From the NCBI RefSeq assembly GCF_012933555.1, contig NZ_JABBPK010000001.1, forward strand, positions 2,024,001-2,088,000: a stretch of DNA of 64,000 bases, read 5' to 3'. A program made the translations under genes and the position numbers. The stretch comes from Niallia alba. Its GTDB lineage: Bacteria; Bacillota; Bacilli; Bacillales; Cytobacillaceae. Positions 1-64,000 of this stretch are shown one piece after another (the first letter of the stretch is position 1; each line of letters starts with the position of its first letter). The notes below the pieces were generated by a model. That model worked only from the letters and a program-made list of their open reading frames with translations, had not been told where the DNA came from and did no database searches.

Positions 1-351
1 CCGATTGGCCGTGATCCTAAGGATAGACAAAGTATGACTGTTGTAGATAACGGGAAGCATGCTGTAACACATTTTCATGTAATCGAAAGAATAGATGGAT
101 ACACATATATCGAATGTCAATTAGAGACTGGACGTACTCATCAAATTCGTGTTCATATGAAGTATATTGGCTATCCACTTGTTGGAGACCCTAAATATGG
201 ACCAAGAAAAACATTAGATATCGGGGGCCAAGCTCTTCATGCAGGAGTACTAGGATTTGAACATCCACGTACTGGGGAATATCTAGAGTTCGAAGCTCCA
301 CTGCCAAAAGACTATGAACAACTTTTAGATACCCTTCGAAATAATCGTTGA
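1..351 (+). CDS. RluD-family pseudouridine synthase, C-terminal part
   Basis: Only the last 116 codons are present; the reading frame is open from base 1, so the start and the catalytic aspartate lie outside the window. The segment contains LETGRTHQIRVH, the conserved RluA/RluD-family motif, followed by GDPKYG and a typical C-terminal tail. These enzymes convert specific uridines in rRNA or tRNA to pseudouridine. In B. subtilis the gene directly upstream of pyrR is ylyB, an RluD paralogue, and this is very probably its counterpart. The target uridine cannot be inferred. The pyr promoter -35 box overlaps its stop codon. Confidence 0.93.
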   Translation, partial: PIGRDPKDRQSMTVVDNGKHAVTHFHVIERIDGYTYIECQLETGRTHQIRVHMKYIGYPLVGDPKYGPRKTLDIGGQALHAGVLGFEHPRTGEYLEFEAPLPKDYEQLLDTLRNNR

Positions 352-376
352 CAAGATATCTATTTTATATTAAGAT
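348..376 (+). promoter_or_regulatory. Probable sigma-A promoter of the pyr operon
   Basis: TTGACA (348-353) is a perfect -35 box, followed after 17 bp by TAAGAT (371-376), a 4-of-6 match to TATAAT. The -35 box overlaps the stop codon of the upstream gene. Transcription would start near 383, giving a leader of about 160 nt that carries the first PyrR attenuator. Confidence 0.7.
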
Positions 377-392
377 AATTTTAGTTGAATAA

Positions 393-430
393 GTCCTTTA
401 AATCAATCCCGTGAGGTTGAGAAGGAAACG
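393..430 (+). promoter_or_regulatory. PyrR-binding loop 1 (pyr leader anti-antiterminator)
   Basis: Bases 405-418 (AATCCCGTGAGGTT) fit the known PyrR-binding consensus ARUCCNGNGAGGYU at every position, flanked by pairing arms (TCCTTTAA on the left, GAAGGAAA on the right). PyrR with bound UMP stabilises this hairpin, so the downstream terminator at 471-507 can form. Confidence 0.9.
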
Positions 431-470
431 GATTCTAGCTATTAAAAGTAATAGCTATCTAAGTATACGT

Positions 471-507
471 ATATCCTCTCATCAAAACGGTGAGAGGATA
501 TTTTTTT
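471..507 (+). terminator. Attenuator terminator before pyrR
   Basis: The inverted repeat ATATCCTCTCA / TGAGAGGATAT is followed by seven T. It lies after PyrR loop 1 and just before pyrR, so it is the conditional terminator of the leader. Confidence 0.9.
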
Positions 508-520
508 GAAAAAAGTTTGA

Positions 521-1087
<567 letters not shown>

Positions 1088-1094
1088 ATAGAGC

Positions 1095-1128
1095 CCTTTT
1101 AAATGCAGTCCTGTGAGGCTGAGAAGGG
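1095..1128 (+). promoter_or_regulatory. PyrR-binding loop 2 (pyrR-pyrP)
   Basis: AGTCCTGTGAGGCT (1107-1120) fits ARUCCNGNGAGGYU fully, with flanking CCCTTTTAAATGC and GAGAAGGGG arms that can pair. It precedes the terminator at 1163-1201. Confidence 0.9.
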
Positions 1129-1162
1129 GAGTTTTTCTCATAAGGTTTCTTCAAGCCTGTCT

Positions 1163-1201
1163 AAAACCCCTTTTTCGCTACGCAGAAAAGGGGTTTTATT
1201 T
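1163..1201 (+). terminator. Attenuator terminator before pyrP
   Basis: AAAACCCCTTTTT and AAAAGGGGTTTT form a strong stem over a short loop, and the 3' arm runs into a T-rich stretch (TTTTATTTATT). It belongs to the second PyrR attenuator. Confidence 0.88.
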
Positions 1202-1266
1202 ATTCAATAGGGGATATTAATAAGTAATTATACTCAAGTATTTTTTTACAGAAAGAGGAGACAGAA

Positions 1267-2592
1267 ATGAACGAAACAAAACCCTTATTAGGAATTAATG
1301 ACAAGCCAAGTGCTCTGCAGTGGATTACATTAAGCTTACAGCATTTATTCGCCATGTTTGGCGCAACAGTTTTAGTACCATTCTTAATTGACATGAGTCC
1401 AGCAGTCGCTTTAGTCTCAAGCGGAGTAGGTACACTCGCATTCTTAATTATTACCCAATTTAAAGTGCCAGCCTACTTAGGCTCATCCTTTGCCTTTATC
1501 GCGCCAGTTTTAGCGGCTAAGGCAATGCCTGGCGGAGGACCTGGAGCTGCCATGATTGGAACCTTTATTGCCGGAATTGTATACGGTATTGTTGCCTTAA
1601 CTATAAAAAAAGCAGGTTATCGCTGGATTATGAATATCCTGCCGCCGATTGTTGTTGGACCAGTAATTATGGTAATCGGATTGGCGCTTGCTTCAACCGC
1701 AGTCGGGCAATCGATGTATATGAACAATGGTAGTGAGAATCAAGAGTATAGCTTACTATATATATCTGTTGCGCTAGTAACCTTACTTGCAACTATTCTC
1801 TTTACGATGTTTGGTAAAGGAGTGTTTAGCTTCATTCCAATCTTAGCAGGTATTGTTATAGGTTATGTTTATGCCTTACTTGTAGGTGTGGTTAACTTTC
1901 AAGGTGTTTTGGATGCGAAATGGTTTGCGATGCCAGATTTTATCTTCCCATTCGTAGATTATCCTGTAACCATTAACTTAGCTTTACTAACCATTTTTGT
2001 CCCGGTGGCAATCGTTACACTAACGGAACATATTGGTCACCAGTTAGTATTAAGTAAAGTAGTTGGTAAAGATTATATAAAAGATCCTGGACTTCACAGA
2101 AGTATTCTAGGAGATGGAACTGCAACAATTATCTCTGCCTTAATGGGGGGACCTGCAAAAACAACGTATGGTGAAAATATTGGAGTACTAGCAATTACTA
2201 GAGTATATAGTGTATATGTTTTAGGAGGAGCAGCAGTACTAGCAATCGGGTTTGGATTTATCGGTAAAATTGCTGCACTTATTCAATCAATTCCAACACC
2301 AGTAATGGGAGGAGTATCCATTCTTCTGTTCGGTATCATCGCTTCTTCTGGATTAAGAATTATTGTAGAAGCAAAGTTGGATTTCAATAAAAACCGTAAT
2401 TTAGTTATCGCATCTGTCATCCTAGTAACAGGTATTGGAGGCTTCTCCATCCATATGGGAGAACACTTTAAACTAGAAGGAATGGCATTCGCCGCAATCT
2501 TAGGAATTATTTTAAACCTAGTATTACCAGGAAGAGAAAAAGCAAAAGATGATTTATTCGAAGAAGCAATTGCAGTAGACGAAAGTAAATAA
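1267..2592 (+). CDS. pyrP: Uracil permease
   Basis: A 441-residue, very hydrophobic NCS2/nucleobase-ascorbate family transporter that imports uracil, probably by proton symport. The N-terminal segment near SALQWITLSLQHLFAMFGAT and the mid-protein TEHIGHQ segment are typical of uracil permeases, and about a dozen or more membrane spans can be seen. The start ATG follows AGAGGAG. It lies between PyrR attenuators 2 and 3, the same position as in B. subtilis, so its expression should drop when UMP is plentiful. The length is normal for the family. Confidence 0.95.
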   Translation: MNETKPLLGINDKPSALQWITLSLQHLFAMFGATVLVPFLIDMSPAVALVSSGVGTLAFLIITQFKVPAYLGSSFAFIAPVLAAKAMPGGGPGAAMIGTFIAGIVYGIVALTIKKAGYRWIMNILPPIVVGPVIMVIGLALASTAVGQSMYMNNGSENQEYSLLYISVALVTLLATILFTMFGKGVFSFIPILAGIVIGYVYALLVGVVNFQGVLDAKWFAMPDFIFPFVDYPVTINLALLTIFVPVAIVTLTEHIGHQLVLSKVVGKDYIKDPGLHRSILGDGTATIISALMGGPAKTTYGENIGVLAITRVYSVYVLGGAAVLAIGFGFIGKIAALIQSIPTPVMGGVSILLFGIIASSGLRIIVEAKLDFNKNRNLVIASVILVTGIGGFSIHMGEHFKLEGMAFAAILGIILNLVLPGREKAKDDLFEEAIAVDESK

Positions 2593-2598
2593 TAACAC

Positions 2599-2630
2599 CT
2601 TTTAAACAAGTACAGAGAGACTTATAAGGG
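2599..2630 (+). promoter_or_regulatory. PyrR-binding loop 3 (pyrP-pyrB), divergent from consensus
   Basis: AGTACAGAGAGACT (2609-2622) corresponds to ARUCCNGNGAGGYU but has A in place of one conserved C and A in place of one conserved G. The flanking arms CACCTTTTAAAC and TATAAGGGTG can still pair. Its position matches the third attenuator of the B. subtilis operon. Confidence 0.75.
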
Positions 2631-2702
2631 TGCCAAAAAATGATGCATAGATTGTATGTACTAGGTTCAATTTGCCTAAATCTACGCAGAATCAAACTTT
2701 TT

Positions 2703-2735
2703 GACGCCCTAACAAGTTGTTAGGGCGTTTTTTTT
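2703..2735 (+). terminator. Attenuator terminator before pyrB
   Basis: GACGCCCTAACA and TGTTAGGGCGTT form a long stem followed by a run of T. It is the terminator partner of PyrR loop 3. Confidence 0.9.
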
Positions 2736-2781
2736 AGGAATTTTTAAGGAATACTGACGAAAATTAATTTAGAAATACTGA

Positions 2782-2895
2782 GCAGGCTGAATACACGTAG
2801 ACTCCTGTGGGATTAGCGAGAAAGGTGAGACCCCGCAGGCTGTGCCGAGGAGGCTCACCGCTCGCCCCACGGAAAGCGAAGTGTATTCAGCCTGC
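2782..2895 (+). repeat. GC-rich palindromic repeat upstream of pyrB
   Basis: Perfect 15-bp end arms GCAGGCTGAATACAC (2782-2796) and GTGTATTCAGCCTGC (2881-2895) enclose a GC-rich centre with ACTCCTGTGGG and CCCCACGGAAAGCGAAG. The same core occurs at 12576, 18136 and 60339. It lies between the third attenuator terminator and pyrB, leaving 39 nt to the pyrB start. The longer mobile-element ends seen in other copies are not clear here. Confidence 0.9.
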
Positions 2896-2907
2896 GGGTT
2901 AAGTTAA

Positions 2908-5121
<2,214 letters not shown>

Positions 5122-5125
<4 letters not shown>

Positions 5126-6219
5126 AAAAACAATTAATTCTTGAAGATGGTACGGTATTTATCGGGAAAGGCTTCGGTGCCGATACAGAAAAATTTGGTG
5201 AAGTAGTATTTAACACAGGAATGACAGGCTATCAAGAAATTCTATCAGATCCATCTTATTGTGGACAAATTGTAACGCTAACGTATCCACTAGTAGGAAA
5301 TTATGGTATTAATCGAGATGATTTTGAATCGATAACGCCAGCCATTCATGGATTTATTGTCAAAGAAGTGTGTGATTTTCCTTCAAATTGGCGCAATGAA
5401 CTATCATTAGACGAATACTTTAAGCTAAAGAATATCCCAGGAATTACTGGCATTGATACAAGAAAATTAACGCGTATTATCCGCCAATATGGAACGTTGA
5501 AAGGTGCAATTTGTAGTATAGAAGAAAATGCAGAAGAAGTAATCGCAAAATTAAAAGGAATTACGCTAAGTACAGATCAAGTAAAGCAAGTTTCTACGAA
5601 GAAGCCTTATCCAAGTCCAGGTCGCGGCAGCCGCGTCGTCCTAGTAGACTATGGAATGAAGCATGGAATTTTACGAGAATTAAATAAACGTGATTGTGAT
5701 GTAATTGTTGTCCCATACAACACAACAGCAGAAGAAATTCTAAGATTAAGTCCAGATGGCGTTATGCTATCAAATGGACCTGGAGATCCCAAGGATGTAC
5801 CTGAGGCAATTGAAGCAATTAAAGGAATTGTTGGGAAAGTACCGCTTTTTGGAATCTGTTTAGGTCATCAATTATTCGCATTAGCTAGTGGAGCAAATAC
5901 GGAAAAAATGAAGTTTGGCCATAGAGGATCAAACCACCCAGTGAAGGATTTATTAACAGGGAAGGTTTCGCTAACATCGCAAAATCATGGCTATACAGTA
6001 GAAGAAGAATCTATTAATCATACAAACTTAGAAGTAACACATATTGCTTTAAATGATGGAACAATCGAAGGGTTACAGCATAAAGAATACCCAGCGTTTA
6101 CCGTGCAATATCATCCAGAAGCGTCTCCAGGACCAGAGGATGCAAACTATTTATTCGATCGTTTTATGGAAATGATAAAATCTCACAAACAGGAAGGTGC
6201 AGCATATGTCAAAGCGTAA
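5122..6219 (+). CDS. carA: Carbamoyl-phosphate synthase small (glutaminase) subunit
   Basis: The pyrimidine-pathway form, called pyrAA in B. subtilis. It hydrolyses glutamine and passes ammonia to the large subunit. The N-terminal domain (about residues 1-170) is followed by a class I glutamine amidotransferase domain with the nucleophile cysteine in FGICLGHQ and the His/Glu pair in [11 protein letters not shown]. The length is 365 residues. ATG 5122 overlaps the pyrC stop, and the AGAAAGGAAAG just upstream serves as the ribosome site. It also overlaps carB by 14 nt. Confidence 0.96.
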
Positions 6220-9200
6220 TGATATTAAAAGTATATTAGTAATCGGATCAGGTCCAATCATCATTGGGCAAGCAGCAGAATTTGACTATGCAGGCGCTCA
6301 AGCATGTATCGCTTTAAAGGAAGAAGGCTATCGAGTAATCTTAGTAAACTCCAATCCAGCAACAATTATGACAGATACGGAAATGGCAGATAAAGTTTAT
6401 ATCGAACCATTAACCCTTGAATTTGTCAGTCGCATCATTCGCAAAGAAAGACCAGATGCTATCCTGCCGACATTGGGAGGACAAACGGGCTTAAACCTTG
6501 CTGTTGAGCTTTCAGAAGCAGGGGTTTTAGAGGAATGTGGGGTAGAAGTACTTGGAACTAAGTTATCTGCCATTCAACAAGCAGAAGATAGAGACCTTTT
6601 CCGTAACTTGATGAATGAATTAGGCGAACCAGTTCCAGACAGTGATATTATTCATAATATGGGCGAGGCAAAAACATTTGTAGAAAAAATTGGTTATCCA
6701 GTTATCGTTCGACCTGCCTTCACACTTGGTGGAACTGGCGGGGGGATTTGCCATAATGACGAGGAATTAGAAGAAATCGTAACAAGCGGATTAAAAAACA
6801 GCCCAGTTACCCAATGTTTATTAGAAAAAAGTATCGCAGGATTCAAAGAAATTGAATACGAAGTCATGCGCGATAGCAATGATAACGCAATTGTTGTATG
6901 TAACATGGAAAATATCGATCCAGTTGGGATTCATACAGGTGACAGTATCGTTGTAGCACCAAGTCAGACGTTAAGCGATAGAGAATACCAGCTACTAAGA
7001 AATACTTCCTTGAAAATTATTCGTGCACTAAAAATTGAAGGTGGCTGTAACGTACAGCTTGCACTAGATCCTGACAGCTTTCAATATTACATTATCGAAG
7101 TAAACCCAAGGGTAAGTCGTTCTTCTGCCCTTGCAAGTAAAGCAACTGGTTATCCGATAGCAAAGCTAGCTGCAAAAATCGCAGTAGGGTTAACATTAGA
7201 TGAGATGATGAACCCTGTTACAGGGAAAACATATGCAAGCTTCGAACCAGCATTAGATTATGTGGTAAGTAAGATTCCACGCTTCCCATTCGATAAGTTT
7301 GAATCAGCGAAACGTAACTTAGGTACACAAATGAAAGCAACTGGTGAAGTAATGGCAATTGGCCGAACCTTCGAAGAATCTCTATTAAAAGCGATTCGTT
7401 CCCTTGAAGCAAAAGTGTATCACTTTTCGCTAAATGCAGCGGACGAAACCAGCGATGAATTGCTAGAGAAACGAATAAGAGTTGCTGGAGATGAAAGATT
7501 GTTTTATATAGCAGAAGCGCTGAATCGCGGTGTGAGTATTGAAATGATTCATGAATGGAGCAAGATTGACTTATTCTTCCTATATAAACTTCAAGGCATC
7601 ATCAAGTTCGAAAAAGAGCTAACCAATCATCCGTTTGATGAGGAATACGTAAAAGAGGCAAAAGAAAAAGGATTTGCCGATATTCAGCTTGCAAAGCTTT
7701 GGAATACAACAGAGCTTGAAGTATATAACTGGAGAAAAGAAAAAGGCATTGTGCCTGTTTATAAAATGGTTGATACATGTGCAGCTGAGTTTGAATCAGA
7801 AACACCGTACTACTATGGAACATATGAAGAGGAAAACGAATCGATTGTCACAGACAAGAAAAGCATCGTTGTCCTTGGATCTGGACCAATTCGCATCGGA
7901 CAAGGGATTGAGTTTGACTATGCAACGGTTCACTCTGTATGGGCAATAAAAGAAGCAGGCTATGAAGCAATTATCATCAATAACAATCCAGAAACTGTTT
8001 CAACAGACTTTAGTATTTCCGATAAGCTTTACTTTGAACCACTTACGATTGAAGATGTAATGCATATCATTGATCTAGAAAAGCCTGAAGGAGTAGTGGT
8101 ACAGTTTGGTGGGCAAACAGCCATCAACCTAGCTGGTCCCTTGGCAGAGCGTGGCGTTAAAATCTTAGGTACATCTCTAGAAGATTTAGATCGTGCAGAG
8201 GATCGTGATAAGTTTGAACAAAGCCTACAAGACTTAGGCATCCCACAGCCTGACGGAAAAACGGCGTTAACAGTTGAAGAAGCAATTGTTGTAGCAAATT
8301 CCATTGGCTACCCAGTACTTGTAAGACCCTCTTACGTATTAGGCGGAAGAGCGATGCAAATTGTTTATAAGGAAGAAGAGCTCATTCCTTACATGGAAAA
8401 TGCGGTTAAAGCAAGTCCAGGACAGCCAATCTTAATTGACCGTTATTTAACAGGTAAAGAAATCGAAGTGGATGCAATCTGTGATGGAACAGATGTAGTT
8501 ATTCCAGGAATTATGGAGCATATCGAACGTGCTGGTGTCCATTCAGGAGATTCGATTGCTGTCTATCCACCGCAAAGCTTATCAGCAGAAATTAAGCAAA
8601 CATTAGTAGATTATACAACGAGACTTGCAAAAGGATTGAAGATTGTCGGCTTACTGAATATCCAGTACGTTGTTTCCAAAGGAGAAGTCTTTGTGCTAGA
8701 AGTAAATCCACGCTCTAGTAGAACAGTACCTTTCCTAAGCAAAATTACGAATGTGCCGATGGCGAAAATTGCAACAAAAGTTATTTTGGGCACATCCTTA
8801 AAAGAGCAAGGCTATACTACAGGCTTAGTCGCTGAAAAATCTGGTGTTTATGTCAAAGTTCCAGTATTCTCTTTTGCAAAATTACGAAGAGTAGATATTA
8901 CATTAGGACCTGAGATGAAATCAACTGGAGAAGTTATGGGTAAAGATATTACTCTTGAAAAAGCACTGTACAAAGGCTTAATTGCTTCAGGCATGAAGAT
9001 TAAAACATTTGGAACAGTTCTGATGACAATTGGAGATAAAGATAAGGAAGAAGCATTGCAGCTTGCAAAACGATTTACGAATATCGGCTATAGTCTGATG
9101 GCAACAAGTGGAACTGCAGCGTTCCTCAAAAGTAATCAGATTCCAGTAAAAGTGGTCGGTAAAATTGGTGGAAAAGGTCATACATTAATTGATGTAATCC

Positions 9201-9414
9201 GCAATGGGGAAGCACAGTTTGTCATTAATACATTCTCAAAAGGTAGCCAGCCAGCAAGAGATGGATTCCGAATTAGACGTGAATCTGTTGAAAATGGTAT
9301 TCCATGCTTAACTTCTTTAGATACAGCAGAGGCAATCCTTCGAGTAGTAGAATCCATGACATTTTCTACAGATGCGATGGAGCCAAGCAAAACGCAACTG
9401 GAGGCAGTATTAGT

Positions 9415-9418
<4 letters not shown>
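6206..9418 (+). CDS. carB: Carbamoyl-phosphate synthase large subunit
   Basis: The 1070-residue protein makes carbamoyl phosphate from bicarbonate, ATP and ammonia (pyrAB in B. subtilis). It shows the expected duplicated architecture: two halves that each begin with a SGPIxIGQxxEFDYA segment (near residues 13 and 560) and contain an ATP-grasp fold, then a C-terminal allosteric domain of about 140 residues (starting near [15 protein letters not shown]) that in this family senses nucleotides and PRPP. ATG 6206 follows AGGAAGGTG. It overlaps carA at the start and pyrK at the end (ATGA). Confidence 0.97.
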
Positions 9419-11816
<2,398 letters not shown>

Positions 11817-11820
<4 letters not shown>

Positions 11821-12434
11821 AACACGAAATTGCAGAACAATTACTAGATATTAAGGCGGTATTTTTACAACCTAATGCTCCATTTACTTGGTCTTCTGGA
11901 TTGAAATCGCCAATTTATTGCGACAACCGCTTAACCTTGTCTTATCCAAAGGTTCGTAAAAATATTGCTGCTGGATTAGCTGAACTAATTAAAAAGAACT
12001 TTCCAGAAACCGAAGTAGTGGCCGGAACGGCGACAGCAGGTATTCCCCATGCAGCTTGGGTAAGTGACATTCTAGATTTGCCGATGGCATATGTACGTTC
12101 CAAAGCAAAAGCGCATGGAAAAGGAAATCAGATCGAAGGAAAAGTAGAGAAAGGACAAAAAGTTGTAGTAGTCGAAGATTTAATTTCAACTGGCGGAAGT
12201 GTGATCACAGCTGTTAATAGTTTACGAGAAGCAGGCTGTGAAGTACTTGGAGTTGTTGCTATTTTTACATACGAATTGCCAAAGGGGAAAGAATTACTTG
12301 GTGAGGCTGAAATTAAAGCATACTCATTAACAGATTATACGAGCTTATTAGATGTAGCACAGAAAAAAGGCTATATTGAAGAAGGGGATTTAGCAAGCTT
12401 GAACGCATGGAAAGAAAATCCGGAGAAATGGTAA
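11817..12434 (+). CDS. pyrE: Orotate phosphoribosyltransferase
   Basis: Transfers the phosphoribosyl group from PRPP to orotate. The PRPP motif [15 protein letters not shown] is present, and the 205-residue length is normal. GGGAGGG at 11801-11807 sets the start at ATG 11817, which overlaps the pyrF stop; the frame extends to a GTG at 11799, which lacks a suitable ribosome site. It is the last gene of the operon, followed after about 50 bp by a terminator. Confidence 0.96.
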
Positions 12435-12483
12435 TAAAAGGAGGATTGAACGAGGCTGGGACATAAGTATTCCAGTCATAGAT

Positions 12484-12530
12484 AAACCCGAACAACTATC
12501 AAATAATCCTAAATGATTGTTCGGGTTTTA
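12484..12530 (+). terminator. Terminator of the pyr operon
   Basis: AAACCCGAACAA and TTGTTCGGGTTT pair over a loop of about 18 nt and run into TTTTATTAGTTTT. It lies 50 nt after the pyrE stop. Confidence 0.75.
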
Positions 12531-12544
12531 TTAGTTTTATAAAA

Positions 12545-12750
12545 GGCTGTTTCAGTACAGTTAGTGTTAATATCCGCAGCCTGAATACACTTCGCTTTCC
12601 ATGGGGCGAGCGCCGAGCCGCTTCGGCCTATGGCCTGCAGGGTCTCGGACTTTCTCGCAGCTCCCATAGGAGTCTACGTGTATTCAGGCTGCTCCATATT
12701 TCCTACTAATTCATTTTTTCTAAAAAAACAATATTTTTTAGGGAATTGCC
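12545..12750 (-). mobile_element. Probable miniature mobile element, reverse copy
   Basis: Read on the minus strand, this 206-bp stretch follows the copy at 60280-60451: an end GGCTGTTT, then CCGCAGCCTGAATACAC (12574-12590), a GC-rich centre, the partner GTGTATTCAGGCTGC (12678-12692), an AT-rich arm with CTAATTC, and an end near GAATTGCC. The flanks TTATAAAA and TTTAAAAA agree at 6 of 8 bases, a decayed or absent target duplication. No coding sequence is inside. Confidence 0.7.
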
Positions 12751-12763
12751 TTTAAAAACAGAG

Positions 12764-12890
12764 TGGAATGGAGCGGAAGACACTCGACTCCTGCGGGAAG
12801 TAGAGCAAAACCTAAGACCCCACAGGCTTTAGCCGAGGAGGCTTAGGTTGCTCCCCGCGGAAAGCGAGTTTCTGTAGCGCAATGGAACGA
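12764..12890 (+). repeat. GC-rich hairpin repeat, ACACTCGACTCC class
   Basis: The stretch has GGAGCGGAAGACACTCGA, CTCCTGCGGG, a central GAGGAGGCTTAGG and CCCCGCGGAAAGCGAG, and ends in GTAGCGCAATGGAACG. It has the same layout as the other hairpins here but different stem ends. From memory, this type is common between genes of Bacillaceae. Confidence 0.75.
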
Positions 12891-13020
12891 ATTAGTTTTT
12901 ACACTTGACTATATTTAAAAACATAAATAACCATTGTATAAAAGGAACCTTTATTTAAGAGATAAATTAGAGATTGTTCGTCTTTACAGATTGGCTATCT
13001 AGTTTTGTCCCAGCCTCGTT

Positions 13021-13244
13021 TTTTGTTTGTTTTTGGTTTGGGGGAGGTTTATTAAGTGGGAGTGGGATGAACAACACTAGTGGGGTTGGAAGTAGGGGAA
13101 GTACGTTTATCGGTTTGCTGAAAGCCACATTAGGCAGGAAAATCAAGGAAAGTGGTGTTCATAGACTTGCTGAGCGCAGAAAATGCCGGTGCTTATCCAA
13201 TAAAAGGTGGTCACAAGCAAATCAAGCACGAATTAATAAAGCAA
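13021..13244. other. Intergenic stretch with no supported gene
   Basis: A G-rich, low-complexity segment follows the inverted repeat. One frame stays open here (12974-13399), but it starts inside the repeat, ends inside the rqcH gene on the other strand, has no good ribosome site and resembles nothing I know. I see no gene. Confidence 0.5.
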
Positions 13245-13267
13245 GAGAGGCAACTAAAGCCCCTCTC
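13234..13267 (-). terminator. Possible terminator of rqcH
   Basis: On the minus strand GAGAGG and CCTCTC pair and are followed by TTGCTTTATTAATT, a weak T-rich tail, just after the rqcH stop. Confidence 0.4.
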
Positions 13268-13279
13268 GTTAATAAAGTT

Positions 13280-14992
13280 TTAACTCTTTTTCAATTGAAT
13301 CACGGTTTCTTCATCTGGTGTAACATAAACGGTTTGCTGATTATCATAAATGACAAACCCTGGTTTCGCACCACTTGGCTTTTTCACATGGCGCACTAAT
13401 GTGTAGTCAACCGGAACGGAGCTAGATTGGCGTGCTTTGCTAAAATAAGCGGCTAATTTAGCTGCCTGTAAAATCGTTTCCTCTGACGGCTCCTTGCTGC
13501 GAATAACAACATGTGATCCTGGGATATCCTTTGTATGGAGCCAAATTTCATCTCTAGCGGCAACTCTATTTGTTAAATAATCATTTTGTTTATTATTTTT
13601 GCCTACGATAATCTCTGTTTCATCATTGGAAATATAATAGTCTAAGACAGGTTTCACATTTTGCGGTTTTTTAGTTTGCTTTTTCTGTCTTTCTCGCAGA
13701 TAACCTTCTTCCACTAATTCTTCGCGAATTTCCTGAATATCTTTTGGGGACGCAGCAAGAATTTGCTGGTACAGTGTTTCAAAGTATTCATATTCTTGTT
13801 GTGCTAACCTAATTTGTTCTTTAATAATATCAATCGACTTTTTGGCTTTTTGATATTTGGTAAAATATTTTTGTGCATTTTCAGAAGGGGATAGTCTCTG
13901 ACTAAGAGGAATCTTAACCATCTTGCTATCTGCATCATAATAATTGATTACTTCTACTTCTGCCATCCCCTTTTTTACAGCATATAGGTTGGCTGTCAAA
14001 AGTTCACCAAGTAATTGATATTCCTCGGCATTCTCTGCTTCTGATAAAGAACGTTCTAGTTTTTTAATTTTTTTACTGTTTTTATCTCGTTCATTTACGA
14101 TAAAGCGTTCGAGATCATTGCTTTGCTGCTTTACCCGATCTCGCTCTGCTTTACCGAAATAATAACGGTCAAGCATCTTACTTAAAGTAGGAAACGATTT
14201 TATATCTCCTTTGACATGCTCGATTGGCAGACAGTAAAAGTATTCTTTGTCTGGAGTATCCATAATAGAAGGAGCATAATTTCCTTTTTTTATTGGGTCT
14301 ATTACAGTAAGAAAAGCTTTTGGCAAAGTTTCTTTATTGGCAAGACCTGCATGAAGGAAAATTTCTCTTGCTATTAACGGTGAAAATCCAGCAAACTGCT
14401 GTACGAGCTGCTTGTCCAATTTTCCGCTATTAAAATCAATCGCCCGTAAAATATCCTCTTCTGTCGCAGTATAAGGATCCCTTTTCTCTTGTTTCGGTGG
14501 AGCCAAGTATTCATAGCCAGGAAGAATGGCTCTATGGCTATTAACCGCATAAGAAATATGTTTAATACTATCTAGAATTGTATTTTTGTCTCGATCGACT
14601 AAAATAATATTACTGTGTCTTCCCATGATTTCAATCATGAGCTTTTTATAGGAAGTATCGCCAATTTCATCTCTTCCTCTAATCTCTAAAACAATGATAC
14701 GTTCATTGTCTATTTGATATATATCTTCTATAAAATAACCTTCTAAATGCTTGCGGAGGAGCATGCAAAACATTGGTGGTTCTTTTGGATTTTCATACGA
14801 TTCTTCGGTAATTTGAATCCGGGCATAGCTAGGATGAGCAGATAATAGCAATTTTTGATTCTTTCCATTTGCACGTATTGATAAAATAATTTCATTCGTA
14901 AAAGGCTGCTGAACTTTATTAATTCTGCCTCCTAGTAAAAGCTCTTTTAACTCAAGGGACATTGCTCTTGTAAATAAACCATCAAATGACAT
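13280..14992 (-). CDS. rqcH: RqcH (NFACT/Rqc2 family), ribosome quality control factor
   Basis: Homologue of B. subtilis YloA/RqcH, which binds stalled 50S subunits and recruits tRNA-Ala to add alanine tails to the blocked nascent chain. It was formerly annotated as a fibronectin-binding protein. The 570-residue protein has an N-terminal NFACT-N domain ([26 protein letters not shown]), a charged coiled-coil middle (about residues 270-430) and the NFACT-R domain with [16 protein letters not shown] near residue 480. I chose the start MSFDG (14992), conserved in homologues and preceded by GAGG; the frame allows five more residues upstream. It is transcribed against the flanking operons. Confidence 0.94.
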
Positions 14993-15322
14993 AAGTAACA
15001 ACCTCATTTTTAATAATTTCCATCTTTACTGTATCTTTTATTGTGCATAATTACAAGGATTTGGACTAACAAAATGGAGCCGTTGTTTCTCTTAGAAGAA
15101 CAGTAACTGCTTTTTTAGATGTTTCCAAACTTAAAAGAAAGAAATCTCCACTTCCTTAGCATTTTTTCGGCCAAGCCTGAATATGATTTCCATAGAGTGG
15201 TGTTGGGACAACTATGTATGTTAGTTAGAATTGCTAACCTTTTGTTCAGAACTACTACGGATTATTTCGCAAAAGTGTTATTCGCGAATGGTGAATGAAA
15301 AAGGGGGAAGTGAGATGGCCGG
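14993..15322. other. Spacer between the divergent rqcH and yloB genes
   Basis: It must hold the promoters of both divergent genes. AGCCTGAATATGATTTCC near 15174 looks like a decayed trace of the GCAGCCTGAATACAC repeat core, and a TTGGGACAA lies at 15208. I could not fix a promoter with confidence and see no small gene. Confidence 0.4.
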
Positions 15323-18001
15323 ATGAACTATCATGAAATGCACGAAAAAGAAGTAGAACAAACATTGAATACTGATTTTTCGGCTGGGTTAACAGAGGAA
15401 GAAGCGGAAAAGCGACGAAAGAAATTTGGATTCAATGAATTAGATGAAGGGGAAAAGCAATCGCTATTGCTTATTTTCTTTAGTCAATTTAAGGATTTTA
15501 TGGTACTTGTTCTTTTAGCTGCCACGCTTGTTTCGGGTTTATTGGGCGAATATATTGATGCGATTGCGATTATTGCAATCATCATTCTCAATAGTTTTCT
15601 TGGCTTCTTTCAAGAAATTCGGGCAGAGAAATCTTTGTCTGCTTTAAAGGAGCTATCACAGCCCCATGTACACGCCCTTCGTAATGGGGAATGGATCAAT
15701 ATATTATCAAAGGAATTGGTTCCGGGTGATGTCATTAAATTCGCTAGTGGGGATCGAATTGGTGCAGATGTTAGAATTATTGAATCTAGAAGTTTAGAAG
15801 TGGAGGAATCTGCTTTAACAGGTGAATCAGTTCCAGTACCAAAAACCGTATCGGCGATAAAAAATAACAATTTAGCACTCGGAGATATGGAGAACATGGG
15901 CTTTATGGGGACAATGGTTTCTCGTGGAAGCGGAGTTGGCGTTGTTATCGGTACGGGAATGAAAACAGCGATGGGGCAAATTGCCGATTTACTGCAAAAT
16001 GCAGATTCTGTGACTACTCCATTGCAAAGACGTTTAGAGCAGTTGGGGAAAATTCTTATTGTCACAGCTTTACTTTTAACAGTATTAGTTGTCGTAATTG
16101 GGGTTCTTCAAGGTAATGATCTATATACAATGGTACTTGCAGGGGTATCTTTAGCAGTTGCTGCAATACCAGAAGGATTACCAGCGATTGTTACGATTGC
16201 ATTGTCGCTTGGTGTTCAAAAAATGATTCGCAAAAATGCGGTTGTCCGTAAGCTTCCTGCAGTAGAAACGCTAGGTTGTGCTTCTGTCATCTGTTCTGAT
16301 AAAACAGGTACACTAACGCAAAATAAAATGACGGTTACAAGAGCATGGATTGGCGGAAAAACGTATACGGTTGATGGAACAGGATATGAACCACAAGGAA
16401 AATACTATGTAGACGAAAAAATAGTGGAACCAACAAAAGATAAGGCGCTTCAACAACTATTAACATTCGGAATGCTTTGTAATCACGCAGAGATTTTACA
16501 AAAAGATGGGGAATATGTTTTAAACGGTGATCCGACAGAAGGCGCTATTTTAGTAGCTGGTATGAAAGCGGGATTCACTCGTAACCAGTTATTAAATCAA
16601 TTTACAATTGTCAATGAATTCCCTTTTGACTCTACGAGAAAAATGATGAGTGTGATTGTCAAAGATCCAACTGGACGTCAGTTTGTCGTTACAAAAGGGG
16701 CGCCAGACGTTTTAATCGGTCAAAGTAAATCAATTCTCTTTGAAAATCGCTCCACCGTATTAGGCAGTGAACAGAAGAAGGTAGTTCAAGAAGCGATAAA
16801 TGGTTTAGCTTCACAGGCACTTCGGACAATTGCTGTGGGATATAAAGAAATTTCTGCTAATACCATTATTCTGCATGAAAGAGAAGCAGAAAAAGATTTA
16901 GTTTTTATCGGGCTCCAAGGAATTATTGACCCACCAAGACCAGAAGTAAAACAAGCTGTCAAAGAGTGTAAAGAAGCTGGAATTAAGACGGTTATGATTA
17001 CTGGTGACCATGTTATTACTGCAAAAGCAATTGCGAAACAGCTAGGCATTGCTAATAACCGTTCAAAGGTAATGGAAGGAAAAGAACTTTCTGATTTAAG
17101 TTTAAATGAATTAGAGGATATTGTGGAAGACGTTTCCGTGTTTGCTCGGGTGTCACCAGAACATAAACTAAAGATTGTTCAAGCCTTCCAAAATAGAGGA
17201 CATGTGGTTGCAATGACTGGTGACGGGGTGAATGATGCTCCTGCAATCAAGAAAGCGAACATTGGGATAGCAATGGGAATCACAGGTACGGATGTGGCGA
17301 AGGAAGCTTCTTCTTTAGTATTAATGGATGACAATTTCGCAAGTATCAAAGCTGCAATTGTAGAAGGGAGAAATATTTACGAAAATATTCGTAAATTTAT
17401 CCGTTATTTACTAGCTTCTAACGTTGGGGAAATACTCGTTATGCTATTTGCGATGTTATTAGCAATGCCACTTCCGCTTGTTCCGATTCAAATTTTATGG
17501 GTGAATTTAGTGACAGATGGATTGCCAGCGATGGCTTTAGGATTAGATAGACCAGAAGATAATGTCATGAAGAGAGGTCCGCGAAGTCCTAATGAAGGAG
17601 TATTTTCAAGAGGGCTAGGCTGGAAAGTAATTTCAAGAGGTTTCTTAATCGGGGTTTCTACGATACTAGCGTTTATGTTCGCCTACGACAATAATCCAGA
17701 AAATCTCGAATATGCACAAACCGTTGCTTTTATCACATTAGTACTTGCACAGTTAATTCATGTCTTTGACTGTCGCAGTGAAAAATCCATTCTTTCAAGA
17801 AACCCATTTGGCAATATGTATCTCGTATGGGCCGTAATCTCTTCCCTGGTACTGGCACTAGTTGTCATCTACGTACCATTCCTACAAGAGATCTTCCATA
17901 CTCTGCCAATAGCAATGAAAGATTGGCCAATGATCATCGGATTCGCCTCCGTACCAACTTTTTTACTTGCAGGATCATTTTTATTAAGTAAATCAAAATA
18001 A
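15323..18001 (+). CDS. yloB: Cation-transporting P-type ATPase, probably calcium
   Basis: An 892-residue P2A-type ATPase, homologue of B. subtilis YloB, a calcium pump linked to sporulation and spore calcium. It has an N-terminal cation-ATPase domain, the actuator motif LTGESVP, the phosphorylated aspartate D326 in CSDKTGTLT, the hinge motif MTGDGVNDAPAI, and the metal-site helices AVAAIPEGLPA and LWVNLVTDGLPAMALG. About ten membrane spans are expected. The start ATG 15323 matches homologues (MxxHEM), but the upstream AGGGGGAAGTGAG lies rather far from it. A terminator follows directly, so it is probably transcribed alone. Confidence 0.93.
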   Translation: MNYHEMHEKEVEQTLNTDFSAGLTEEEAEKRRKKFGFNELDEGEKQSLLLIFFSQFKDFMVLVLLAATLVSGLLGEYIDAIAIIAIIILNSFLGFFQEIRAEKSLSALKELSQPHVHALRNGEWINILSKELVPGDVIKFASGDRIGADVRIIESRSLEVEESALTGESVPVPKTVSAIKNNNLALGDMENMGFMGTMVSRGSGVGVVIGTGMKTAMGQIADLLQNADSVTTPLQRRLEQLGKILIVTALLLTVLVVVIGVLQGNDLYTMVLAGVSLAVAAIPEGLPAIVTIALSLGVQKMIRKNAVVRKLPAVETLGCASVICSDKTGTLTQNKMTVTRAWIGGKTYTVDGTGYEPQGKYYVDEKIVEPTKDKALQQLLTFGMLCNHAEILQKDGEYVLNGDPTEGAILVAGMKAGFTRNQLLNQFTIVNEFPFDSTRKMMSVIVKDPTGRQFVVTKGAPDVLIGQSKSILFENRSTVLGSEQKKVVQEAINGLASQALRTIAVGYKEISANTIILHEREAEKDLVFIGLQGIIDPPRPEVKQAVKECKEAGIKTVMITGDHVITAKAIAKQLGIANNRSKVMEGKELSDLSLNELEDIVEDVSVFARVSPEHKLKIVQAFQNRGHVVAMTGDGVNDAPAIKKANIGIAMGITGTDVAKEASSLVLMDDNFASIKAAIVEGRNIYENIRKFIRYLLASNVGEILVMLFAMLLAMPLPLVPIQILWVNLVTDGLPAMALGLDRPEDNVMKRGPRSPNEGVFSRGLGWKVISRGFLIGVSTILAFMFAYDNNPENLEYAQTVAFITLVLAQLIHVFDCRSEKSILSRNPFGNMYLVWAVISSLVLALVVIYVPFLQEIFHTLPIAMKDWPMIIGFASVPTFLLAGSFLLSKSK

Positions 18002-18016
18002 AATATGTTATAATCC

Positions 18017-18053
18017 AAAAGGTAGTAGAGACCACTCTATTACCTTTTATTTA
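18017..18053 (+). terminator. Terminator of yloB
   Basis: AAAAGGTAGTAGAG and CTCTATTACCTTTT form a 14-bp stem with one mismatched pair and a four-base loop, followed by ATTTATTT. Confidence 0.8.
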
Positions 18054-18070
18054 TTTAATGTAGTTTTTAA

Positions 18071-18183
18071 TGCTGTTTTTTCTAAAATATTCGACGCTAT
18101 GCAAGGATGATGAGAAATTATTAAAGAATAATAAAGCAGCCTGAATACACGGAGACTCCTGTGGGATTAGCGAGGAGACCACG
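18071..18183 (+). mobile_element. Truncated miniature element (left half)
   Basis: TGCTGTTTTTTCTAAAATATT at 18071 resembles the left end of the element at 60280. An AT-rich arm follows, then GCAGCCTGAATACAC (18136-18150) and ACTCCTGTGGGATTAGCGAG, as in the copy at 2782. The right half is missing; homology ends about where the next repeat begins. Confidence 0.6.
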
Positions 18184-18206
18184 GAAAAAGTCTTTTTTTC
18201 GTGTGA

Positions 18207-18378
18207 AATGAAGAGCAAGCATATTTGAAAGTGAAAATAAGGTTGGTTTGGAGAGGCGTCCGCTCGACTCCTATGGGAGCTGCGAGAAAGTCCGAGACCC
18301 CGCAGGAACGTAGTGACGAGGAGGCTTGGCGCTCGCCCCATGGAAAGCGAGCGGACGCCTCGGAAAACAAATCCATCA
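18207..18378 (+). repeat. GC-rich hairpin repeat, GCGTCCGCTCG class, upstream of yloC
   Basis: GAGGCGTCCGCTCG (18253-18266) and CGAGCGGACGCCTC (18349-18362) are perfect arms, extended by GGTTTG on the left and ACAAATCC on the right. The centre has ACTCCTATGGG and CCCCATGGAAAGCGAG. A left flank with AGAGCAAGCATATTTGAA is shared with the copy at 49300-49390. The yloC frame stays open through this repeat. Confidence 0.85.
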
Positions 18379-18410
18379 TCTTATATTTTTTAGAAAACGG
18401 ATGTGTCAGT

Positions 18411-19286
18411 ATGATGAAAAGTATGACTGGATTTGGAAGAGCAACAAAACATTATCACCATTCAACACTTCATATCGAAATAAAATCGGTCAATCACAGG
18501 TTTAGTGATCAGATTATTCGGATGCCAAAGCAGTTTCTATATTTGGAAGATCAAATAAAGAAAATTATTTCTAACTATTTACATAGAGGTAGAGTAGAAG
18601 TATTTGTAACATTAGAAGATGAAGAGAAGAAAGGTCAAGAAATTATCGTAGATTGGCCATTACTCGATCAATATTACCAATTGTTTCATCAATTAAAAGA
18701 CAAATATTCCATCAAAGAGCCTGTCTCGCTTCGTGATCTATTAAATCAAGAAGAGTGTTTTCAGATAGCTGAACGTGAGCTTGATATGGAAGAACTATCA
18801 GAAATACTGCTTGCTACAGTGAAAGAAGCAGTTGTTCAGTTGAATAATATGCGAGCTGTGGAAGGAATGGAGTTATATAAAGACTTAGAAACCAACCTTA
18901 AACAAACGGAGAAGTGGGTTAAACAATTACAGTCATTAGCTCCAGAAGTGATTACTCAATATCGTGAAAAGTTAAAAACACGGATTGAAAGCTACTTACC
19001 GGAATCGATAGATGAAGCACGTCTTATTACAGAAGTGGCAATCTTTGCAGATAAAGCAGATATTAATGAGGAATTAGTTAGATTACATAGTCATATTAGA
19101 CAGTTTTATCAGATCATGGAAGAACAAAGCCCGATTGGAAGAAAGCTTGATTTCTTACTTCAGGAAATGAATAGGGAAATCAATACAATTGGCTCCAAAG
19201 CTAATTCAGCAGCTATAGGATCGATAGTTGTTGAAATGAAGAGCTGTTTGGAAAAAATGAAAGAGCAAATCCAAAACATTGAATAA
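18411..19286 (+). CDS. yloC: YicC/YloC-family endoribonuclease
   Basis: A 291-residue protein of the YicC/YloC family, whose members are endoribonucleases. It begins MMKSMTGFGRA, matching the conserved N-terminal motif SMTGFGR, followed by EIKSVNHRF. The C-terminal half holds the conserved EINTIGSKAN region. The frame stays open about 60 codons further upstream, but that part is a palindromic repeat, so I place the start at ATG 18411 (18414 also possible). The ribosome site is weak (ACGGATGTG). It heads the yloC-remA-gmk-rpoZ cluster. Confidence 0.9.
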   Translation: MMKSMTGFGRATKHYHHSTLHIEIKSVNHRFSDQIIRMPKQFLYLEDQIKKIISNYLHRGRVEVFVTLEDEEKKGQEIIVDWPLLDQYYQLFHQLKDKYSIKEPVSLRDLLNQEECFQIAERELDMEELSEILLATVKEAVVQLNNMRAVEGMELYKDLETNLKQTEKWVKQLQSLAPEVITQYREKLKTRIESYLPESIDEARLITEVAIFADKADINEELVRLHSHIRQFYQIMEEQSPIGRKLDFLLQEMNREINTIGSKANSAAIGSIVVEMKSCLEKMKEQIQNIE

Positions 19287-19346
19287 AAAGGGTTTAGAAT
19301 AAATCTTCCTAGTTAAAACTAAAAATAATAGGATTGGAGAAGACGA

Positions 19347-19610
19347 ATGTCCATTAAATTAATTAATATTGGTTTTGGAAATATAGTTTCTGCAAATAGA
19401 ATTATCTCTATTGTCAGTCCAGAATCTGCTCCCATTAAACGCATTATCCAAGATGCTAGGGATAGAGGATCCTTAATAGATGCAACGTATGGTCGAAGAA
19501 CGAGAGCTGTTATTGTGATGGATAGCGATCATGTTGTTCTTTCAGCAGTTCAGCCAGAAACAGTTGCACATCGATTAAACGATCGTGATGAGATTATAGA
19601 GGAAGGGTAG
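19347..19610 (+). CDS. remA: RemA, extracellular matrix regulator
   Basis: An 87-residue DUF370 protein. In B. subtilis RemA (YlzA) is a DNA-binding protein that activates biofilm matrix and osmoprotection genes. The sequence [20 protein letters not shown] and the later [19 protein letters not shown] are highly conserved in the family. GGATTGGAGAAGACGA upstream gives the ribosome site. It lies between yloC and gmk, the usual place. The stop codon is embedded in the ribosome site of gmk. Confidence 0.95.
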
Positions 19611-20234
<624 letters not shown>

Positions 20235-20237
20235 TCT

Positions 20238-20459
20238 ATGTTATATCCATCTATTGATAAATTAATGACAAAAATTGATTCGAAATATTCATTAGTATCT
20301 GTCGCTGCAAAAAGAGCGAGAAAGCTGCAAACAAATGCAAAACCACAATTAGCAAAATATGTTTCTCATAAAAATGTAGGAAAAGCATTAGAAGAGATTA
20401 ACAAAGATCAGCTGACATATCGTGTAAATACACCAAGTGGATCAACCGAAGAATATTAA
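20238..20459 (+). CDS. rpoZ: RNA polymerase omega subunit
   Basis: A 73-residue protein with the typical omega N terminus [10 protein letters not shown] and the segment [16 protein letters not shown], which helps fold and hold the beta-prime subunit. It starts three bases after the gmk stop, with GGAGG (20222) as ribosome site, and is followed by a terminator. In this order it closes the yloC-remA-gmk-rpoZ cluster, while coaBC is separated from it by a repeat-bearing spacer. Confidence 0.95.
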
Positions 20460-20488
20460 TTTTTTTGTGAAAAATATAGTACGGAATA

Positions 20489-20536
20489 AAAAGGCTTAAG
20501 TAAAAGGAACAATTCCATTTACTAAGTCTTTTTTCA
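20489..20536 (+). terminator. Terminator after rpoZ
   Basis: AAAAAGGCTTAAGTAAAAGGAA and TTCCATTTACTAAGTCTTTTTT pair with a few mismatches over a 3-nt loop; the 3' arm ends in a T run. Confidence 0.65.
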
Positions 20537-20633
20537 TGGACATAATGATTATTTAATTATATGCTTAACAATAATAGAAGTAATGAAATGGTACATAAGG
20601 GTGTTACCGTAATTGTTTAATTTTTAACTAATT

Positions 20634-20765
20634 AGGTTGATTTCCGTTCAGGATGCTCGCTTTCTGCGGGGCGGGCGGTGAGCATCCCCGGCTTATGGTT
20701 TGTGGGATATCATATATCCCGCTAAACCCGCAGGAGTCTCGCACCTTCTCTCCAATCAACCAGGT
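20634..20765 (-). repeat. GC-rich hairpin repeat, TTGATT class
   Basis: AGGTTGATT at the left and AATCAACC at the right pair. Inside lie CAGGATGCTCGCTTTC, GCGGGGCGGGCGG, an imperfect centre GGGATATCATATATCCC, and GCAGGAGTCTCGCACCTTC. Read on the minus strand it matches a type I remember as widespread in Bacillaceae (ends GTTGATTGGAG...AAATCAAC). It fills most of the spacer between the rpoZ terminator and coaBC. Confidence 0.75.
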
Positions 20766-20845
20766 ACTCCAATAGAACTTTTAAAAAAACAAACAATATT
20801 ATTTATCATAAACTTTAGAACAGAAAGAAAGGAAGGAGGCACATG

Positions 20846-22054
20846 ATGTTGAATGGGAAGAAGATTCTTCTTTGTGTAACGGGAGGAATTGCGGTTTATA
20901 AGGTATGTGCTTTGACTAGTAAATTAACGCAAAAAGGTGCGGATGTGAAGGTTATTATGTCGGAATCGGCAATGCAGTTTGTGAATCCATTGACCTTTAA
21001 AGCACTGTCAAAAAATGAGGTTTATACAGATACATTTGATGAGAAAGATCCGAAAGTGATTGCTCACATTGATTTAGCAGATTGGGCAGATTTAATTTTA
21101 GTCGCACCGGCAACGGCAAATGTAATTGGAAAGCTTGCAAACGGTATTGCGGATAATATGATCACAACAACTTTGCTTGCAGCAACAAGTGATGTTTGGA
21201 TTGCTCCAGCAATGAATGTACATATGTATGATCATCCTGCAGTTATTAAAAATATTAACACGCTTCATGACTATGGTTATCGATTTATCAACCCAGGTGA
21301 AGGCTATTTAGCATGCGGGTATGTAGGAAAAGGAAGATTGGAAGAACCAGAAATGATTGTTCAGCATATGGAGGACTATTTTTCTCGGAAAAAAAATATT
21401 CTTGCAGGTACAACCGTTCTCGTGACTGCTGGACCAACTCGCGAAAAAATTGATCCTGTTCGTTTTATTTCCAACCACTCGTCTGGAAAAATGGGATATA
21501 GTATTGCGAAGATGGCAATCGCTTATGGCGCAAATGTTATTTTAGTATCTGGGCCAACGAATCTTACTCCACCAAAAGGAGCTCAGGTTATTTCAGTGGA
21601 GAGTGCGGAAGAGATGTATGATGCCGTAATGAACTATAGTGAGAAAGTCGATATTATCATTAAAACGGCTGCGGTTAGTGATTATAGACCGACAATTGTA
21701 TATGACCATAAAGTAAAAAAACAAAATGGTCCAGAAACAATCGAATTTACACGGACAAAGGATATTTTGTCTGAACTTGGAAAAAGAAAAGAACAGCAAA
21801 TTTTGATCGGATTTGCGGCGGAAACACAAAATATGGCTGAATATGCAATGGATAAATTACAGCGCAAAAACGCAGACATGATCGTTGCTAATAATGTAAA
21901 TAGACAGGATTCTGGCTTTGGAACAGATACGAATCTTGTGACTATGTATAAGAGAGATGGAACTTCTATCGAGCTACCCCTTCTTTCTAAGGATGAGGTA
22001 GCGGAAAAAATATTGGAACAAGCTATGTTACTGAAAGAAGCTGTTCAAAAATGA
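20846..22054 (+). CDS. coaBC: Bifunctional phosphopantothenoylcysteine decarboxylase/synthase
   Basis: Carries out two steps of coenzyme A synthesis: joining cysteine to phosphopantothenate (CoaB, C-terminal) and decarboxylating the product (CoaC, N-terminal, FMN). CoaC motifs seen: GGIAVYK, the [12 protein letters not shown] active-site stretch and the [10 protein letters not shown] lid with its cysteine. CoaB motifs: [24 protein letters not shown] and [10 protein letters not shown]. Length 402 residues. GGAAGGAGG favours ATG 20846 (MLNGKK) over ATG 20843. The stop overlaps priA as ATGA. Confidence 0.95.
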
Positions 22055-24462
22055 CGGTAGCCAAAGTAATTGTCGATGTTCCAGCAAAACAAACGGACAG
22101 GCCCTTTGATTATTTAATTCCAGAAGAATTGGAAGATGTTATTCAACCGGGGATGCGCGTTATTGTTCCATTTGGTCCTAGAAAAGTACAAGGCTTTGTG
22201 GAAAGCTTGGAGGGAACATCTAGTTTTAAATCGCTGAAAAAGGTAATCGAACCGATGGATTTAGTTCCTGTATTAAATAATGAACTTCTATCCCTTGCTG
22301 ATTGGTTGTCTCATTCTACCCTCTGCTATAAGATTTCCGCTTTTCAAGCGATGCTGCCGCCAGCGTTAAAGGCTAAATATGAACGCAAGATAAAAAAAGT
22401 AATAGGGAAAGAACAAGACATGGCAGAAGGGGTAGCTGCTCTTTTTAATAATGCGGAAGAAGTAGTGTGGGAGGAAGCTCGAAAGAATGTGTCTCTTTCT
22501 GTTTTGCAAAAGGACGTAAAGAAAGGAACAATAGAGGTTTCCTATGAGGTTCAATCAAGAGGCCAGAAGAAGAAGGTAAAACATATTTATCCTCTTGTAG
22601 CGGAATCGGAATTAACTAATTACGAAGAATCGTTAAATAAAAATGCTAAAAAACAAAAAGAATTGCTTGTATATTTTAGTAAGCATCCAGAACCAATTGA
22701 ACAAAAACAGCTTTTAACGAAATTAAATATTTCTACAGCTGCTATAAAAGGATTAGTCGAAAAAGGTCTTCTCGGTGAAATGGACAAGGAGGTTTACCGA
22801 GATCCTTATCAAGAGCGTGAATTTGAAAAAACATATGCCCTGCCTTTAACGGATGATCAAGCAAAAGTTCTTGCACCGATCCATCAGGCGGTCAAAGAGG
22901 ATCGCCATGAAGTGTTTCTCTTATATGGGGTAACTGGCAGTGGAAAGACAGAGGTTTATTTACAGTCGATCGATAAAGTTTTGGCAAAGGGAGAGGAAGC
23001 GATTGTACTTGTTCCAGAAATTGCTCTGACTCCACAGATGGTCAATCGCTTTAAAGGTCGCTTTGGTGAGCAGGTGGCCGTTCTTCATAGCGGCTTATCG
23101 GTGGGTGAAAAATATGATGAGTGGCGCAAAATTCAAAGAAATGAAGTAAAAGTGGTTGTGGGAGCGAGATCCGCAATTTTTGCGCCATTTACGAATCTTG
23201 GCATAATCATTATTGATGAAGAACATGAAATGACGTATAAACAAGAGGAAAATCCCCGTTACCATGCAAAAGACGTTGCGATTGAAAGAGGGAAAAAGCA
23301 TGGCTGTCCAATCATTTTAGGTAGTGCGACTCCTTCATTAGAAAGCTTTGCAAGAGCGCAAAAAGAGGTGTATACATTACTGTCATTACCGAATCGAATG
23401 AATAATCAGGCCCTCCCAAACGTGGAAATTATCGATATGCGCGAAGAACTAAGAGGTGGCAATCGCTCCATGTTTTCCGAAGTGTTGCTGGAAAAACTAA
23501 AAGATCGCTTAGAAAAGAAAGAGCAAACGGTATTGTTTTTAAATAAACGAGGACACTCGTCTTTTGTTATGTGCCGTGACTGTGGGTATGTGGTTAAATG
23601 CCCGAATTGTGATATTAGCTTAACCTACCACCGTTTTCAAAATCAGATGAAGTGTCATTACTGTGGCTATGAAACGTATACGCCGACGCAGTGTCCGGAA
23701 TGCAATAGTGAGCATATCCGCTATTTTGGAACAGGTACTCAAAAGGTAGAGGAAGAGCTTACGAAAATCCTCCCAGAAGCAAGGGTAATTCGCATGGATG
23801 TGGATACAACTAGTCGAAAGGGAGCTCATGAAAAGCTGCTGCAAAAATTCCAAGATGGAGAAGCGGATATTCTATTAGGCACGCAAATGATTGCTAAAGG
23901 ACTAGATTTTCCAAGAATTACGCTAGTTGGCGTACTGTCAGCAGATACGATGCTCCATTTGCCTGATTTCAGATCGTCTGAAAAAACCTTTCAATTGCTC
24001 ACACAGGTTAGCGGAAGAGCAGGCAGGCATGAATTGCAAGGGGAAGTTATATTTCAAACCTATACACCAGAGCATTATAGTATTGAGCTTGCGAGCGAAC
24101 AGAACTATGACCGGTTCTATGAGACGGAGATGATGATTCGCCGCCAACATGCCTATCCGCCATACTATTTTCTTACCATGATTACGATTAGTCATGAAGA
24201 GCTAATGAAAGTAGTCGGTGTTTCGGAAAAAATCACGCAAATCGTCAGAAATAGATTATCACCACAAACGGTTATTTTAGGACCAGTCGCTTCACCAATC
24301 GCAAGAATAAAAAATAAATATCGCTATCAATGCCTAATAAAGTATAAACAAGAACCAAACTTGGAAGAAGTTTTAAAATCAATTTTAGATCATTACCAAA
24401 CAGAAATAAGCACAAACGGCCTGCAAATCTCGATTGATGTTAATCCGTTTATTTTGATGTAG
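22051..24462 (+). CDS. priA: Primosomal protein N' (replication restart helicase PriA)
   Basis: An 803-residue SF2 helicase that reloads the replisome at collapsed forks. An N-terminal fork-binding domain (VIVDVPAKQTDRPFDYLIP) is followed by the helicase with Walker A GVTGSGKTEVY (near residue 292) and DEEHE as Walker B. A zinc-binding insert has eight cysteines (CRDCGYVVKCPNC, CHYCGYETYTPTQCPEC), then the second helicase lobe with TQMIAKGLDFP. The start overlaps coaBC. In B. subtilis def follows directly; here an accessory locus intervenes. Confidence 0.96.
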   Translation: MTVAKVIVDVPAKQTDRPFDYLIPEELEDVIQPGMRVIVPFGPRKVQGFVESLEGTSSFKSLKKVIEPMDLVPVLNNELLSLADWLSHSTLCYKISAFQAMLPPALKAKYERKIKKVIGKEQDMAEGVAALFNNAEEVVWEEARKNVSLSVLQKDVKKGTIEVSYEVQSRGQKKKVKHIYPLVAESELTNYEESLNKNAKKQKELLVYFSKHPEPIEQKQLLTKLNISTAAIKGLVEKGLLGEMDKEVYRDPYQEREFEKTYALPLTDDQAKVLAPIHQAVKEDRHEVFLLYGVTGSGKTEVYLQSIDKVLAKGEEAIVLVPEIALTPQMVNRFKGRFGEQVAVLHSGLSVGEKYDEWRKIQRNEVKVVVGARSAIFAPFTNLGIIIIDEEHEMTYKQEENPRYHAKDVAIERGKKHGCPIILGSATPSLESFARAQKEVYTLLSLPNRMNNQALPNVEIIDMREELRGGNRSMFSEVLLEKLKDRLEKKEQTVLFLNKRGHSSFVMCRDCGYVVKCPNCDISLTYHRFQNQMKCHYCGYETYTPTQCPECNSEHIRYFGTGTQKVEEELTKILPEARVIRMDVDTTSRKGAHEKLLQKFQDGEADILLGTQMIAKGLDFPRITLVGVLSADTMLHLPDFRSSEKTFQLLTQVSGRAGRHELQGEVIFQTYTPEHYSIELASEQNYDRFYETEMMIRRQHAYPPYYFLTMITISHEELMKVVGVSEKITQIVRNRLSPQTVILGPVASPIARIKNKYRYQCLIKYKQEPNLEEVLKSILDHYQTEISTNGLQISIDVNPFILM

Positions 24463-24520
24463 GTGTCTTGTTATGAAACGGACTTACTTTTACTATAACT
24501 TGATGAGCACAACAAAAAAA

Positions 24521-24564
24521 TAAAAAGAAATGACAAATTAGAAACTGTCATTTCTTTTTATTTT
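24521..24564. terminator. Bidirectional terminator between priA and the regulator gene
   Basis: TAAAAAGAAATGACA and TGTCATTTCTTTTTA form a perfect 15-bp stem with A/T runs on both sides, so it can end transcription from priA and from the convergent regulator gene. It marks the left border of the accessory locus. Confidence 0.88.
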
Positions 24565-24571
24565 GCACTAA

Positions 24572-25489
24572 TTAATTTTCCTTCTCCAAATAATAAATCC
24601 CGATCTGTATATTTTGTTTATGATTACCGAAATGTTCCCCGAATAAAGTTAAGCCTCCGACTCTTTCTGAATCTTCTTCCACAGCAATTTTCAATGATAG
24701 AAATGGCGAGTTTTCTAGCTGTAAATCATTGATGGTTATACTAGAGAACGGTTCCCCATCAATTCCTGTGTCCATTTTATTTACGCGAATCGTTTTTAAG
24801 AGACCATATTGACTAAATTTATCATTCCACCATTTTGGGGTATAGCGACCTCGCACATCTGAGAAATTCCCAGGTACGGTGTAAGTGCCGAGCTTGACCT
24901 TATTTAAGTAAAAAGTGATGTCACTAGGCCATACGTTATTGGAAATCGGAAACTCAGAGGCGAGCTCTAGACTAATCTCGACCATTTCTGGGATTTGATT
25001 TGGTCCAAGCAAGTTAGGTATTTTGTATTCTACATATCCTTGTGATAACCATAAGAGCTGCGCATCCACTCTTTGAGCATCCATAAAATATTTAGGATCA
25101 TCTGCTTTACCGATTATTTCTTTTTCAGTTGCGATTCCACAAGTCGGTTTTGCAGAGAAATCAGTATAATGGCCAATTTTTAAATCAGTAAGATGAAGTA
25201 AATATTCTTTAAATATTTTTCTCGGAAAATGGATTTCAATATTATCTATTGCTAAATAGACAATTTTTTGTAGACCTGATTTTCCGGGAGCTCTTTCTGA
25301 TTTTACGATACCAGCTTCTTCTAGCTTTTGGATATGGCGTGTAACAATGGCGGCACTTATGCCTAAATGTCTAGCTAAATCGGATATATTCATGTTGTTT
25401 TTAGAGAGAATTTCAATGATTTCAATTCTTGTTTCACTAGCGAGTGCTTGATAAATATGAAAATAATCTTTTGAAATTTGAATTTGCAT
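24572..25489 (-). CDS. ArsR-type transcriptional regulator with long C-terminal domain
   Basis: A 305-residue protein. Residues about 5-75 form a winged helix of the ArsR type (ALASETRIEIIEILSKNNMN, LARHLGISAAIVTRHIQKLEEAGIV). No metal-binding cysteine cluster of classical ArsR sensors is seen in it. The remaining 220 residues are not a domain I can name; several predicted beta strands and its setting suggest a ligand-binding domain, perhaps for a sugar. ATG 25489 is chosen because AAGGAG lies six bases upstream; an ATG two codons earlier touches the ribosome site. It is divergent from a sugar ABC operon, and a palindrome sits directly upstream. Confidence 0.8.
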   Translation of the reverse strand: MQIQISKDYFHIYQALASETRIEIIEILSKNNMNISDLARHLGISAAIVTRHIQKLEEAGIVKSERAPGKSGLQKIVYLAIDNIEIHFPRKIFKEYLLHLTDLKIGHYTDFSAKPTCGIATEKEIIGKADDPKYFMDAQRVDAQLLWLSQGYVEYKIPNLLGPNQIPEMVEISLELASEFPISNNVWPSDITFYLNKVKLGTYTVPGNFSDVRGRYTPKWWNDKFSQYGLLKTIRVNKMDTGIDGEPFSSITINDLQLENSPFLSLKIAVEEDSERVGGLTLFGEHFGNHKQNIQIGIYYLEKEN

Positions 25490-25500
25490 AGGCATCTCCT

Positions 25501-25518
25501 TTAACTTTATAGTTAAAC
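25501..25518. promoter_or_regulatory. Operator-like palindrome, site 1
   Basis: TTTAACTTTATAGTTAAA: arms TTTAACT/AGTTAAA with a 4-bp spacer, directly upstream of the regulator's ribosome site. The same arms recur at 25655-25672, so both are probable binding sites of the regulator. Confidence 0.75.
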
Positions 25519-25596
25519 ATTAGCTTGCCTACTTATTTTAGCATTCATAGTGTTTAACCACAATAGAAAACACAAAAAATATTGTTAAAATAAGAT

Positions 25597-25625
25597 TGAC
25601 AACGCTTTCCTATGTTGTTAAATTA
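25597..25625 (+). promoter_or_regulatory. Probable promoter of the sugar operon with overlapping cre-like site
   Basis: TTGACA (25597-25602), 17 bp, then TAAATT (25620-25625). TGACAACGCTTTCC (25598-25611) matches the CcpA-site consensus TGWAANCGNTNWCA except at two positions and covers the -35 box, suggesting carbon catabolite repression. Confidence 0.6.
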
Positions 25626-25654
25626 ATAGTGTAAAGTGCTTTATTTAATAATCT

Positions 25655-25672
25655 TTAACTTTTTAGTTAAAG
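25655..25672. promoter_or_regulatory. Operator-like palindrome, site 2
   Basis: TTTAACTTTTTAGTTAAA has the same 7-bp arms as site 1. It lies about 30 bp downstream of the -10 box and 43 bp before the binding-protein start, where a bound repressor would block transcription. Confidence 0.75.
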
Positions 25673-25714
25673 AATTTGATTGTGTGATGAGTTAAATAAA
25701 AAGGAGGAATTATT

Positions 25715-26983
25715 GTGGGGGCAAAGAGAAAGCTTTGGAAGTATGTTGGAGTAATCGGACTGTCGATTGGTATTTTAGCAGGCTGTGGAGATTCAGAAGC
25801 TAGTAGCAGTGCCAAAAATGAAATTACGTTTTGGAATCCATTCACAGGGCCAGATGGGAAAAACATGCAGGCTATGGTAAACGAATATAATAAAACGAAT
25901 CCTGAGTACAAAATCAAAAACGTTTCTTTAAAAGAAGGGGACATGTATACAAAAATTCCAACGATTGTAAACTCTAAAAAGAATATTCCAGATTTAACAA
26001 TTGTCCATGCTGAGCGAATTAAACAGTTCAAAGATAATGATATGTTAACTTCTTATAATGAATTGCTCACAGATTTCCCAGAAATTAATGGAGATAATTA
26101 TGTAGCAGAGGCTTGGAAGATTGGAGAACTAGATTCAGAACGTTATAGTATTCCGTTAGATATTCATACATTCGGACTTTACTATAACAAAGACTTAGTG
26201 GATAAATATTTGCCAACAGCATTGGATGATAATATTGTAACATTTGATGAGATTAAGCAAGTTGGAGAGAAAGCACAAAAAGATAAAATTAGAACATTAG
26301 GGGTAACATGGCTAAAACCTAACTTCTTGTCACTATATGCACAAAATGGTGGAGAGTTAACAGAAGATGGCATTCAGCCAACTTTAGTTAACCAAGCAGC
26401 GAAAGATACTTTTAATCTGTGGAGAGATTATGTGAAGGCTGGTTATACAACAAAGGATGGAGAAGATCCAACACAAATGTTCTTAACTGGAAAAGTTGTT
26501 TTTCTTCCAGAAGGAATTTGGATGCAAAACCAAATTAAAGAGTCAAAGGTAAATTGGGGATTAACAAATGCTCCTCAATTATCAGATGACTTATCTAAAG
26601 CAGTGAACTGGTCTTCTTCTCACCAATTTGTCATGTTGAAAGATGATTCTCGAAGCGATGAAAAAGAAAAAGGTGTCGTTGAGTTTTTAGACTGGGTTCG
26701 TGATAACTCAATGGAATGGGCAAAATCCGGACAAAATCCAGCAACACTTTCTCTTTTAGAAAATGAAGAATATAAAGCAATGCCACAATCATTTTTCTTA
26801 GCAACACCAGAACAACAAGCAACATTAAAAATCTTTGACTACAAATACAATGGCTATGTTTCTGAGTTACTTGATTCTAAAGCTGGCGATGTTGTTTTCT
26901 CAAAAGCAGAAACAGATAAAGCGTTAGAGGATATGGAAAAAGAAATATCTGCTAAGGTAGCAAAAGATAATACGAATAAATAA
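25715..26983 (+). CDS. Sugar ABC transporter substrate-binding lipoprotein
   Basis: A 422-residue binding protein with a lipoprotein signal: positively charged start, hydrophobic stretch and lipobox LAGC with Cys24. The mature part has features of the maltose-type (cluster 1) solute-binding family, such as EITFWNPFTGPDGKNMQAMV near the N terminus, and should be anchored outside the membrane to capture an oligosaccharide. The start is GTG 25715 with AAAGGAGG upstream. First gene of the operon; the permeases follow after a 321-bp gap that holds a mobile repeat. The sugar is unknown. Confidence 0.9.
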   Translation: MGAKRKLWKYVGVIGLSIGILAGCGDSEASSSAKNEITFWNPFTGPDGKNMQAMVNEYNKTNPEYKIKNVSLKEGDMYTKIPTIVNSKKNIPDLTIVHAERIKQFKDNDMLTSYNELLTDFPEINGDNYVAEAWKIGELDSERYSIPLDIHTFGLYYNKDLVDKYLPTALDDNIVTFDEIKQVGEKAQKDKIRTLGVTWLKPNFLSLYAQNGGELTEDGIQPTLVNQAAKDTFNLWRDYVKAGYTTKDGEDPTQMFLTGKVVFLPEGIWMQNQIKESKVNWGLTNAPQLSDDLSKAVNWSSSHQFVMLKDDSRSDEKEKGVVEFLDWVRDNSMEWAKSGQNPATLSLLENEEYKAMPQSFFLATPEQQATLKIFDYKYNGYVSELLDSKAGDVVFSKAETDKALEDMEKEISAKVAKDNTNK

Positions 26984-27035
26984 TTTTAAGCGAAAATGAA
27001 AGTATTTTCTTTGAGTTTTGATGCTAGAAATCAAT

Positions 27036-27160
27036 GGCTGTTTTAAAAGATACTAAAACACCTGAAGACGCCAAGGGAATTAGCGAGTCAGGAGAAACCC
27101 CAATGAAAGTGAAGTGTATTTTGATCACGGGTAATCTCAACAATCTTTAATAAAACAGCC
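27036..27160 (+). mobile_element. Miniature mobile element with 8-bp target duplication
   Basis: Ends GGCTGTTTTAAAAGAT (27036) and AAAACAGCC (to 27160) are inverted. The flanks carry AAATCAAT on both sides (27028-27035 and 27161-27168), a perfect 8-bp direct repeat. Inside, TTAGCGAGTCAGG, AACCCCAATGAAAGTGAAGTGTATTTTGATC is a decayed version of the GC-rich core found in other copies. It lies between the binding-protein and permease genes. Confidence 0.8.
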
Positions 27161-27180
27161 AAATCAATAAACATAGTAAG

Positions 27181-27236
27181 GCAGCCTAAATACAGAAACC
27201 AAAATTGCTAGTAGGTAAACTTATGTATTTGGGCTG
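27181..27236 (+). repeat. Short hairpin related to the repeat core
   Basis: GCAGCCTAAATACA and TGTATTTGGGCTG pair with one mismatched position, leaving a loop of about 29 nt. The ends resemble the GCAGCCTGAATACAC core of the larger repeats. It lies between the mobile element and the first permease gene. Confidence 0.65.
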
Positions 27237-27304
27237 TAACCTTAAAATGTATAAGATCTACGAATCTTATTCTAATAGAAGCAAGAGGAAAGGAAGTAGG
27301 GCGT

Positions 27305-28228
27305 ATGGAAACGGTTCCCGCTACGAAAAATGTGAAACAAATGAATATAAAAAAGTCTAGGAATACCTCCTTTGCACCATGGCTATTTTTAGCACCTCAT
27401 TTGATCATTTTTGGAGTGTTTTTTCTGATTCCAATCTTTTTTGGAATCTATATTTCTTTTACAGAATGGGATTTGATTAGTTCCCCGACCTTTGTTGGAT
27501 TGGATAATTATAAAGAATTATTACTTCAATCTGATTCCGTCTTTTATGAACAACTTCATAATGGTTTAAAAAACACCTTTTTATTTGTTCTATTTACCGT
27601 CCCATTTTGTATTATTGTACCTCTGCTTCTTGCAGCAGCATTAAATACAAAACCAACTCTATGGAAAGTATTTCAGTCTTTATTCTATTTACCATCGTTA
27701 TTCGCGATTTCTGCAGTCATCATAATTTGGGGACTTATGTTTAATGTAACGTATGGTCCAATTAATAATATTTTCAATCTTGAAACAGTTTGGACTGGTA
27801 CACAGCCATATGCATGGATTGCGCTAGTAGCTGTAACAGTTTGGTGGACGATTGGTGGAAATATGATTATTTACCAAGCGGCGTTGAACGGAATTCCGAA
27901 AGATTATTATGAAGCTGCAGATATTGATGGCGCTTCTTCTTTCCAGAAATTTATTAAGATTACCCTTCCGAGTATTAAAGGGCAACTTCTTTATACGGTT
28001 GTAATCACAACGATTGCTCAATTTAACGTTTATGGTCAGCCATTAATGTTAACTGGTGGTGGTCCAACAGACTCAACGAGAGTGTTATTAATGGATATTC
28101 AGCAAAATGCCTTTGGTTCAGGTCAATCGATTGCTGGGATCTCGTCTGCAATGGCTGTTATTCTTGGACTTTGTATAATGGTTGTTGCATCATTACAATT
28201 CTTTTTCTTAAGAGAGAGAAAGAATTAA
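27305..28228 (+). CDS. Sugar ABC transporter permease (MalF type)
   Basis: A 307-residue inner-membrane protein with six clear hydrophobic spans, starting with PWLFLAPHLIIFGVFFLIPIF. The cytoplasmic EAA loop that docks the ATPase is seen as EAADIDGASSFQKFIKITLP near residue 205. It pairs with the next gene to form the channel for the sugar delivered by the upstream lipoprotein. No ATPase gene is present; in Bacilli such importers commonly use a shared MsmX-like ATPase encoded elsewhere. AGAGGAAAGGAAG precedes the ATG at a slightly long distance. Confidence 0.9.
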   Translation: METVPATKNVKQMNIKKSRNTSFAPWLFLAPHLIIFGVFFLIPIFFGIYISFTEWDLISSPTFVGLDNYKELLLQSDSVFYEQLHNGLKNTFLFVLFTVPFCIIVPLLLAAALNTKPTLWKVFQSLFYLPSLFAISAVIIIWGLMFNVTYGPINNIFNLETVWTGTQPYAWIALVAVTVWWTIGGNMIIYQAALNGIPKDYYEAADIDGASSFQKFIKITLPSIKGQLLYTVVITTIAQFNVYGQPLMLTGGGPTDSTRVLLMDIQQNAFGSGQSIAGISSAMAVILGLCIMVVASLQFFFLRERKN

Positions 28229-28247
28229 TTAGAGGAGGAGGAAGAGT

Positions 28248-29093
28248 ATGGACAGTAAAAGAAGCAATCCAATACCTAAAATAATCGCGTTTGCCTTTTT
28301 GCTTATCATGGCTGTGATTTGGATTATTCCTTTATTATGGGGAGTTGTAACCTCCTTTAAATCAGAAATAGAACTACAAACAGTGGGATTTAAATTTCTT
28401 CCGATTGAATGGGTGCTTACAAATTACACAACATTATTAGTTGATAATGCAAGTACACCATTGATTCGCTGGTTTACAAACTCACTTGTTATTTCCCTAT
28501 CACATACATTATTAGTTTTAATTGTTGTTACATTATCTGCTTTCGCTTTTAGTAGATTGAATTTTAAAGGGAAACATGGATTGTTTGCCTTTTTAATGGC
28601 AACGATGATGTTTCCAGGAGTAGTAAATCTTATTCCTCTTTATAAAATCATCGATGTCCTTGGTTGGGTAAATTCACCGATTGCCATGATAGTTCCTGGA
28701 GCAGCAGGTGTATTTAATATCTTTCTAGTAAGACAATTTATGAATAATATTCCGCTCGAATTTGATGAAGCTGCCCGTATGGATGGTGCAAATGATTTTC
28801 AAATTTTAGGAAAAGTAATTTTACCATTGATTAAACCGGTTCTCTTAGTTGTTTCCCTATTCTCCTTTACGGGATCATGGAACGATTTCTTATGGCCATC
28901 CATTGTATTTAATGATATAGATAAGATGCCAATTACACCAGGTCTTCAATTATTACAAGGGATGTATCAAGCACAACCAACCTTATTAATGGCAGGAGCA
29001 TTGGTTGCGATTATTCCAACCTTTATCTTGTATCTATTTGCACAGAAATATTTCTTAGAATCTATGTCCCTATCCGCTGGGGTGAAAGGATAA
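28248..29093 (+). CDS. Sugar ABC transporter permease (MalG type)
   Basis: A 281-residue membrane protein with about six spans and the EAA loop EAARMDGANDFQILGKVILP near residue 180. It ends in the typical MalG-like tail FLESMSLSAGVKG. A strong ribosome site AGAGGAGGAGG precedes the ATG. It is 19 nt after the first permease gene, and its stop overlaps the next gene (TAATG), so the genes are cotranscribed and coupled. Confidence 0.9.
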   Translation: MDSKRSNPIPKIIAFAFLLIMAVIWIIPLLWGVVTSFKSEIELQTVGFKFLPIEWVLTNYTTLLVDNASTPLIRWFTNSLVISLSHTLLVLIVVTLSAFAFSRLNFKGKHGLFAFLMATMMFPGVVNLIPLYKIIDVLGWVNSPIAMIVPGAAGVFNIFLVRQFMNNIPLEFDEAARMDGANDFQILGKVILPLIKPVLLVVSLFSFTGSWNDFLWPSIVFNDIDKMPITPGLQLLQGMYQAQPTLLMAGALVAIIPTFILYLFAQKYFLESMSLSAGVKG

Positions 29094-29524
29094 TGAATAG
29101 AAAGCTAGAAAGAAATTTAGTAAGAATAGTAGGGTTATGGCAAATCATCGATGGTCTTTTTACGATCTTACTTTATGGAACATTAAAAAAGGTCGAAGGT
29201 GCAAAGCTTGTTGAAGACTCTGGTTTTGCTTATATGAAAGCGATGGAATCTTATGTTGGAAGTATCTATATATTTATAGGTATGTTTGGCGCCCTGTTAA
29301 TTGGTTTGGGGTTAATTAATTTAGTTTGTGCAAAGAAATATATGATAGATGATCAAGTCCATGTGAAGGTTGCAGTGTGGCTGTTCGTATGTGGAACGCT
29401 ATCCTATATTATCATGGATATTATCAGTTTAGTTTTATGTATGTCAGCAGGTATCTTAGTTTTAGCAAAAAATAAAGGTATTCGAAAATTAAATATGACA
29501 AAAATGAAAGAGTCGGAGGTATAA
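29093..29524 (+). CDS. Small membrane protein of unknown function in the sugar operon
   Basis: A 143-residue protein that I do not recognise. It has about four hydrophobic stretches (IVGLWQIIDGLFTILLYG, IYIFIGMFGALLIGLGLINL, VAVWLFVCGTLSYIIMDI, ISLVLCMSAGILVLA) and short charged ends, so it is an integral membrane protein. Its start overlaps the permease stop and it ends four bases before the first hydrolase gene, with the hydrolase ribosome site inside its last codons. The position suggests a role linked to the transporter or to the sugar, but nothing in the sequence shows it. Confidence 0.75.
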   Translation: MNRKLERNLVRIVGLWQIIDGLFTILLYGTLKKVEGAKLVEDSGFAYMKAMESYVGSIYIFIGMFGALLIGLGLINLVCAKKYMIDDQVHVKVAVWLFVCGTLSYIIMDIISLVLCMSAGILVLAKNKGIRKLNMTKMKESEV

Positions 29525-29528
29525 ATTA

Positions 29529-31271
29529 ATGAATGAATTGCATCCAAATCCTCAATTTCACAGAGCGGAATGGGTTTCTTTAGACGGAGAATGGAAATTT
29601 GCTTTTGATGATAAAAAAGTAGGAGAGAAGGAGAGATGGTATGCATCTTTTCCAGAGAGTACACCAATAAATGTACCGTTCACTTATGAAACGAAAGCAA
29701 GTGGTATTAATCAACAAGAACACCACGAAACGGTTTGGTATGAAAGAACGATTACAATCGATGATACGAAAAAACATCCGATTGTCCATTTTGAAGGAGT
29801 AGATTATGAGGCATTTATCTATGTAAATGGTAATCTCGTAACCATCCATCAAGGAGGTTACCATGGTTTTTCTGTAGATGTAGCCGATTATGTGACATCT
29901 GGTGAGAATAAACTGACTGTTAAAGTCAAAGATTCCAAGGATTGTGCACAACCGAGAGGAAAACAGCGCTGGCATGATGAGAATTTTGGCTGCTGGTATG
30001 TTCAAACAACGGGAATATGGAAGTCCGTTTGGTTAGAATATGTAAATGAAGCTCACTTAAATCATGCAAAAATTACGCCATTATTTGATGAGCAAGAAAT
30101 TGTGATTGAAGTAGAAACAACTGATATTCCGTTTACAGCAGAAGGATACAAAGTAGTGGCATCTATCCGATTTAATGGCAAAGTGATTAATGAATTAACT
30201 GCTAATATAGTTGATAATGCTGCTTCACTTAAAGGAAGTGTATTAGAAAGACTAGATCCATGGACAATGAAGGCTTGGAGTCCAGAAAATCCGAATCTAT
30301 ATGACCTGACTCTTAAATTGTACGATCAAGATGTATTACTTGATGAAGTTCAATCCTATTTTGGTATGCGTAAGATATCCATTGAAGGAAATAGAATCCT
30401 TCTTAATAATAGAGAGCTATATCAACGCTTAATTTTAGACCAAGGCTACTGGGAAGAATCGGATTTAACACCACCAAGTGTTGCGGCGTTAGAAGAAGAT
30501 ATCGATAAAGTATTAGAATTGGGATATAACGGAGTCCGGAAGCATCAAAAAGTAGAGGACAGTAGATTTTTATATTTAGCGGATAAAAAAGGTCTTCTTG
30601 TCTGGTTAGAAGTTGGTTCAACGTTTGGATTTAATGACAAAGCAATTCGTAATTTTTCCCATGAATGGTTGGAAATTGTGAAGCAAAATTACAACCATCC
30701 AAGTGTGATCACATGGGTACCATTTAATGAATCATGGGGAATTGGTAATATCCATCATGACAAGCAGCAACAGGCTTTTACGGAAAGTATCTATCATTTA
30801 ACAAAAGCATATGATAGCAATCGCCCTGTTATCACAAATGATGGTTGGGAACATACTATTTCCGATATTATCACACTGCATGATTATGAAGAATACGGAT
30901 CACTTCTTGCAAGCAGATATGAAGATAATGAAAAATTAATGTCTAATTCTATCCAGTTTAATAAAGGTTTTTATGCCTTTGCAGATGGTTATCCATATAA
31001 AGGTCAGCCGATCCTTATTTCTGAATTTGGCGGAATCGCTTTCCAAACAGAGGATGGTTGGGGCTATGGAAATCAAGTAAAGGATGAAGAAGCGTTTTTT
31101 AAACGTTTTGAAGATATCCATCATGCTGTTCAAGATTTAGAATATGTATGTGGTTATTGTTATACACAACTAACCGATGTACAACAAGAAGTAAACGGCT
31201 TGCTTACAATCGATAGAAAACCAAAAGTTTCCGTTGAGAGAGTAAGACAGGTAAATACCCGAAGATTATAA
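29529..31271 (+). CDS. Glycoside hydrolase family 2 enzyme, first of two
   Basis: A 580-residue GH2 protein without signal peptide, hence cytoplasmic. The order is an N-terminal sugar-binding jelly roll (GEWKFAFDD to about residue 170), an immunoglobulin-like domain, and a TIM barrel from about residue 290. The acid/base Glu401 is in FNESWG and the nucleophile Glu499 in ISEFGG. The length and layout recall beta-glucuronidase/beta-galactosidase relatives, but the specificity cannot be told. GGAGG lies nine bases before the ATG. It should cleave the sugar imported by the upstream transporter. Confidence 0.88.
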   Translation: MNELHPNPQFHRAEWVSLDGEWKFAFDDKKVGEKERWYASFPESTPINVPFTYETKASGINQQEHHETVWYERTITIDDTKKHPIVHFEGVDYEAFIYVNGNLVTIHQGGYHGFSVDVADYVTSGENKLTVKVKDSKDCAQPRGKQRWHDENFGCWYVQTTGIWKSVWLEYVNEAHLNHAKITPLFDEQEIVIEVETTDIPFTAEGYKVVASIRFNGKVINELTANIVDNAASLKGSVLERLDPWTMKAWSPENPNLYDLTLKLYDQDVLLDEVQSYFGMRKISIEGNRILLNNRELYQRLILDQGYWEESDLTPPSVAALEEDIDKVLELGYNGVRKHQKVEDSRFLYLADKKGLLVWLEVGSTFGFNDKAIRNFSHEWLEIVKQNYNHPSVITWVPFNESWGIGNIHHDKQQQAFTESIYHLTKAYDSNRPVITNDGWEHTISDIITLHDYEEYGSLLASRYEDNEKLMSNSIQFNKGFYAFADGYPYKGQPILISEFGGIAFQTEDGWGYGNQVKDEEAFFKRFEDIHHAVQDLEYVCGYCYTQLTDVQQEVNGLLTIDRKPKVSVERVRQVNTRRL

Positions 31272-31289
31272 TCATAGGAGTGTATAAAG

Positions 31290-33101
31290 ATGACGAGACA
31301 AGAATATCCGCGCCCTCAGTTCGTGCGTGATCAGTGGATTAACTTAAATGGAACATGGCAATTTCAATTTGATGATGAGAATGTTGGAGAAAAAGAGCAT
31401 TATTTTAATAAAGAAACACTTGATAAAGAAATTCAAGTACCGTTTGTTTACCAATCTACGTTAAGTGGGATTGGGGAAAGAACGGTTCATGAATATGTAT
31501 GGTATAAGAAAGAAGTGGTTATCCCCAATGATCCTGGTAAAAGAACAATTTTGCATTTTGGTGCGGTCGACTACTATTGCAAAGTTTATGTGAACGGACA
31601 ATTCGTGGGAGACCATGAAGGCGGACATACTTCGTTTTCATTTGATATTTCGAATTATTTAGCAGAAGAAAAACAAAGTATTACTGTTAAGGTCTATGAT
31701 CCTTTAAAAGATGAAACAATCCCACGTGGCAAACAGTTTTGGGAAGATGAGCCACGAGCAATTTGGTATACGAATTCTACAGGAATTTGGCAAACTGTAT
31801 GGGTGGAACAAGTAAATAAAGAACATATTGAAAAAGTTCGATTTACATCTGATCTTGATCACGGTGTCGTATGGATAGATTTTGCTTTAAATAAGGATAC
31901 AGAAGTTTCAAAAGCTAATTATTATGTGAACTACAAAATGATGTTTAAGAATACTTTAATCGCAGAAGATCGAATTAAAATGAATAATATTGCCGAAAAA
32001 CGAGCAGTTGACATTATCCAAAATAAAATTTTCCGTACGAATTTCCATGACGGCGGTTACACTTGGTCACCAGAACATCCAAATTTATTTGATGTTTCCA
32101 TCGAGCTCTGTGATGAAAGTGGAACAGTTTTAGATAAAGTGGAATCCTATTTCGGCTATCGGAAAATTCATACCGAAAATGGAATGGTCTATTTAAATAA
32201 TAAACCGTATTATCAGAAACTTGTGCTGGACCAAGGATATTGGCCAGAGGGACTTTTAACAGCGCCGAGAGCAGAAGATTATAAAAAAGATATCGAATTA
32301 GCGAAAGAAATGGGATTTAACGGATGTAGAAAACATCAAAAAACAGAAGATCCTCTCTTCTTACATTATGCAGATACATTAGGCTTTCTAGTCTGGGGAG
32401 AATGTGCATCAGCTCCTGTTTATACAAAAGAAGCCGCAACAAGATTAATGAAGGAATGGATGGAAATTGTGGAACGAGATTATAATCATCCATCCATTAT
32501 CACTTGGGTACCACTAAACGAAAGCTGGGGTATTCCAGATATTCATTATGATAAAACACAGCAGCATTTTTCAACAACCATGTATCATATGCTCCATGCA
32601 ATTGATGGGACACGACTAGTAATCTCTAATGACGGATGGGAAGCGACGGTTACAGATATTTGTGCGATTCACAATTACGGTCATGGGAATGCAGATGAAA
32701 AGGCAAAATATCAATATTTCAAGGAATCTATTTCAACTGTTGAAAATTTACTTACCCATGCCCATAGTAAATGGGAAGTGTATGCGGAAAATCACTCCCA
32801 TCAAGGAGAACCAATTCTGTTAACAGAATTTGGAGGCATCGCATTTAAAATGGGCGATCAAAGTGGTTGGGGGTACACTTCTGTGGAGAATGCAGAAGAT
32901 TATGTAACCGAATACCGCAAAATCATGGAAGCAATTTTCCAATCAAAAGGACTATGGGGCTATTGCTATACACAGCTAACAGATGTTGAACAAGAGATTA
33001 ATGGTATTCTAACGTATAATCGCGTTCCAAAATGCGATTTAGCAAAGATTAAAGAGCTGAATAATTTGTTCTTTCCAGATCGATTGGCGATTAAGGGGTA
33101 A
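31290..33101 (+). CDS. Glycoside hydrolase family 2 enzyme, second of two
   Basis: A 603-residue paralogue of the preceding gene; many stretches align directly (GTWQFQFDDENVGEKE, VLDQGYWPEG, FNGCRKHQKTEDP). The same three domains are present, with acid/base Glu411 in LNESWG and nucleophile Glu513 in LTEFGG. No signal peptide. It follows after 18 nt with AGGAG as ribosome site, and a terminator comes next. The middle domain differs most from the first copy, so the two may act on different linkages of one oligosaccharide; this is inference. Confidence 0.88.
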   Translation: MTRQEYPRPQFVRDQWINLNGTWQFQFDDENVGEKEHYFNKETLDKEIQVPFVYQSTLSGIGERTVHEYVWYKKEVVIPNDPGKRTILHFGAVDYYCKVYVNGQFVGDHEGGHTSFSFDISNYLAEEKQSITVKVYDPLKDETIPRGKQFWEDEPRAIWYTNSTGIWQTVWVEQVNKEHIEKVRFTSDLDHGVVWIDFALNKDTEVSKANYYVNYKMMFKNTLIAEDRIKMNNIAEKRAVDIIQNKIFRTNFHDGGYTWSPEHPNLFDVSIELCDESGTVLDKVESYFGYRKIHTENGMVYLNNKPYYQKLVLDQGYWPEGLLTAPRAEDYKKDIELAKEMGFNGCRKHQKTEDPLFLHYADTLGFLVWGECASAPVYTKEAATRLMKEWMEIVERDYNHPSIITWVPLNESWGIPDIHYDKTQQHFSTTMYHMLHAIDGTRLVISNDGWEATVTDICAIHNYGHGNADEKAKYQYFKESISTVENLLTHAHSKWEVYAENHSHQGEPILLTEFGGIAFKMGDQSGWGYTSVENAEDYVTEYRKIMEAIFQSKGLWGYCYTQLTDVEQEINGILTYNRVPKCDLAKIKELNNLFFPDRLAIKG

Positions 33102-33131
33102 ATGTTTCGTTAGTTACTATAATCAAGTTAG

Positions 33132-33158
33132 GGAACGGGGAACCGTTCCTTTCTTTTT
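33132..33158 (+). terminator. Terminator of the sugar operon
   Basis: GGAACGG and CCGTTCC pair over a 4-nt loop, followed by TTTCTTTTT. It marks the right border of the accessory locus. Confidence 0.8.
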
Positions 33159-33465
33159 GGATAGTATTATGTTAAAATGTTCAAGGCTCATGACAGCGAA
33201 AATGATGGATGGTTTAAAGTTATCCTGAGTTTCCTGACATGGGTTTTTATTTTGTTAACCCAAATATAAATAAACGAACTTATTAATTTCCAAAAGGAAT
33301 ACATAGCTATTTGGTATCAGGGTTTGATAAAATACAAAAGAATGAGTTTTAGTATAGGCTGTTTGGACGAACTTTATTTAAATAATAGGAACAATAATTA
33401 AAAAGTAGCCTTCGTTAAAATACAAATTTAACCGGCTATCGCTCTTAACGTTTGGAGGAAATAAT
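33159..33465. other. Spacer upstream of def, with a possible repeat remnant
   Basis: AT-rich sequence that must hold the promoter for def and the genes after it, but no convincing -35/-10 pair was found. GGCTGTTTGGACGAACTTTATTT near 33357 resembles fused ends of the mobile repeat (compare GGCTGTTTTC and AACTTTATGAAAAC), perhaps a deletion remnant. No small gene seen. Confidence 0.35.
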
Positions 33466-33954
33466 GTGGCAGTAAAACAAATTGTAATGTTTCCAGATCC
33501 GGTATTAGAAACACCGTGCGAGGAAGTTACAGTCTTTGATAAAAAGTTAGCAAAACTATTAAATGATATGTATGAGACAATGATTGAATTTGATGGAGTA
33601 GGACTTGCCGCTCCGCAAATCGGTATCTCAAAACAAATTGCAGTAGTAGATATTGATGACGAAATGGGTACACTGGAATTAATTAACCCAAGACTATTAG
33701 AAATAAACGGCTCGCAAGTAGGACCTGAAGGGTGTTTAAGCTTTCCGGGATTATTTGGAGATGTCGAAAGACCTTTTTCCATAAAAGTAGAGGCTCAAAA
33801 TAGAAAAGGGAAAAAATATATAATAGAAGCAGAAGAATATTTAGCGCGTGCTATTTTACATGAAATGGATCACTTAGATGGAGTACTATTTACTTCAAAA
33901 GTGATTCGTTATCTAGAGGAAGATGAGCTAGAAGGAGTGGAAACAAATGACTAA
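33466..33954 (+). CDS. def: Peptide deformylase
   Basis: Metal enzyme that removes the formyl group from the first methionine of new proteins. All three signature motifs are intact: [18 protein letters not shown] (metal-binding Cys) and HEMDHLDG (two metal-binding His and the catalytic Glu). 162 residues. The start is GTG 33466 behind TTTGGAGG. It overlaps fmt by 8 bp, which joins the formyl-adding and formyl-removing functions in one operon. Confidence 0.96.
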
Positions 33955-34906
33955 AGTAGTATTTATGGGAACGCCTGATTTTTCCGTTCCAGTATTACAA
34001 AGATTAATAGAAGAAAAGTATGATGTAATTGCGGTAGTTACACAGCCAGATAGACCTGTTGGCAGAAAAAAAGTACTCACCCCCCCTCCAGTAAAGGTGG
34101 AAGCTCTAAAACATAATATTCCAGTCTATCAACCAGAGAAAATTCGCCAATCAGAAGAGCTGAAAACAATTATCTCGCTTAACCCAGATATTATCGTAAC
34201 GGCTGCTTTTGGTCAAATTCTACCGAAAGAACTATTGGATGCACCGAAATTTGGATGTGTAAATGTGCATGCTTCATTACTTCCAGAATTAAGAGGTGGA
34301 GCACCAATTCATTATAGTATTCTCCAGGGAAAAGAAAAAACAGGTATTACGATTATGTATATGGCAGAGAAATTAGATGCCGGTGATATTATTTCCGTAG
34401 CAGAAGTAGAAATTACGGAAGATGATACAGTTGGAACACTTCACGATAAATTAAGTAGTGTCGGAAGTGATTTATTATCGGCAACTTTGCCTAAACTGTT
34501 AGCAGGAGAAATTACGTCGATTCCTCAAAATGATGAGGAGGCTACATTTGCGCCAAACTTGAAACGTTCGGATGAAAAAATCGATTGGTCTGCTTCAGGA
34601 GAAGAAATTTATAACAAAATTCGTGGCTTAAATCCATGGCCGGTAGCCTTCACCCTTTATCAAGGGAATGTGATGAAAGTATGGGCTGGAAAGAAAGTTG
34701 CTAAAAAAATAGAGGCTGTTCCTGGAAAGATTGTAGAAATTACGGAACAAGGACCGGTTATTGCTACTGGAAATGATACGTATATTCAATTAACAGAAGT
34801 GCAGCCAGCAGGAAAGAAGAAAATGGATATTGGTCAATTTTTACGAGGTGCAGGCAGCAAAATGCAAGTAAATGAAATACTAGGAGTTACAAATGAAGAA
34901 AACTAG
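33947..34906 (+). CDS. fmt: Methionyl-tRNA formyltransferase
   Basis: Adds a formyl group from 10-formyl-tetrahydrofolate to Met-tRNA for translation start. It has [18 protein letters not shown], the formyl-transfer site with the conserved Asn and His, and [12 protein letters not shown] near residue 45; the C-terminal OB-like tRNA-binding domain starts near residue 210. 319 residues, normal. ATG 33947 lies within the end of def, with AGAAGGAG as ribosome site, and its own end overlaps rsmB. Confidence 0.96.
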
Positions 34907-36245
34907 AAAAAATGTACGGGAAGCAGCATTAGATATCCTGGAAAGTATTCAAAAAAATCAAGCGTACAGTAATCTATTATTAAATACGACGATTAAAAAA
35001 AATGAGATTCCAACTAAAGATATCGGTTTGTTAACAGAAATCGTTTATGGAACGTTGCAACGAAAAATGGCTCTTGAATATTATCTTCGTCCTTTCCTTA
35101 ATAAAGGAAAGAAAATAGAAGAATGGGTTTATATTCTCCTGCAAATGACTGTTTATCAGATTGTTTATTTGGATCGTATTCCAGATCATGCTGCAATAAA
35201 CGAAGCGGTTGAAATTGCTAAAAAAAGAGGCCATAAGGGAATTAGTGGTTTTGTAAATGCGGTATTGCGAAATATGCTTAGACAAGGATTACCGTCTTTT
35301 AATGAGATTCAAGACGATATAGAAAGACTTTCGATTGAAACAAGCCATCCTCATTGGCTTGTCAAAAGATGGGTTGAGCAGCTTAGCTTAGAAGAAGCAA
35401 GGAAAATGTGCGAAATCAACTTAACAGCACCAACGCAAACAGCAAGGGTAAATACAACGAAAATCTCTGTCGACGAATGCTTAGCGCTCTTAATAGAAGA
35501 AGGCTTCCAAGTAGAAGTAAGTGCCGTAATTCCAGAAGGTATAAAAATTCTCCGAGGGAATGTAGCGCACTCGACAGTTTTTGAAAAAGGATATTTAACC
35601 ATTCAGGATGAAAGCTCGATGATTGTTGCCTATGCTTTAGATGTAGACAAGCCTTATTCGGTATTGGATGCTTGTGCTGCACCAGGCGGTAAATCGACGC
35701 ATATTGCTGAAAAGATGAACAAGGAAGGGAAAGTCCTTTCGATCGATCTACATGAGCATAAAGTAAAGCTAATTAAGCAAAATGCTGATCGCTTAGATTT
35801 ACCAACGATTGAAACGAAAGCAATGGATTCAAGAAAGTTAGACAGTACGCTTGAAGCAGAAAGCTTTGACCGCATTCTGCTTGATGCCCCATGTTCAGGC
35901 TTTGGCGTCATGAGAAGAAAACCAGACATGAAATATACGAAAACAGAAGCAGACGTTGATCGACTACAGAAAATCCAATTAGATCTATTAACTTCTGTTT
36001 CCTCTCTTTTAAAAAAAGGTGGATTGTTAGTATATAGTACATGTACGATAGATAAAGCAGAAAACGAAGAAGTCGTTGAAAAGTTTTTGGCAGAGAATGT
36101 CCAGTTTGAAAGAGACTTAACACTTGCTGAACGATTACCATTAGATTTACAACAATATACAACAGGAAATGAGCTACAGATTTTACCGCAATATTTTGGG
36201 TCAGATGGCTTTTATATTGCAGCATTAAGAAAGAAGGTGCAATGA
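34893..36245 (+). CDS. rsmB: 16S rRNA m5C967 methyltransferase
   Basis: A 450-residue enzyme with an N-terminal NusB-like RNA-binding domain (about residues 1-140) and a C-terminal SAM-dependent methyltransferase. SAM motif: [15 protein letters not shown]. The two cysteines of m5C methyltransferases are in LDAPCSGFG and YSTCTID. The start ATG overlaps fmt, with AGGAG a few bases upstream. In B. subtilis the gene is also called sun or yloM and has the same neighbours. Confidence 0.94.
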
Positions 36246-37339
36246 TGGAACAAGTAAAAACATCATCAAGAAGAAGACAAAAAGAAGAACCAACGATTCC
36301 ATCGATTTACTCGATGCAGTTGCAAGAATTAAAGGATTGGTTAACAGAACATAATGAAAAGGCATTTCGTGCCGACCAAATTTTTGAATGGCTTTATAAA
36401 AAGAGAGTAACCTCTTTTGAAGATATGTCCAACTTATCGAAAAATTTACGACTATTGCTACAAGAGCATTTTACAATTACGACATTAAACACACTTATTC
36501 AGCAAACATCTAATGATGGAACAATTAAATTTCTATTTGAATTACATGACGGTTACTCTATTGAAACAGTTTTAATGCGCCATGATTATGGTAACTCTGT
36601 ATGTGTAACAACACAAGTAGGCTGTAGAATTGGCTGTACATTTTGTGCTTCTACTTTAGGTGGATTAAAAAGAAACTTAGAAGCAGGAGAAATCGTTGCT
36701 CAAGTCGTAAAAGTACAACAGGCATTAGATGAAATGGACGAGCGTGTTAGTTCGGTCGTAATCATGGGAATTGGGGAACCATTTGATAACTTTAATAATA
36801 TGTTAAGTTTCCTAAAAATTATTAATCATGAACAAGCATTAAATATTGGAGCAAGACATATCACGGTATCTACTAGTGGAATTATCCCAAAAATTTATGA
36901 ATTTGCTGATCAAAATATGCAAATTAATTTTGCTGTTTCCCTTCATGCGCCTAACACGGAGTTAAGAAGTAGACTAATGCCAATCAACAGAGCTTATAAA
37001 CTGCCTGAACTAATCGAAGCAATCCGTTATTATGTTGATAAAACAGGAAGAAGAGTGAGCTTTGAATATGGTTTGTTTGGAAATGTAAATGATCAAGTAG
37101 AACATGCAGAAGAGCTAGCAGAGCTTGTCAAAGGAATAAAGTGTCATGTCAACTTAATTCCTGTAAACTATGTACCAGAAAGAGATTATGTAAGAACACC
37201 GAAAGATCAAATCTTTTTATTTGAAAAAACGTTAAAGAAACATGGAGTAAATGTTACAATCCGTCGTGAGCAAGGTTCAGATATCGATGCTGCATGTGGA
37301 CAGCTTCGTGCGAAGGAGAGAAAAGAAGAGACGAGGTGA
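36245..37339 (+). CDS. rlmN: Dual-specificity 23S rRNA/tRNA adenine C2 methyltransferase
   Basis: Radical SAM enzyme that methylates A2503 of 23S rRNA and A37 of some tRNAs. The iron-sulfur cysteines are in [11 protein letters not shown] (CX3CX2C), followed by GIGEPFDNF. The methyl-carrying cysteine is in DAACGQLRA close to the C terminus. I prefer ATG 36245, seven bases after GAAGG; ATG 36242 is also possible. About 364 residues. There is no extra active-site change that would suggest a Cfr-type resistance enzyme. Confidence 0.95.
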
Positions 37340-37345
37340 TCACCT

Positions 37346-38104
37346 TTGAGTCAAATTTTTATGACTGATAAGGGGAAAGTTAGACAACATAATGAGGATA
37401 GTGGAGCGATTATAAGAAATAAAAGCGGTCAACGCCTTGCCATCGTAGCAGATGGCATGGGCGGACACCGTGCTGGTGATGTTGCAAGCTCACTTACTGT
37501 TGAAAAACTGACAGAACTTTGGAACATGGTAGAGGAAATGAAAACAGCAGATGAAGCAGAAAACTGGTTAAAAGCGAATATTTTAAAAGTAAATCAGTAT
37601 GTCTTTGATTATGCATCTACACATCCAGAATGTGAAGGTATGGGGACGACGATAATTGGTGTGATTAGTACAGAAAATTTTGCTACGATCGCACACGTTG
37701 GAGACAGCAGATGCTATCTTTATAACGAAGATGGCTTTAAACAAATTACAGAAGATCATTCCTTAGTAAATGAATTAGTTCGTATGGGGCAGATTTCCAA
37801 AGAAGCTGCTGAGCACCATCCACGAAAAAATGTCGTTTTACGAGCGCTTGGAACAGATGCTCAATTAGATATTGATGTGATGACTATTGTATTTGAAGAA
37901 GGAGACATCATATTTATTTGTTCAGATGGGTTATCGAATAAAGTAACAGATCAACAAATTAAAGAAATCCTTGAAAAAGAGAATACACTTGAGGAACAAG
38001 CTTCCACATTAATTGAAACTGCTAATATAAATGGCGGAGAAGATAATATCACGGTTGTTATATTAGAGCATGGGGATGGTCATCAAGCAGGTGAAGTGCA
38101 ATGA
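37346..38104 (+). CDS. prpC: PP2C-type serine/threonine phosphatase
   Basis: Removes phosphate from proteins modified by the partner kinase PrkC. Metal-binding motifs of the PPM family are present: QHNEDS, ADGMGGHRAGD, GMGTT, HVGDSRCYL and NGGEDNITVV. 252 residues. Translation seems to start at TTG 37346, with AGGTGATC upstream; the first in-frame ATG lies five codons later and would cut the first strand. The stop overlaps the prkC start (ATGA), the standard pairing of these two genes. Confidence 0.94.
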   Translation: MSQIFMTDKGKVRQHNEDSGAIIRNKSGQRLAIVADGMGGHRAGDVASSLTVEKLTELWNMVEEMKTADEAENWLKANILKVNQYVFDYASTHPECEGMGTTIIGVISTENFATIAHVGDSRCYLYNEDGFKQITEDHSLVNELVRMGQISKEAAEHHPRKNVVLRALGTDAQLDIDVMTIVFEEGDIIFICSDGLSNKVTDQQIKEILEKENTLEEQASTLIETANINGGEDNITVVILEHGDGHQAGEVQ

Positions 38105-40110
38105 TGATTGGTAAAAGAATAAGTGGTCGTTATAAGGTTTTAGATATGGTTGGCGGAGGTGGAATGGCAAACGTCTATCTTGCGCATGATATGATTCTTG
38201 ATCGCGATGTAGCTGTTAAAATGCTAAGACTCGATTATGTTAATGATGAAGAATTTATTAAACGATTTCATCGCGAAGCACAATCAGCAACAAGCTTAGC
38301 TCATCCGAATATTGTCAATATTTATGATGTTGGGGAAGAAGGAGACATCTATTATATTGTTATGGAATATGTGGAAGGCGATACATTAAAGCAGTATATA
38401 CATAAACATTCACCGCTTTCTGTAGAAACAGTTATTGCAATTATGCAACAAATAACCTCGGCAATTGCACATGCTCATCAAAATAATATTATTCACCGGG
38501 ATATTAAACCGCATAATATTTTAATAGATAAAGATGGGAATGTAAAAGTAACGGATTTTGGAATTGCAATGGCATTGAGTGCGACAAGTATTACCCAAAC
38601 AAATTCTGTACTGGGTTCTGTTCATTATTTATCTCCGGAGCAGGCACGTGGGGGAATGGCGAATAAAAAATCAGATATTTATTCACTTGGGATTGTGATG
38701 TTCGAATTATTGACAGGGAGACTTCCCTTTTCAGGAGAATCCGCTGTTTCCATTGCGTTAAAGCATTTACAATCCGAAACACCTAGTGTCAGAAGATGGA
38801 ATGAAGTAATTCCACAAAGTGTGGAAAACATCGTCTTAAAAGCTACTGCAAAAGATCCTTTTTATCGATACAATAGTATGGAAGAAATGTCAGAGGATTT
38901 GCGTACTGCTCTTGATGAAGAAAGAATGGATGAATCCAAGTTTTCGATACCGGTTGATGACGAAGCTACAAAAGCAATTCCGGTTATTACAAATGATGGT
39001 TTATATAAAAATTTCGATGAAACAATTGTTCATAAAAATGAGAAAGAAGTCCCGGCAAAACAGCAGGTAAACGAAAAACCGAAAAAGCCGGAAAAGAAAG
39101 AGAAAAAGAAAAAAGAAAAGAAAAAAGGTAAAAAAATAGCGGCAATTATTATTTCGACGTTTCTTGCATTGATTTTGATAATGGGACTAGTTATTTTCGT
39201 ACTACCAGATTTACTTGCTCCTGATGATATAGTAGTTCCTGATGTTACTGGTCTTGAAGTAGATGCAGCAAAGACGGCGCTAGAGGATAAAGGATTTGTA
39301 GTGTCAGATACTATCACTTTGAATAGCGATGAGGTAGAAAAAGGTCATGTTATTAAAACAAGCCCTAGTGCAGGAAGCGCACGTAGAGAAGGAACAGAAA
39401 TTGTCATTTACGAAAGCCTTGGAAAAGAAACAGTTGTTTTAAGTGATTATGTAGGCAGGAAATATGATGATGTTGTGAAGCTATTAGAATCAGAAGGCTT
39501 TGATTTTAAAGATATTGATCCAATAGAGGTATTCGATGATAGTGAACCAGGAACAATATTAGAACAGAATTTTGATCCAAATGAGGAAGTAGTGCCAAGT
39601 GAAACATCTTTAGAGTTTACAATTAGTAAAGGCGTCGAGTTAATTAGCATAAAAGATTTATCCGATTATACGAAAAAAGAAGTAAATGATTATGTTGATG
39701 CTGTTGGGTTGACCGTAAAATTTACGGAAGAGTATAGTGATTCCGTAGAAAAAGGACTTGTTATTTCCCAATCTCCAGAGGCTCGAACTAACTTGAAAAA
39801 AGGAACAGAAATTTCTGTTGTTCTTTCTAAAGGAAAGAAAGAAGTCCAACCGAAAGAAGTAATGAAAGAAATTTCGATACCGTATGAGCCAACTGAAATG
39901 ACTCCGGATGGAAAGCCTGTAGAACAAACAGTAAGAATTTATATTGGCGATTTTAATAATAGTATGACAGAACCTGCTGAAACGTTTACGATTACGGAGA
40001 ATACCAAAAAGACAATCTATCTTCAAATTCCCGAGGGACAAAAAGGCTATTATCGAGTGCAAATTGACAGTGTTGTCATCCTTGATGAGGAAGTTCCTTA
40101 TCCAAACTAA
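38101..40110 (+). CDS. prkC: Serine/threonine protein kinase with PASTA domains
   Basis: Membrane kinase that senses cell-wall fragments and, in B. subtilis, triggers spore germination in response to muropeptides. The kinase domain (residues about 10-270) has GGGGMANVYLA, the HRDIKPHN catalytic loop and DFG. A very lysine-rich juxtamembrane stretch (near residues 320-345) precedes one membrane span (IIISTFLALILIMGLVIFVL). Three PASTA repeats (start VVPDVTGLEVDAAK) follow, then a C-terminal domain of about 90 residues outside the cell. Total 669 residues. Coupled to prpC by overlap. Confidence 0.96.
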   Translation: MMIGKRISGRYKVLDMVGGGGMANVYLAHDMILDRDVAVKMLRLDYVNDEEFIKRFHREAQSATSLAHPNIVNIYDVGEEGDIYYIVMEYVEGDTLKQYIHKHSPLSVETVIAIMQQITSAIAHAHQNNIIHRDIKPHNILIDKDGNVKVTDFGIAMALSATSITQTNSVLGSVHYLSPEQARGGMANKKSDIYSLGIVMFELLTGRLPFSGESAVSIALKHLQSETPSVRRWNEVIPQSVENIVLKATAKDPFYRYNSMEEMSEDLRTALDEERMDESKFSIPVDDEATKAIPVITNDGLYKNFDETIVHKNEKEVPAKQQVNEKPKKPEKKEKKKKEKKKGKKIAAIIISTFLALILIMGLVIFVLPDLLAPDDIVVPDVTGLEVDAAKTALEDKGFVVSDTITLNSDEVEKGHVIKTSPSAGSARREGTEIVIYESLGKETVVLSDYVGRKYDDVVKLLESEGFDFKDIDPIEVFDDSEPGTILEQNFDPNEEVVPSETSLEFTISKGVELISIKDLSDYTKKEVNDYVDAVGLTVKFTEEYSDSVEKGLVISQSPEARTNLKKGTEISVVLSKGKKEVQPKEVMKEISIPYEPTEMTPDGKPVEQTVRIYIGDFNNSMTEPAETFTITENTKKTIYLQIPEGQKGYYRVQIDSVVILDEEVPYPN

Positions 40111-40260
40111 TAGACGTTCGTATGTGGTTTGAATTTAGAAAGAAAGGGAATGCTTTTTTAGAATGTGGTTTTCTAAAAGACTGTTGTTCTTTCACATAGT
40201 TTTTTGAAACATACTAGAACTTTTTAAAAGAGAGCTATAGTAGTAAGGAGCGTTATATTT

Positions 40261-41142
40261 ATGCCCAAAGGCAAAATCATTAAAGCATTAAGTGGATTTT
40301 ATTATGTATTAAGTGAGGGTCAATTAATACAATGCCGCGGAAGAGGGGTTTTTCGAAAAAATAAGATTACCCCTTTAGTAGGGGATGAAGTCGTTTTTCA
40401 GGCGGAAAACGAAACAGATGGCTATCTTTTAGAAGTAAGCGAAAGAAAAAATGAATTAGTAAGACCACCAATTGCCAATGTTGATCAGGCTATTCTTGTA
40501 TTTTCGAGTGTGGAGCCTGAGTTTAGTACAGCTTTATTGGATCGTTTTCTTGTATTAATTGAATATAACAGAATAGATCCAGTCATCTGTATTACCAAAA
40601 TGGATTTGGCGAGTAGCCATGAGGCGGAAAAAATGAAAGAATTTGCAGCACAATATGAGGCAATTGGATATCCTGTTATTTTAACCTCTTCTGAGACAGA
40701 ATTAGGAATAGAGCAGTTACTTCCTTATGTTAAGGATAAAATATCAGTATTTGCAGGACAATCAGGTGTAGGAAAGTCTTCTTTATTAAATGTAATAAGA
40801 CCTGATTTAGAACTAAAAACAAATGAAATCTCTTCCCATTTAGGAAGAGGAAAGCATACAACTCGACATGTAGAGCTTATCTCAATCGGAGACGGTCTTA
40901 TCGCCGATACACCAGGTTTTAGTTCCCTTGAGTTTATGGAAATCGAAGCAGAAGAGTTGAATTATTGTTTTCCCGAAATAGAAAAAACAAGCGAAAACTG
41001 CAAATTTAGAGGCTGTCTTCATCTTTCAGAACCAAAATGTGCAGTTAAAGAAGCCGTCGAAAACAATGAAATCCCATTATATCGTTATGAGCATTACAAA
41101 GATTTTCTCCAAGAAATTAGAGATAGAAAACCTCGGTATTAG
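40261..41142 (+). CDS. rsgA: Ribosome small subunit-dependent GTPase A
   Basis: Circularly permuted GTPase (YloQ/CpgA) that acts in 30S subunit maturation. An OB-fold (residues 1-70) is followed by the GTPase motifs in permuted order: ITKMDLA (G4) before GQSGVGKSSLLN (G1) and DTPGF (G3). The C-terminal zinc finger has C and H residues in NCKFRGCLHLSEPKCAVK. 293 residues. AAGGAG lies in the right place upstream. rpe, the usual next gene, is absent. Confidence 0.95.
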   Translation: MPKGKIIKALSGFYYVLSEGQLIQCRGRGVFRKNKITPLVGDEVVFQAENETDGYLLEVSERKNELVRPPIANVDQAILVFSSVEPEFSTALLDRFLVLIEYNRIDPVICITKMDLASSHEAEKMKEFAAQYEAIGYPVILTSSETELGIEQLLPYVKDKISVFAGQSGVGKSSLLNVIRPDLELKTNEISSHLGRGKHTTRHVELISIGDGLIADTPGFSSLEFMEIEAEELNYCFPEIEKTSENCKFRGCLHLSEPKCAVKEAVENNEIPLYRYEHYKDFLQEIRDRKPRY

Positions 41143-41148
41143 TTTTTT

Positions 41149-41246
41149 TGCTGGTTTCTAAAGGATTGTTGTCTTAACGCGAGCCTCACGGAAAGCGAAG
41201 TGTATTCCGGCTGCGGAGAATAACCACAAACTTTACGAAACCAGCC
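41149..41246 (+). mobile_element. Truncated miniature mobile element with 9-bp flanking repeat
   Basis: Inverted ends GCTGGTTTC and GAAACCAGC enclose GATTGTTGTCTTAACGCG, then CCTCACGGAAAGCGAAG and GTGTATTCCGGCTGCGG, which is the right half of the core seen at 60339-60419. The left half of the core is deleted. The flanks are TAGTTTTTT on both sides (41140-41148 and 41247-41255). It occupies the rsgA-thiN spacer. Confidence 0.75.
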
Positions 41247-41354
41247 TAGTTTTTTAATGGTTGTTTCGATTCAAAAGAAAACATTTTGCAGGATCAAAAT
41301 ACAGCTAAAGAGCATTTAAACAATCAAATTCAATTAAGTTAGAATGTACCTTTT

Positions 41355-41425
41355 AAAAGCAGATTCTTTATCTATAGCGCTATGTTTAGTTTTAAACATA
41401 GGCATATAAAAAAGAGTCTGCATTT
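41355..41425 (+). terminator. Nested hairpin with T tail upstream of thiN
   Basis: AAAAGCAGATTCTTTA pairs with TAAAAAAGAGTCTGCATTTTT (small mismatches), and between them TATGTTTA/TAAACATA forms a perfect inner stem. It ends about 30 nt before the thiN start. It could be the rsgA terminator or a leader attenuator of thiN. I see no TPP-riboswitch motif. Confidence 0.55.
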
Positions 41426-41457
41426 TTGTATAGAAAAGAAATAAGAGGAGGAGAAAT

Positions 41458-42102
41458 ATGATTGTACATATTATGGCTGGTGGACCTAAGCAGTATATTC
41501 CTAAGCTAGACAAGTATCCGAAAGATATTTGTTGGATTGGCGTAGATCGAGGCGTTATTTATTTAATGGAAAAATCTATTCCGACCTATGCTGCTTTTGG
41601 TGATTTTGATTCTATTTCAGAAGAAGAACTACATAACATAGAAGCAAAAACAGGAATTATTAAGCGGTTTAAACCAGAAAAAGATGAAACAGATATGGAG
41701 CTTGCTCTTCTGTGGGCAATCAAAGAGGGAGCAACACTCATTCGACTATTTGGAGCAACAGGAGGAAGACTCGATCATACGATAGCAAACCTTCAGCTCT
41801 TATTAAGAGAAGCTATAGATCATAAAGATGTTAAAGTGGAAATTATCGATAAGCAAAATAGCGTAGCCGTTGTCCCAGCAGGCTCTTACACCTTGAAAAA
41901 AATGAGTGAATATAAATATATTTCATTTTTTCCTTTTAGTACAAAGATTGTAGGTCTAACTTTAGAAGGTTTTAAATACCCTTTAGTAAGGAGAAATCTT
42001 CCTGCGAGCAGCACATTATGCATTAGTAATGAACTAATTCGAGAAACTGGTACTTTTTCCTTTGATGAAGGCATATTAATGGTAATAAGAAGTTGTGATT
42101 AA
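41458..42102 (+). CDS. thiN: Thiamine pyrophosphokinase
   Basis: Converts thiamine to thiamine pyrophosphate with ATP. The 214-residue protein carries DRGVIYLMEKSI, FGDFDSI with the metal-binding aspartates, KDETDMELAL and GATGGRLDHTIANL, all typical of the ThiN/TPK fold, plus a C-terminal thiamine-binding barrel. AGAGGAGGAG precedes the ATG. It lies between rsgA and spoVM as in B. subtilis (yloS), apart from the missing rpe. Confidence 0.94.
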   Translation: MIVHIMAGGPKQYIPKLDKYPKDICWIGVDRGVIYLMEKSIPTYAAFGDFDSISEEELHNIEAKTGIIKRFKPEKDETDMELALLWAIKEGATLIRLFGATGGRLDHTIANLQLLLREAIDHKDVKVEIIDKQNSVAVVPAGSYTLKKMSEYKYISFFPFSTKIVGLTLEGFKYPLVRRNLPASSTLCISNELIRETGTFSFDEGILMVIRSCD

Positions 42103-42190
42103 TTTTGATAAATGATGGTACTAATTTGTTTTATCTGAATAGGATATGTAAGTGCTAGCGATGTTTATTGATTAAGGAGGGACAGTATTC

Positions 42191-42271
42191 ATGAGATTTT
42201 ATACCATTAAATTGCCGAAATTTTTAGGAGGACTTGTCCGAGCAATGTTAGGAACCTTTAAGAAGGACTAA
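42191..42271 (+). CDS. spoVM: SpoVM, stage V sporulation peptide
   Basis: A 26-residue amphipathic peptide that begins MRFYTIKLPKFLGG and ends GTFKKD, nearly the same as B. subtilis SpoVM. In sporulating mother cells it recognises the curved forespore membrane and anchors SpoIVA to start coat assembly. The strong ribosome site AAGGAGG lies nine bases before the ATG. It sits between thiN and the convergent rpmB, its conserved place. Its presence shows that the organism has an endospore programme. Confidence 0.97.
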   Translation: MRFYTIKLPKFLGGLVRAMLGTFKKD

Positions 42272-42381
42272 CAAAAAGATTCTGCGGATTTTTTTAGTAA
42301 AGACAACCTTTCGCTTTAAGGCGGGAAATTTCGAGAACTTACTGTACTTATACGGCTTGGCTGATTGTTTGGAGACAAAAT

Positions 42382-42410
42382 AAAAAAGGACATGTGACAT
42401 GTCCTTTTTT
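42382..42410. terminator. Bidirectional terminator between spoVM and rpmB
   Basis: AAAAAAGGACATGT and ACATGTCCTTTTTT form a perfect stem with A and T runs on both sides, fitting the convergent genes. Confidence 0.9.
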
Positions 42411-42426
42411 ATTGCAATTGATCTGA

Positions 42427-42615
42427 TTAAACGCGTTCTACTTTACCAGATCTTAATGCTCTAGCAGAAACCCAAACACGTTTAGGTTTACCATCTACTA
42501 AAATACGAACCTTTTGAAGGTTAGCTCCCCAAGTACGTTTGTTAGCGTTCATAGCATGGGAACGAGCATTACCTGTAGTTGTTTTTCTTCCAGTTATAAC
42601 ACATTTACGTGGCAT
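42427..42615 (-). CDS. rpmB: 50S ribosomal protein L28
   Basis: A 62-residue protein beginning [16 protein letters not shown] and ending [11 protein letters not shown], a full-length match to the Bacillus L28 with the conserved [17 protein letters not shown] block. It is part of the large ribosomal subunit. AAGGAGGG lies before the ATG on the minus strand. It has only one cysteine, so it is the zinc-free form. It is a single-gene unit divergent from yloU. Confidence 0.97.
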
Positions 42616-42997
42616 GTATATTTCCCTCCTTATTACAGAAACCCATTAAAATGAGTTTGAAAAGTCATAGATAGCAATTTACTTATAGTCTGCTAAATAA
42701 TCCTCGTTACAGATACCTTAATAATTTATCATACAACTTAAATGAATGCAATAGTTGGATTAAAAGCTTTCAAGAAAATTTCCTTGACATGTATTTCTCA
42801 CTATATAAATTCGTTTATTCCAACTCTTTATGGGAATAGTAAAATAAGTAGTTGTTTTCTGAATTTGTGCCAATACTTTAATAGTAGTATTATTTTGTTA
42901 TATAATAATGATAAGCTTTTTAACTATAGCTTTCAAAAAAGTTTTGGTTATAGTAAAATGTCAGTAGTCAAGGAGCAATTCCAAAGGGGGAAAACTC
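42616..42997. other. Spacer between divergent rpmB and yloU
   Basis: AT-rich and without homology I recognise. It should hold promoters for both genes; TATAGT near 42949, about 50 bp before yloU, may be a -10 box. An open frame at 42742-43008 overlaps yloU and has no family features, so I do not call it a gene. Confidence 0.4.
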
Positions 42998-43360
42998 ATG
43001 TCCATTGAACTAAAAACGAATTTCGGACAAATTGATATATCAACAGAAGTTATCGCTACAATCGCAGGTGGAGCAGCAGTAGACTGCTACGGTATCGTTG
43101 GAATGGCGTCGAAAAATCAAATTAAAGACGGTTTAACAGATATTTTGCGTAAAGATAACTTTACACGTGGTGTAATCGTTCGAAAAGTTGAAGAAGAAGT
43201 ACATATTGATATGTATATCATTGTAAGTTACGGAACGAAAATCTCCGAGGTTGCGCACAATGTTCAATCAAAAGTAAAATACACGCTCAATAAGACAGTT
43301 GGACTTGCCGTTGACTCGGTTAATATTTACGTTCAGGGAGTTCGTGTGACGAACCCGTAG
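42998..43360 (+). CDS. yloU: Asp23/Gls24 family envelope stress protein
   Basis: A 120-residue member of the Asp23/Gls24 (DUF322) family, homologue of B. subtilis YloU. It begins MSIELKTNFGQIDISTEVIATIAGGAAVDCYGIVGMAS, matching the family core. The biochemical role is not settled; relatives are linked to the cell envelope and alkaline stress. It is followed after 16 nt by fakA, and the pair is conserved in many Firmicutes, suggesting a link to fatty acid or membrane homeostasis. AAAGGGGG is the ribosome site. Confidence 0.93.
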   Translation: MSIELKTNFGQIDISTEVIATIAGGAAVDCYGIVGMASKNQIKDGLTDILRKDNFTRGVIVRKVEEEVHIDMYIIVSYGTKISEVAHNVQSKVKYTLNKTVGLAVDSVNIYVQGVRVTNP

Positions 43361-43376
43361 TAGAGGAGGAAACACA

Positions 43377-45056
43377 GTGTCAATTACAGTTTTAGAAGGA
43401 AAGCGATTTGCCGAAATGGTAATCCAAGGAGCAAACCATTTATCCTCTAATGCTAAATATGTAGATGCGTTAAATGTTTTTCCAGTGCCAGATGGAGATA
43501 CAGGAACGAATATGAATTTATCGATGACTTCAGGTGCAAAGGAAGTTCAAAAGAATATTCAATCGCATATCGGTAAAGTTGGAACCTCATTATCTAGAGG
43601 GCTATTAATGGGAGCTAGAGGAAATTCTGGGGTTATTCTTTCTCAATTATTTCGAGGCTTTTCAAAACATATAGAGCAAAAGGAAACAATAACTGGAAAA
43701 GAATTTGCACAAGCTTTACAATTCGGTGTGGAAACAGCATATAAAGCAGTAATGAAACCGGTAGAGGGAACGATTCTTACAGTTGCGAAGGATTCTGCAA
43801 AGAAAGCGGTTCAATCTGCCGAAACGAATGACGACATTATTGTTATCATGGAAGATACAGTGAAAGAAGCGAAAGCTTCATTAAATAGAACACCTGACCT
43901 ATTACCTGTTTTAAAAGAAGTAGGTGTTGTGGACAGTGGTGGGCAAGGATTAGTATTTGTCTATGAAGGCTTCCTTGCTGAGCTTAAAGGTGAAAAACTT
44001 CCTGACGCTGTTCAAAACGTTGTTTCAATGAACGAATTAGTAAATGCAGAGCATCATAAAAATGTTCATAGTTATATCAATACAGAAGATATTGAATTTG
44101 GCTATTGCACAGAGTTTATGGTTCGTTTAGAACAGGAGAAATTAGGAAACAAGCCGTTTTCAGAAGAAGACTTTAGACAGGCTTTAAGCAAATACGGAGA
44201 TTCTTTACTTGTTATCGCAGATGATGAGATTGTGAAAATTCACATTCACTCTAATCATCCAGGTGAAGTTTTATCATTTGGTCAAAAGTACGGTAACTTA
44301 GTAAAAATGAAGATTGAAAATATGCGCGAGCAGCATAGCAACTTAGTGGATTCAGCAGAACAAGAGGAAGCAATTAGCGCTCATTCTGTTGAAGAACAAA
44401 AAGAGTATGGGATTGTAACGGTTTCTATGGGAAGCGGAATTGCAGATCTTTTTAGAAGCATCGGTGCTCATTATGTTATCGAGGGCGGCCAAACGATGAA
44501 TCCTAGTACAGAAGATATTGTTAATGCAGTGAAACATATTAACGCGAAAAAAGTCTTTATTTTGCCAAATAATAAAAATATTATTATGGCAGCAGAACAA
44601 GCAGCTGAAGTATTAGAACAAGACGTAGTTGTTATTTCTTCTAAAACTGTTCCTCAAGGAATGTCAGCGTTGCTTGCTTTCAATCCTTCTAGTGATTTAG
44701 AAACAAATGAGAAGAATATGAAAGCTGCGCTTGAACATGTAAAAACAGGTCAAATTACGTATGCGGTCAGAGATACAAGCATCGATGGGCTAGAGATTGA
44801 AACAGGCGATTTTATGGGACTTGCAGATGGGAAAATCGTTGTAAAAAGCAAAGAAAAAACAGAATCTGCACAAGAACTTTTACAATCTATGATTGATGAG
44901 GATTCTGAAATTGTAACGGTAATCAAAGGAGAAGAAGCGACGGAAGAAGAAGTAGATACGCTTGTATCCTTTATTGAAGAAAATTTTGAAGATGTGGAAG
45001 TTGAAGTTCATGACGGTAAGCAACCACTATATTCCTTCATCTTTTCAATCGAATAA
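43377..45056 (+). CDS. fakA: Fatty acid kinase catalytic subunit FakA
   Basis: Homologue of B. subtilis YloV. FakA phosphorylates fatty acids held by FakB (DegV-type) proteins so they can enter phospholipid synthesis. The N-terminal DhaL-type kinase domain has NVFPVPDGDTGTNMNLSM with the metal-binding aspartates and GARGNSGVILSQ. The middle and C-terminal domains (about residues 220-559) are of the family type. The start is GTG 43377 behind GAGGAGG. A terminator follows. It fits well with the nearby plsX, whose acyl-phosphate product is the same as that of FakA. Confidence 0.94.
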   Translation: MSITVLEGKRFAEMVIQGANHLSSNAKYVDALNVFPVPDGDTGTNMNLSMTSGAKEVQKNIQSHIGKVGTSLSRGLLMGARGNSGVILSQLFRGFSKHIEQKETITGKEFAQALQFGVETAYKAVMKPVEGTILTVAKDSAKKAVQSAETNDDIIVIMEDTVKEAKASLNRTPDLLPVLKEVGVVDSGGQGLVFVYEGFLAELKGEKLPDAVQNVVSMNELVNAEHHKNVHSYINTEDIEFGYCTEFMVRLEQEKLGNKPFSEEDFRQALSKYGDSLLVIADDEIVKIHIHSNHPGEVLSFGQKYGNLVKMKIENMREQHSNLVDSAEQEEAISAHSVEEQKEYGIVTVSMGSGIADLFRSIGAHYVIEGGQTMNPSTEDIVNAVKHINAKKVFILPNNKNIIMAAEQAAEVLEQDVVVISSKTVPQGMSALLAFNPSSDLETNEKNMKAALEHVKTGQITYAVRDTSIDGLEIETGDFMGLADGKIVVKSKEKTESAQELLQSMIDEDSEIVTVIKGEEATEEEVDTLVSFIEENFEDVEVEVHDGKQPLYSFIFSIE

Positions 45057-45065
45057 TCATTAGCT

Positions 45066-45110
45066 AAAAAAGGGTGTGCCTTAGGAGAGGTATGCCCTTT
45101 TTTGTTTTTT
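45066..45110 (+). terminator. Terminator after fakA
   Basis: AAAAAAGGGTGTGCC and GGTATGCCCTTTTTT form a 15-bp stem with one mismatch and a T-rich tail. Confidence 0.88.
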
Positions 45111-45208
45111 AGGGGAGGTGGAACGGTGGGGACGGACGGGCAATTTTGTTTGAAGAAGAGAGCTGGGGAAGGTATGTCTGTTACTTTGAAGGTGAGTGGT
45201 TGAACGAA

Positions 45209-45340
45209 AAGGTAACAGAGAAGCGATTTCTGAGCCCGTGCAGTGCAGAAAAAAGAGTTTAAGGTAACAGAGAAGCGATCTCTAAGCCCGCGCAAGGAAG
45301 AAAAAGCCGCTTAAGGTAACAGAGGAGCCCTCCCTAAAAT
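45209..45340 (+). repeat. Tandem repeat, 52-bp unit, about 2.5 copies
   Basis: AAGGTAACAGAG recurs at 45209, 45261 and 45313, exactly 52 bp apart. Copies 1 and 2 also share AAGCGAT(T/C)TCT(G/A)AGCCCG. Each has a small palindrome, AGAGAAGCGATCTCT in copy 2. Copy 3 diverges after AACAGAGGAGCC. It lies in the 440-bp spacer between fakA and sdaAB, in which I see no gene. Confidence 0.85.
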
Positions 45341-45553
45341 CCCTAAAGCAAACAACCCCCAACTATATTAACTTTTCATATCAAGCAACATACATAACAG
45401 TCTTTATTTTCCATTCAGCAAAATAAAGAGAACGATAAGAATTAGAACCATATATTAATATAGTATGATATTATATAGTGTAATGAATTGAAACACCGTA
45501 TTACGGAAAGACGACCATCATTTGATTTTGGGTATTTAAGGGGAGAAAAATCC

Positions 45554-46216
45554 ATGAAATATAAAAGTGTTTTTGATATTATTGGTCCGGTCATGATTGG
45601 TCCGTCCAGTTCCCACACAGCAGGTGCGGCGAGAATTGGAAGAGTCGCACGCAATCTTTTTGAAAGAGAACCAAAATGGGTAAATATTCATTTTTATGGT
45701 TCCTTTGCTGAAACCTATAAGGGGCATGGGACGGATGTGGCAATTATCGGAGGGATTCTTGATTTTGATACATTTGATGAACGAATTAAAGCGTCCTTAG
45801 AAATAGCGGAACAGCATGGAATCCAAGTTAAATTCCATATAGAAGAAGCGATACCAGAGCATCCAAATACTGCTAAAATCCATTTAGGAGACGAAAAAGG
45901 TGAAATGGAGCTAGTTGGTATTTCTATTGGCGGTGGAAAAATTGAAATCACAGAACTTAATGGGTTTAAATTAAAGCTTTCTGGTCATCACCCTGCAATA
46001 TTGGTTGTTCATAATGATCGATTCGGGGCTATTGCTAAGGTTGCGAATGTATTGGCTAAATATGAAATAAATATCGGTCATATGGAAGTAAGCCGTAAAG
46101 AAAAAGGGAAATTGGCTTTAATGACAATTGAGGTCGATCAAAATATAGAAGAAGCGATTTTAAAAGAGCTTGAGCAGTTAGATTCGATTGAAAAAGTAAC
46201 AACAATCGTGGAATAA
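45554..46216 (+). CDS. sdaAB: L-serine dehydratase, beta subunit
   Basis: With SdaAA it deaminates serine to pyruvate and ammonia, using an iron-sulfur cluster. The 220-residue protein begins MKYKSVFDIIGPVMIGPSSS and has an ACT-type regulatory domain at the C terminus (from about HHPAILVVHNDRFGAIAKVA). The frame is open upstream, but ATG 45554 follows AAGGGGAG and matches homologues. The alpha subunit follows after 14 nt. Confidence 0.95.
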   Translation: MKYKSVFDIIGPVMIGPSSSHTAGAARIGRVARNLFEREPKWVNIHFYGSFAETYKGHGTDVAIIGGILDFDTFDERIKASLEIAEQHGIQVKFHIEEAIPEHPNTAKIHLGDEKGEMELVGISIGGGKIEITELNGFKLKLSGHHPAILVVHNDRFGAIAKVANVLAKYEINIGHMEVSRKEKGKLALMTIEVDQNIEEAILKELEQLDSIEKVTTIVE

Positions 46217-46230
46217 AGGGAGGGGTAAAT

Positions 46231-47118
46231 ATGTTCCGTAATGTAGCAGAATTGGTAGAAATGGCAACAACTAGAAATTTACCGATTTCCGAAATTATGA
46301 TTGAACAAGAAATGAACGTAACAGGAAGAACAAGAGCAGAAATACTTGCACAGATGGAAACAAATTTGCAGGTAATGGAGCAAGCGGTGGAAAGAGGGTT
46401 GAATGGAGTAGTATCCCATTCCGGATTGACTGGTGGAGATGCCGTTTTACTTCAAGAATATATTAAAAAAGGTCAATTTCTTTCAGGAGAAATTATTTTA
46501 GATGCAGTTAGTAAAGCTGTTGCAACGAATGAAGTAAATGCAGCAATGGGAATGATTTGCGCAACACCAACAGCAGGATCTGCAGGTGTTGTACCTGGTA
46601 CGCTTTTTGCTGTGAAAAATAAACTGAATCCAACAAGAGAGCAGATGATTGCGTTCCTTTTTAATTCAGGTGCATTTGGGTTCGTGGTTGCAAATAACGC
46701 ATCAATCTCTGGTGCTGCTGGCGGATGCCAAGCGGAAGTTGGCTCGGCTGCTGGGATGGCTGCAGCTGCGATTGTAGAAATGGCAGGAGGAACACCTGAA
46801 CAATCAGCGCACGCTATGGCAATTACACTAAAGAATATGCTAGGTCTTGTTTGTGATCCAGTTGCTGGTTTAGTCGAAGTTCCATGTGTAAAACGAAACG
46901 CCATGGGAGCAGCGAATGCAATGATTGCTGCAGATATGGCGCTTGCAGGCATAAAAAGTCGTATTCCTTGTGATGAAGTAATTGATAGTATGTATCGAAT
47001 TGGTCAGGCAATGCCTACGGCGCTTAAAGAAACAGCACGGGGAGGGTTGGCAGCAACACCAACTGGTCGGAGACTGGAAGCTGAAATCTTTGGTAGTGCC
47101 GCTGCCGCTAACAAGTGA
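46231..47118 (+). CDS. sdaAA: L-serine dehydratase, alpha subunit
   Basis: Catalytic half of the two-part serine dehydratase, 295 residues. Conserved glycine-rich segments (TPTAGSAGVVPGTLFA, GAAGGCQAEVGSAAGMAAA) and the CDPVAGLVEVPC pair contain cysteines for the [4Fe-4S] cluster. GGGAGGGG precedes the ATG. The stop overlaps the recG start (GTGA), so recG translation may depend on it. Confidence 0.95.
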   Translation: MFRNVAELVEMATTRNLPISEIMIEQEMNVTGRTRAEILAQMETNLQVMEQAVERGLNGVVSHSGLTGGDAVLLQEYIKKGQFLSGEIILDAVSKAVATNEVNAAMGMICATPTAGSAGVVPGTLFAVKNKLNPTREQMIAFLFNSGAFGFVVANNASISGAAGGCQAEVGSAAGMAAAAIVEMAGGTPEQSAHAMAITLKNMLGLVCDPVAGLVEVPCVKRNAMGAANAMIAADMALAGIKSRIPCDEVIDSMYRIGQAMPTALKETARGGLAATPTGRRLEAEIFGSAAAANK

Positions 47119-49163
47119 ATGAAACATTACAACTATCCGTCGATCACATAAAAGGCGTTGGAGCAGAAACAAAAAAACAATTAGAAGAAATGAATATATA
47201 CAAAATAAATGATTTGCTAGAATATTTTCCTTATCGCTATGAGGATTATCGTCTGAAAAACCTCGAAGAAATAAAGCATGAAGAAAAAGTGACGGTAGAA
47301 GGGAAGGTTCATAGCGAACCATCCCTTATTTTTTATGGAAGAAAGAAATCTAGATTAACGATAAAGCTATTAGTAGAACAATACTTAATTACGGTCGTAT
47401 TTTTTAATCAGCCTTATTTAAAAAGTAAATTAGCTGTGCAAGAATTAATTACAGTAACAGGAAAATGGGATCAGCATCGCCAAACAATTACGGCGAATCA
47501 TTTGCAAATTGGCAGTAACCAAAAGGGGCATTTATTTGAACCAGTGTATGCGGTAAAGGGCAATATTACGGTCAAAAATTTACGTAAATATATTTCGTCC
47601 GCATTAAGTCAATATGGAGAGTTAATCGAAGAAAACTTTCCGTCTTCTATGCTAACAAAGTATCGATTGCTAGCACGGAAGGAAGCACTGCAAATTATTC
47701 ATTTTCCTGAAAAGAGAGAGGATCTTACCCAAGCAAGAAGAAGATTTGTATATGAGGAATTCCTCTTGTTTCAACTGAAAATGAGTGCGTTAAGAAAATA
47801 CGAAAGAGAGCATTCCGGTGGGAAAAGTCAGCAGTATTCCCTTGAAAAGCTAACAGCCTTTATAGAAACTCTTCCTTTTCCTTTGACAAATGCTCAAAAA
47901 AGAGTGGTTAATGAAATCTTGACAGATATGAAAGCAGAGGTCCGAATGAACCGGTTGCTGCAAGGGGATGTGGGATCTGGAAAAACAATTGTTGCTGCTA
48001 TAGTTTTATATGCATCTATCCTTTCTGGTCACCAAGGTGCATTAATGGCGCCGACAGAAATTCTTGCAGAGCAACATGCGGATTCTCTCCACGGTATCTT
48101 TTCAAAATTCGGGGTTACTTGCGGGTTGTTAACAAGCTCTGTTAAAGGAAAAAAACGAAAAGAATTGCTGGTCCAATTAAAAGAAGGAAAAATAGATATT
48201 TTAATAGGCACACATGCACTGATCCAAGACGATGTGGAATTTAAATCGCTAGGATTAGTCATTACAGATGAGCAGCATCGCTTTGGAGTTGAGCAAAGAA
48301 GAGTATTAAGGGAAAAGGGAGAAAATCCTGACGTTCTGTTTATGACAGCAACCCCAATTCCAAGAACGCTCGCCATTACTGTCTTTGGCGAAATGGATGT
48401 TAGTATCATTGACGAAATGCCAGCAGGACGAAAAAATATTGAAACATATTGGGTAAAGCACGATATGTTAACAAGGATCCTTCAATTTATGGAAAAAGAA
48501 CTCCATCAAGGAAGACAAGCCTATGTTATTTGTCCATTAATCGAAGAATCGGAAAAGCTGGATGTTCAAAATGCGATTGATGTCCATGCGATGTTATCTA
48601 CCTTTTTTCACGGAAGATATCAGGTTGGCCTGATGCACGGGAAACTTCATGCAGATGAGAAGGACAACATGATGAAACAGTTTAGTCAAAATGACATTCA
48701 AGTTCTAGTAAGTACAACGGTTGTCGAAGTAGGCGTAAATGTTCCAAATGCGACGTTTATGCTTGTGTATGATGCAGAACGATTCGGATTATCACAGCTC
48801 CATCAACTTAGAGGAAGAGTCGGGCGAGGTGACGCTCAATCTTATTGCGTCTTAATCGCAGACCCAAAAACAGATGTTGGAAAAGAAAGAATGAAAATCA
48901 TGACCGAAACAAGCGACGGATTCGTTCTAAGTGAGAAAGATCTAGAGTTAAGAGGACCAGGAGACTTTTTCGGAAAAAAACAAAGTGGTTTACCTGAATT
49001 TAAAATGGGCGATATGATTCACGACTACCGCATCTTAGAAACGGCAAGAAACGATGCAACCATTCTAATCGAATCAGCCGCATTCTGGCAAAATGACGAC
49101 TACAAAGCCCTAAGAGATACGCTAAAGGAAACAGGTGTCCTAAATGGAGAAAAACTAGACTAA
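47115..49163 (+). CDS. recG: ATP-dependent DNA helicase RecG
   Basis: A 682-residue branched-DNA helicase that processes stalled forks and Holliday junctions. An N-terminal wedge OB-fold domain (KVTVEGKVHSEPS) precedes the helicase lobes with Walker A LLQGDVGSGKT (near residue 283), DEQHRFG, TATPIPRT and QLRGRVGRG. The start is probably GTG 47115, overlapping the sdaAA stop; I see no strong ribosome site, which fits translational coupling. It closes the sdaAB-sdaAA-recG group. Confidence 0.95.
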   Translation: MNETLQLSVDHIKGVGAETKKQLEEMNIYKINDLLEYFPYRYEDYRLKNLEEIKHEEKVTVEGKVHSEPSLIFYGRKKSRLTIKLLVEQYLITVVFFNQPYLKSKLAVQELITVTGKWDQHRQTITANHLQIGSNQKGHLFEPVYAVKGNITVKNLRKYISSALSQYGELIEENFPSSMLTKYRLLARKEALQIIHFPEKREDLTQARRRFVYEEFLLFQLKMSALRKYEREHSGGKSQQYSLEKLTAFIETLPFPLTNAQKRVVNEILTDMKAEVRMNRLLQGDVGSGKTIVAAIVLYASILSGHQGALMAPTEILAEQHADSLHGIFSKFGVTCGLLTSSVKGKKRKELLVQLKEGKIDILIGTHALIQDDVEFKSLGLVITDEQHRFGVEQRRVLREKGENPDVLFMTATPIPRTLAITVFGEMDVSIIDEMPAGRKNIETYWVKHDMLTRILQFMEKELHQGRQAYVICPLIEESEKLDVQNAIDVHAMLSTFFHGRYQVGLMHGKLHADEKDNMMKQFSQNDIQVLVSTTVVEVGVNVPNATFMLVYDAERFGLSQLHQLRGRVGRGDAQSYCVLIADPKTDVGKERMKIMTETSDGFVLSEKDLELRGPGDFFGKKQSGLPEFKMGDMIHDYRILETARNDATILIESAAFWQNDDYKALRDTLKETGVLNGEKLD

Positions 49164-49299
49164 TCGCGACTATATTTCCCAGTAAATAACAAGCTGATTG
49201 ATAGCCTTCAATACTTCTCGATGGTAAACAAGGAAATAGGAGTTTAAACACTAAGCAGGCAATTGTGAGGTTATTAAAAAATACTTAATTTCGAATGAA

Positions 49300-49390
49300 A
49301 TTAAGAGCAATCATATTTGAAGATTGGTTTGAAGAAGTGTACGCTCGCCCCATAGAAAGCGAGCGTACACCTCGGAAGACAAATCCACAC
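49300..49390 (+). repeat. Shortened hairpin repeat, GTACGCTCG class
   Basis: GATTGGTTTGAAGAAGTGTACGCTCG on the left pairs with CGAGCGTACACCTC and GGAAGACAAATCC on the right around CCCCATAGAAAG. The flank AGAGCAATCATATTTGAAG and the right end match the repeat at 18207-18378, but the central part is missing. It ends about 60 bp before the fapR promoter. Confidence 0.75.
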
Positions 49391-49452
49391 CTAAGTATAA
49401 AACGTGGCTACTATCAATCATTAATAGCTAGCAGTTGGAACAAAACTTCGGC

Positions 49453-49481
49453 TTGCATTCCAACTATATAAATTATATACT
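49453..49481 (+). promoter_or_regulatory. Probable promoter of fapR
   Basis: TTGCAT (49453-49458), 17 bp, TATACT (49476-49481). The FapR operator begins five bases downstream and so covers the expected start of transcription. Confidence 0.7.
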
Positions 49482-49485
49482 ACTA

Positions 49486-49502
49486 TTAGTACCTAGTCTT
49501 AA
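49486..49502. promoter_or_regulatory. FapR operator
   Basis: TTAGTACCTAGTCTTAA fits the known FapR-binding palindrome (TTAGTACCTGATACTAA type) with a few changes in its right half. FapR bound here would repress its own operon until malonyl-CoA or malonyl-ACP releases it. Confidence 0.85.
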
Positions 49503-49522
49503 TAGTGCGGTGGTGTTAATAA

Positions 49523-50086
49523 ATGAAGAGAACTAAACGGGAACGTCAACAGTTTTTAGTGGAGACAATTAAAGAGACTCCTTTTATTACAGACGAGGAA
49601 TTGGCGGAAAAATTCTCTGTTAGTGTACAGACAATAAGACTAGATCGGTTAGAACTATCAATTCCAGAGCTTAGAGAGCGAATTAAAAACGTCGCAAAAC
49701 AATCACTTGAAGACGAAGTGAAAGCATTGCCTATCGAAGAAGTTATTGGGGAAATAATCGATATGGAATTAGATAATTCAGCTATATCTATCTTTGAAGT
49801 AAAACAAGAACATGTCTTTAAACGAAATGGAATTGCAAGGGGACATCATCTCTTTGCCCAAGCGAATTCTCTTGCGGTAGCCTTAATCAACGACGAACTT
49901 GCACTAACAGCAAAAGCCAATATTCACTTTACTAGATCGGTTAAATTAGGTGAACGTATTATTGCAAAAGCAAAAGTAATTCATATAGATAGTATAACCG
50001 GCAGAACAACGGTAGAAGTTAATAGTTATGTGAACACGGAATTAGTTTTTAAAGGTGAATTTGATATGTACCGTGCCAAAAGATAA
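49523..50086 (+). CDS. fapR: FapR, malonyl-CoA-responsive regulator of lipid synthesis
   Basis: A 187-residue repressor of fatty acid and phospholipid genes. The N-terminal helix-turn-helix ([20 protein letters not shown]) and linker are followed by a hot-dog fold domain (from about residue 70) that binds malonyl-CoA; [19 protein letters not shown] is the conserved ligand region. It heads the fapR-plsX-fabD-fabG-acpP order of B. subtilis, and its own operator lies upstream, so it is autoregulated. Confidence 0.95.
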
Positions 50087-50099
50087 AGGAGTAATTAGT

Positions 50100-51080
50100 A
50101 TGATGAAAATTGCCATTGATGCAATGGGTGGAGACAATGCCCCGAAAGAAATAGTTATTGGTGCCCAAAAAGCAGTAGAAGCTTTTTCAGATTTAGAAAT
50201 ACTTCTCGTTGGAGACGAAAAACAGATTCAATCTTTCCTAACTACGAAAGAACGAATTAATATTTTACATACAGAAGAGCAAATTTTAGCAACAGATGAA
50301 CCAGTAAGGGCAGTACGCAGAAAAAAAACAGCTAGTATGGTCCTTGGTGCAACAGAAGTAAAAGAGGCTAGAGCAGATGCGTTTATCTCTGCAGGAAATA
50401 CAGGTGCTTTAATGGCAACTGGATTGTTTGTAGTTGGGAGAATGGAGGGAATTGACCGTCCGGCATTAGCCCCAACGTTACCGACAATCGGCGGAGAAGG
50501 TTTTCTTCTACTTGATGTTGGCGCAAATGTGGATGCCAAGCCAGAAAACTTAGTTCAGTATGCAATGATGGGAAGCATTTATTCCGAAAAGGTTAGAGGC
50601 GTTGCCAAACCAAGAGTTGGATTATTGAACATTGGGACAGAAGAGAAAAAGGGGAATGAATTAACGAAGAAAACCTTTGAACTTCTCCAAAATACCGATA
50701 TTCATTTTATAGGAAATGTGGAAGCACGTGATTTGCTTGATGGAGTATGTGATGTTGCTGTGACAGATGGGTTTACAGGCAATATGATTTTAAAAACGGT
50801 TGAAGGAACAGCGATGTCTATGTTTAAAATGATTAAAGCTGAGTTAATGAGCAGCTTTACTTCCAAAATGGCTGCTGCAGTCCTAAAGCCAAATTTAAAA
50901 CAAATAAAAAATAAATTGGATTATTCAGAGTATGGCGGTGCAGCCTTATTTGGTTTAAATGCACCTGTTATTAAAGCACACGGTTCATCTGATAGCCAGG
51001 CGATATTTAGCGCAATTAGACAAACAAGAGAGTTTGTGCAATCAGGTGTGGTCGCTCAAATAAAAGACGCAATGGAGTAA
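50100..51080 (+). CDS. plsX: Phosphate acyltransferase PlsX
   Basis: Turns acyl-ACP into acyl-phosphate, the donor for PlsY in phospholipid synthesis. It begins [21 protein letters not shown], and [16 protein letters not shown] and [13 protein letters not shown] are family signatures. About 326 residues. ATG 50100 lies eight bases after GGAG; ATG 50103 is the alternative. It follows fapR by 13 nt. Confidence 0.95.
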
Positions 51081-51145
51081 AATGAGGAATAAAGACAGAA
51101 ACGGCAAATTCAACTCTAATGGGAAGAAAAGGAGAGTAAAAACAA

Positions 51146-52090
51146 ATGGGTAAAATTGCTTTTGTTTTTCCTGGACAAGGCTCACAAGTAGTCGGAATGG
51201 GAAAAGATTTATTTGAACAATTTGAACCGGCAGCGAATTTATTCAAAAAAGCTGATCAAAAATTAAACGTTTCTCTAACAGACTTAATTTTTGAAGGACC
51301 AAAGGAAGAACTTACACTTACACACAATACACAGCCAGCCTTACTGACAACGAGTATCGCCATTTTAGAACATTTTAAGCAATTTGATATACAGCCAGAT
51401 TATGTGGCGGGACATAGCTTAGGTGAGTATTCTGCGTTAATTGCAGCAGGCGTGGTATCTTTTGAAGATGGTGTATATGCAGTTCGTAAGCGTGGAGAAT
51501 ACATGCAAGAAGCGGTCCCAGCAGGTGAAGGAGCGATGGCAGCTGTGCTCGGGCTAGATCGAGAGCAATTGACTGCCGTGACACTTGAGGTCTCTGATGC
51601 AGGTAATTCCGTACAGCTAGCGAATCTTAATTGTCCTGGGCAAATTGTTATCTCAGGAACAACGAAGGGCGTAGAATTAGCGGGAGAAAAAGCTAAGGAA
51701 GCAGGGGCAAAGCGTGCAATCCCTCTTGAAGTGAGTGGTCCTTTCCATTCAGAACTAATGAAGCCAGCTGCAGAGAAATTTGCTTCTGTATTGGATGACT
51801 TGGACTTAGTAGATGCAAAAATCCCTGTCATTGCTAATGTTACAGCTGCTCCAATCCAAGATAAGGCAGATATTAAAACAAAGCTAGTAGAACAATTATA
51901 TTCATCTGTTCTTTGGGAAGATTCTGTTCGAAACATGCTTGATTTAGGGGTAGACACTTTTATTGAAATCGGACCTGGTAAAGTTCTTTCTGGTTTAATT
52001 AAGAAAATTGATCGAAAAGCGAAAGTGTATGCTGTAAATGATATGGAAACAAGTACTAAAGTTGCAGAAGAGTTAAAGGGGGATTTGTAA
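51146..52090 (+). CDS. fabD: Malonyl CoA-acyl carrier protein transacylase
   Basis: Loads malonyl groups onto ACP. It begins with KIAFVFPGQGSQVVGMG; the nucleophile serine is in VAGHSLGEYSAL (near residue 90) and the catalytic histidine in SGPFHSELMKPA. 314 residues. AAAAGGAGAG is the ribosome site. The stop is directly followed by the fabG start with no spacer. Confidence 0.96.
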   Translation: MGKIAFVFPGQGSQVVGMGKDLFEQFEPAANLFKKADQKLNVSLTDLIFEGPKEELTLTHNTQPALLTTSIAILEHFKQFDIQPDYVAGHSLGEYSALIAAGVVSFEDGVYAVRKRGEYMQEAVPAGEGAMAAVLGLDREQLTAVTLEVSDAGNSVQLANLNCPGQIVISGTTKGVELAGEKAKEAGAKRAIPLEVSGPFHSELMKPAAEKFASVLDDLDLVDAKIPVIANVTAAPIQDKADIKTKLVEQLYSSVLWEDSVRNMLDLGVDTFIEIGPGKVLSGLIKKIDRKAKVYAVNDMETSTKVAEELKGDL

Positions 52091-52834
<744 letters not shown>

Positions 52835-52898
52835 TGATTCCTTTATGAAAAGGAAAGAGTGTGAATAGTAAGAGAACAAACATTAGATAAAGTTCTCA

Positions 52899-52927
52899 TT
52901 TATTATTTCGTTAAAATACTCTATAAT
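52899..52927 (+). promoter_or_regulatory. Possible acpP promoter
   Basis: A perfect -10 TATAAT (52922-52927) follows, after 17 bp, a poor -35 (TTTATT). It lies 24 bp before the acpP start codon. Confidence 0.45.
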
Positions 52928-52950
52928 GCATTTGAGGGGAGGTGAAATAA

Positions 52951-53181
52951 ATGGCAGATGTATTAGAGCGTGTAACAAAAATCGTTGTAGATCGTCTTGG
53001 AGTGGAAGAATCTGAGGTTACTTTAGAAGCTTCTTTCAAAGATGATTTAGGCGCTGACTCTCTTGATGTAGTTGAACTTGTTATGGAATTAGAAGATGAG
53101 TTCGATATGGAAATTTCTGACGACGATGCTGAAAAGATTTCTACAGTTGGTGATGCTGTGAATTACATAAGTAATCGCTAG
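52951..53181 (+). CDS. acpP: Acyl carrier protein
   Basis: A 76-residue acidic protein that carries growing acyl chains. The phosphopantetheine attachment serine is in [18 protein letters not shown]. It begins [20 protein letters not shown] and is of normal length. AGGGGAGGTGA is a very strong ribosome site, fitting the high level of ACP in cells. A terminator follows, so high expression can stop before rnc. The gene is called acpA in B. subtilis. Confidence 0.97.
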
Positions 53182-53189
53182 TCATTGTT

Positions 53190-53224
53190 TAAAAGCTCCG
53201 TTATCCACGGGGCTTTTAATTTTG
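53190..53224 (+). terminator. Terminator after acpP
   Basis: AAAAGCTCCGT and ACGGGGCTTTT pair (one G-T pair) over a 5-nt loop, followed by AATTTTG. Confidence 0.8.
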
Positions 53225-53612
53225 TATGTGAGCGATTATTTAGGAGAAAACTATTACAGTAGAAAAAGTTACTATATTGATTGTGAAAAGGCCTGAAGAA
53301 TAGATGACAATCTCTGTTTGTTTGATGTATACTAATAACTAAATGCCTATAATAAATAGGAATGTAGTAATGGTTGATGAACGGCAAGATCATCGTCGTT
53401 CAAAGGAATATTATATACGGCGCTTAAAAAGCGCAATAAATAGATAGAAATAGTTTTTCTTATGTGAAGTGGGGTTTTCCCCCTAGTGGTAGCCCGATTT
53501 CTGTAATAGAAAAGGCTTGGAGAGAAAAAACTTTCCAAGTTTCTTTGCGTTTTTTATCTTTTTTACTTAAACTTGAAATGAATTGTAAACTTAGTGCTAA
53601 GGTGGAGGCAAA
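53225..53612 (+). other. Long leader region upstream of rnc
   Basis: A promoter-like ATGACA (53304-53309), 18 bp, TATACT (53328-53333) would give a leader of about 270 nt before rnc. The leader holds a hairpin GAACGGCAAGATCATCGTCGTTC near 53379 and another CTTGGAGAGAAAAAACTTTCCAAG near 53516. A frame at 53464-53667 runs into rnc in another phase and is unlikely to be a gene. Confidence 0.45.
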
Positions 53613-54353
53613 ATGCGAGGCAATCGAAAAGACAAAAGAACTGTTCGACCAAATGAGAAAAAAATGAAGGAACTTCAAGATAAATTAGGGATTCATTTTA
53701 CGAATGAAAAACTATTGAAGCAGGCTTTTACCCATTCATCATATGTGAATGAGCATCGAAGAAAACCACACGAAGATAATGAAAGATTAGAATTTCTTGG
53801 TGATGCCGTTTTAGAATTAACGGTTTCTAAATTTCTCTTTAAGAAATTTCCAATGATGAGTGAAGGGGAACTAACCAAATTGCGAGCAGCAATCGTTTGC
53901 GAGCCATCTCTTGTTTCCTTTGCCAATGAACTTTCCTTTGGTGTATATGTGCTCTTAGGAAAGGGAGAGGAAATGACTGGAGGAAGAACAAGACCCGCGC
54001 TGCTTGCTGATGTATTCGAAGCGTTTATTGGTGCTCTTTATTTAGATCAAGGATTAGATTCAGTGGTAGCATTTTTAGAGGAAGTTATTTTTCCAAAAAT
54101 AAATAACGGTGCTTTTTCTCATGTGATGGATTTTAAAAGTCAACTACAAGAATATGTACAAAGAGATGCTGTTGGAACAATTGAGTATAAAATACTACTT
54201 GAAAAAGGACCCGCACATAATAGAGAGTTTATTTCACAAGTCTTTTTAAATGATCGAGAACTTGGAACTGGAATGGGACGTTCTAAGAAAGAAGCAGAGC
54301 AACAGGCTGCGCAAAAATCATTATTAATGTTAAAGGCGGATAGTGAAAAATAA
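53613..54353 (+). CDS. rnc: Ribonuclease III
   Basis: Cuts double-stranded RNA, including rRNA precursors. The catalytic domain has [14 protein letters not shown] with its acidic residues (near residue 63) and [19 protein letters not shown]. The double-stranded-RNA-binding domain lies at the C terminus ([11 protein letters not shown] to [12 protein letters not shown]). 246 residues. GGTGGAGG at 53600 sets the start ATG 53613. It precedes smc and ftsY, as in B. subtilis. Confidence 0.95.
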
Positions 54354-54417
54354 ATGCTTAAAAAAGCAAACAAAGAAAAACAACTAGAGGAAAACAAGGA
54401 AGAATCGGGGTGAGGGT

Positions 54418-57400
54418 ATGTTCTTAAAACGGTTAGATATCATCGGTTTTAAGTCATTTGCAGATCGAATTTCTGTCGATTTTGTGCCAGGTGTAACGGC
54501 AGTCGTTGGCCCAAATGGAAGTGGGAAAAGTAATATAACCGATGCGATTCGCTGGGTGCTTGGAGAACAATCTGCAAAATCCTTGCGTGGAAGTAAGATG
54601 GAGGATGTTATTTTTTCAGGAAGTGACTCCAGGAAAGCAGTCAACTTTGCTGAAGTAACGTTGACTTTAGAAAATGAAGATCATTTCCTTCCATTGGATT
54701 TCCATGAAGTAAGTGTTACAAGGCGTGTTTATCGTTCAGGAGAAAGTGAGTTTCTAATCAATAAGCAATCTTGTCGTCTTAAGGATATTGTTGACTTATT
54801 TATGGATTCAGGATTGGGACGAGAGGCTTTTTCGATCATCAGTCAGGGGAAAGTCGAGGAAATCTTAAATAGTAAGGCAGAAGATCGTAGGTCCATCTTT
54901 GAAGAGGCAGCAGGCGTGCTAAAATATAAGACGCGAAAGAAAAAAGCAGAAGGAAAGCTTGTGGAAACACAAGATAATCTTAATCGTGTAAACGATATAT
55001 TACATGAATTAGAAAGTCAGGTGGAACCATTAAAGATTCAAAGCTCGATGGCAAAGGAATATCTACATCATCGAGAAAATCTTGAATCGATTGAAGTTGC
55101 CCTAATGGTTCATGATATTGAAGAAGCGCACGCACGATTTGAAGCAATCTCGAAACAACTAGAAGCTTATAAACAAGAGGAGCTAAAGCTATCCTCCATG
55201 CTGCAAAGTAAAGAAGCAAAGATGGAAGAAGTAAAAAATGAAGTAGCTGCTCTAGATGAATCTATCGATGATCTCCAACAAGTTCTTCTTTTAGTCAGTG
55301 AAGAATTAGAAAAACTAGAAGGTCGAAAAGAAGTATTAAAAGAACGAAAAAAGAATGCAACACAAAATCGTGATCAACTTGAAAAAAGCAAAGTGGAATT
55401 GCAAGAAAGAGTAGAAGCCCTTCTTTCGCAAAAAGAAACACAACAAAAGCTTGTTCACGAATTACAAGCGGAGTCAAAAGAAATTGAAGAAACATTAAAA
55501 GTTAATGAGAATAATCTTGCCCTTTTTAACGAGAATTTAGAAGAAAAAATCGAAATGTTAAAAAGTGATTATATCGATATTGTTAGTAACCAAGCAGCCT
55601 CAAAAAATGAATTGAATTCTGTTATCCAGCAATTAGAGAATCAAGAAAAAAGAACGTCTCAGCTTGATGAGGAAAATGCTAATTTTACAAATGAACGTGA
55701 CCGCATTCAGGAGAAAAAAAGTGAGATTACGGAAAAACTAACAGAGCTTTCTGACATACTTGAGAAATGGTCTACTATATGGAATGAAAAGCGCACCCAT
55801 TTTCAAGGAATAGAAGCAAAAGTTCAACAGGTGGAGAAAGCTCTTTATCAATCCTACCAGTATGCACAGCAGGCAAAGTCTCGGAAAGAAATGCTCGAAG
55901 AATTGGAAGATGACTATTCTGGATTTTTCCAAGGGGTAAAAGAAGTGCTGAAAGCAAGAGGTAAGTCTTTGCATGGTATTAGAGGGGCAGTTGCAGAATT
56001 AATGCATGTTCCAAAGGAATACAGTGTTAGCTTGGAAATTGCTTTAGGTGGATCGATGCAGCACATAGTAGTAGAAACAGAACAAAATGGTCGCGAAGCA
56101 ATTGCATTTTTAAAGAAAAATGGTTTTGGACGAGCTACGTTTTTACCAATGAATGTTATTAAGGGAAAAACACTTGCTGATTCTCAACTACGGTTAATTC
56201 AAGGGCATCCTGCATTTATTGGTATAGCTGCAGACTTGATTAACTATGATAGTCAATATAGTGAAATTATGCGTAGTTTATTAGGCAATGTTGTCATTAC
56301 TAAGGACTTAAAGGGTGCTAATGAAATGGCGAAAATCCTTCAGTATCGTTCTCGTTTTGTGACGTTAGAAGGAGAAATTGTTAACCCTGGTGGTTCGATG
56401 ACTGGTGGAGCAATTAAGCAAAAGCAAGCCTCCATTATTACCCGAAAAGGTGAATTGGAAGAGCTTAAGAAAAAGATTTTTGAGATGGATAAAACGTCCC
56501 TAAAGCTTGAAGAGCAACTGAAAAAAGGCAAAGCAGCTTTGCAAACGGAAGAGTTATCGATTGAAGAAGCACGCTTAAAAATAGAGGATCTTCGTTTCCA
56601 AATTCAAACATGGAAAGACGATTTAAAAGAGGTTGAATTCGAAGAAAGAGCAATGAATGATAAATTGTCTCTATATGACCGCAACAAGGCTGACTCTCAC
56701 CAAGAACAAGAGCTTCTCCAAAAGAGGCGTACTGATTTGCAACAAAAGCTTGAACAACAAAATAAAAAACTGTCTGAATTAGATAAAGAGATTGCTTTGC
56801 TTACGGAGCAGAAAAATAAACAAACTGTTTCCAAGGAATCTGTAGTAAATGTTATCAGTGATTTACGAATTCAATCTGCAGCTAAAAAAGAACAGCTTCG
56901 ACATGAAAAGGATAAGCTAGCAACCATTATTCAAGAACATGAAACAACAGAAGAAAAGTGGGAGCTTGTAAAGGAAGACCTTCGTTTGCTATCTTCTGAA
57001 ATGAGTAATTCTCATTCCGGAGAAGCGACATTAGAAGAAGCTGCCGAGCAGAAACAGCAGGAAAAGCAAGAAACCATCCAGTTGATTTCTTTACGCAGAG
57101 AGGAAAGATTGCAGAAGCAAATGCAATTAGAAGAGCTTGAACTGGAAACGAAGGAGCAACGTAGACTTCATCGAGGAATCGTTCAAGCTTTAAAGGATGA
57201 AGAAGTAAAATTAAACCGTGTAGACGTAGAATTAGATACTCGATTAACTAATTTGCGTGAGGAATACTTATTGACGTATGAAGGAGCGAAACTAGATTAT
57301 CCTTTAACACTAGAAGTAGATGAAGCACGTAAAAAGGTGAAACTAATTAAATTAGCAATGGAAGAACTAGGAACAGTCAATCTTGGTGCCATTGAGGAAT

Positions 57401-57987
57401 ATGAGCGAATTTCTGAAAGATACGAGTTTCTTCTAGAGCAAAAAACAGATTTAGAAGAAGCAAAGGATACCCTTTACCAAGTAATCGATGAAATGGATGA
57501 GGAAATGAAAAATCGATTTGAGCAAACTTTTGAAGGAATAAAAGCTCATTTTGAAACAGTTTTTCAAAGCTTATTTGGCGGAGGTAGTGCCGATTTAGTA
57601 TTAACGAATCCAGAAGATCTTTTAAACACAGGAGTAGAGATTGTTGCCCAACCACCAGGGAAAAAACTACAGAATTTAAGTTTATTATCTGGTGGGGAAA
57701 GAGCGCTAACAGCAATTGCTCTATTATTCTCTATTCTGAAAGTAAGACCTGTTCCGTTCTGTATTTTGGATGAGGTTGAAGCAGCATTGGATGAAGCAAA
57801 CGTATTTCGTTTTAGCTCCTATTTAAAACGCTATAGCCATGAGACACAGTTTATTGTTATTACCCACCGTAAAGGAACAATGGAAGAAGCAGATGTGCTT
57901 TATGGGGTAACAATGCAAGAATCTGGTGTTTCAAAGCTAGTTTCGGTTCGTCTAAGTGAAACCAATGAATTAGTTGCAAATGGATAA
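54418..57987 (+). CDS. smc: Chromosome partition protein Smc
   Basis: A 1189-residue condensin-type ATPase that organises and segregates the chromosome with ScpA and ScpB. The N-terminal head has the Walker A GPNGSGKSN (residues about 32-40). Two long coiled coils (about 170-500 and 660-1000) flank the hinge (near 520-640, GIRGAVAELM to ITKDLKGANEM). The C-terminal head carries the LSGGERALTAIALLF signature and the Walker B CILDEVEAALDEANV. Length normal. GGTGAGGG is the ribosome site. Confidence 0.96.
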   Translation: MFLKRLDIIGFKSFADRISVDFVPGVTAVVGPNGSGKSNITDAIRWVLGEQSAKSLRGSKMEDVIFSGSDSRKAVNFAEVTLTLENEDHFLPLDFHEVSVTRRVYRSGESEFLINKQSCRLKDIVDLFMDSGLGREAFSIISQGKVEEILNSKAEDRRSIFEEAAGVLKYKTRKKKAEGKLVETQDNLNRVNDILHELESQVEPLKIQSSMAKEYLHHRENLESIEVALMVHDIEEAHARFEAISKQLEAYKQEELKLSSMLQSKEAKMEEVKNEVAALDESIDDLQQVLLLVSEELEKLEGRKEVLKERKKNATQNRDQLEKSKVELQERVEALLSQKETQQKLVHELQAESKEIEETLKVNENNLALFNENLEEKIEMLKSDYIDIVSNQAASKNELNSVIQQLENQEKRTSQLDEENANFTNERDRIQEKKSEITEKLTELSDILEKWSTIWNEKRTHFQGIEAKVQQVEKALYQSYQYAQQAKSRKEMLEELEDDYSGFFQGVKEVLKARGKSLHGIRGAVAELMHVPKEYSVSLEIALGGSMQHIVVETEQNGREAIAFLKKNGFGRATFLPMNVIKGKTLADSQLRLIQGHPAFIGIAADLINYDSQYSEIMRSLLGNVVITKDLKGANEMAKILQYRSRFVTLEGEIVNPGGSMTGGAIKQKQASIITRKGELEELKKKIFEMDKTSLKLEEQLKKGKAALQTEELSIEEARLKIEDLRFQIQTWKDDLKEVEFEERAMNDKLSLYDRNKADSHQEQELLQKRRTDLQQKLEQQNKKLSELDKEIALLTEQKNKQTVSKESVVNVISDLRIQSAAKKEQLRHEKDKLATIIQEHETTEEKWELVKEDLRLLSSEMSNSHSGEATLEEAAEQKQQEKQETIQLISLRREERLQKQMQLEELELETKEQRRLHRGIVQALKDEEVKLNRVDVELDTRLTNLREEYLLTYEGAKLDYPLTLEVDEARKKVKLIKLAMEELGTVNLGAIEEYERISERYEFLLEQKTDLEEAKDTLYQVIDEMDEEMKNRFEQTFEGIKAHFETVFQSLFGGGSADLVLTNPEDLLNTGVEIVAQPPGKKLQNLSLLSGGERALTAIALLFSILKVRPVPFCILDEVEAALDEANVFRFSSYLKRYSHETQFIVITHRKGTMEEADVLYGVTMQESGVSKLVSVRLSETNELVANG

Positions 57988-58171
57988 GTCTTTTAGCTAT
58001 GAGCTACAAGTGATCTAAAATATTAAGGCCCCGTTTTCTGAGGCTTACTGTTTTCTACGAAGGTTAGGCAGTAGGTCTTGGAAGATTTTATTGCTCGCTC
58101 TCTAGGCAATATTATTAAAACATTAGATCTTTTACATAACCAGTATTTTTGAAATGGAAGAAGGGATATTA

Positions 58172-59161
58172 ATGAGTTTTTTTAAAAAGTTAAAAGAAAA
58201 AATGTCTCAACAGACGAATACGGTAACCGAGAAGTTTAAAGAAGGTCTGACAAAAACAAGAAATAATTTTTCAGAGAAAGTGAATGATCTCGTTTCTCGC
58301 TACCGAAAAGTGGATGAAGATTTCTTCGAAGAGCTGGAAGAAATCCTAATTGGAGCAGATGTTGGCTTTGAAACAGTAATGGAGTTAATTGATGAGCTAA
58401 AAAAAGAAGTGAAAAGAAAAAACATCCAAGATCCAAAAGAAGTCCAAGATGTAATTTCCGAGAAATTGGTTGCTATTTATGAGAATGGTGAAGAAGAATC
58501 TTCTACGATTAATATGCAAGCAGAAGGGTTAACAGTCATTCTCTTTGTAGGCGTAAATGGAGTAGGGAAAACAACGACAATAGGTAAGCTTGCTCATAAG
58601 TATAAAGAAGAAGGTAAAAAAGTGTTACTTGCTGCAGGAGATACGTTCCGTGCTGGAGCAATCGAACAATTGGAAGTGTGGGGAGATCGGGTTGGAGTAG
58701 ATGTCATTAAACATACAGAAGGATCTGATCCAGCAGCTGTTATGTTTGATGCCGTTCAAGCTGCTAAATCTCGCCAAGCTGATATCCTTTTATGTGATAC
58801 GGCTGGAAGACTGCAGAATAAAGTTAATTTAATGAAGGAATTAGAAAAAGTTAAACGAGTAATTGAACGAGAGGTTCCAGGGGCTCCTCATGAAGTGTTA
58901 CTTGTGCTAGATGCAACGACTGGACAAAATGCATTAGTGCAAGCAAAAACATTTAAAGAAACAACAAATGTAAGTGGAATTGTTCTAACGAAATTAGACG
59001 GGACTGCTAAAGGTGGAATTGTTCTTGCGATTCGTAACGAACTACATATTCCAGTTAAGTTTGTAGGATTAGGGGAAAAAATGGATGATCTTCAAGGATT
59101 CGATCCAGAAAAATATGTATATGGTTTATTTTCTAACTTAGTGGAGCAAAGCGAAGAATAA
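58172..59161 (+). CDS. ftsY: Signal recognition particle receptor FtsY
   Basis: GTPase that docks SRP-ribosome complexes at the membrane. The N domain (four helices) precedes the G domain with GVNGVGKTTTIGKLA, DTAGRLQ, TKLDGTAKGG and the C-terminal FVGLGEKMDDLQGFDPEKYV. Its 329 residues equal the B. subtilis protein. The frame is open six codons further upstream, but ATG 58172 follows GAAGAAGGGA and begins MSFFKKLKEK as in homologues. A strong terminator follows, and the usual next genes ylxM and ffh are not found before the window ends. Confidence 0.96.
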   Translation: MSFFKKLKEKMSQQTNTVTEKFKEGLTKTRNNFSEKVNDLVSRYRKVDEDFFEELEEILIGADVGFETVMELIDELKKEVKRKNIQDPKEVQDVISEKLVAIYENGEEESSTINMQAEGLTVILFVGVNGVGKTTTIGKLAHKYKEEGKKVLLAAGDTFRAGAIEQLEVWGDRVGVDVIKHTEGSDPAAVMFDAVQAAKSRQADILLCDTAGRLQNKVNLMKELEKVKRVIEREVPGAPHEVLLVLDATTGQNALVQAKTFKETTNVSGIVLTKLDGTAKGGIVLAIRNELHIPVKFVGLGEKMDDLQGFDPEKYVYGLFSNLVEQSEE

Positions 59162-59177
59162 AAGAAAATGGAAGTCG

Positions 59178-59213
59178 GATGTCGTAAAAGAAACTTTACG
59201 ACATCTTTTTTTT
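59178..59213 (+). terminator. Terminator after ftsY
   Basis: GATGTCGTAAA(A)G and CTTTACGACATC form a strong stem followed by eight T. Confidence 0.92.
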
Positions 59214-59310
59214 GTAAATTATTGTTAAACTATTGCGAAGGCGTTATAAAAATAAGGATAAGTAGAATACTAAAAAATAACATTATCTATTTATTTCGGA
59301 GGGAAGATGT

Positions 59311-59577
59311 TTGATTATTCAATGCGCTGTATTACTTATTCTTATTGGAGGTATTGTGTTAACAGTTAAAGGACATCTTGTTCAGCATCATGCCTATGCT
59401 CGACTTGGCGACTCTTTGCCTGCTAAAAAATACGAGGAAGCAGAATTAGAAAGTTTACTCACTATAGAAGAAGAAAATCTTTTCCTAAGTAGTTTAACAG
59501 GTATGCGAATGAAAATAATTGGCGCACTTTTAATAGCAATACCAGCTAGCGTTCTTATATTATTTCACTTAAATTAG
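59311..59577 (+). CDS. Small membrane protein of unknown function
   Basis: An 88-residue protein that I do not recognise. It has an N-terminal membrane span (CAVLLILIGGIVLTVKG), a polar loop of about 35 residues rich in glutamate and leucine (EEAELESLLTIEEENLF), and a C-terminal span (IIGALLIAIPASVLILFHL). The start is TTG 59311, seven bases after GGAGGG, which supports real translation. It lies alone after the ftsY terminator, with the 41-bp repeat array directly behind it. Confidence 0.7.
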   Translation: MIIQCAVLLILIGGIVLTVKGHLVQHHAYARLGDSLPAKKYEEAELESLLTIEEENLFLSSLTGMRMKIIGALLIAIPASVLILFHLN

Positions 59578-59592
59578 GAGATTGATGTGGTA

Positions 59593-59945
59593 TTGGCTGA
59601 TAAAAATAAAAAGTTTAGCTGAAAAGAAGGAGAATTTGGCTGATAAATAAAAAGTTTAGCTGAAAAGAAGGAGAATTTGGCTGATAAATAAAAAGTTTGG
59701 CTGAAAAGAAGGAGAATTTGGCTGATAAATAAAAAGTTTGGCTGAAAAGAAGGGAAATTTGGCTGATAAATAAAAAGTTTGGCTGAAAAGAAGGAGAATT
59801 TGGCTGATAAATAAAAAGTTTGGCTGAAAAGAAGGAGAATTTGGCTGATAAATAAAAAGTTTGGCTGAAAAGAAGGAGAATTTGGCTGATAAATAAAAAG
59901 TTTGGCTGAAAAGAAGGAGAATTTGGCTGATATATTAAAATTTTA
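59593..59945 (+). repeat. Tandem array, 41-bp unit made of two half-units, about 8.5 copies
   Basis: TTGGCTGATAAATAAAAAG alternates with TTTGGCTGAAAAGAAGGAGAA. Full units start at 59636, 59677, 59718, 59759, 59800, 59841 and 59882, exactly 41 bp apart; a slightly longer first unit begins at 59593 (43 bp) and a partial last one at 59923. Units 1 and 2 have TTTAGCTG in place of TTTGGCTG, and one unit has AGGGAAA for AGGAGAA. There are no spacers, so it is not a CRISPR array. Confidence 0.95.
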
Positions 59946-60279
59946 ACTGATTAGACTGCTGATAAATGAAATATAAATTAGTCTTTCACAACAAAATGTT
60001 AAAACGAACAATTTTATAATCCATACTAATCACCAAAACTTCTGTAAGCATACCAAAACAGGAGTTTTTAAATTTTACGCGTAAAAAAATAGTTGCTAAC
60101 ACATAAAACATTTCCAACATTCCCCTCGTCTAATAAAATATAGAAACTCATAATGAAATTACAAAAAAATATATGTATAAAAAGTATATAATAATGTAAA
60201 ATTACATTATGAATTTTTTTCTAATTTACTGTAGGGGGGAAACAGTTAACAGACGTCTATTAAATAGAATAAAAAATAA
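59946..60279. other. AT-rich spacer upstream of the ABC locus
   Basis: It begins with decayed array units (AACTGATTAG, TGCTGATAAATG), then the terminator at 60035-60075, then AT-rich sequence with TATAAT (60187-60192) that may be a -10 box. GGGGGAAACAG at 60235-60245 is repeated at 60465-60475 on the other side of the mobile element. No gene seen. Confidence 0.45.
60035..60075 (+). terminator. Terminator downstream of the 41-bp array
   Basis: AAAACTTCTGT and ACAGGAGTTTT pair over a 12-nt loop, followed by TAAATTTT. It could end a transcript that starts before the small membrane gene and runs through the array. Confidence 0.6.
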
Positions 60280-60451
60280 GGCTGTTTTCTAAAAGATTAT
60301 TTTTTTCAATAGGAGAAAAGAATTAGTTGGAAAATGGAGCAGCCGGAATACACGTAGACTCCTGTGAGCCGAAGCGGCTCAGCGCGAGCCCCACGGAAAG
60401 CGAAGTGTATTTCGGCTGCGGGTAATAGCAACAAACTTTATGAAAACAGCC
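60280..60451 (+). mobile_element. Miniature mobile element, most complete copy, with 8-bp flanking repeat
   Basis: Inverted ends GGCTGTTTTC (60280-60289) and GAAAACAGCC (60442-60451); the similarity extends to AAAGATT/AAACTTT. AAAAATAA flanks it directly on both sides (60272-60279 and 60452-60459). The core hairpin runs from GCAGCCGGAATACAC (60339) to GTGTATTTCGGCTGC (60419), with inner arms GAGCCGAAGCGGCTC. There is no reading frame for a transposase, so it would depend on an enzyme encoded elsewhere. Confidence 0.85.
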
Positions 60452-60478
60452 AAAAATAAAAAATGGGGGAAACAGAGT

Positions 60479-62827
60479 TTGCGAAATGTCAAAAAAGTCA
60501 TAATCATATGTTTTATTTTATTTTTGGCCACTACTTTTATTGTAAAAGAAGCAAATGCAGCAACATCTACAGCCGAAATAAAAATTACAACAGAAGCTGG
60601 ATTAGCTGGAAAAGTAATCGACGGAAAGGGATTTTTATTAAAAGTTACCATTGAAAATAGTGGTAAAGATTTCAAAGGTGATTTATTAGTTCCTTATTCT
60701 CCGAGTTATGAAGTGGGAGGACAAACATTAGTGTCTGTAGATATTCCGGCGAATAGTAAGAAGACCTATATGGTCACAATGCCAGGGATTTCTTCTGATT
60801 CTAACTATGCTAATAATAAAATGAAATTATATCGCGGGAGTTGGAAGAAGGGTGATGAGGTAACTTTTGCTGGAGTAAAAGAAGTGAGAGTTAATTTTAT
60901 TTCTCAACAAACCTTAGGTATTCTAACTGATCAATATGATAAATTTAAAGATTTAAGAAAGTTTCCAAGTAATTCAATTTATACAACAGAACTTTTAAAA
61001 GAAGATTTACCAGATCAAGCGTTAGCTCTTGAAACTGTAAGTTATTTACTCGTTGATCAGTTTTCACTTACAGAATTAACAGATGCGCAGCAACAAGCGA
61101 TTAAAAATTGGATTGAAAATGGAGGTATTTTAATCACTGGTGCCTCAACAAATGGTAAGCAGGTATACGGCAATTTAGAAACAGTCATGCCGTTAGCACT
61201 TGGTGATCAAGAAACGATTTCCTTGGAGGCAATTGATTCAAAAAGCAAACAACTAGAGAAAATAAATGGTTTTCAATCTTCGCTAACAGATGGAGCTGAA
61301 GCAATTGTTTTACATAATGACCAGCCTATTATTGCTAAAAAGACACTTGGTGGAGGAAAAGTAATGCAAACTTCCTTTTCACTAAGTGATCCGGCTTTTC
61401 TTAGCTGGCAAGGATTCAATAGTTGGATGGAAAAAATACTATTAGCAGAGAATACGCAACATTCCGCTAATTATCAGTATAGTAATAGTCCAATCAGTAA
61501 TCTTTATTATAACTTTGTGGAATCGAATGAGTATTTTAAAAATTCTACTATATCAACAAGTATCTTATTAATTATTTTAGCAGGATATTTGCTCGTTATT
61601 GTGCCGATTTTATATTTTATGTTAAAAAAGATCGACAAGCGTGAACATGCTTGGTGGATTATTCCGTGTCTATCCATTCTTTTATCAATTGGAGTGTTCT
61701 TTACAGGTGCAAAGGATAAAATAAAAAATCCACAATTCAATGAAATGGGCATCTATCAATATAACGATAACTATTTATCTGGATATCAAGCAACTACGCT
61801 TTTATCGAATAAATCAGGTGATTTTACGTTAACGTATGATAAGAATGCATATACGCCAATTCCGTATTTAGGATATGGAGAATTGCAAGTAAAGGCCATT
61901 ACAAGTGAAAAAATAAAAAAGAATGAAATTATTTTTCCAGAAGTAGAGTATTGGTCTAGTCGTACTATGTTCGGCAAATCTAGCATACCGCTAGAAGGCG
62001 GATTTGGTCATGAATTTGACACAACAGAGAAAGAAATTTCTGGGACGATAACCAATCATTATCCATATGACTTTGCAAGAGTATTTATATGGTCTGGGAC
62101 GGAAAAAATCGACTTAGGCTCCCTAGCTGCTGGAGAAACAAAAAAAGTTAAGGCTACCCATAAACATAAGTATTTTTCCAGACCAACTGATACAAATCAA
62201 GGCTATTATCTTTATGATTATAATGGCAAAGATTTAAATGAGTATAGGGAATTAGCTGCGTCAAGTATGGTGTTAAATACGGATTACTTTAAGAATGTGT
62301 CAACTGGAGATCCGTTGTTAATTGGAATTACGAATGAGGATATTGTCAAGGTTGAATTAACAAGTGGAAAGGTAACGAAGAATAGCACTAACTTAATTAT
62401 GGAGCCTATTACAATAGCAAATAATTTTCCTGGGCCGTTTACCTTAAATGAAGGGAACATGGAACAGAAATTAACGGTAATCGAGGGGGCTATCTATAAT
62501 GAGAACTTCCAATATAATGATATTTCCTTAGAAGATGGGAAGTATCTATATACGCTTGGTATTCCTAAATCTTATGAAGAAAGCTCCATTGCTTTGGATT
62601 CTTTAACCGTACAACCAATGGGAAATATGGGTGTGAAATATAGTATTTATAATAAACGCACGGATGATTATGAAGAAGTGAAAAGTCTTTTTAAAGTGGA
62701 GAAAGAAAAAATTGGCGATTATGTTGATAAAAATAGAAAAATCACTATTAAGGTGGATAAAGCAACGAATGGAGATCCATATATGCAACTGCCATCTGTT
62801 AAGGTCAAAGGAGAGATAAAAGAATGA
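60479..62827 (+). CDS. Large membrane-anchored extracytoplasmic protein of an ABC locus
   Basis: A protein of about 782 residues that I can describe but not name. With the start at TTG 60479 (GGGGG nine bases upstream) it opens with a clean signal peptide ending KEANA. An earlier ATG at 60440 lies in the end of a mobile repeat and lacks a ribosome site. A beta-rich part is followed by a segment like amidotransferase-fold domains (QQQAIKNWIENGGILITGAS, near residue 210). Two membrane spans come near residues 360-410, and then a long C-terminal extracytoplasmic part. It overlaps the ABC ATPase gene by four bases, so it probably belongs to that transporter. Confidence 0.8.
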   Translation: MRNVKKVIIICFILFLATTFIVKEANAATSTAEIKITTEAGLAGKVIDGKGFLLKVTIENSGKDFKGDLLVPYSPSYEVGGQTLVSVDIPANSKKTYMVTMPGISSDSNYANNKMKLYRGSWKKGDEVTFAGVKEVRVNFISQQTLGILTDQYDKFKDLRKFPSNSIYTTELLKEDLPDQALALETVSYLLVDQFSLTELTDAQQQAIKNWIENGGILITGASTNGKQVYGNLETVMPLALGDQETISLEAIDSKSKQLEKINGFQSSLTDGAEAIVLHNDQPIIAKKTLGGGKVMQTSFSLSDPAFLSWQGFNSWMEKILLAENTQHSANYQYSNSPISNLYYNFVESNEYFKNSTISTSILLIILAGYLLVIVPILYFMLKKIDKREHAWWIIPCLSILLSIGVFFTGAKDKIKNPQFNEMGIYQYNDNYLSGYQATTLLSNKSGDFTLTYDKNAYTPIPYLGYGELQVKAITSEKIKKNEIIFPEVEYWSSRTMFGKSSIPLEGGFGHEFDTTEKEISGTITNHYPYDFARVFIWSGTEKIDLGSLAAGETKKVKATHKHKYFSRPTDTNQGYYLYDYNGKDLNEYRELAASSMVLNTDYFKNVSTGDPLLIGITNEDIVKVELTSGKVTKNSTNLIMEPITIANNFPGPFTLNEGNMEQKLTVIEGAIYNENFQYNDISLEDGKYLYTLGIPKSYEESSIALDSLTVQPMGNMGVKYSIYNKRTDDYEEVKSLFKVEKEKIGDYVDKNRKITIKVDKATNGDPYMQLPSVKVKGEIKE

Positions 62828-63756
62828 TAGAAATTAAAGGTCTTTCCAAAAAGTATGGAAAGTTTACAGCACTACAGCCATTAGATCTTCAAATCGATGC
62901 TGGGTGTGTGTTTGGGTTTGTTGGGCAAAACGGAGCGGGTAAATCAACGACATTCTCTATTCTTGCTACTCTATTAGCACCGACATCGGGTACAGCAACC
63001 ATTAATGGAGCAGATATCATAAAGCAACCGAAAGAGGTAAGAAAACAATTAGGATATATGCCTGATTTCTTTGGTGTTTATGATCAATTAAAAGCAGAAG
63101 AATATTTAGATTTCTATGGTGCTAGTTATGGTATCCCAGCAGCACAAAGAGAAAAATTAATCCCTCAGCTATTAGAGCTAGTTAATCTTTCGCATAAGCG
63201 AAAAGATTATGTAGATTTATTGTCGCGAGGGATGAAACAAAGACTATGCCTTGCGAGGAGTTTAATCCATGATCCTGCTGTCCTAATTCTCGATGAACCA
63301 GCATCTGGTTTAGATCCACGTGCGAGGATTGAAATGCGTGAGATTTTAAAAGAATTAAAGAATATGGGAAAAACAATTCTTATCTCCTCCCATATTTTAC
63401 CTGAATTAGCTGAAATGTGTGATGTCATTGGAATTTTAGATCAAGGAAAATTAGTGGCACAAGGAACTGTATCAGCTATTCAACAGCAATTACAAAGTGA
63501 AAAAATTATAAGTGTAAAAACATTTGATATGCAAAAAACGATTGCGTTTTTTGAAGAAAATCCACGGATTACAAAAATAGAAGTTTTAGAAGAAGGAAAA
63601 GCCATTCAGTTCCTCTTTAAAGGTGGAGATGAGGAACAGCAAGCTTTATTAAAAACAGCGATTCAAAAAGAGATTCCGATTATTAGTTTCTCAGAAATGG
63701 AGAGCAATCTAGAAGATGTCTTTATGGAGATCACAAAGGAGGTTGAATTCTCTTGA
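62824..63756 (+). CDS. ABC transporter ATP-binding protein
   Basis: A 310-residue ATPase of the ABC-2 export type (CcmA/DrrA-like). Walker A is GQNGAGKST (near residue 36), the signature is LLSRGMKQRLCLARSL, and Walker B is LILDEPASGLDP, followed by the switch histidine in ISSHILPEL. About 90 residues after the ATPase core form the usual C-terminal extension. The start overlaps the upstream membrane protein gene, and the stop overlaps the permease start. The substrate is unknown. Confidence 0.93.
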   Translation: MIEIKGLSKKYGKFTALQPLDLQIDAGCVFGFVGQNGAGKSTTFSILATLLAPTSGTATINGADIIKQPKEVRKQLGYMPDFFGVYDQLKAEEYLDFYGASYGIPAAQREKLIPQLLELVNLSHKRKDYVDLLSRGMKQRLCLARSLIHDPAVLILDEPASGLDPRARIEMREILKELKNMGKTILISSHILPELAEMCDVIGILDQGKLVAQGTVSAIQQQLQSEKIISVKTFDMQKTIAFFEENPRITKIEVLEEGKAIQFLFKGGDEEQQALLKTAIQKEIPIISFSEMESNLEDVFMEITKEVEFS

Positions 63757-64000
63757 AAGCTTATTTCATGAACCCCGTATTAAACAAAGAGCTAAAACTG
63801 CGCTTTCGTTCAGGGAAAACGTTTGTCGGGATCCTGTTTTATCTGCTTGCACTCACCTTGTTGATGGTTGCTTTAATGTATGTGCTCAGAACATCAAGTC
63901 CAAGCGGATTTTTTAAGCCGCAAGAAAGTAGATTGATGTTTATGTTTTTGGCATTTTTTCAATTAGGATTAGTTTTATTTATTACCCCAGGATTGACAGG
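63753..64000 (+). CDS. ABC transporter permease, N-terminal part
   Basis: The frame is open to the window end (82 complete codons). It begins with MKAYFMNPVLNKELKLRFRS, a start common in ABC-2 permeases, then hydrophobic spans (VGILFYLLALTLLMVALMYV and LMFMFLAFFQLGLVLFI). TTG 63753 follows GGAGG at ten bases and overlaps the stop of the ATPase gene; ATG 63768 is a possible later start. Together with the two genes before it, it forms one operon that continues outside the window. Confidence 0.8.
   Translation, partial: MKAYFMNPVLNKELKLRFRSGKTFVGILFYLLALTLLMVALMYVLRTSSPSGFFKPQESRLMFMFLAFFQLGLVLFITPGLT

Follow-up and report, generated by a model that had tools for sequence, protein, structure and literature searches.

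The unit at positions 60280–60451 of the window, by which we mean the whole 64-kb stretch of Niallia alba DNA analysed here (2,024,001–2,088,000 of the 5.23-Mb chromosome), is very probably a non-autonomous miniature transposon (MITE) of the IS1595 family, in which the hairpin interior is optional cargo. A sequence-only reading had proposed a miniature transposon with inverted ends, a hairpin core and 8-bp flanking repeats at this place, and both the ends (GGCTGTTTTC at the start, GAAAACAGCC at the finish) and the AAAAATAA flanks were confirmed. The copy and its parts are as follows.

60280..60451, plus strand: very probable IS1595-type MITE copy, 172 bp, about 37 bp short of the 209-bp consensus, with the gap in the apical part of the hairpin
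60272..60279, unstranded: left target-site duplication AAAAATAA, present once, as AAAAATAA or AAAAATAG, at the empty site in relatives G007, G008, G009 and G012
60452..60459, unstranded: right target-site duplication AAAAATAA
60280..60302, plus strand: left terminal inverted repeat GGCTGTTTTCTAAAAGATTATTT, matching the end pattern
60429..60451, minus strand: right terminal inverted repeat, GGCTGTTTTCATAAAGTTTGTTG on the minus strand, matching the end pattern
60339..60419, plus strand: hairpin core GCAGCCGGAATACAC...GTGTATTTCGGCTGC; related hairpins covary across genera

A search of a plasmid collection with the element gave no match at E 1e-5, and Rfam searches of this copy, of the L007 copy and of four loci of other genera returned only sub-threshold matches, none reaching a gathering score. 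The in-frame ATG of the reading frame 60440–62827 comes from the last 12 bases (60440–60451) of the MITE copy, and relatives in which the site is empty retain a TTG further in, with a G-rich stretch ahead of it. The listed start at 60440 may thus be an insertion artefact.

The window also holds further copies and cores of the same kind.

27036..27160, plus strand: older, shortened family copy, with AAATCAAT on both flanks (27028–27035 and 27161–27168)
41149..41246, plus strand: deleted copy of 98 bp that retains the right half of the hairpin, with TAGTTTTTT on both flanks
2782..2895, plus strand: hairpin core with no recognisable transposon ends
12576..12692, minus strand: hairpin core adjoining a degenerate end-like stretch, GGCTGTTTC, at 12545

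The sequence-only reading had named the copies at 27036 and 41149 as relatives with flanking repeats of their own. For the former this was borne out; for the latter the repeat itself stood, while its length of 9 bp is equivocal, an 8-bp duplication with slippage being as likely as a true 9 bp because the first base of the copy is T, not G, and lies within a T run. The cores at 2782–2895 and 12576–12692 are two additions to that reading. The complete core at 2782–2895 sits between the large reading frames 1267–2592 and 2935–3873, downstream of two Rfam PyrR binding sites and directly behind a terminator-like stem, a place at which one could expect a third attenuator. Adjoining the copy at 27036, a further inverted repeat pair, GGCAGCCTAAATACA ... 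TGTATTTGGGCTG, was seen by eye at 27175–27240.

Across the genome, the 23-position end pattern (up to 2 mismatches) matched 192 places against 3 for a reversed-pattern control, and the pattern of the hairpin right arm matched 205 against 1; a first similarity search gave at least 74 matching pieces, 40 of 334 candidates being scored. The copies studied came from the surroundings of the 100 places listed first in each pattern search, so the sample is skewed to less diverged copies. Forty copies of 200–216 bp yielded a consensus element of 209 bp, in which the core of about 115 bp occupies approximately positions 63–177. Of 98 candidate pairs of ends, 60 were kept on the basis of two recognisable ends (up to 4 mismatches in 23), with the flanks ignored in the choice; many of the 38 dropped pairs were B repeats, a related repeat type treated below, and the copy at 27036–27160 lay outside the candidate list and hence is not one of the 60. 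The copies retained span 85–215 bp, and none has a transposase gene inside.

The excess of flanking duplications that the sequence-only reading had predicted was evident in this set. An exact 8-bp flanking repeat was present in 33 of the 60 copies, against a mean of 0.22 and a maximum of 2 in 59 rotations of a control in which the left flank of each copy was paired with the right flank of another, so that the same AT-rich flanks were used; with up to one mismatch allowed, the count rose to 43 (control mean 1.9, maximum 5), and in the other 17 copies the flanks differ at more than one base. The signal is specific in length and register: exact repeats of 6, 7, 9, 10 and 11 bp occurred in 0, 2, 1, 0 and 0 copies, which is no excess, and with the register displaced by one to three bases 0 or 1 exact 8-bp repeats remained. 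The duplicated targets are A/T-rich.

Empty sites in related genomes, a check set in advance by the sequence-only reading, were found for the 60280 copy and most of the others tried. Eight insertion sites of the N. alba genome, picked for their short distance to reading frames and with the 60280 copy added among them, were searched as joined flanks in 13 genomes of the genus, the source genome included, and at seven of the eight, relatives run through the junction without an element-sized gap. The site of the 60280 copy is empty in the four relatives listed above, each with one target, and the same four lack the insertions at 2301390 and 1669561; that at 3178879 is empty in G008 and G009. A further relative, G010, spans sites 2301390 and 3178879 at the level of the search. 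Site 1758172 is most clearly empty in G012, with a single TTTATAAG, and its match in G009 has extra bases. Sites 1486877 and 2666539 are spanned in four and two relatives, respectively, and the one junction viewed for each was poorly aligned. For site 451729, no match across the junction was found in any relative among the 13 genomes searched.

These results bear on the alternative that the repeat is a stationary intergenic palindrome, REP-like or terminator-like, beside which flanking repeats arise by chance in AT-rich DNA. The targets are indeed so AT-rich that single duplications are weak as evidence, and the hairpin also occurs without recognisable ends, at 2782–2895 in the window and at 54 of 65 loci elsewhere. 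Against these points stand the duplication counts relative to their control, the seven empty sites and the finding that no terminator-like match was detected at the 60280 copy. As an account of the family we consider this alternative extremely improbable; it is refuted for end-bearing copies and may hold for hairpins without ends.

Assignment of the MITE to IS1595 rests on full-length elements with the same kind of ends. IS1595 is not alone in having ends that start with GG and duplications of 8 bp, and a MITE of another family with 8–9-bp duplications, such as the ISL3 and IS256 offered as examples by the sequence-only reading, has to be weighed. The full-length elements recovered with such ends and 8-bp duplications, by PF12762 and exact-end searches, encode IS1595 transposases. 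PF12762, the IS1595 transposase family, was matched in 9 of the 13 genomes of the genus (N. alba included), and five of 18 fetched loci (L163, L167, L168, L173 and L175) have GGCT(G/C)TTT-type ends, for example GGCTGTTTTCGCATAGATTGTTG and GGCTCTTTTCGTAAGAATTGTTG, with exact 8-bp AT-rich repeats; the transposase gene of L163 has an internal stop. A common left-end form of the MITE, GGCTGTTTTCTAAAAGATTGTTG, matches the right end of L172, a multicopy IS1595 element of G009, at all but 1 of 23 positions, and the commonest left-end form has one difference more. An exact search of named genomes with the GGCTGTTTTCTAAAAGATTGTTG end returned at least 120 stretches, and the 23-bp left end is exact in two complete IS1595 elements: L287 of Sporosarcina globispora, a 1.84-kb element with both ends, ATAAAAAA on both flanks and a transposase of 335 aa (NF033547 at 1.5e-61), and L260 of Paenibacillus castaneae, a 1.59-kb element with a diverged right end, TTAATCAA on both flanks and an IS1595 transposase (NF033547 at 1.4e-58). 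All five transposases scanned from full-length elements with such ends matched NF033547, with E values from 1.4e-58 to 9.1e-64. ISL3 and IS256 do not fit the elements recovered by these searches, and an origin in another family, already largely refuted, is in our judgement highly unlikely. In the IS1595 elements L287, L260 and L292, extra internal reading frames were seen that appear by eye to be acetyltransferase-like, cupin-like and peptidase-like.

The search for a full-length partner with the same ends, which the sequence-only reading had recommended, therefore succeeded in congeners, Sporosarcina and Paenibacillus, and failed in the N. alba genome, where neither the PF12762 search nor a search with the L177 transposase found a partner with matching ends. 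The IS1595 members found there share 35–46% identity with the G009 transposase, and their ends are of the GGCTCTGTT type. In 754 kb of that genome sampled, no plausible element was found between matching ends spaced to hold a transposase; one 'LONG' pair of ends about 5 kb apart was rejected as an element since it joins ends at two places with separate copies. With only distant IS1595 members bearing other ends, the family looks orphaned in N. alba, or moved by some relative. Its mobility today is putative, and a matching partner in the same genome is not needed for past mobility. We propose that an IS1595 DDE transposase would have cut and joined the two ends, having been provided in trans in an ancestor or encoded by a transposon that has since disappeared.

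Several described repeats resemble this element in part. The 165-bp MITE listed for ISHwa6 of Haloquadratum walsbyi, in the IS1595 family (PMC3852290), is likewise short and non-coding, with an IS1595 partner, inverted ends approximately 25 bp long and direct repeats of 8 bp; as that MITE is described there, it is unlike the present one, which belongs to Bacillus relatives and has a conserved, covarying hairpin interior that also occurs under other end types. ISApl4, as presented in PMC12561309, shares the A/T-rich 8-bp direct repeats, the inverted ends starting with GG and an IS1595-type transposase, but is a 712-bp autonomous element, whereas the MITE here encodes nothing. The bcr1 and other Bacillus cereus repeats are also short multicopy mobile repeats of Bacillus-group genomes, with a mobility tied to TTTAT motifs in the account given (PMC6542083), in contrast to the 8-bp AT-rich duplications and IS1595-type ends found here, a distinction drawn from description only. 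Bhal-1, a family of stem-loop repeats from B. halodurans, itself a Bacillus relative, may represent this same hairpin, judging from its description only; it is tabulated as 74 bp in 36 copies, with no IS link noted in the table (PMC2267715). In the titles and abstract openings of the literature covered, subscription papers being mostly outside, we found no account of the element, or of IS1595 MITEs with a hairpin from Bacillus relatives. Of four fragments of the hairpin, one occurs in a paper on Pseudomonas putida.

The hairpin core occurs in many related genomes. In a search of 121 genomes of the family (N. alba included; about six candidates per genome scored), the 209-bp query matched 106 genomes and 23 of 25 genera, and outside the genus most of the matches listed cover the core alone (positions about 69–165). 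The core lies within GGCTGTTTTC-ended elements of other genera (G036, G044 and G069 and, by eye, G031 with GGCTCTTTTC), within elements ended by GGCTGTGTTAA or GGCTCTGTT (G043 and G014) and, again by eye, within the TATATAAGAKGAAC-ended elements L195 and L251. The remark of the sequence-only reading that the hairpin core, ordinarily met as a free palindrome between genes, is in this case the content of a mobile unit holds up, in other genera as well. At 11 of 65 hairpin loci outside the N. alba genome, in seven genera, the ends were of the GG..CC type with an 8-bp repeat (up to one mismatch), compared with 0 to 2 when mismatched flanks were used in 20 shuffles (at most 63 pairs each). Some of the 65 loci overlap at the same place, and three others that had been fetched but showed no recognisable hairpin arm were omitted. 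Because the other 54 lack recognisable GG..CC ends with duplications, carriage by an IS1595-type MITE is demonstrated for a minority, and part of the hairpin family may consist of decayed copies or have travelled by another route.

Conversely, the ends occur without the core. Copies of 85 and 86 bp (3240911–3240995 and 1592242–1592327) lack it, have perfect duplications and share the same inner junction, which argues that the core is not needed for movement and looks like cargo. Among at least 121 exact left ends found, 71 were unpaired and 50 were paired with a right end, the duplication serving as a criterion of pairing; the core was present in 32 of the 50. Four elements of 172–173 bp from Rossellomorea aquimaris and [Bacillus] enclensis (L262, L263, L303 and L337) have the same left end around another interior inverted repeat, GAAAATACC...GGTATTTTC, which suggests that the interior of the MITE is exchangeable.

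The B repeats, present in at least eight nearly identical copies (L031–L038, at C1:67006-67208 and seven other places), are about 380 bp long, have the ends GAGGATGGGACATAA / TTATGTCCCAGCCTC and contain the same hairpin between degenerate MITE ends, with no visible 8-bp duplication. We read the B repeat as a putative nested carrier of the MITE, with outer ends that we take to resemble those of IS1182 elements. By eye, IS1595-ended elements of 357–571 bp were seen to hold two different hairpins (L288 and L301 of Bacillus fonticola, L340 and L344), and larger B. fonticola elements (L277 and L299) contain repeated coding-like DNA and pieces resembling another transposase. A bolder reading, which is possible though we hold it to be on the improbable side, is that the hairpin is a second-order mobile module, a strand-selected fold of RNA or single-stranded DNA that passes among unrelated MITE families as vehicles, sometimes two per element; counted as its carriers would be two kinds of IS1595-type ends, a GAGGATGGGACATAA-ended and a TATATAAGAKGAAC-ended element.

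The fold itself is conserved across lineages. Of 50 cores extracted, 37 from this genus and others were aligned after omission of near-duplicates and rearranged cores, and 14 of 33 predicted pairs were changed on both sides; these figures count sequences, not independent events, and the structure was taken from the same alignment. Paired cells reached 96.2% compared with 87.7% in shuffled data, and double-change cells 109 compared with 33, neither value being reached in any of 500 shuffles. Two other measures were weaker: pairs with double changes numbered 14 compared with 9.7 (reached by 1 of 500 shuffles), and further pair types, a weak measure of covariation, 29 compared with 25.9 (reached by 29 of 500). 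Slid structures gave 35–42% pairing. Loop positions C24, G25, A27, A29 and C32 on the left and A102, A103, G107 and A108 on the right (L007 numbering) are invariant or at least 90% conserved among the 37 cores, some other internal-loop positions being less conserved, and a U-G wobble is retained in 35 of 37. On the GGAAAGCGAAG strand, G-U pairs outnumber A-C by 61 to 7, or 26 to 7 without one fixed pair, and this strand is therefore the likely folded one.

Quasi-palindromes are known to mutate by template switching, through which a palindrome self-corrects, so that both arms change together and double changes need not reflect selection. Several double changes are common within lineages and may represent few events, the counts being of sequences, as would suit such an origin. 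Yet template switching should erase mismatched internal loops and wobbles, and here the conserved loop positions and the U-G wobble persist and wobbles fall mainly on one strand; we thus regard it as a rather unlikely source of the pattern. The fold would instead show signs of strand-specific selection, making the hairpin a candidate for function. In the mechanism that we consider most likely, the GGAAAGCGAAG strand would fold as RNA in transcripts that run through the insertion; within the same proposal, it may alternatively fold as single-stranded DNA on the lagging-strand template. Element lineages with the fold may then have been tolerated or spread better.

The copies are also oriented non-randomly. 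Among the strictly defined copies that lie between genes of the same direction, the core is on the coding strand in 29 of 33 (29:4), five more having no oriented core. GC skew places the terminus near 2.6 Mb. Relative to replication so defined, strict copies have a core that follows the fork in 27 of 31 cases beside leading-strand gene pairs, in 10 of 12 where the neighbouring genes converge and in 2 of 5 where they diverge; the two strict copies beside lagging-strand pairs follow the genes and not replication. The bias falls once every non-B core of the sample is included (38 of 54 beside leading-strand pairs, 19 of 27 between convergent and 8 of 12 between divergent genes), and between head-on gene pairs two such cores go with the genes and one against. 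B repeats follow replication in 14 of 23 placed cases. In named genomes, the exact left ends run with the genes in 31 of 48 tandem cases (31:17), including 15 of 21 that bear the core. Genes were approximated by reading frames of 80 or 100 codons, so single orientation cases may be wrong. By eye, the preferred strand flips at about mid-record in G048 and the first half of G061 is without preference; this was not used as evidence, and the counts from the pattern searched there are too low because its code S misses the CCAC form.

The orientation bias may come from the insertion step, through transposition tied to fork direction, and not from any function of the hairpin; we hold this to be only slightly less probable than an even chance. 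Between convergent genes, where transcription sets no preference, replication was followed 10:2 by strict copies and 19:8 by all non-B cores, as an insertion bias would predict, but between divergent genes the strict copies divide 2:3, and head-on gene pairs, with two strict copies and three non-B cores, are too few to split replication from transcription. The two effects are inseparable at these numbers.

These results give an origin to at least some copies of an intergenic palindrome that is common in Bacillus relatives, as the interior, now or formerly, of MITEs with IS1595-type ends. They also offer a natural case of one folded module on several mobile elements with signs of strand-specific selection, so that whether such bacterial palindromes act becomes directly testable.
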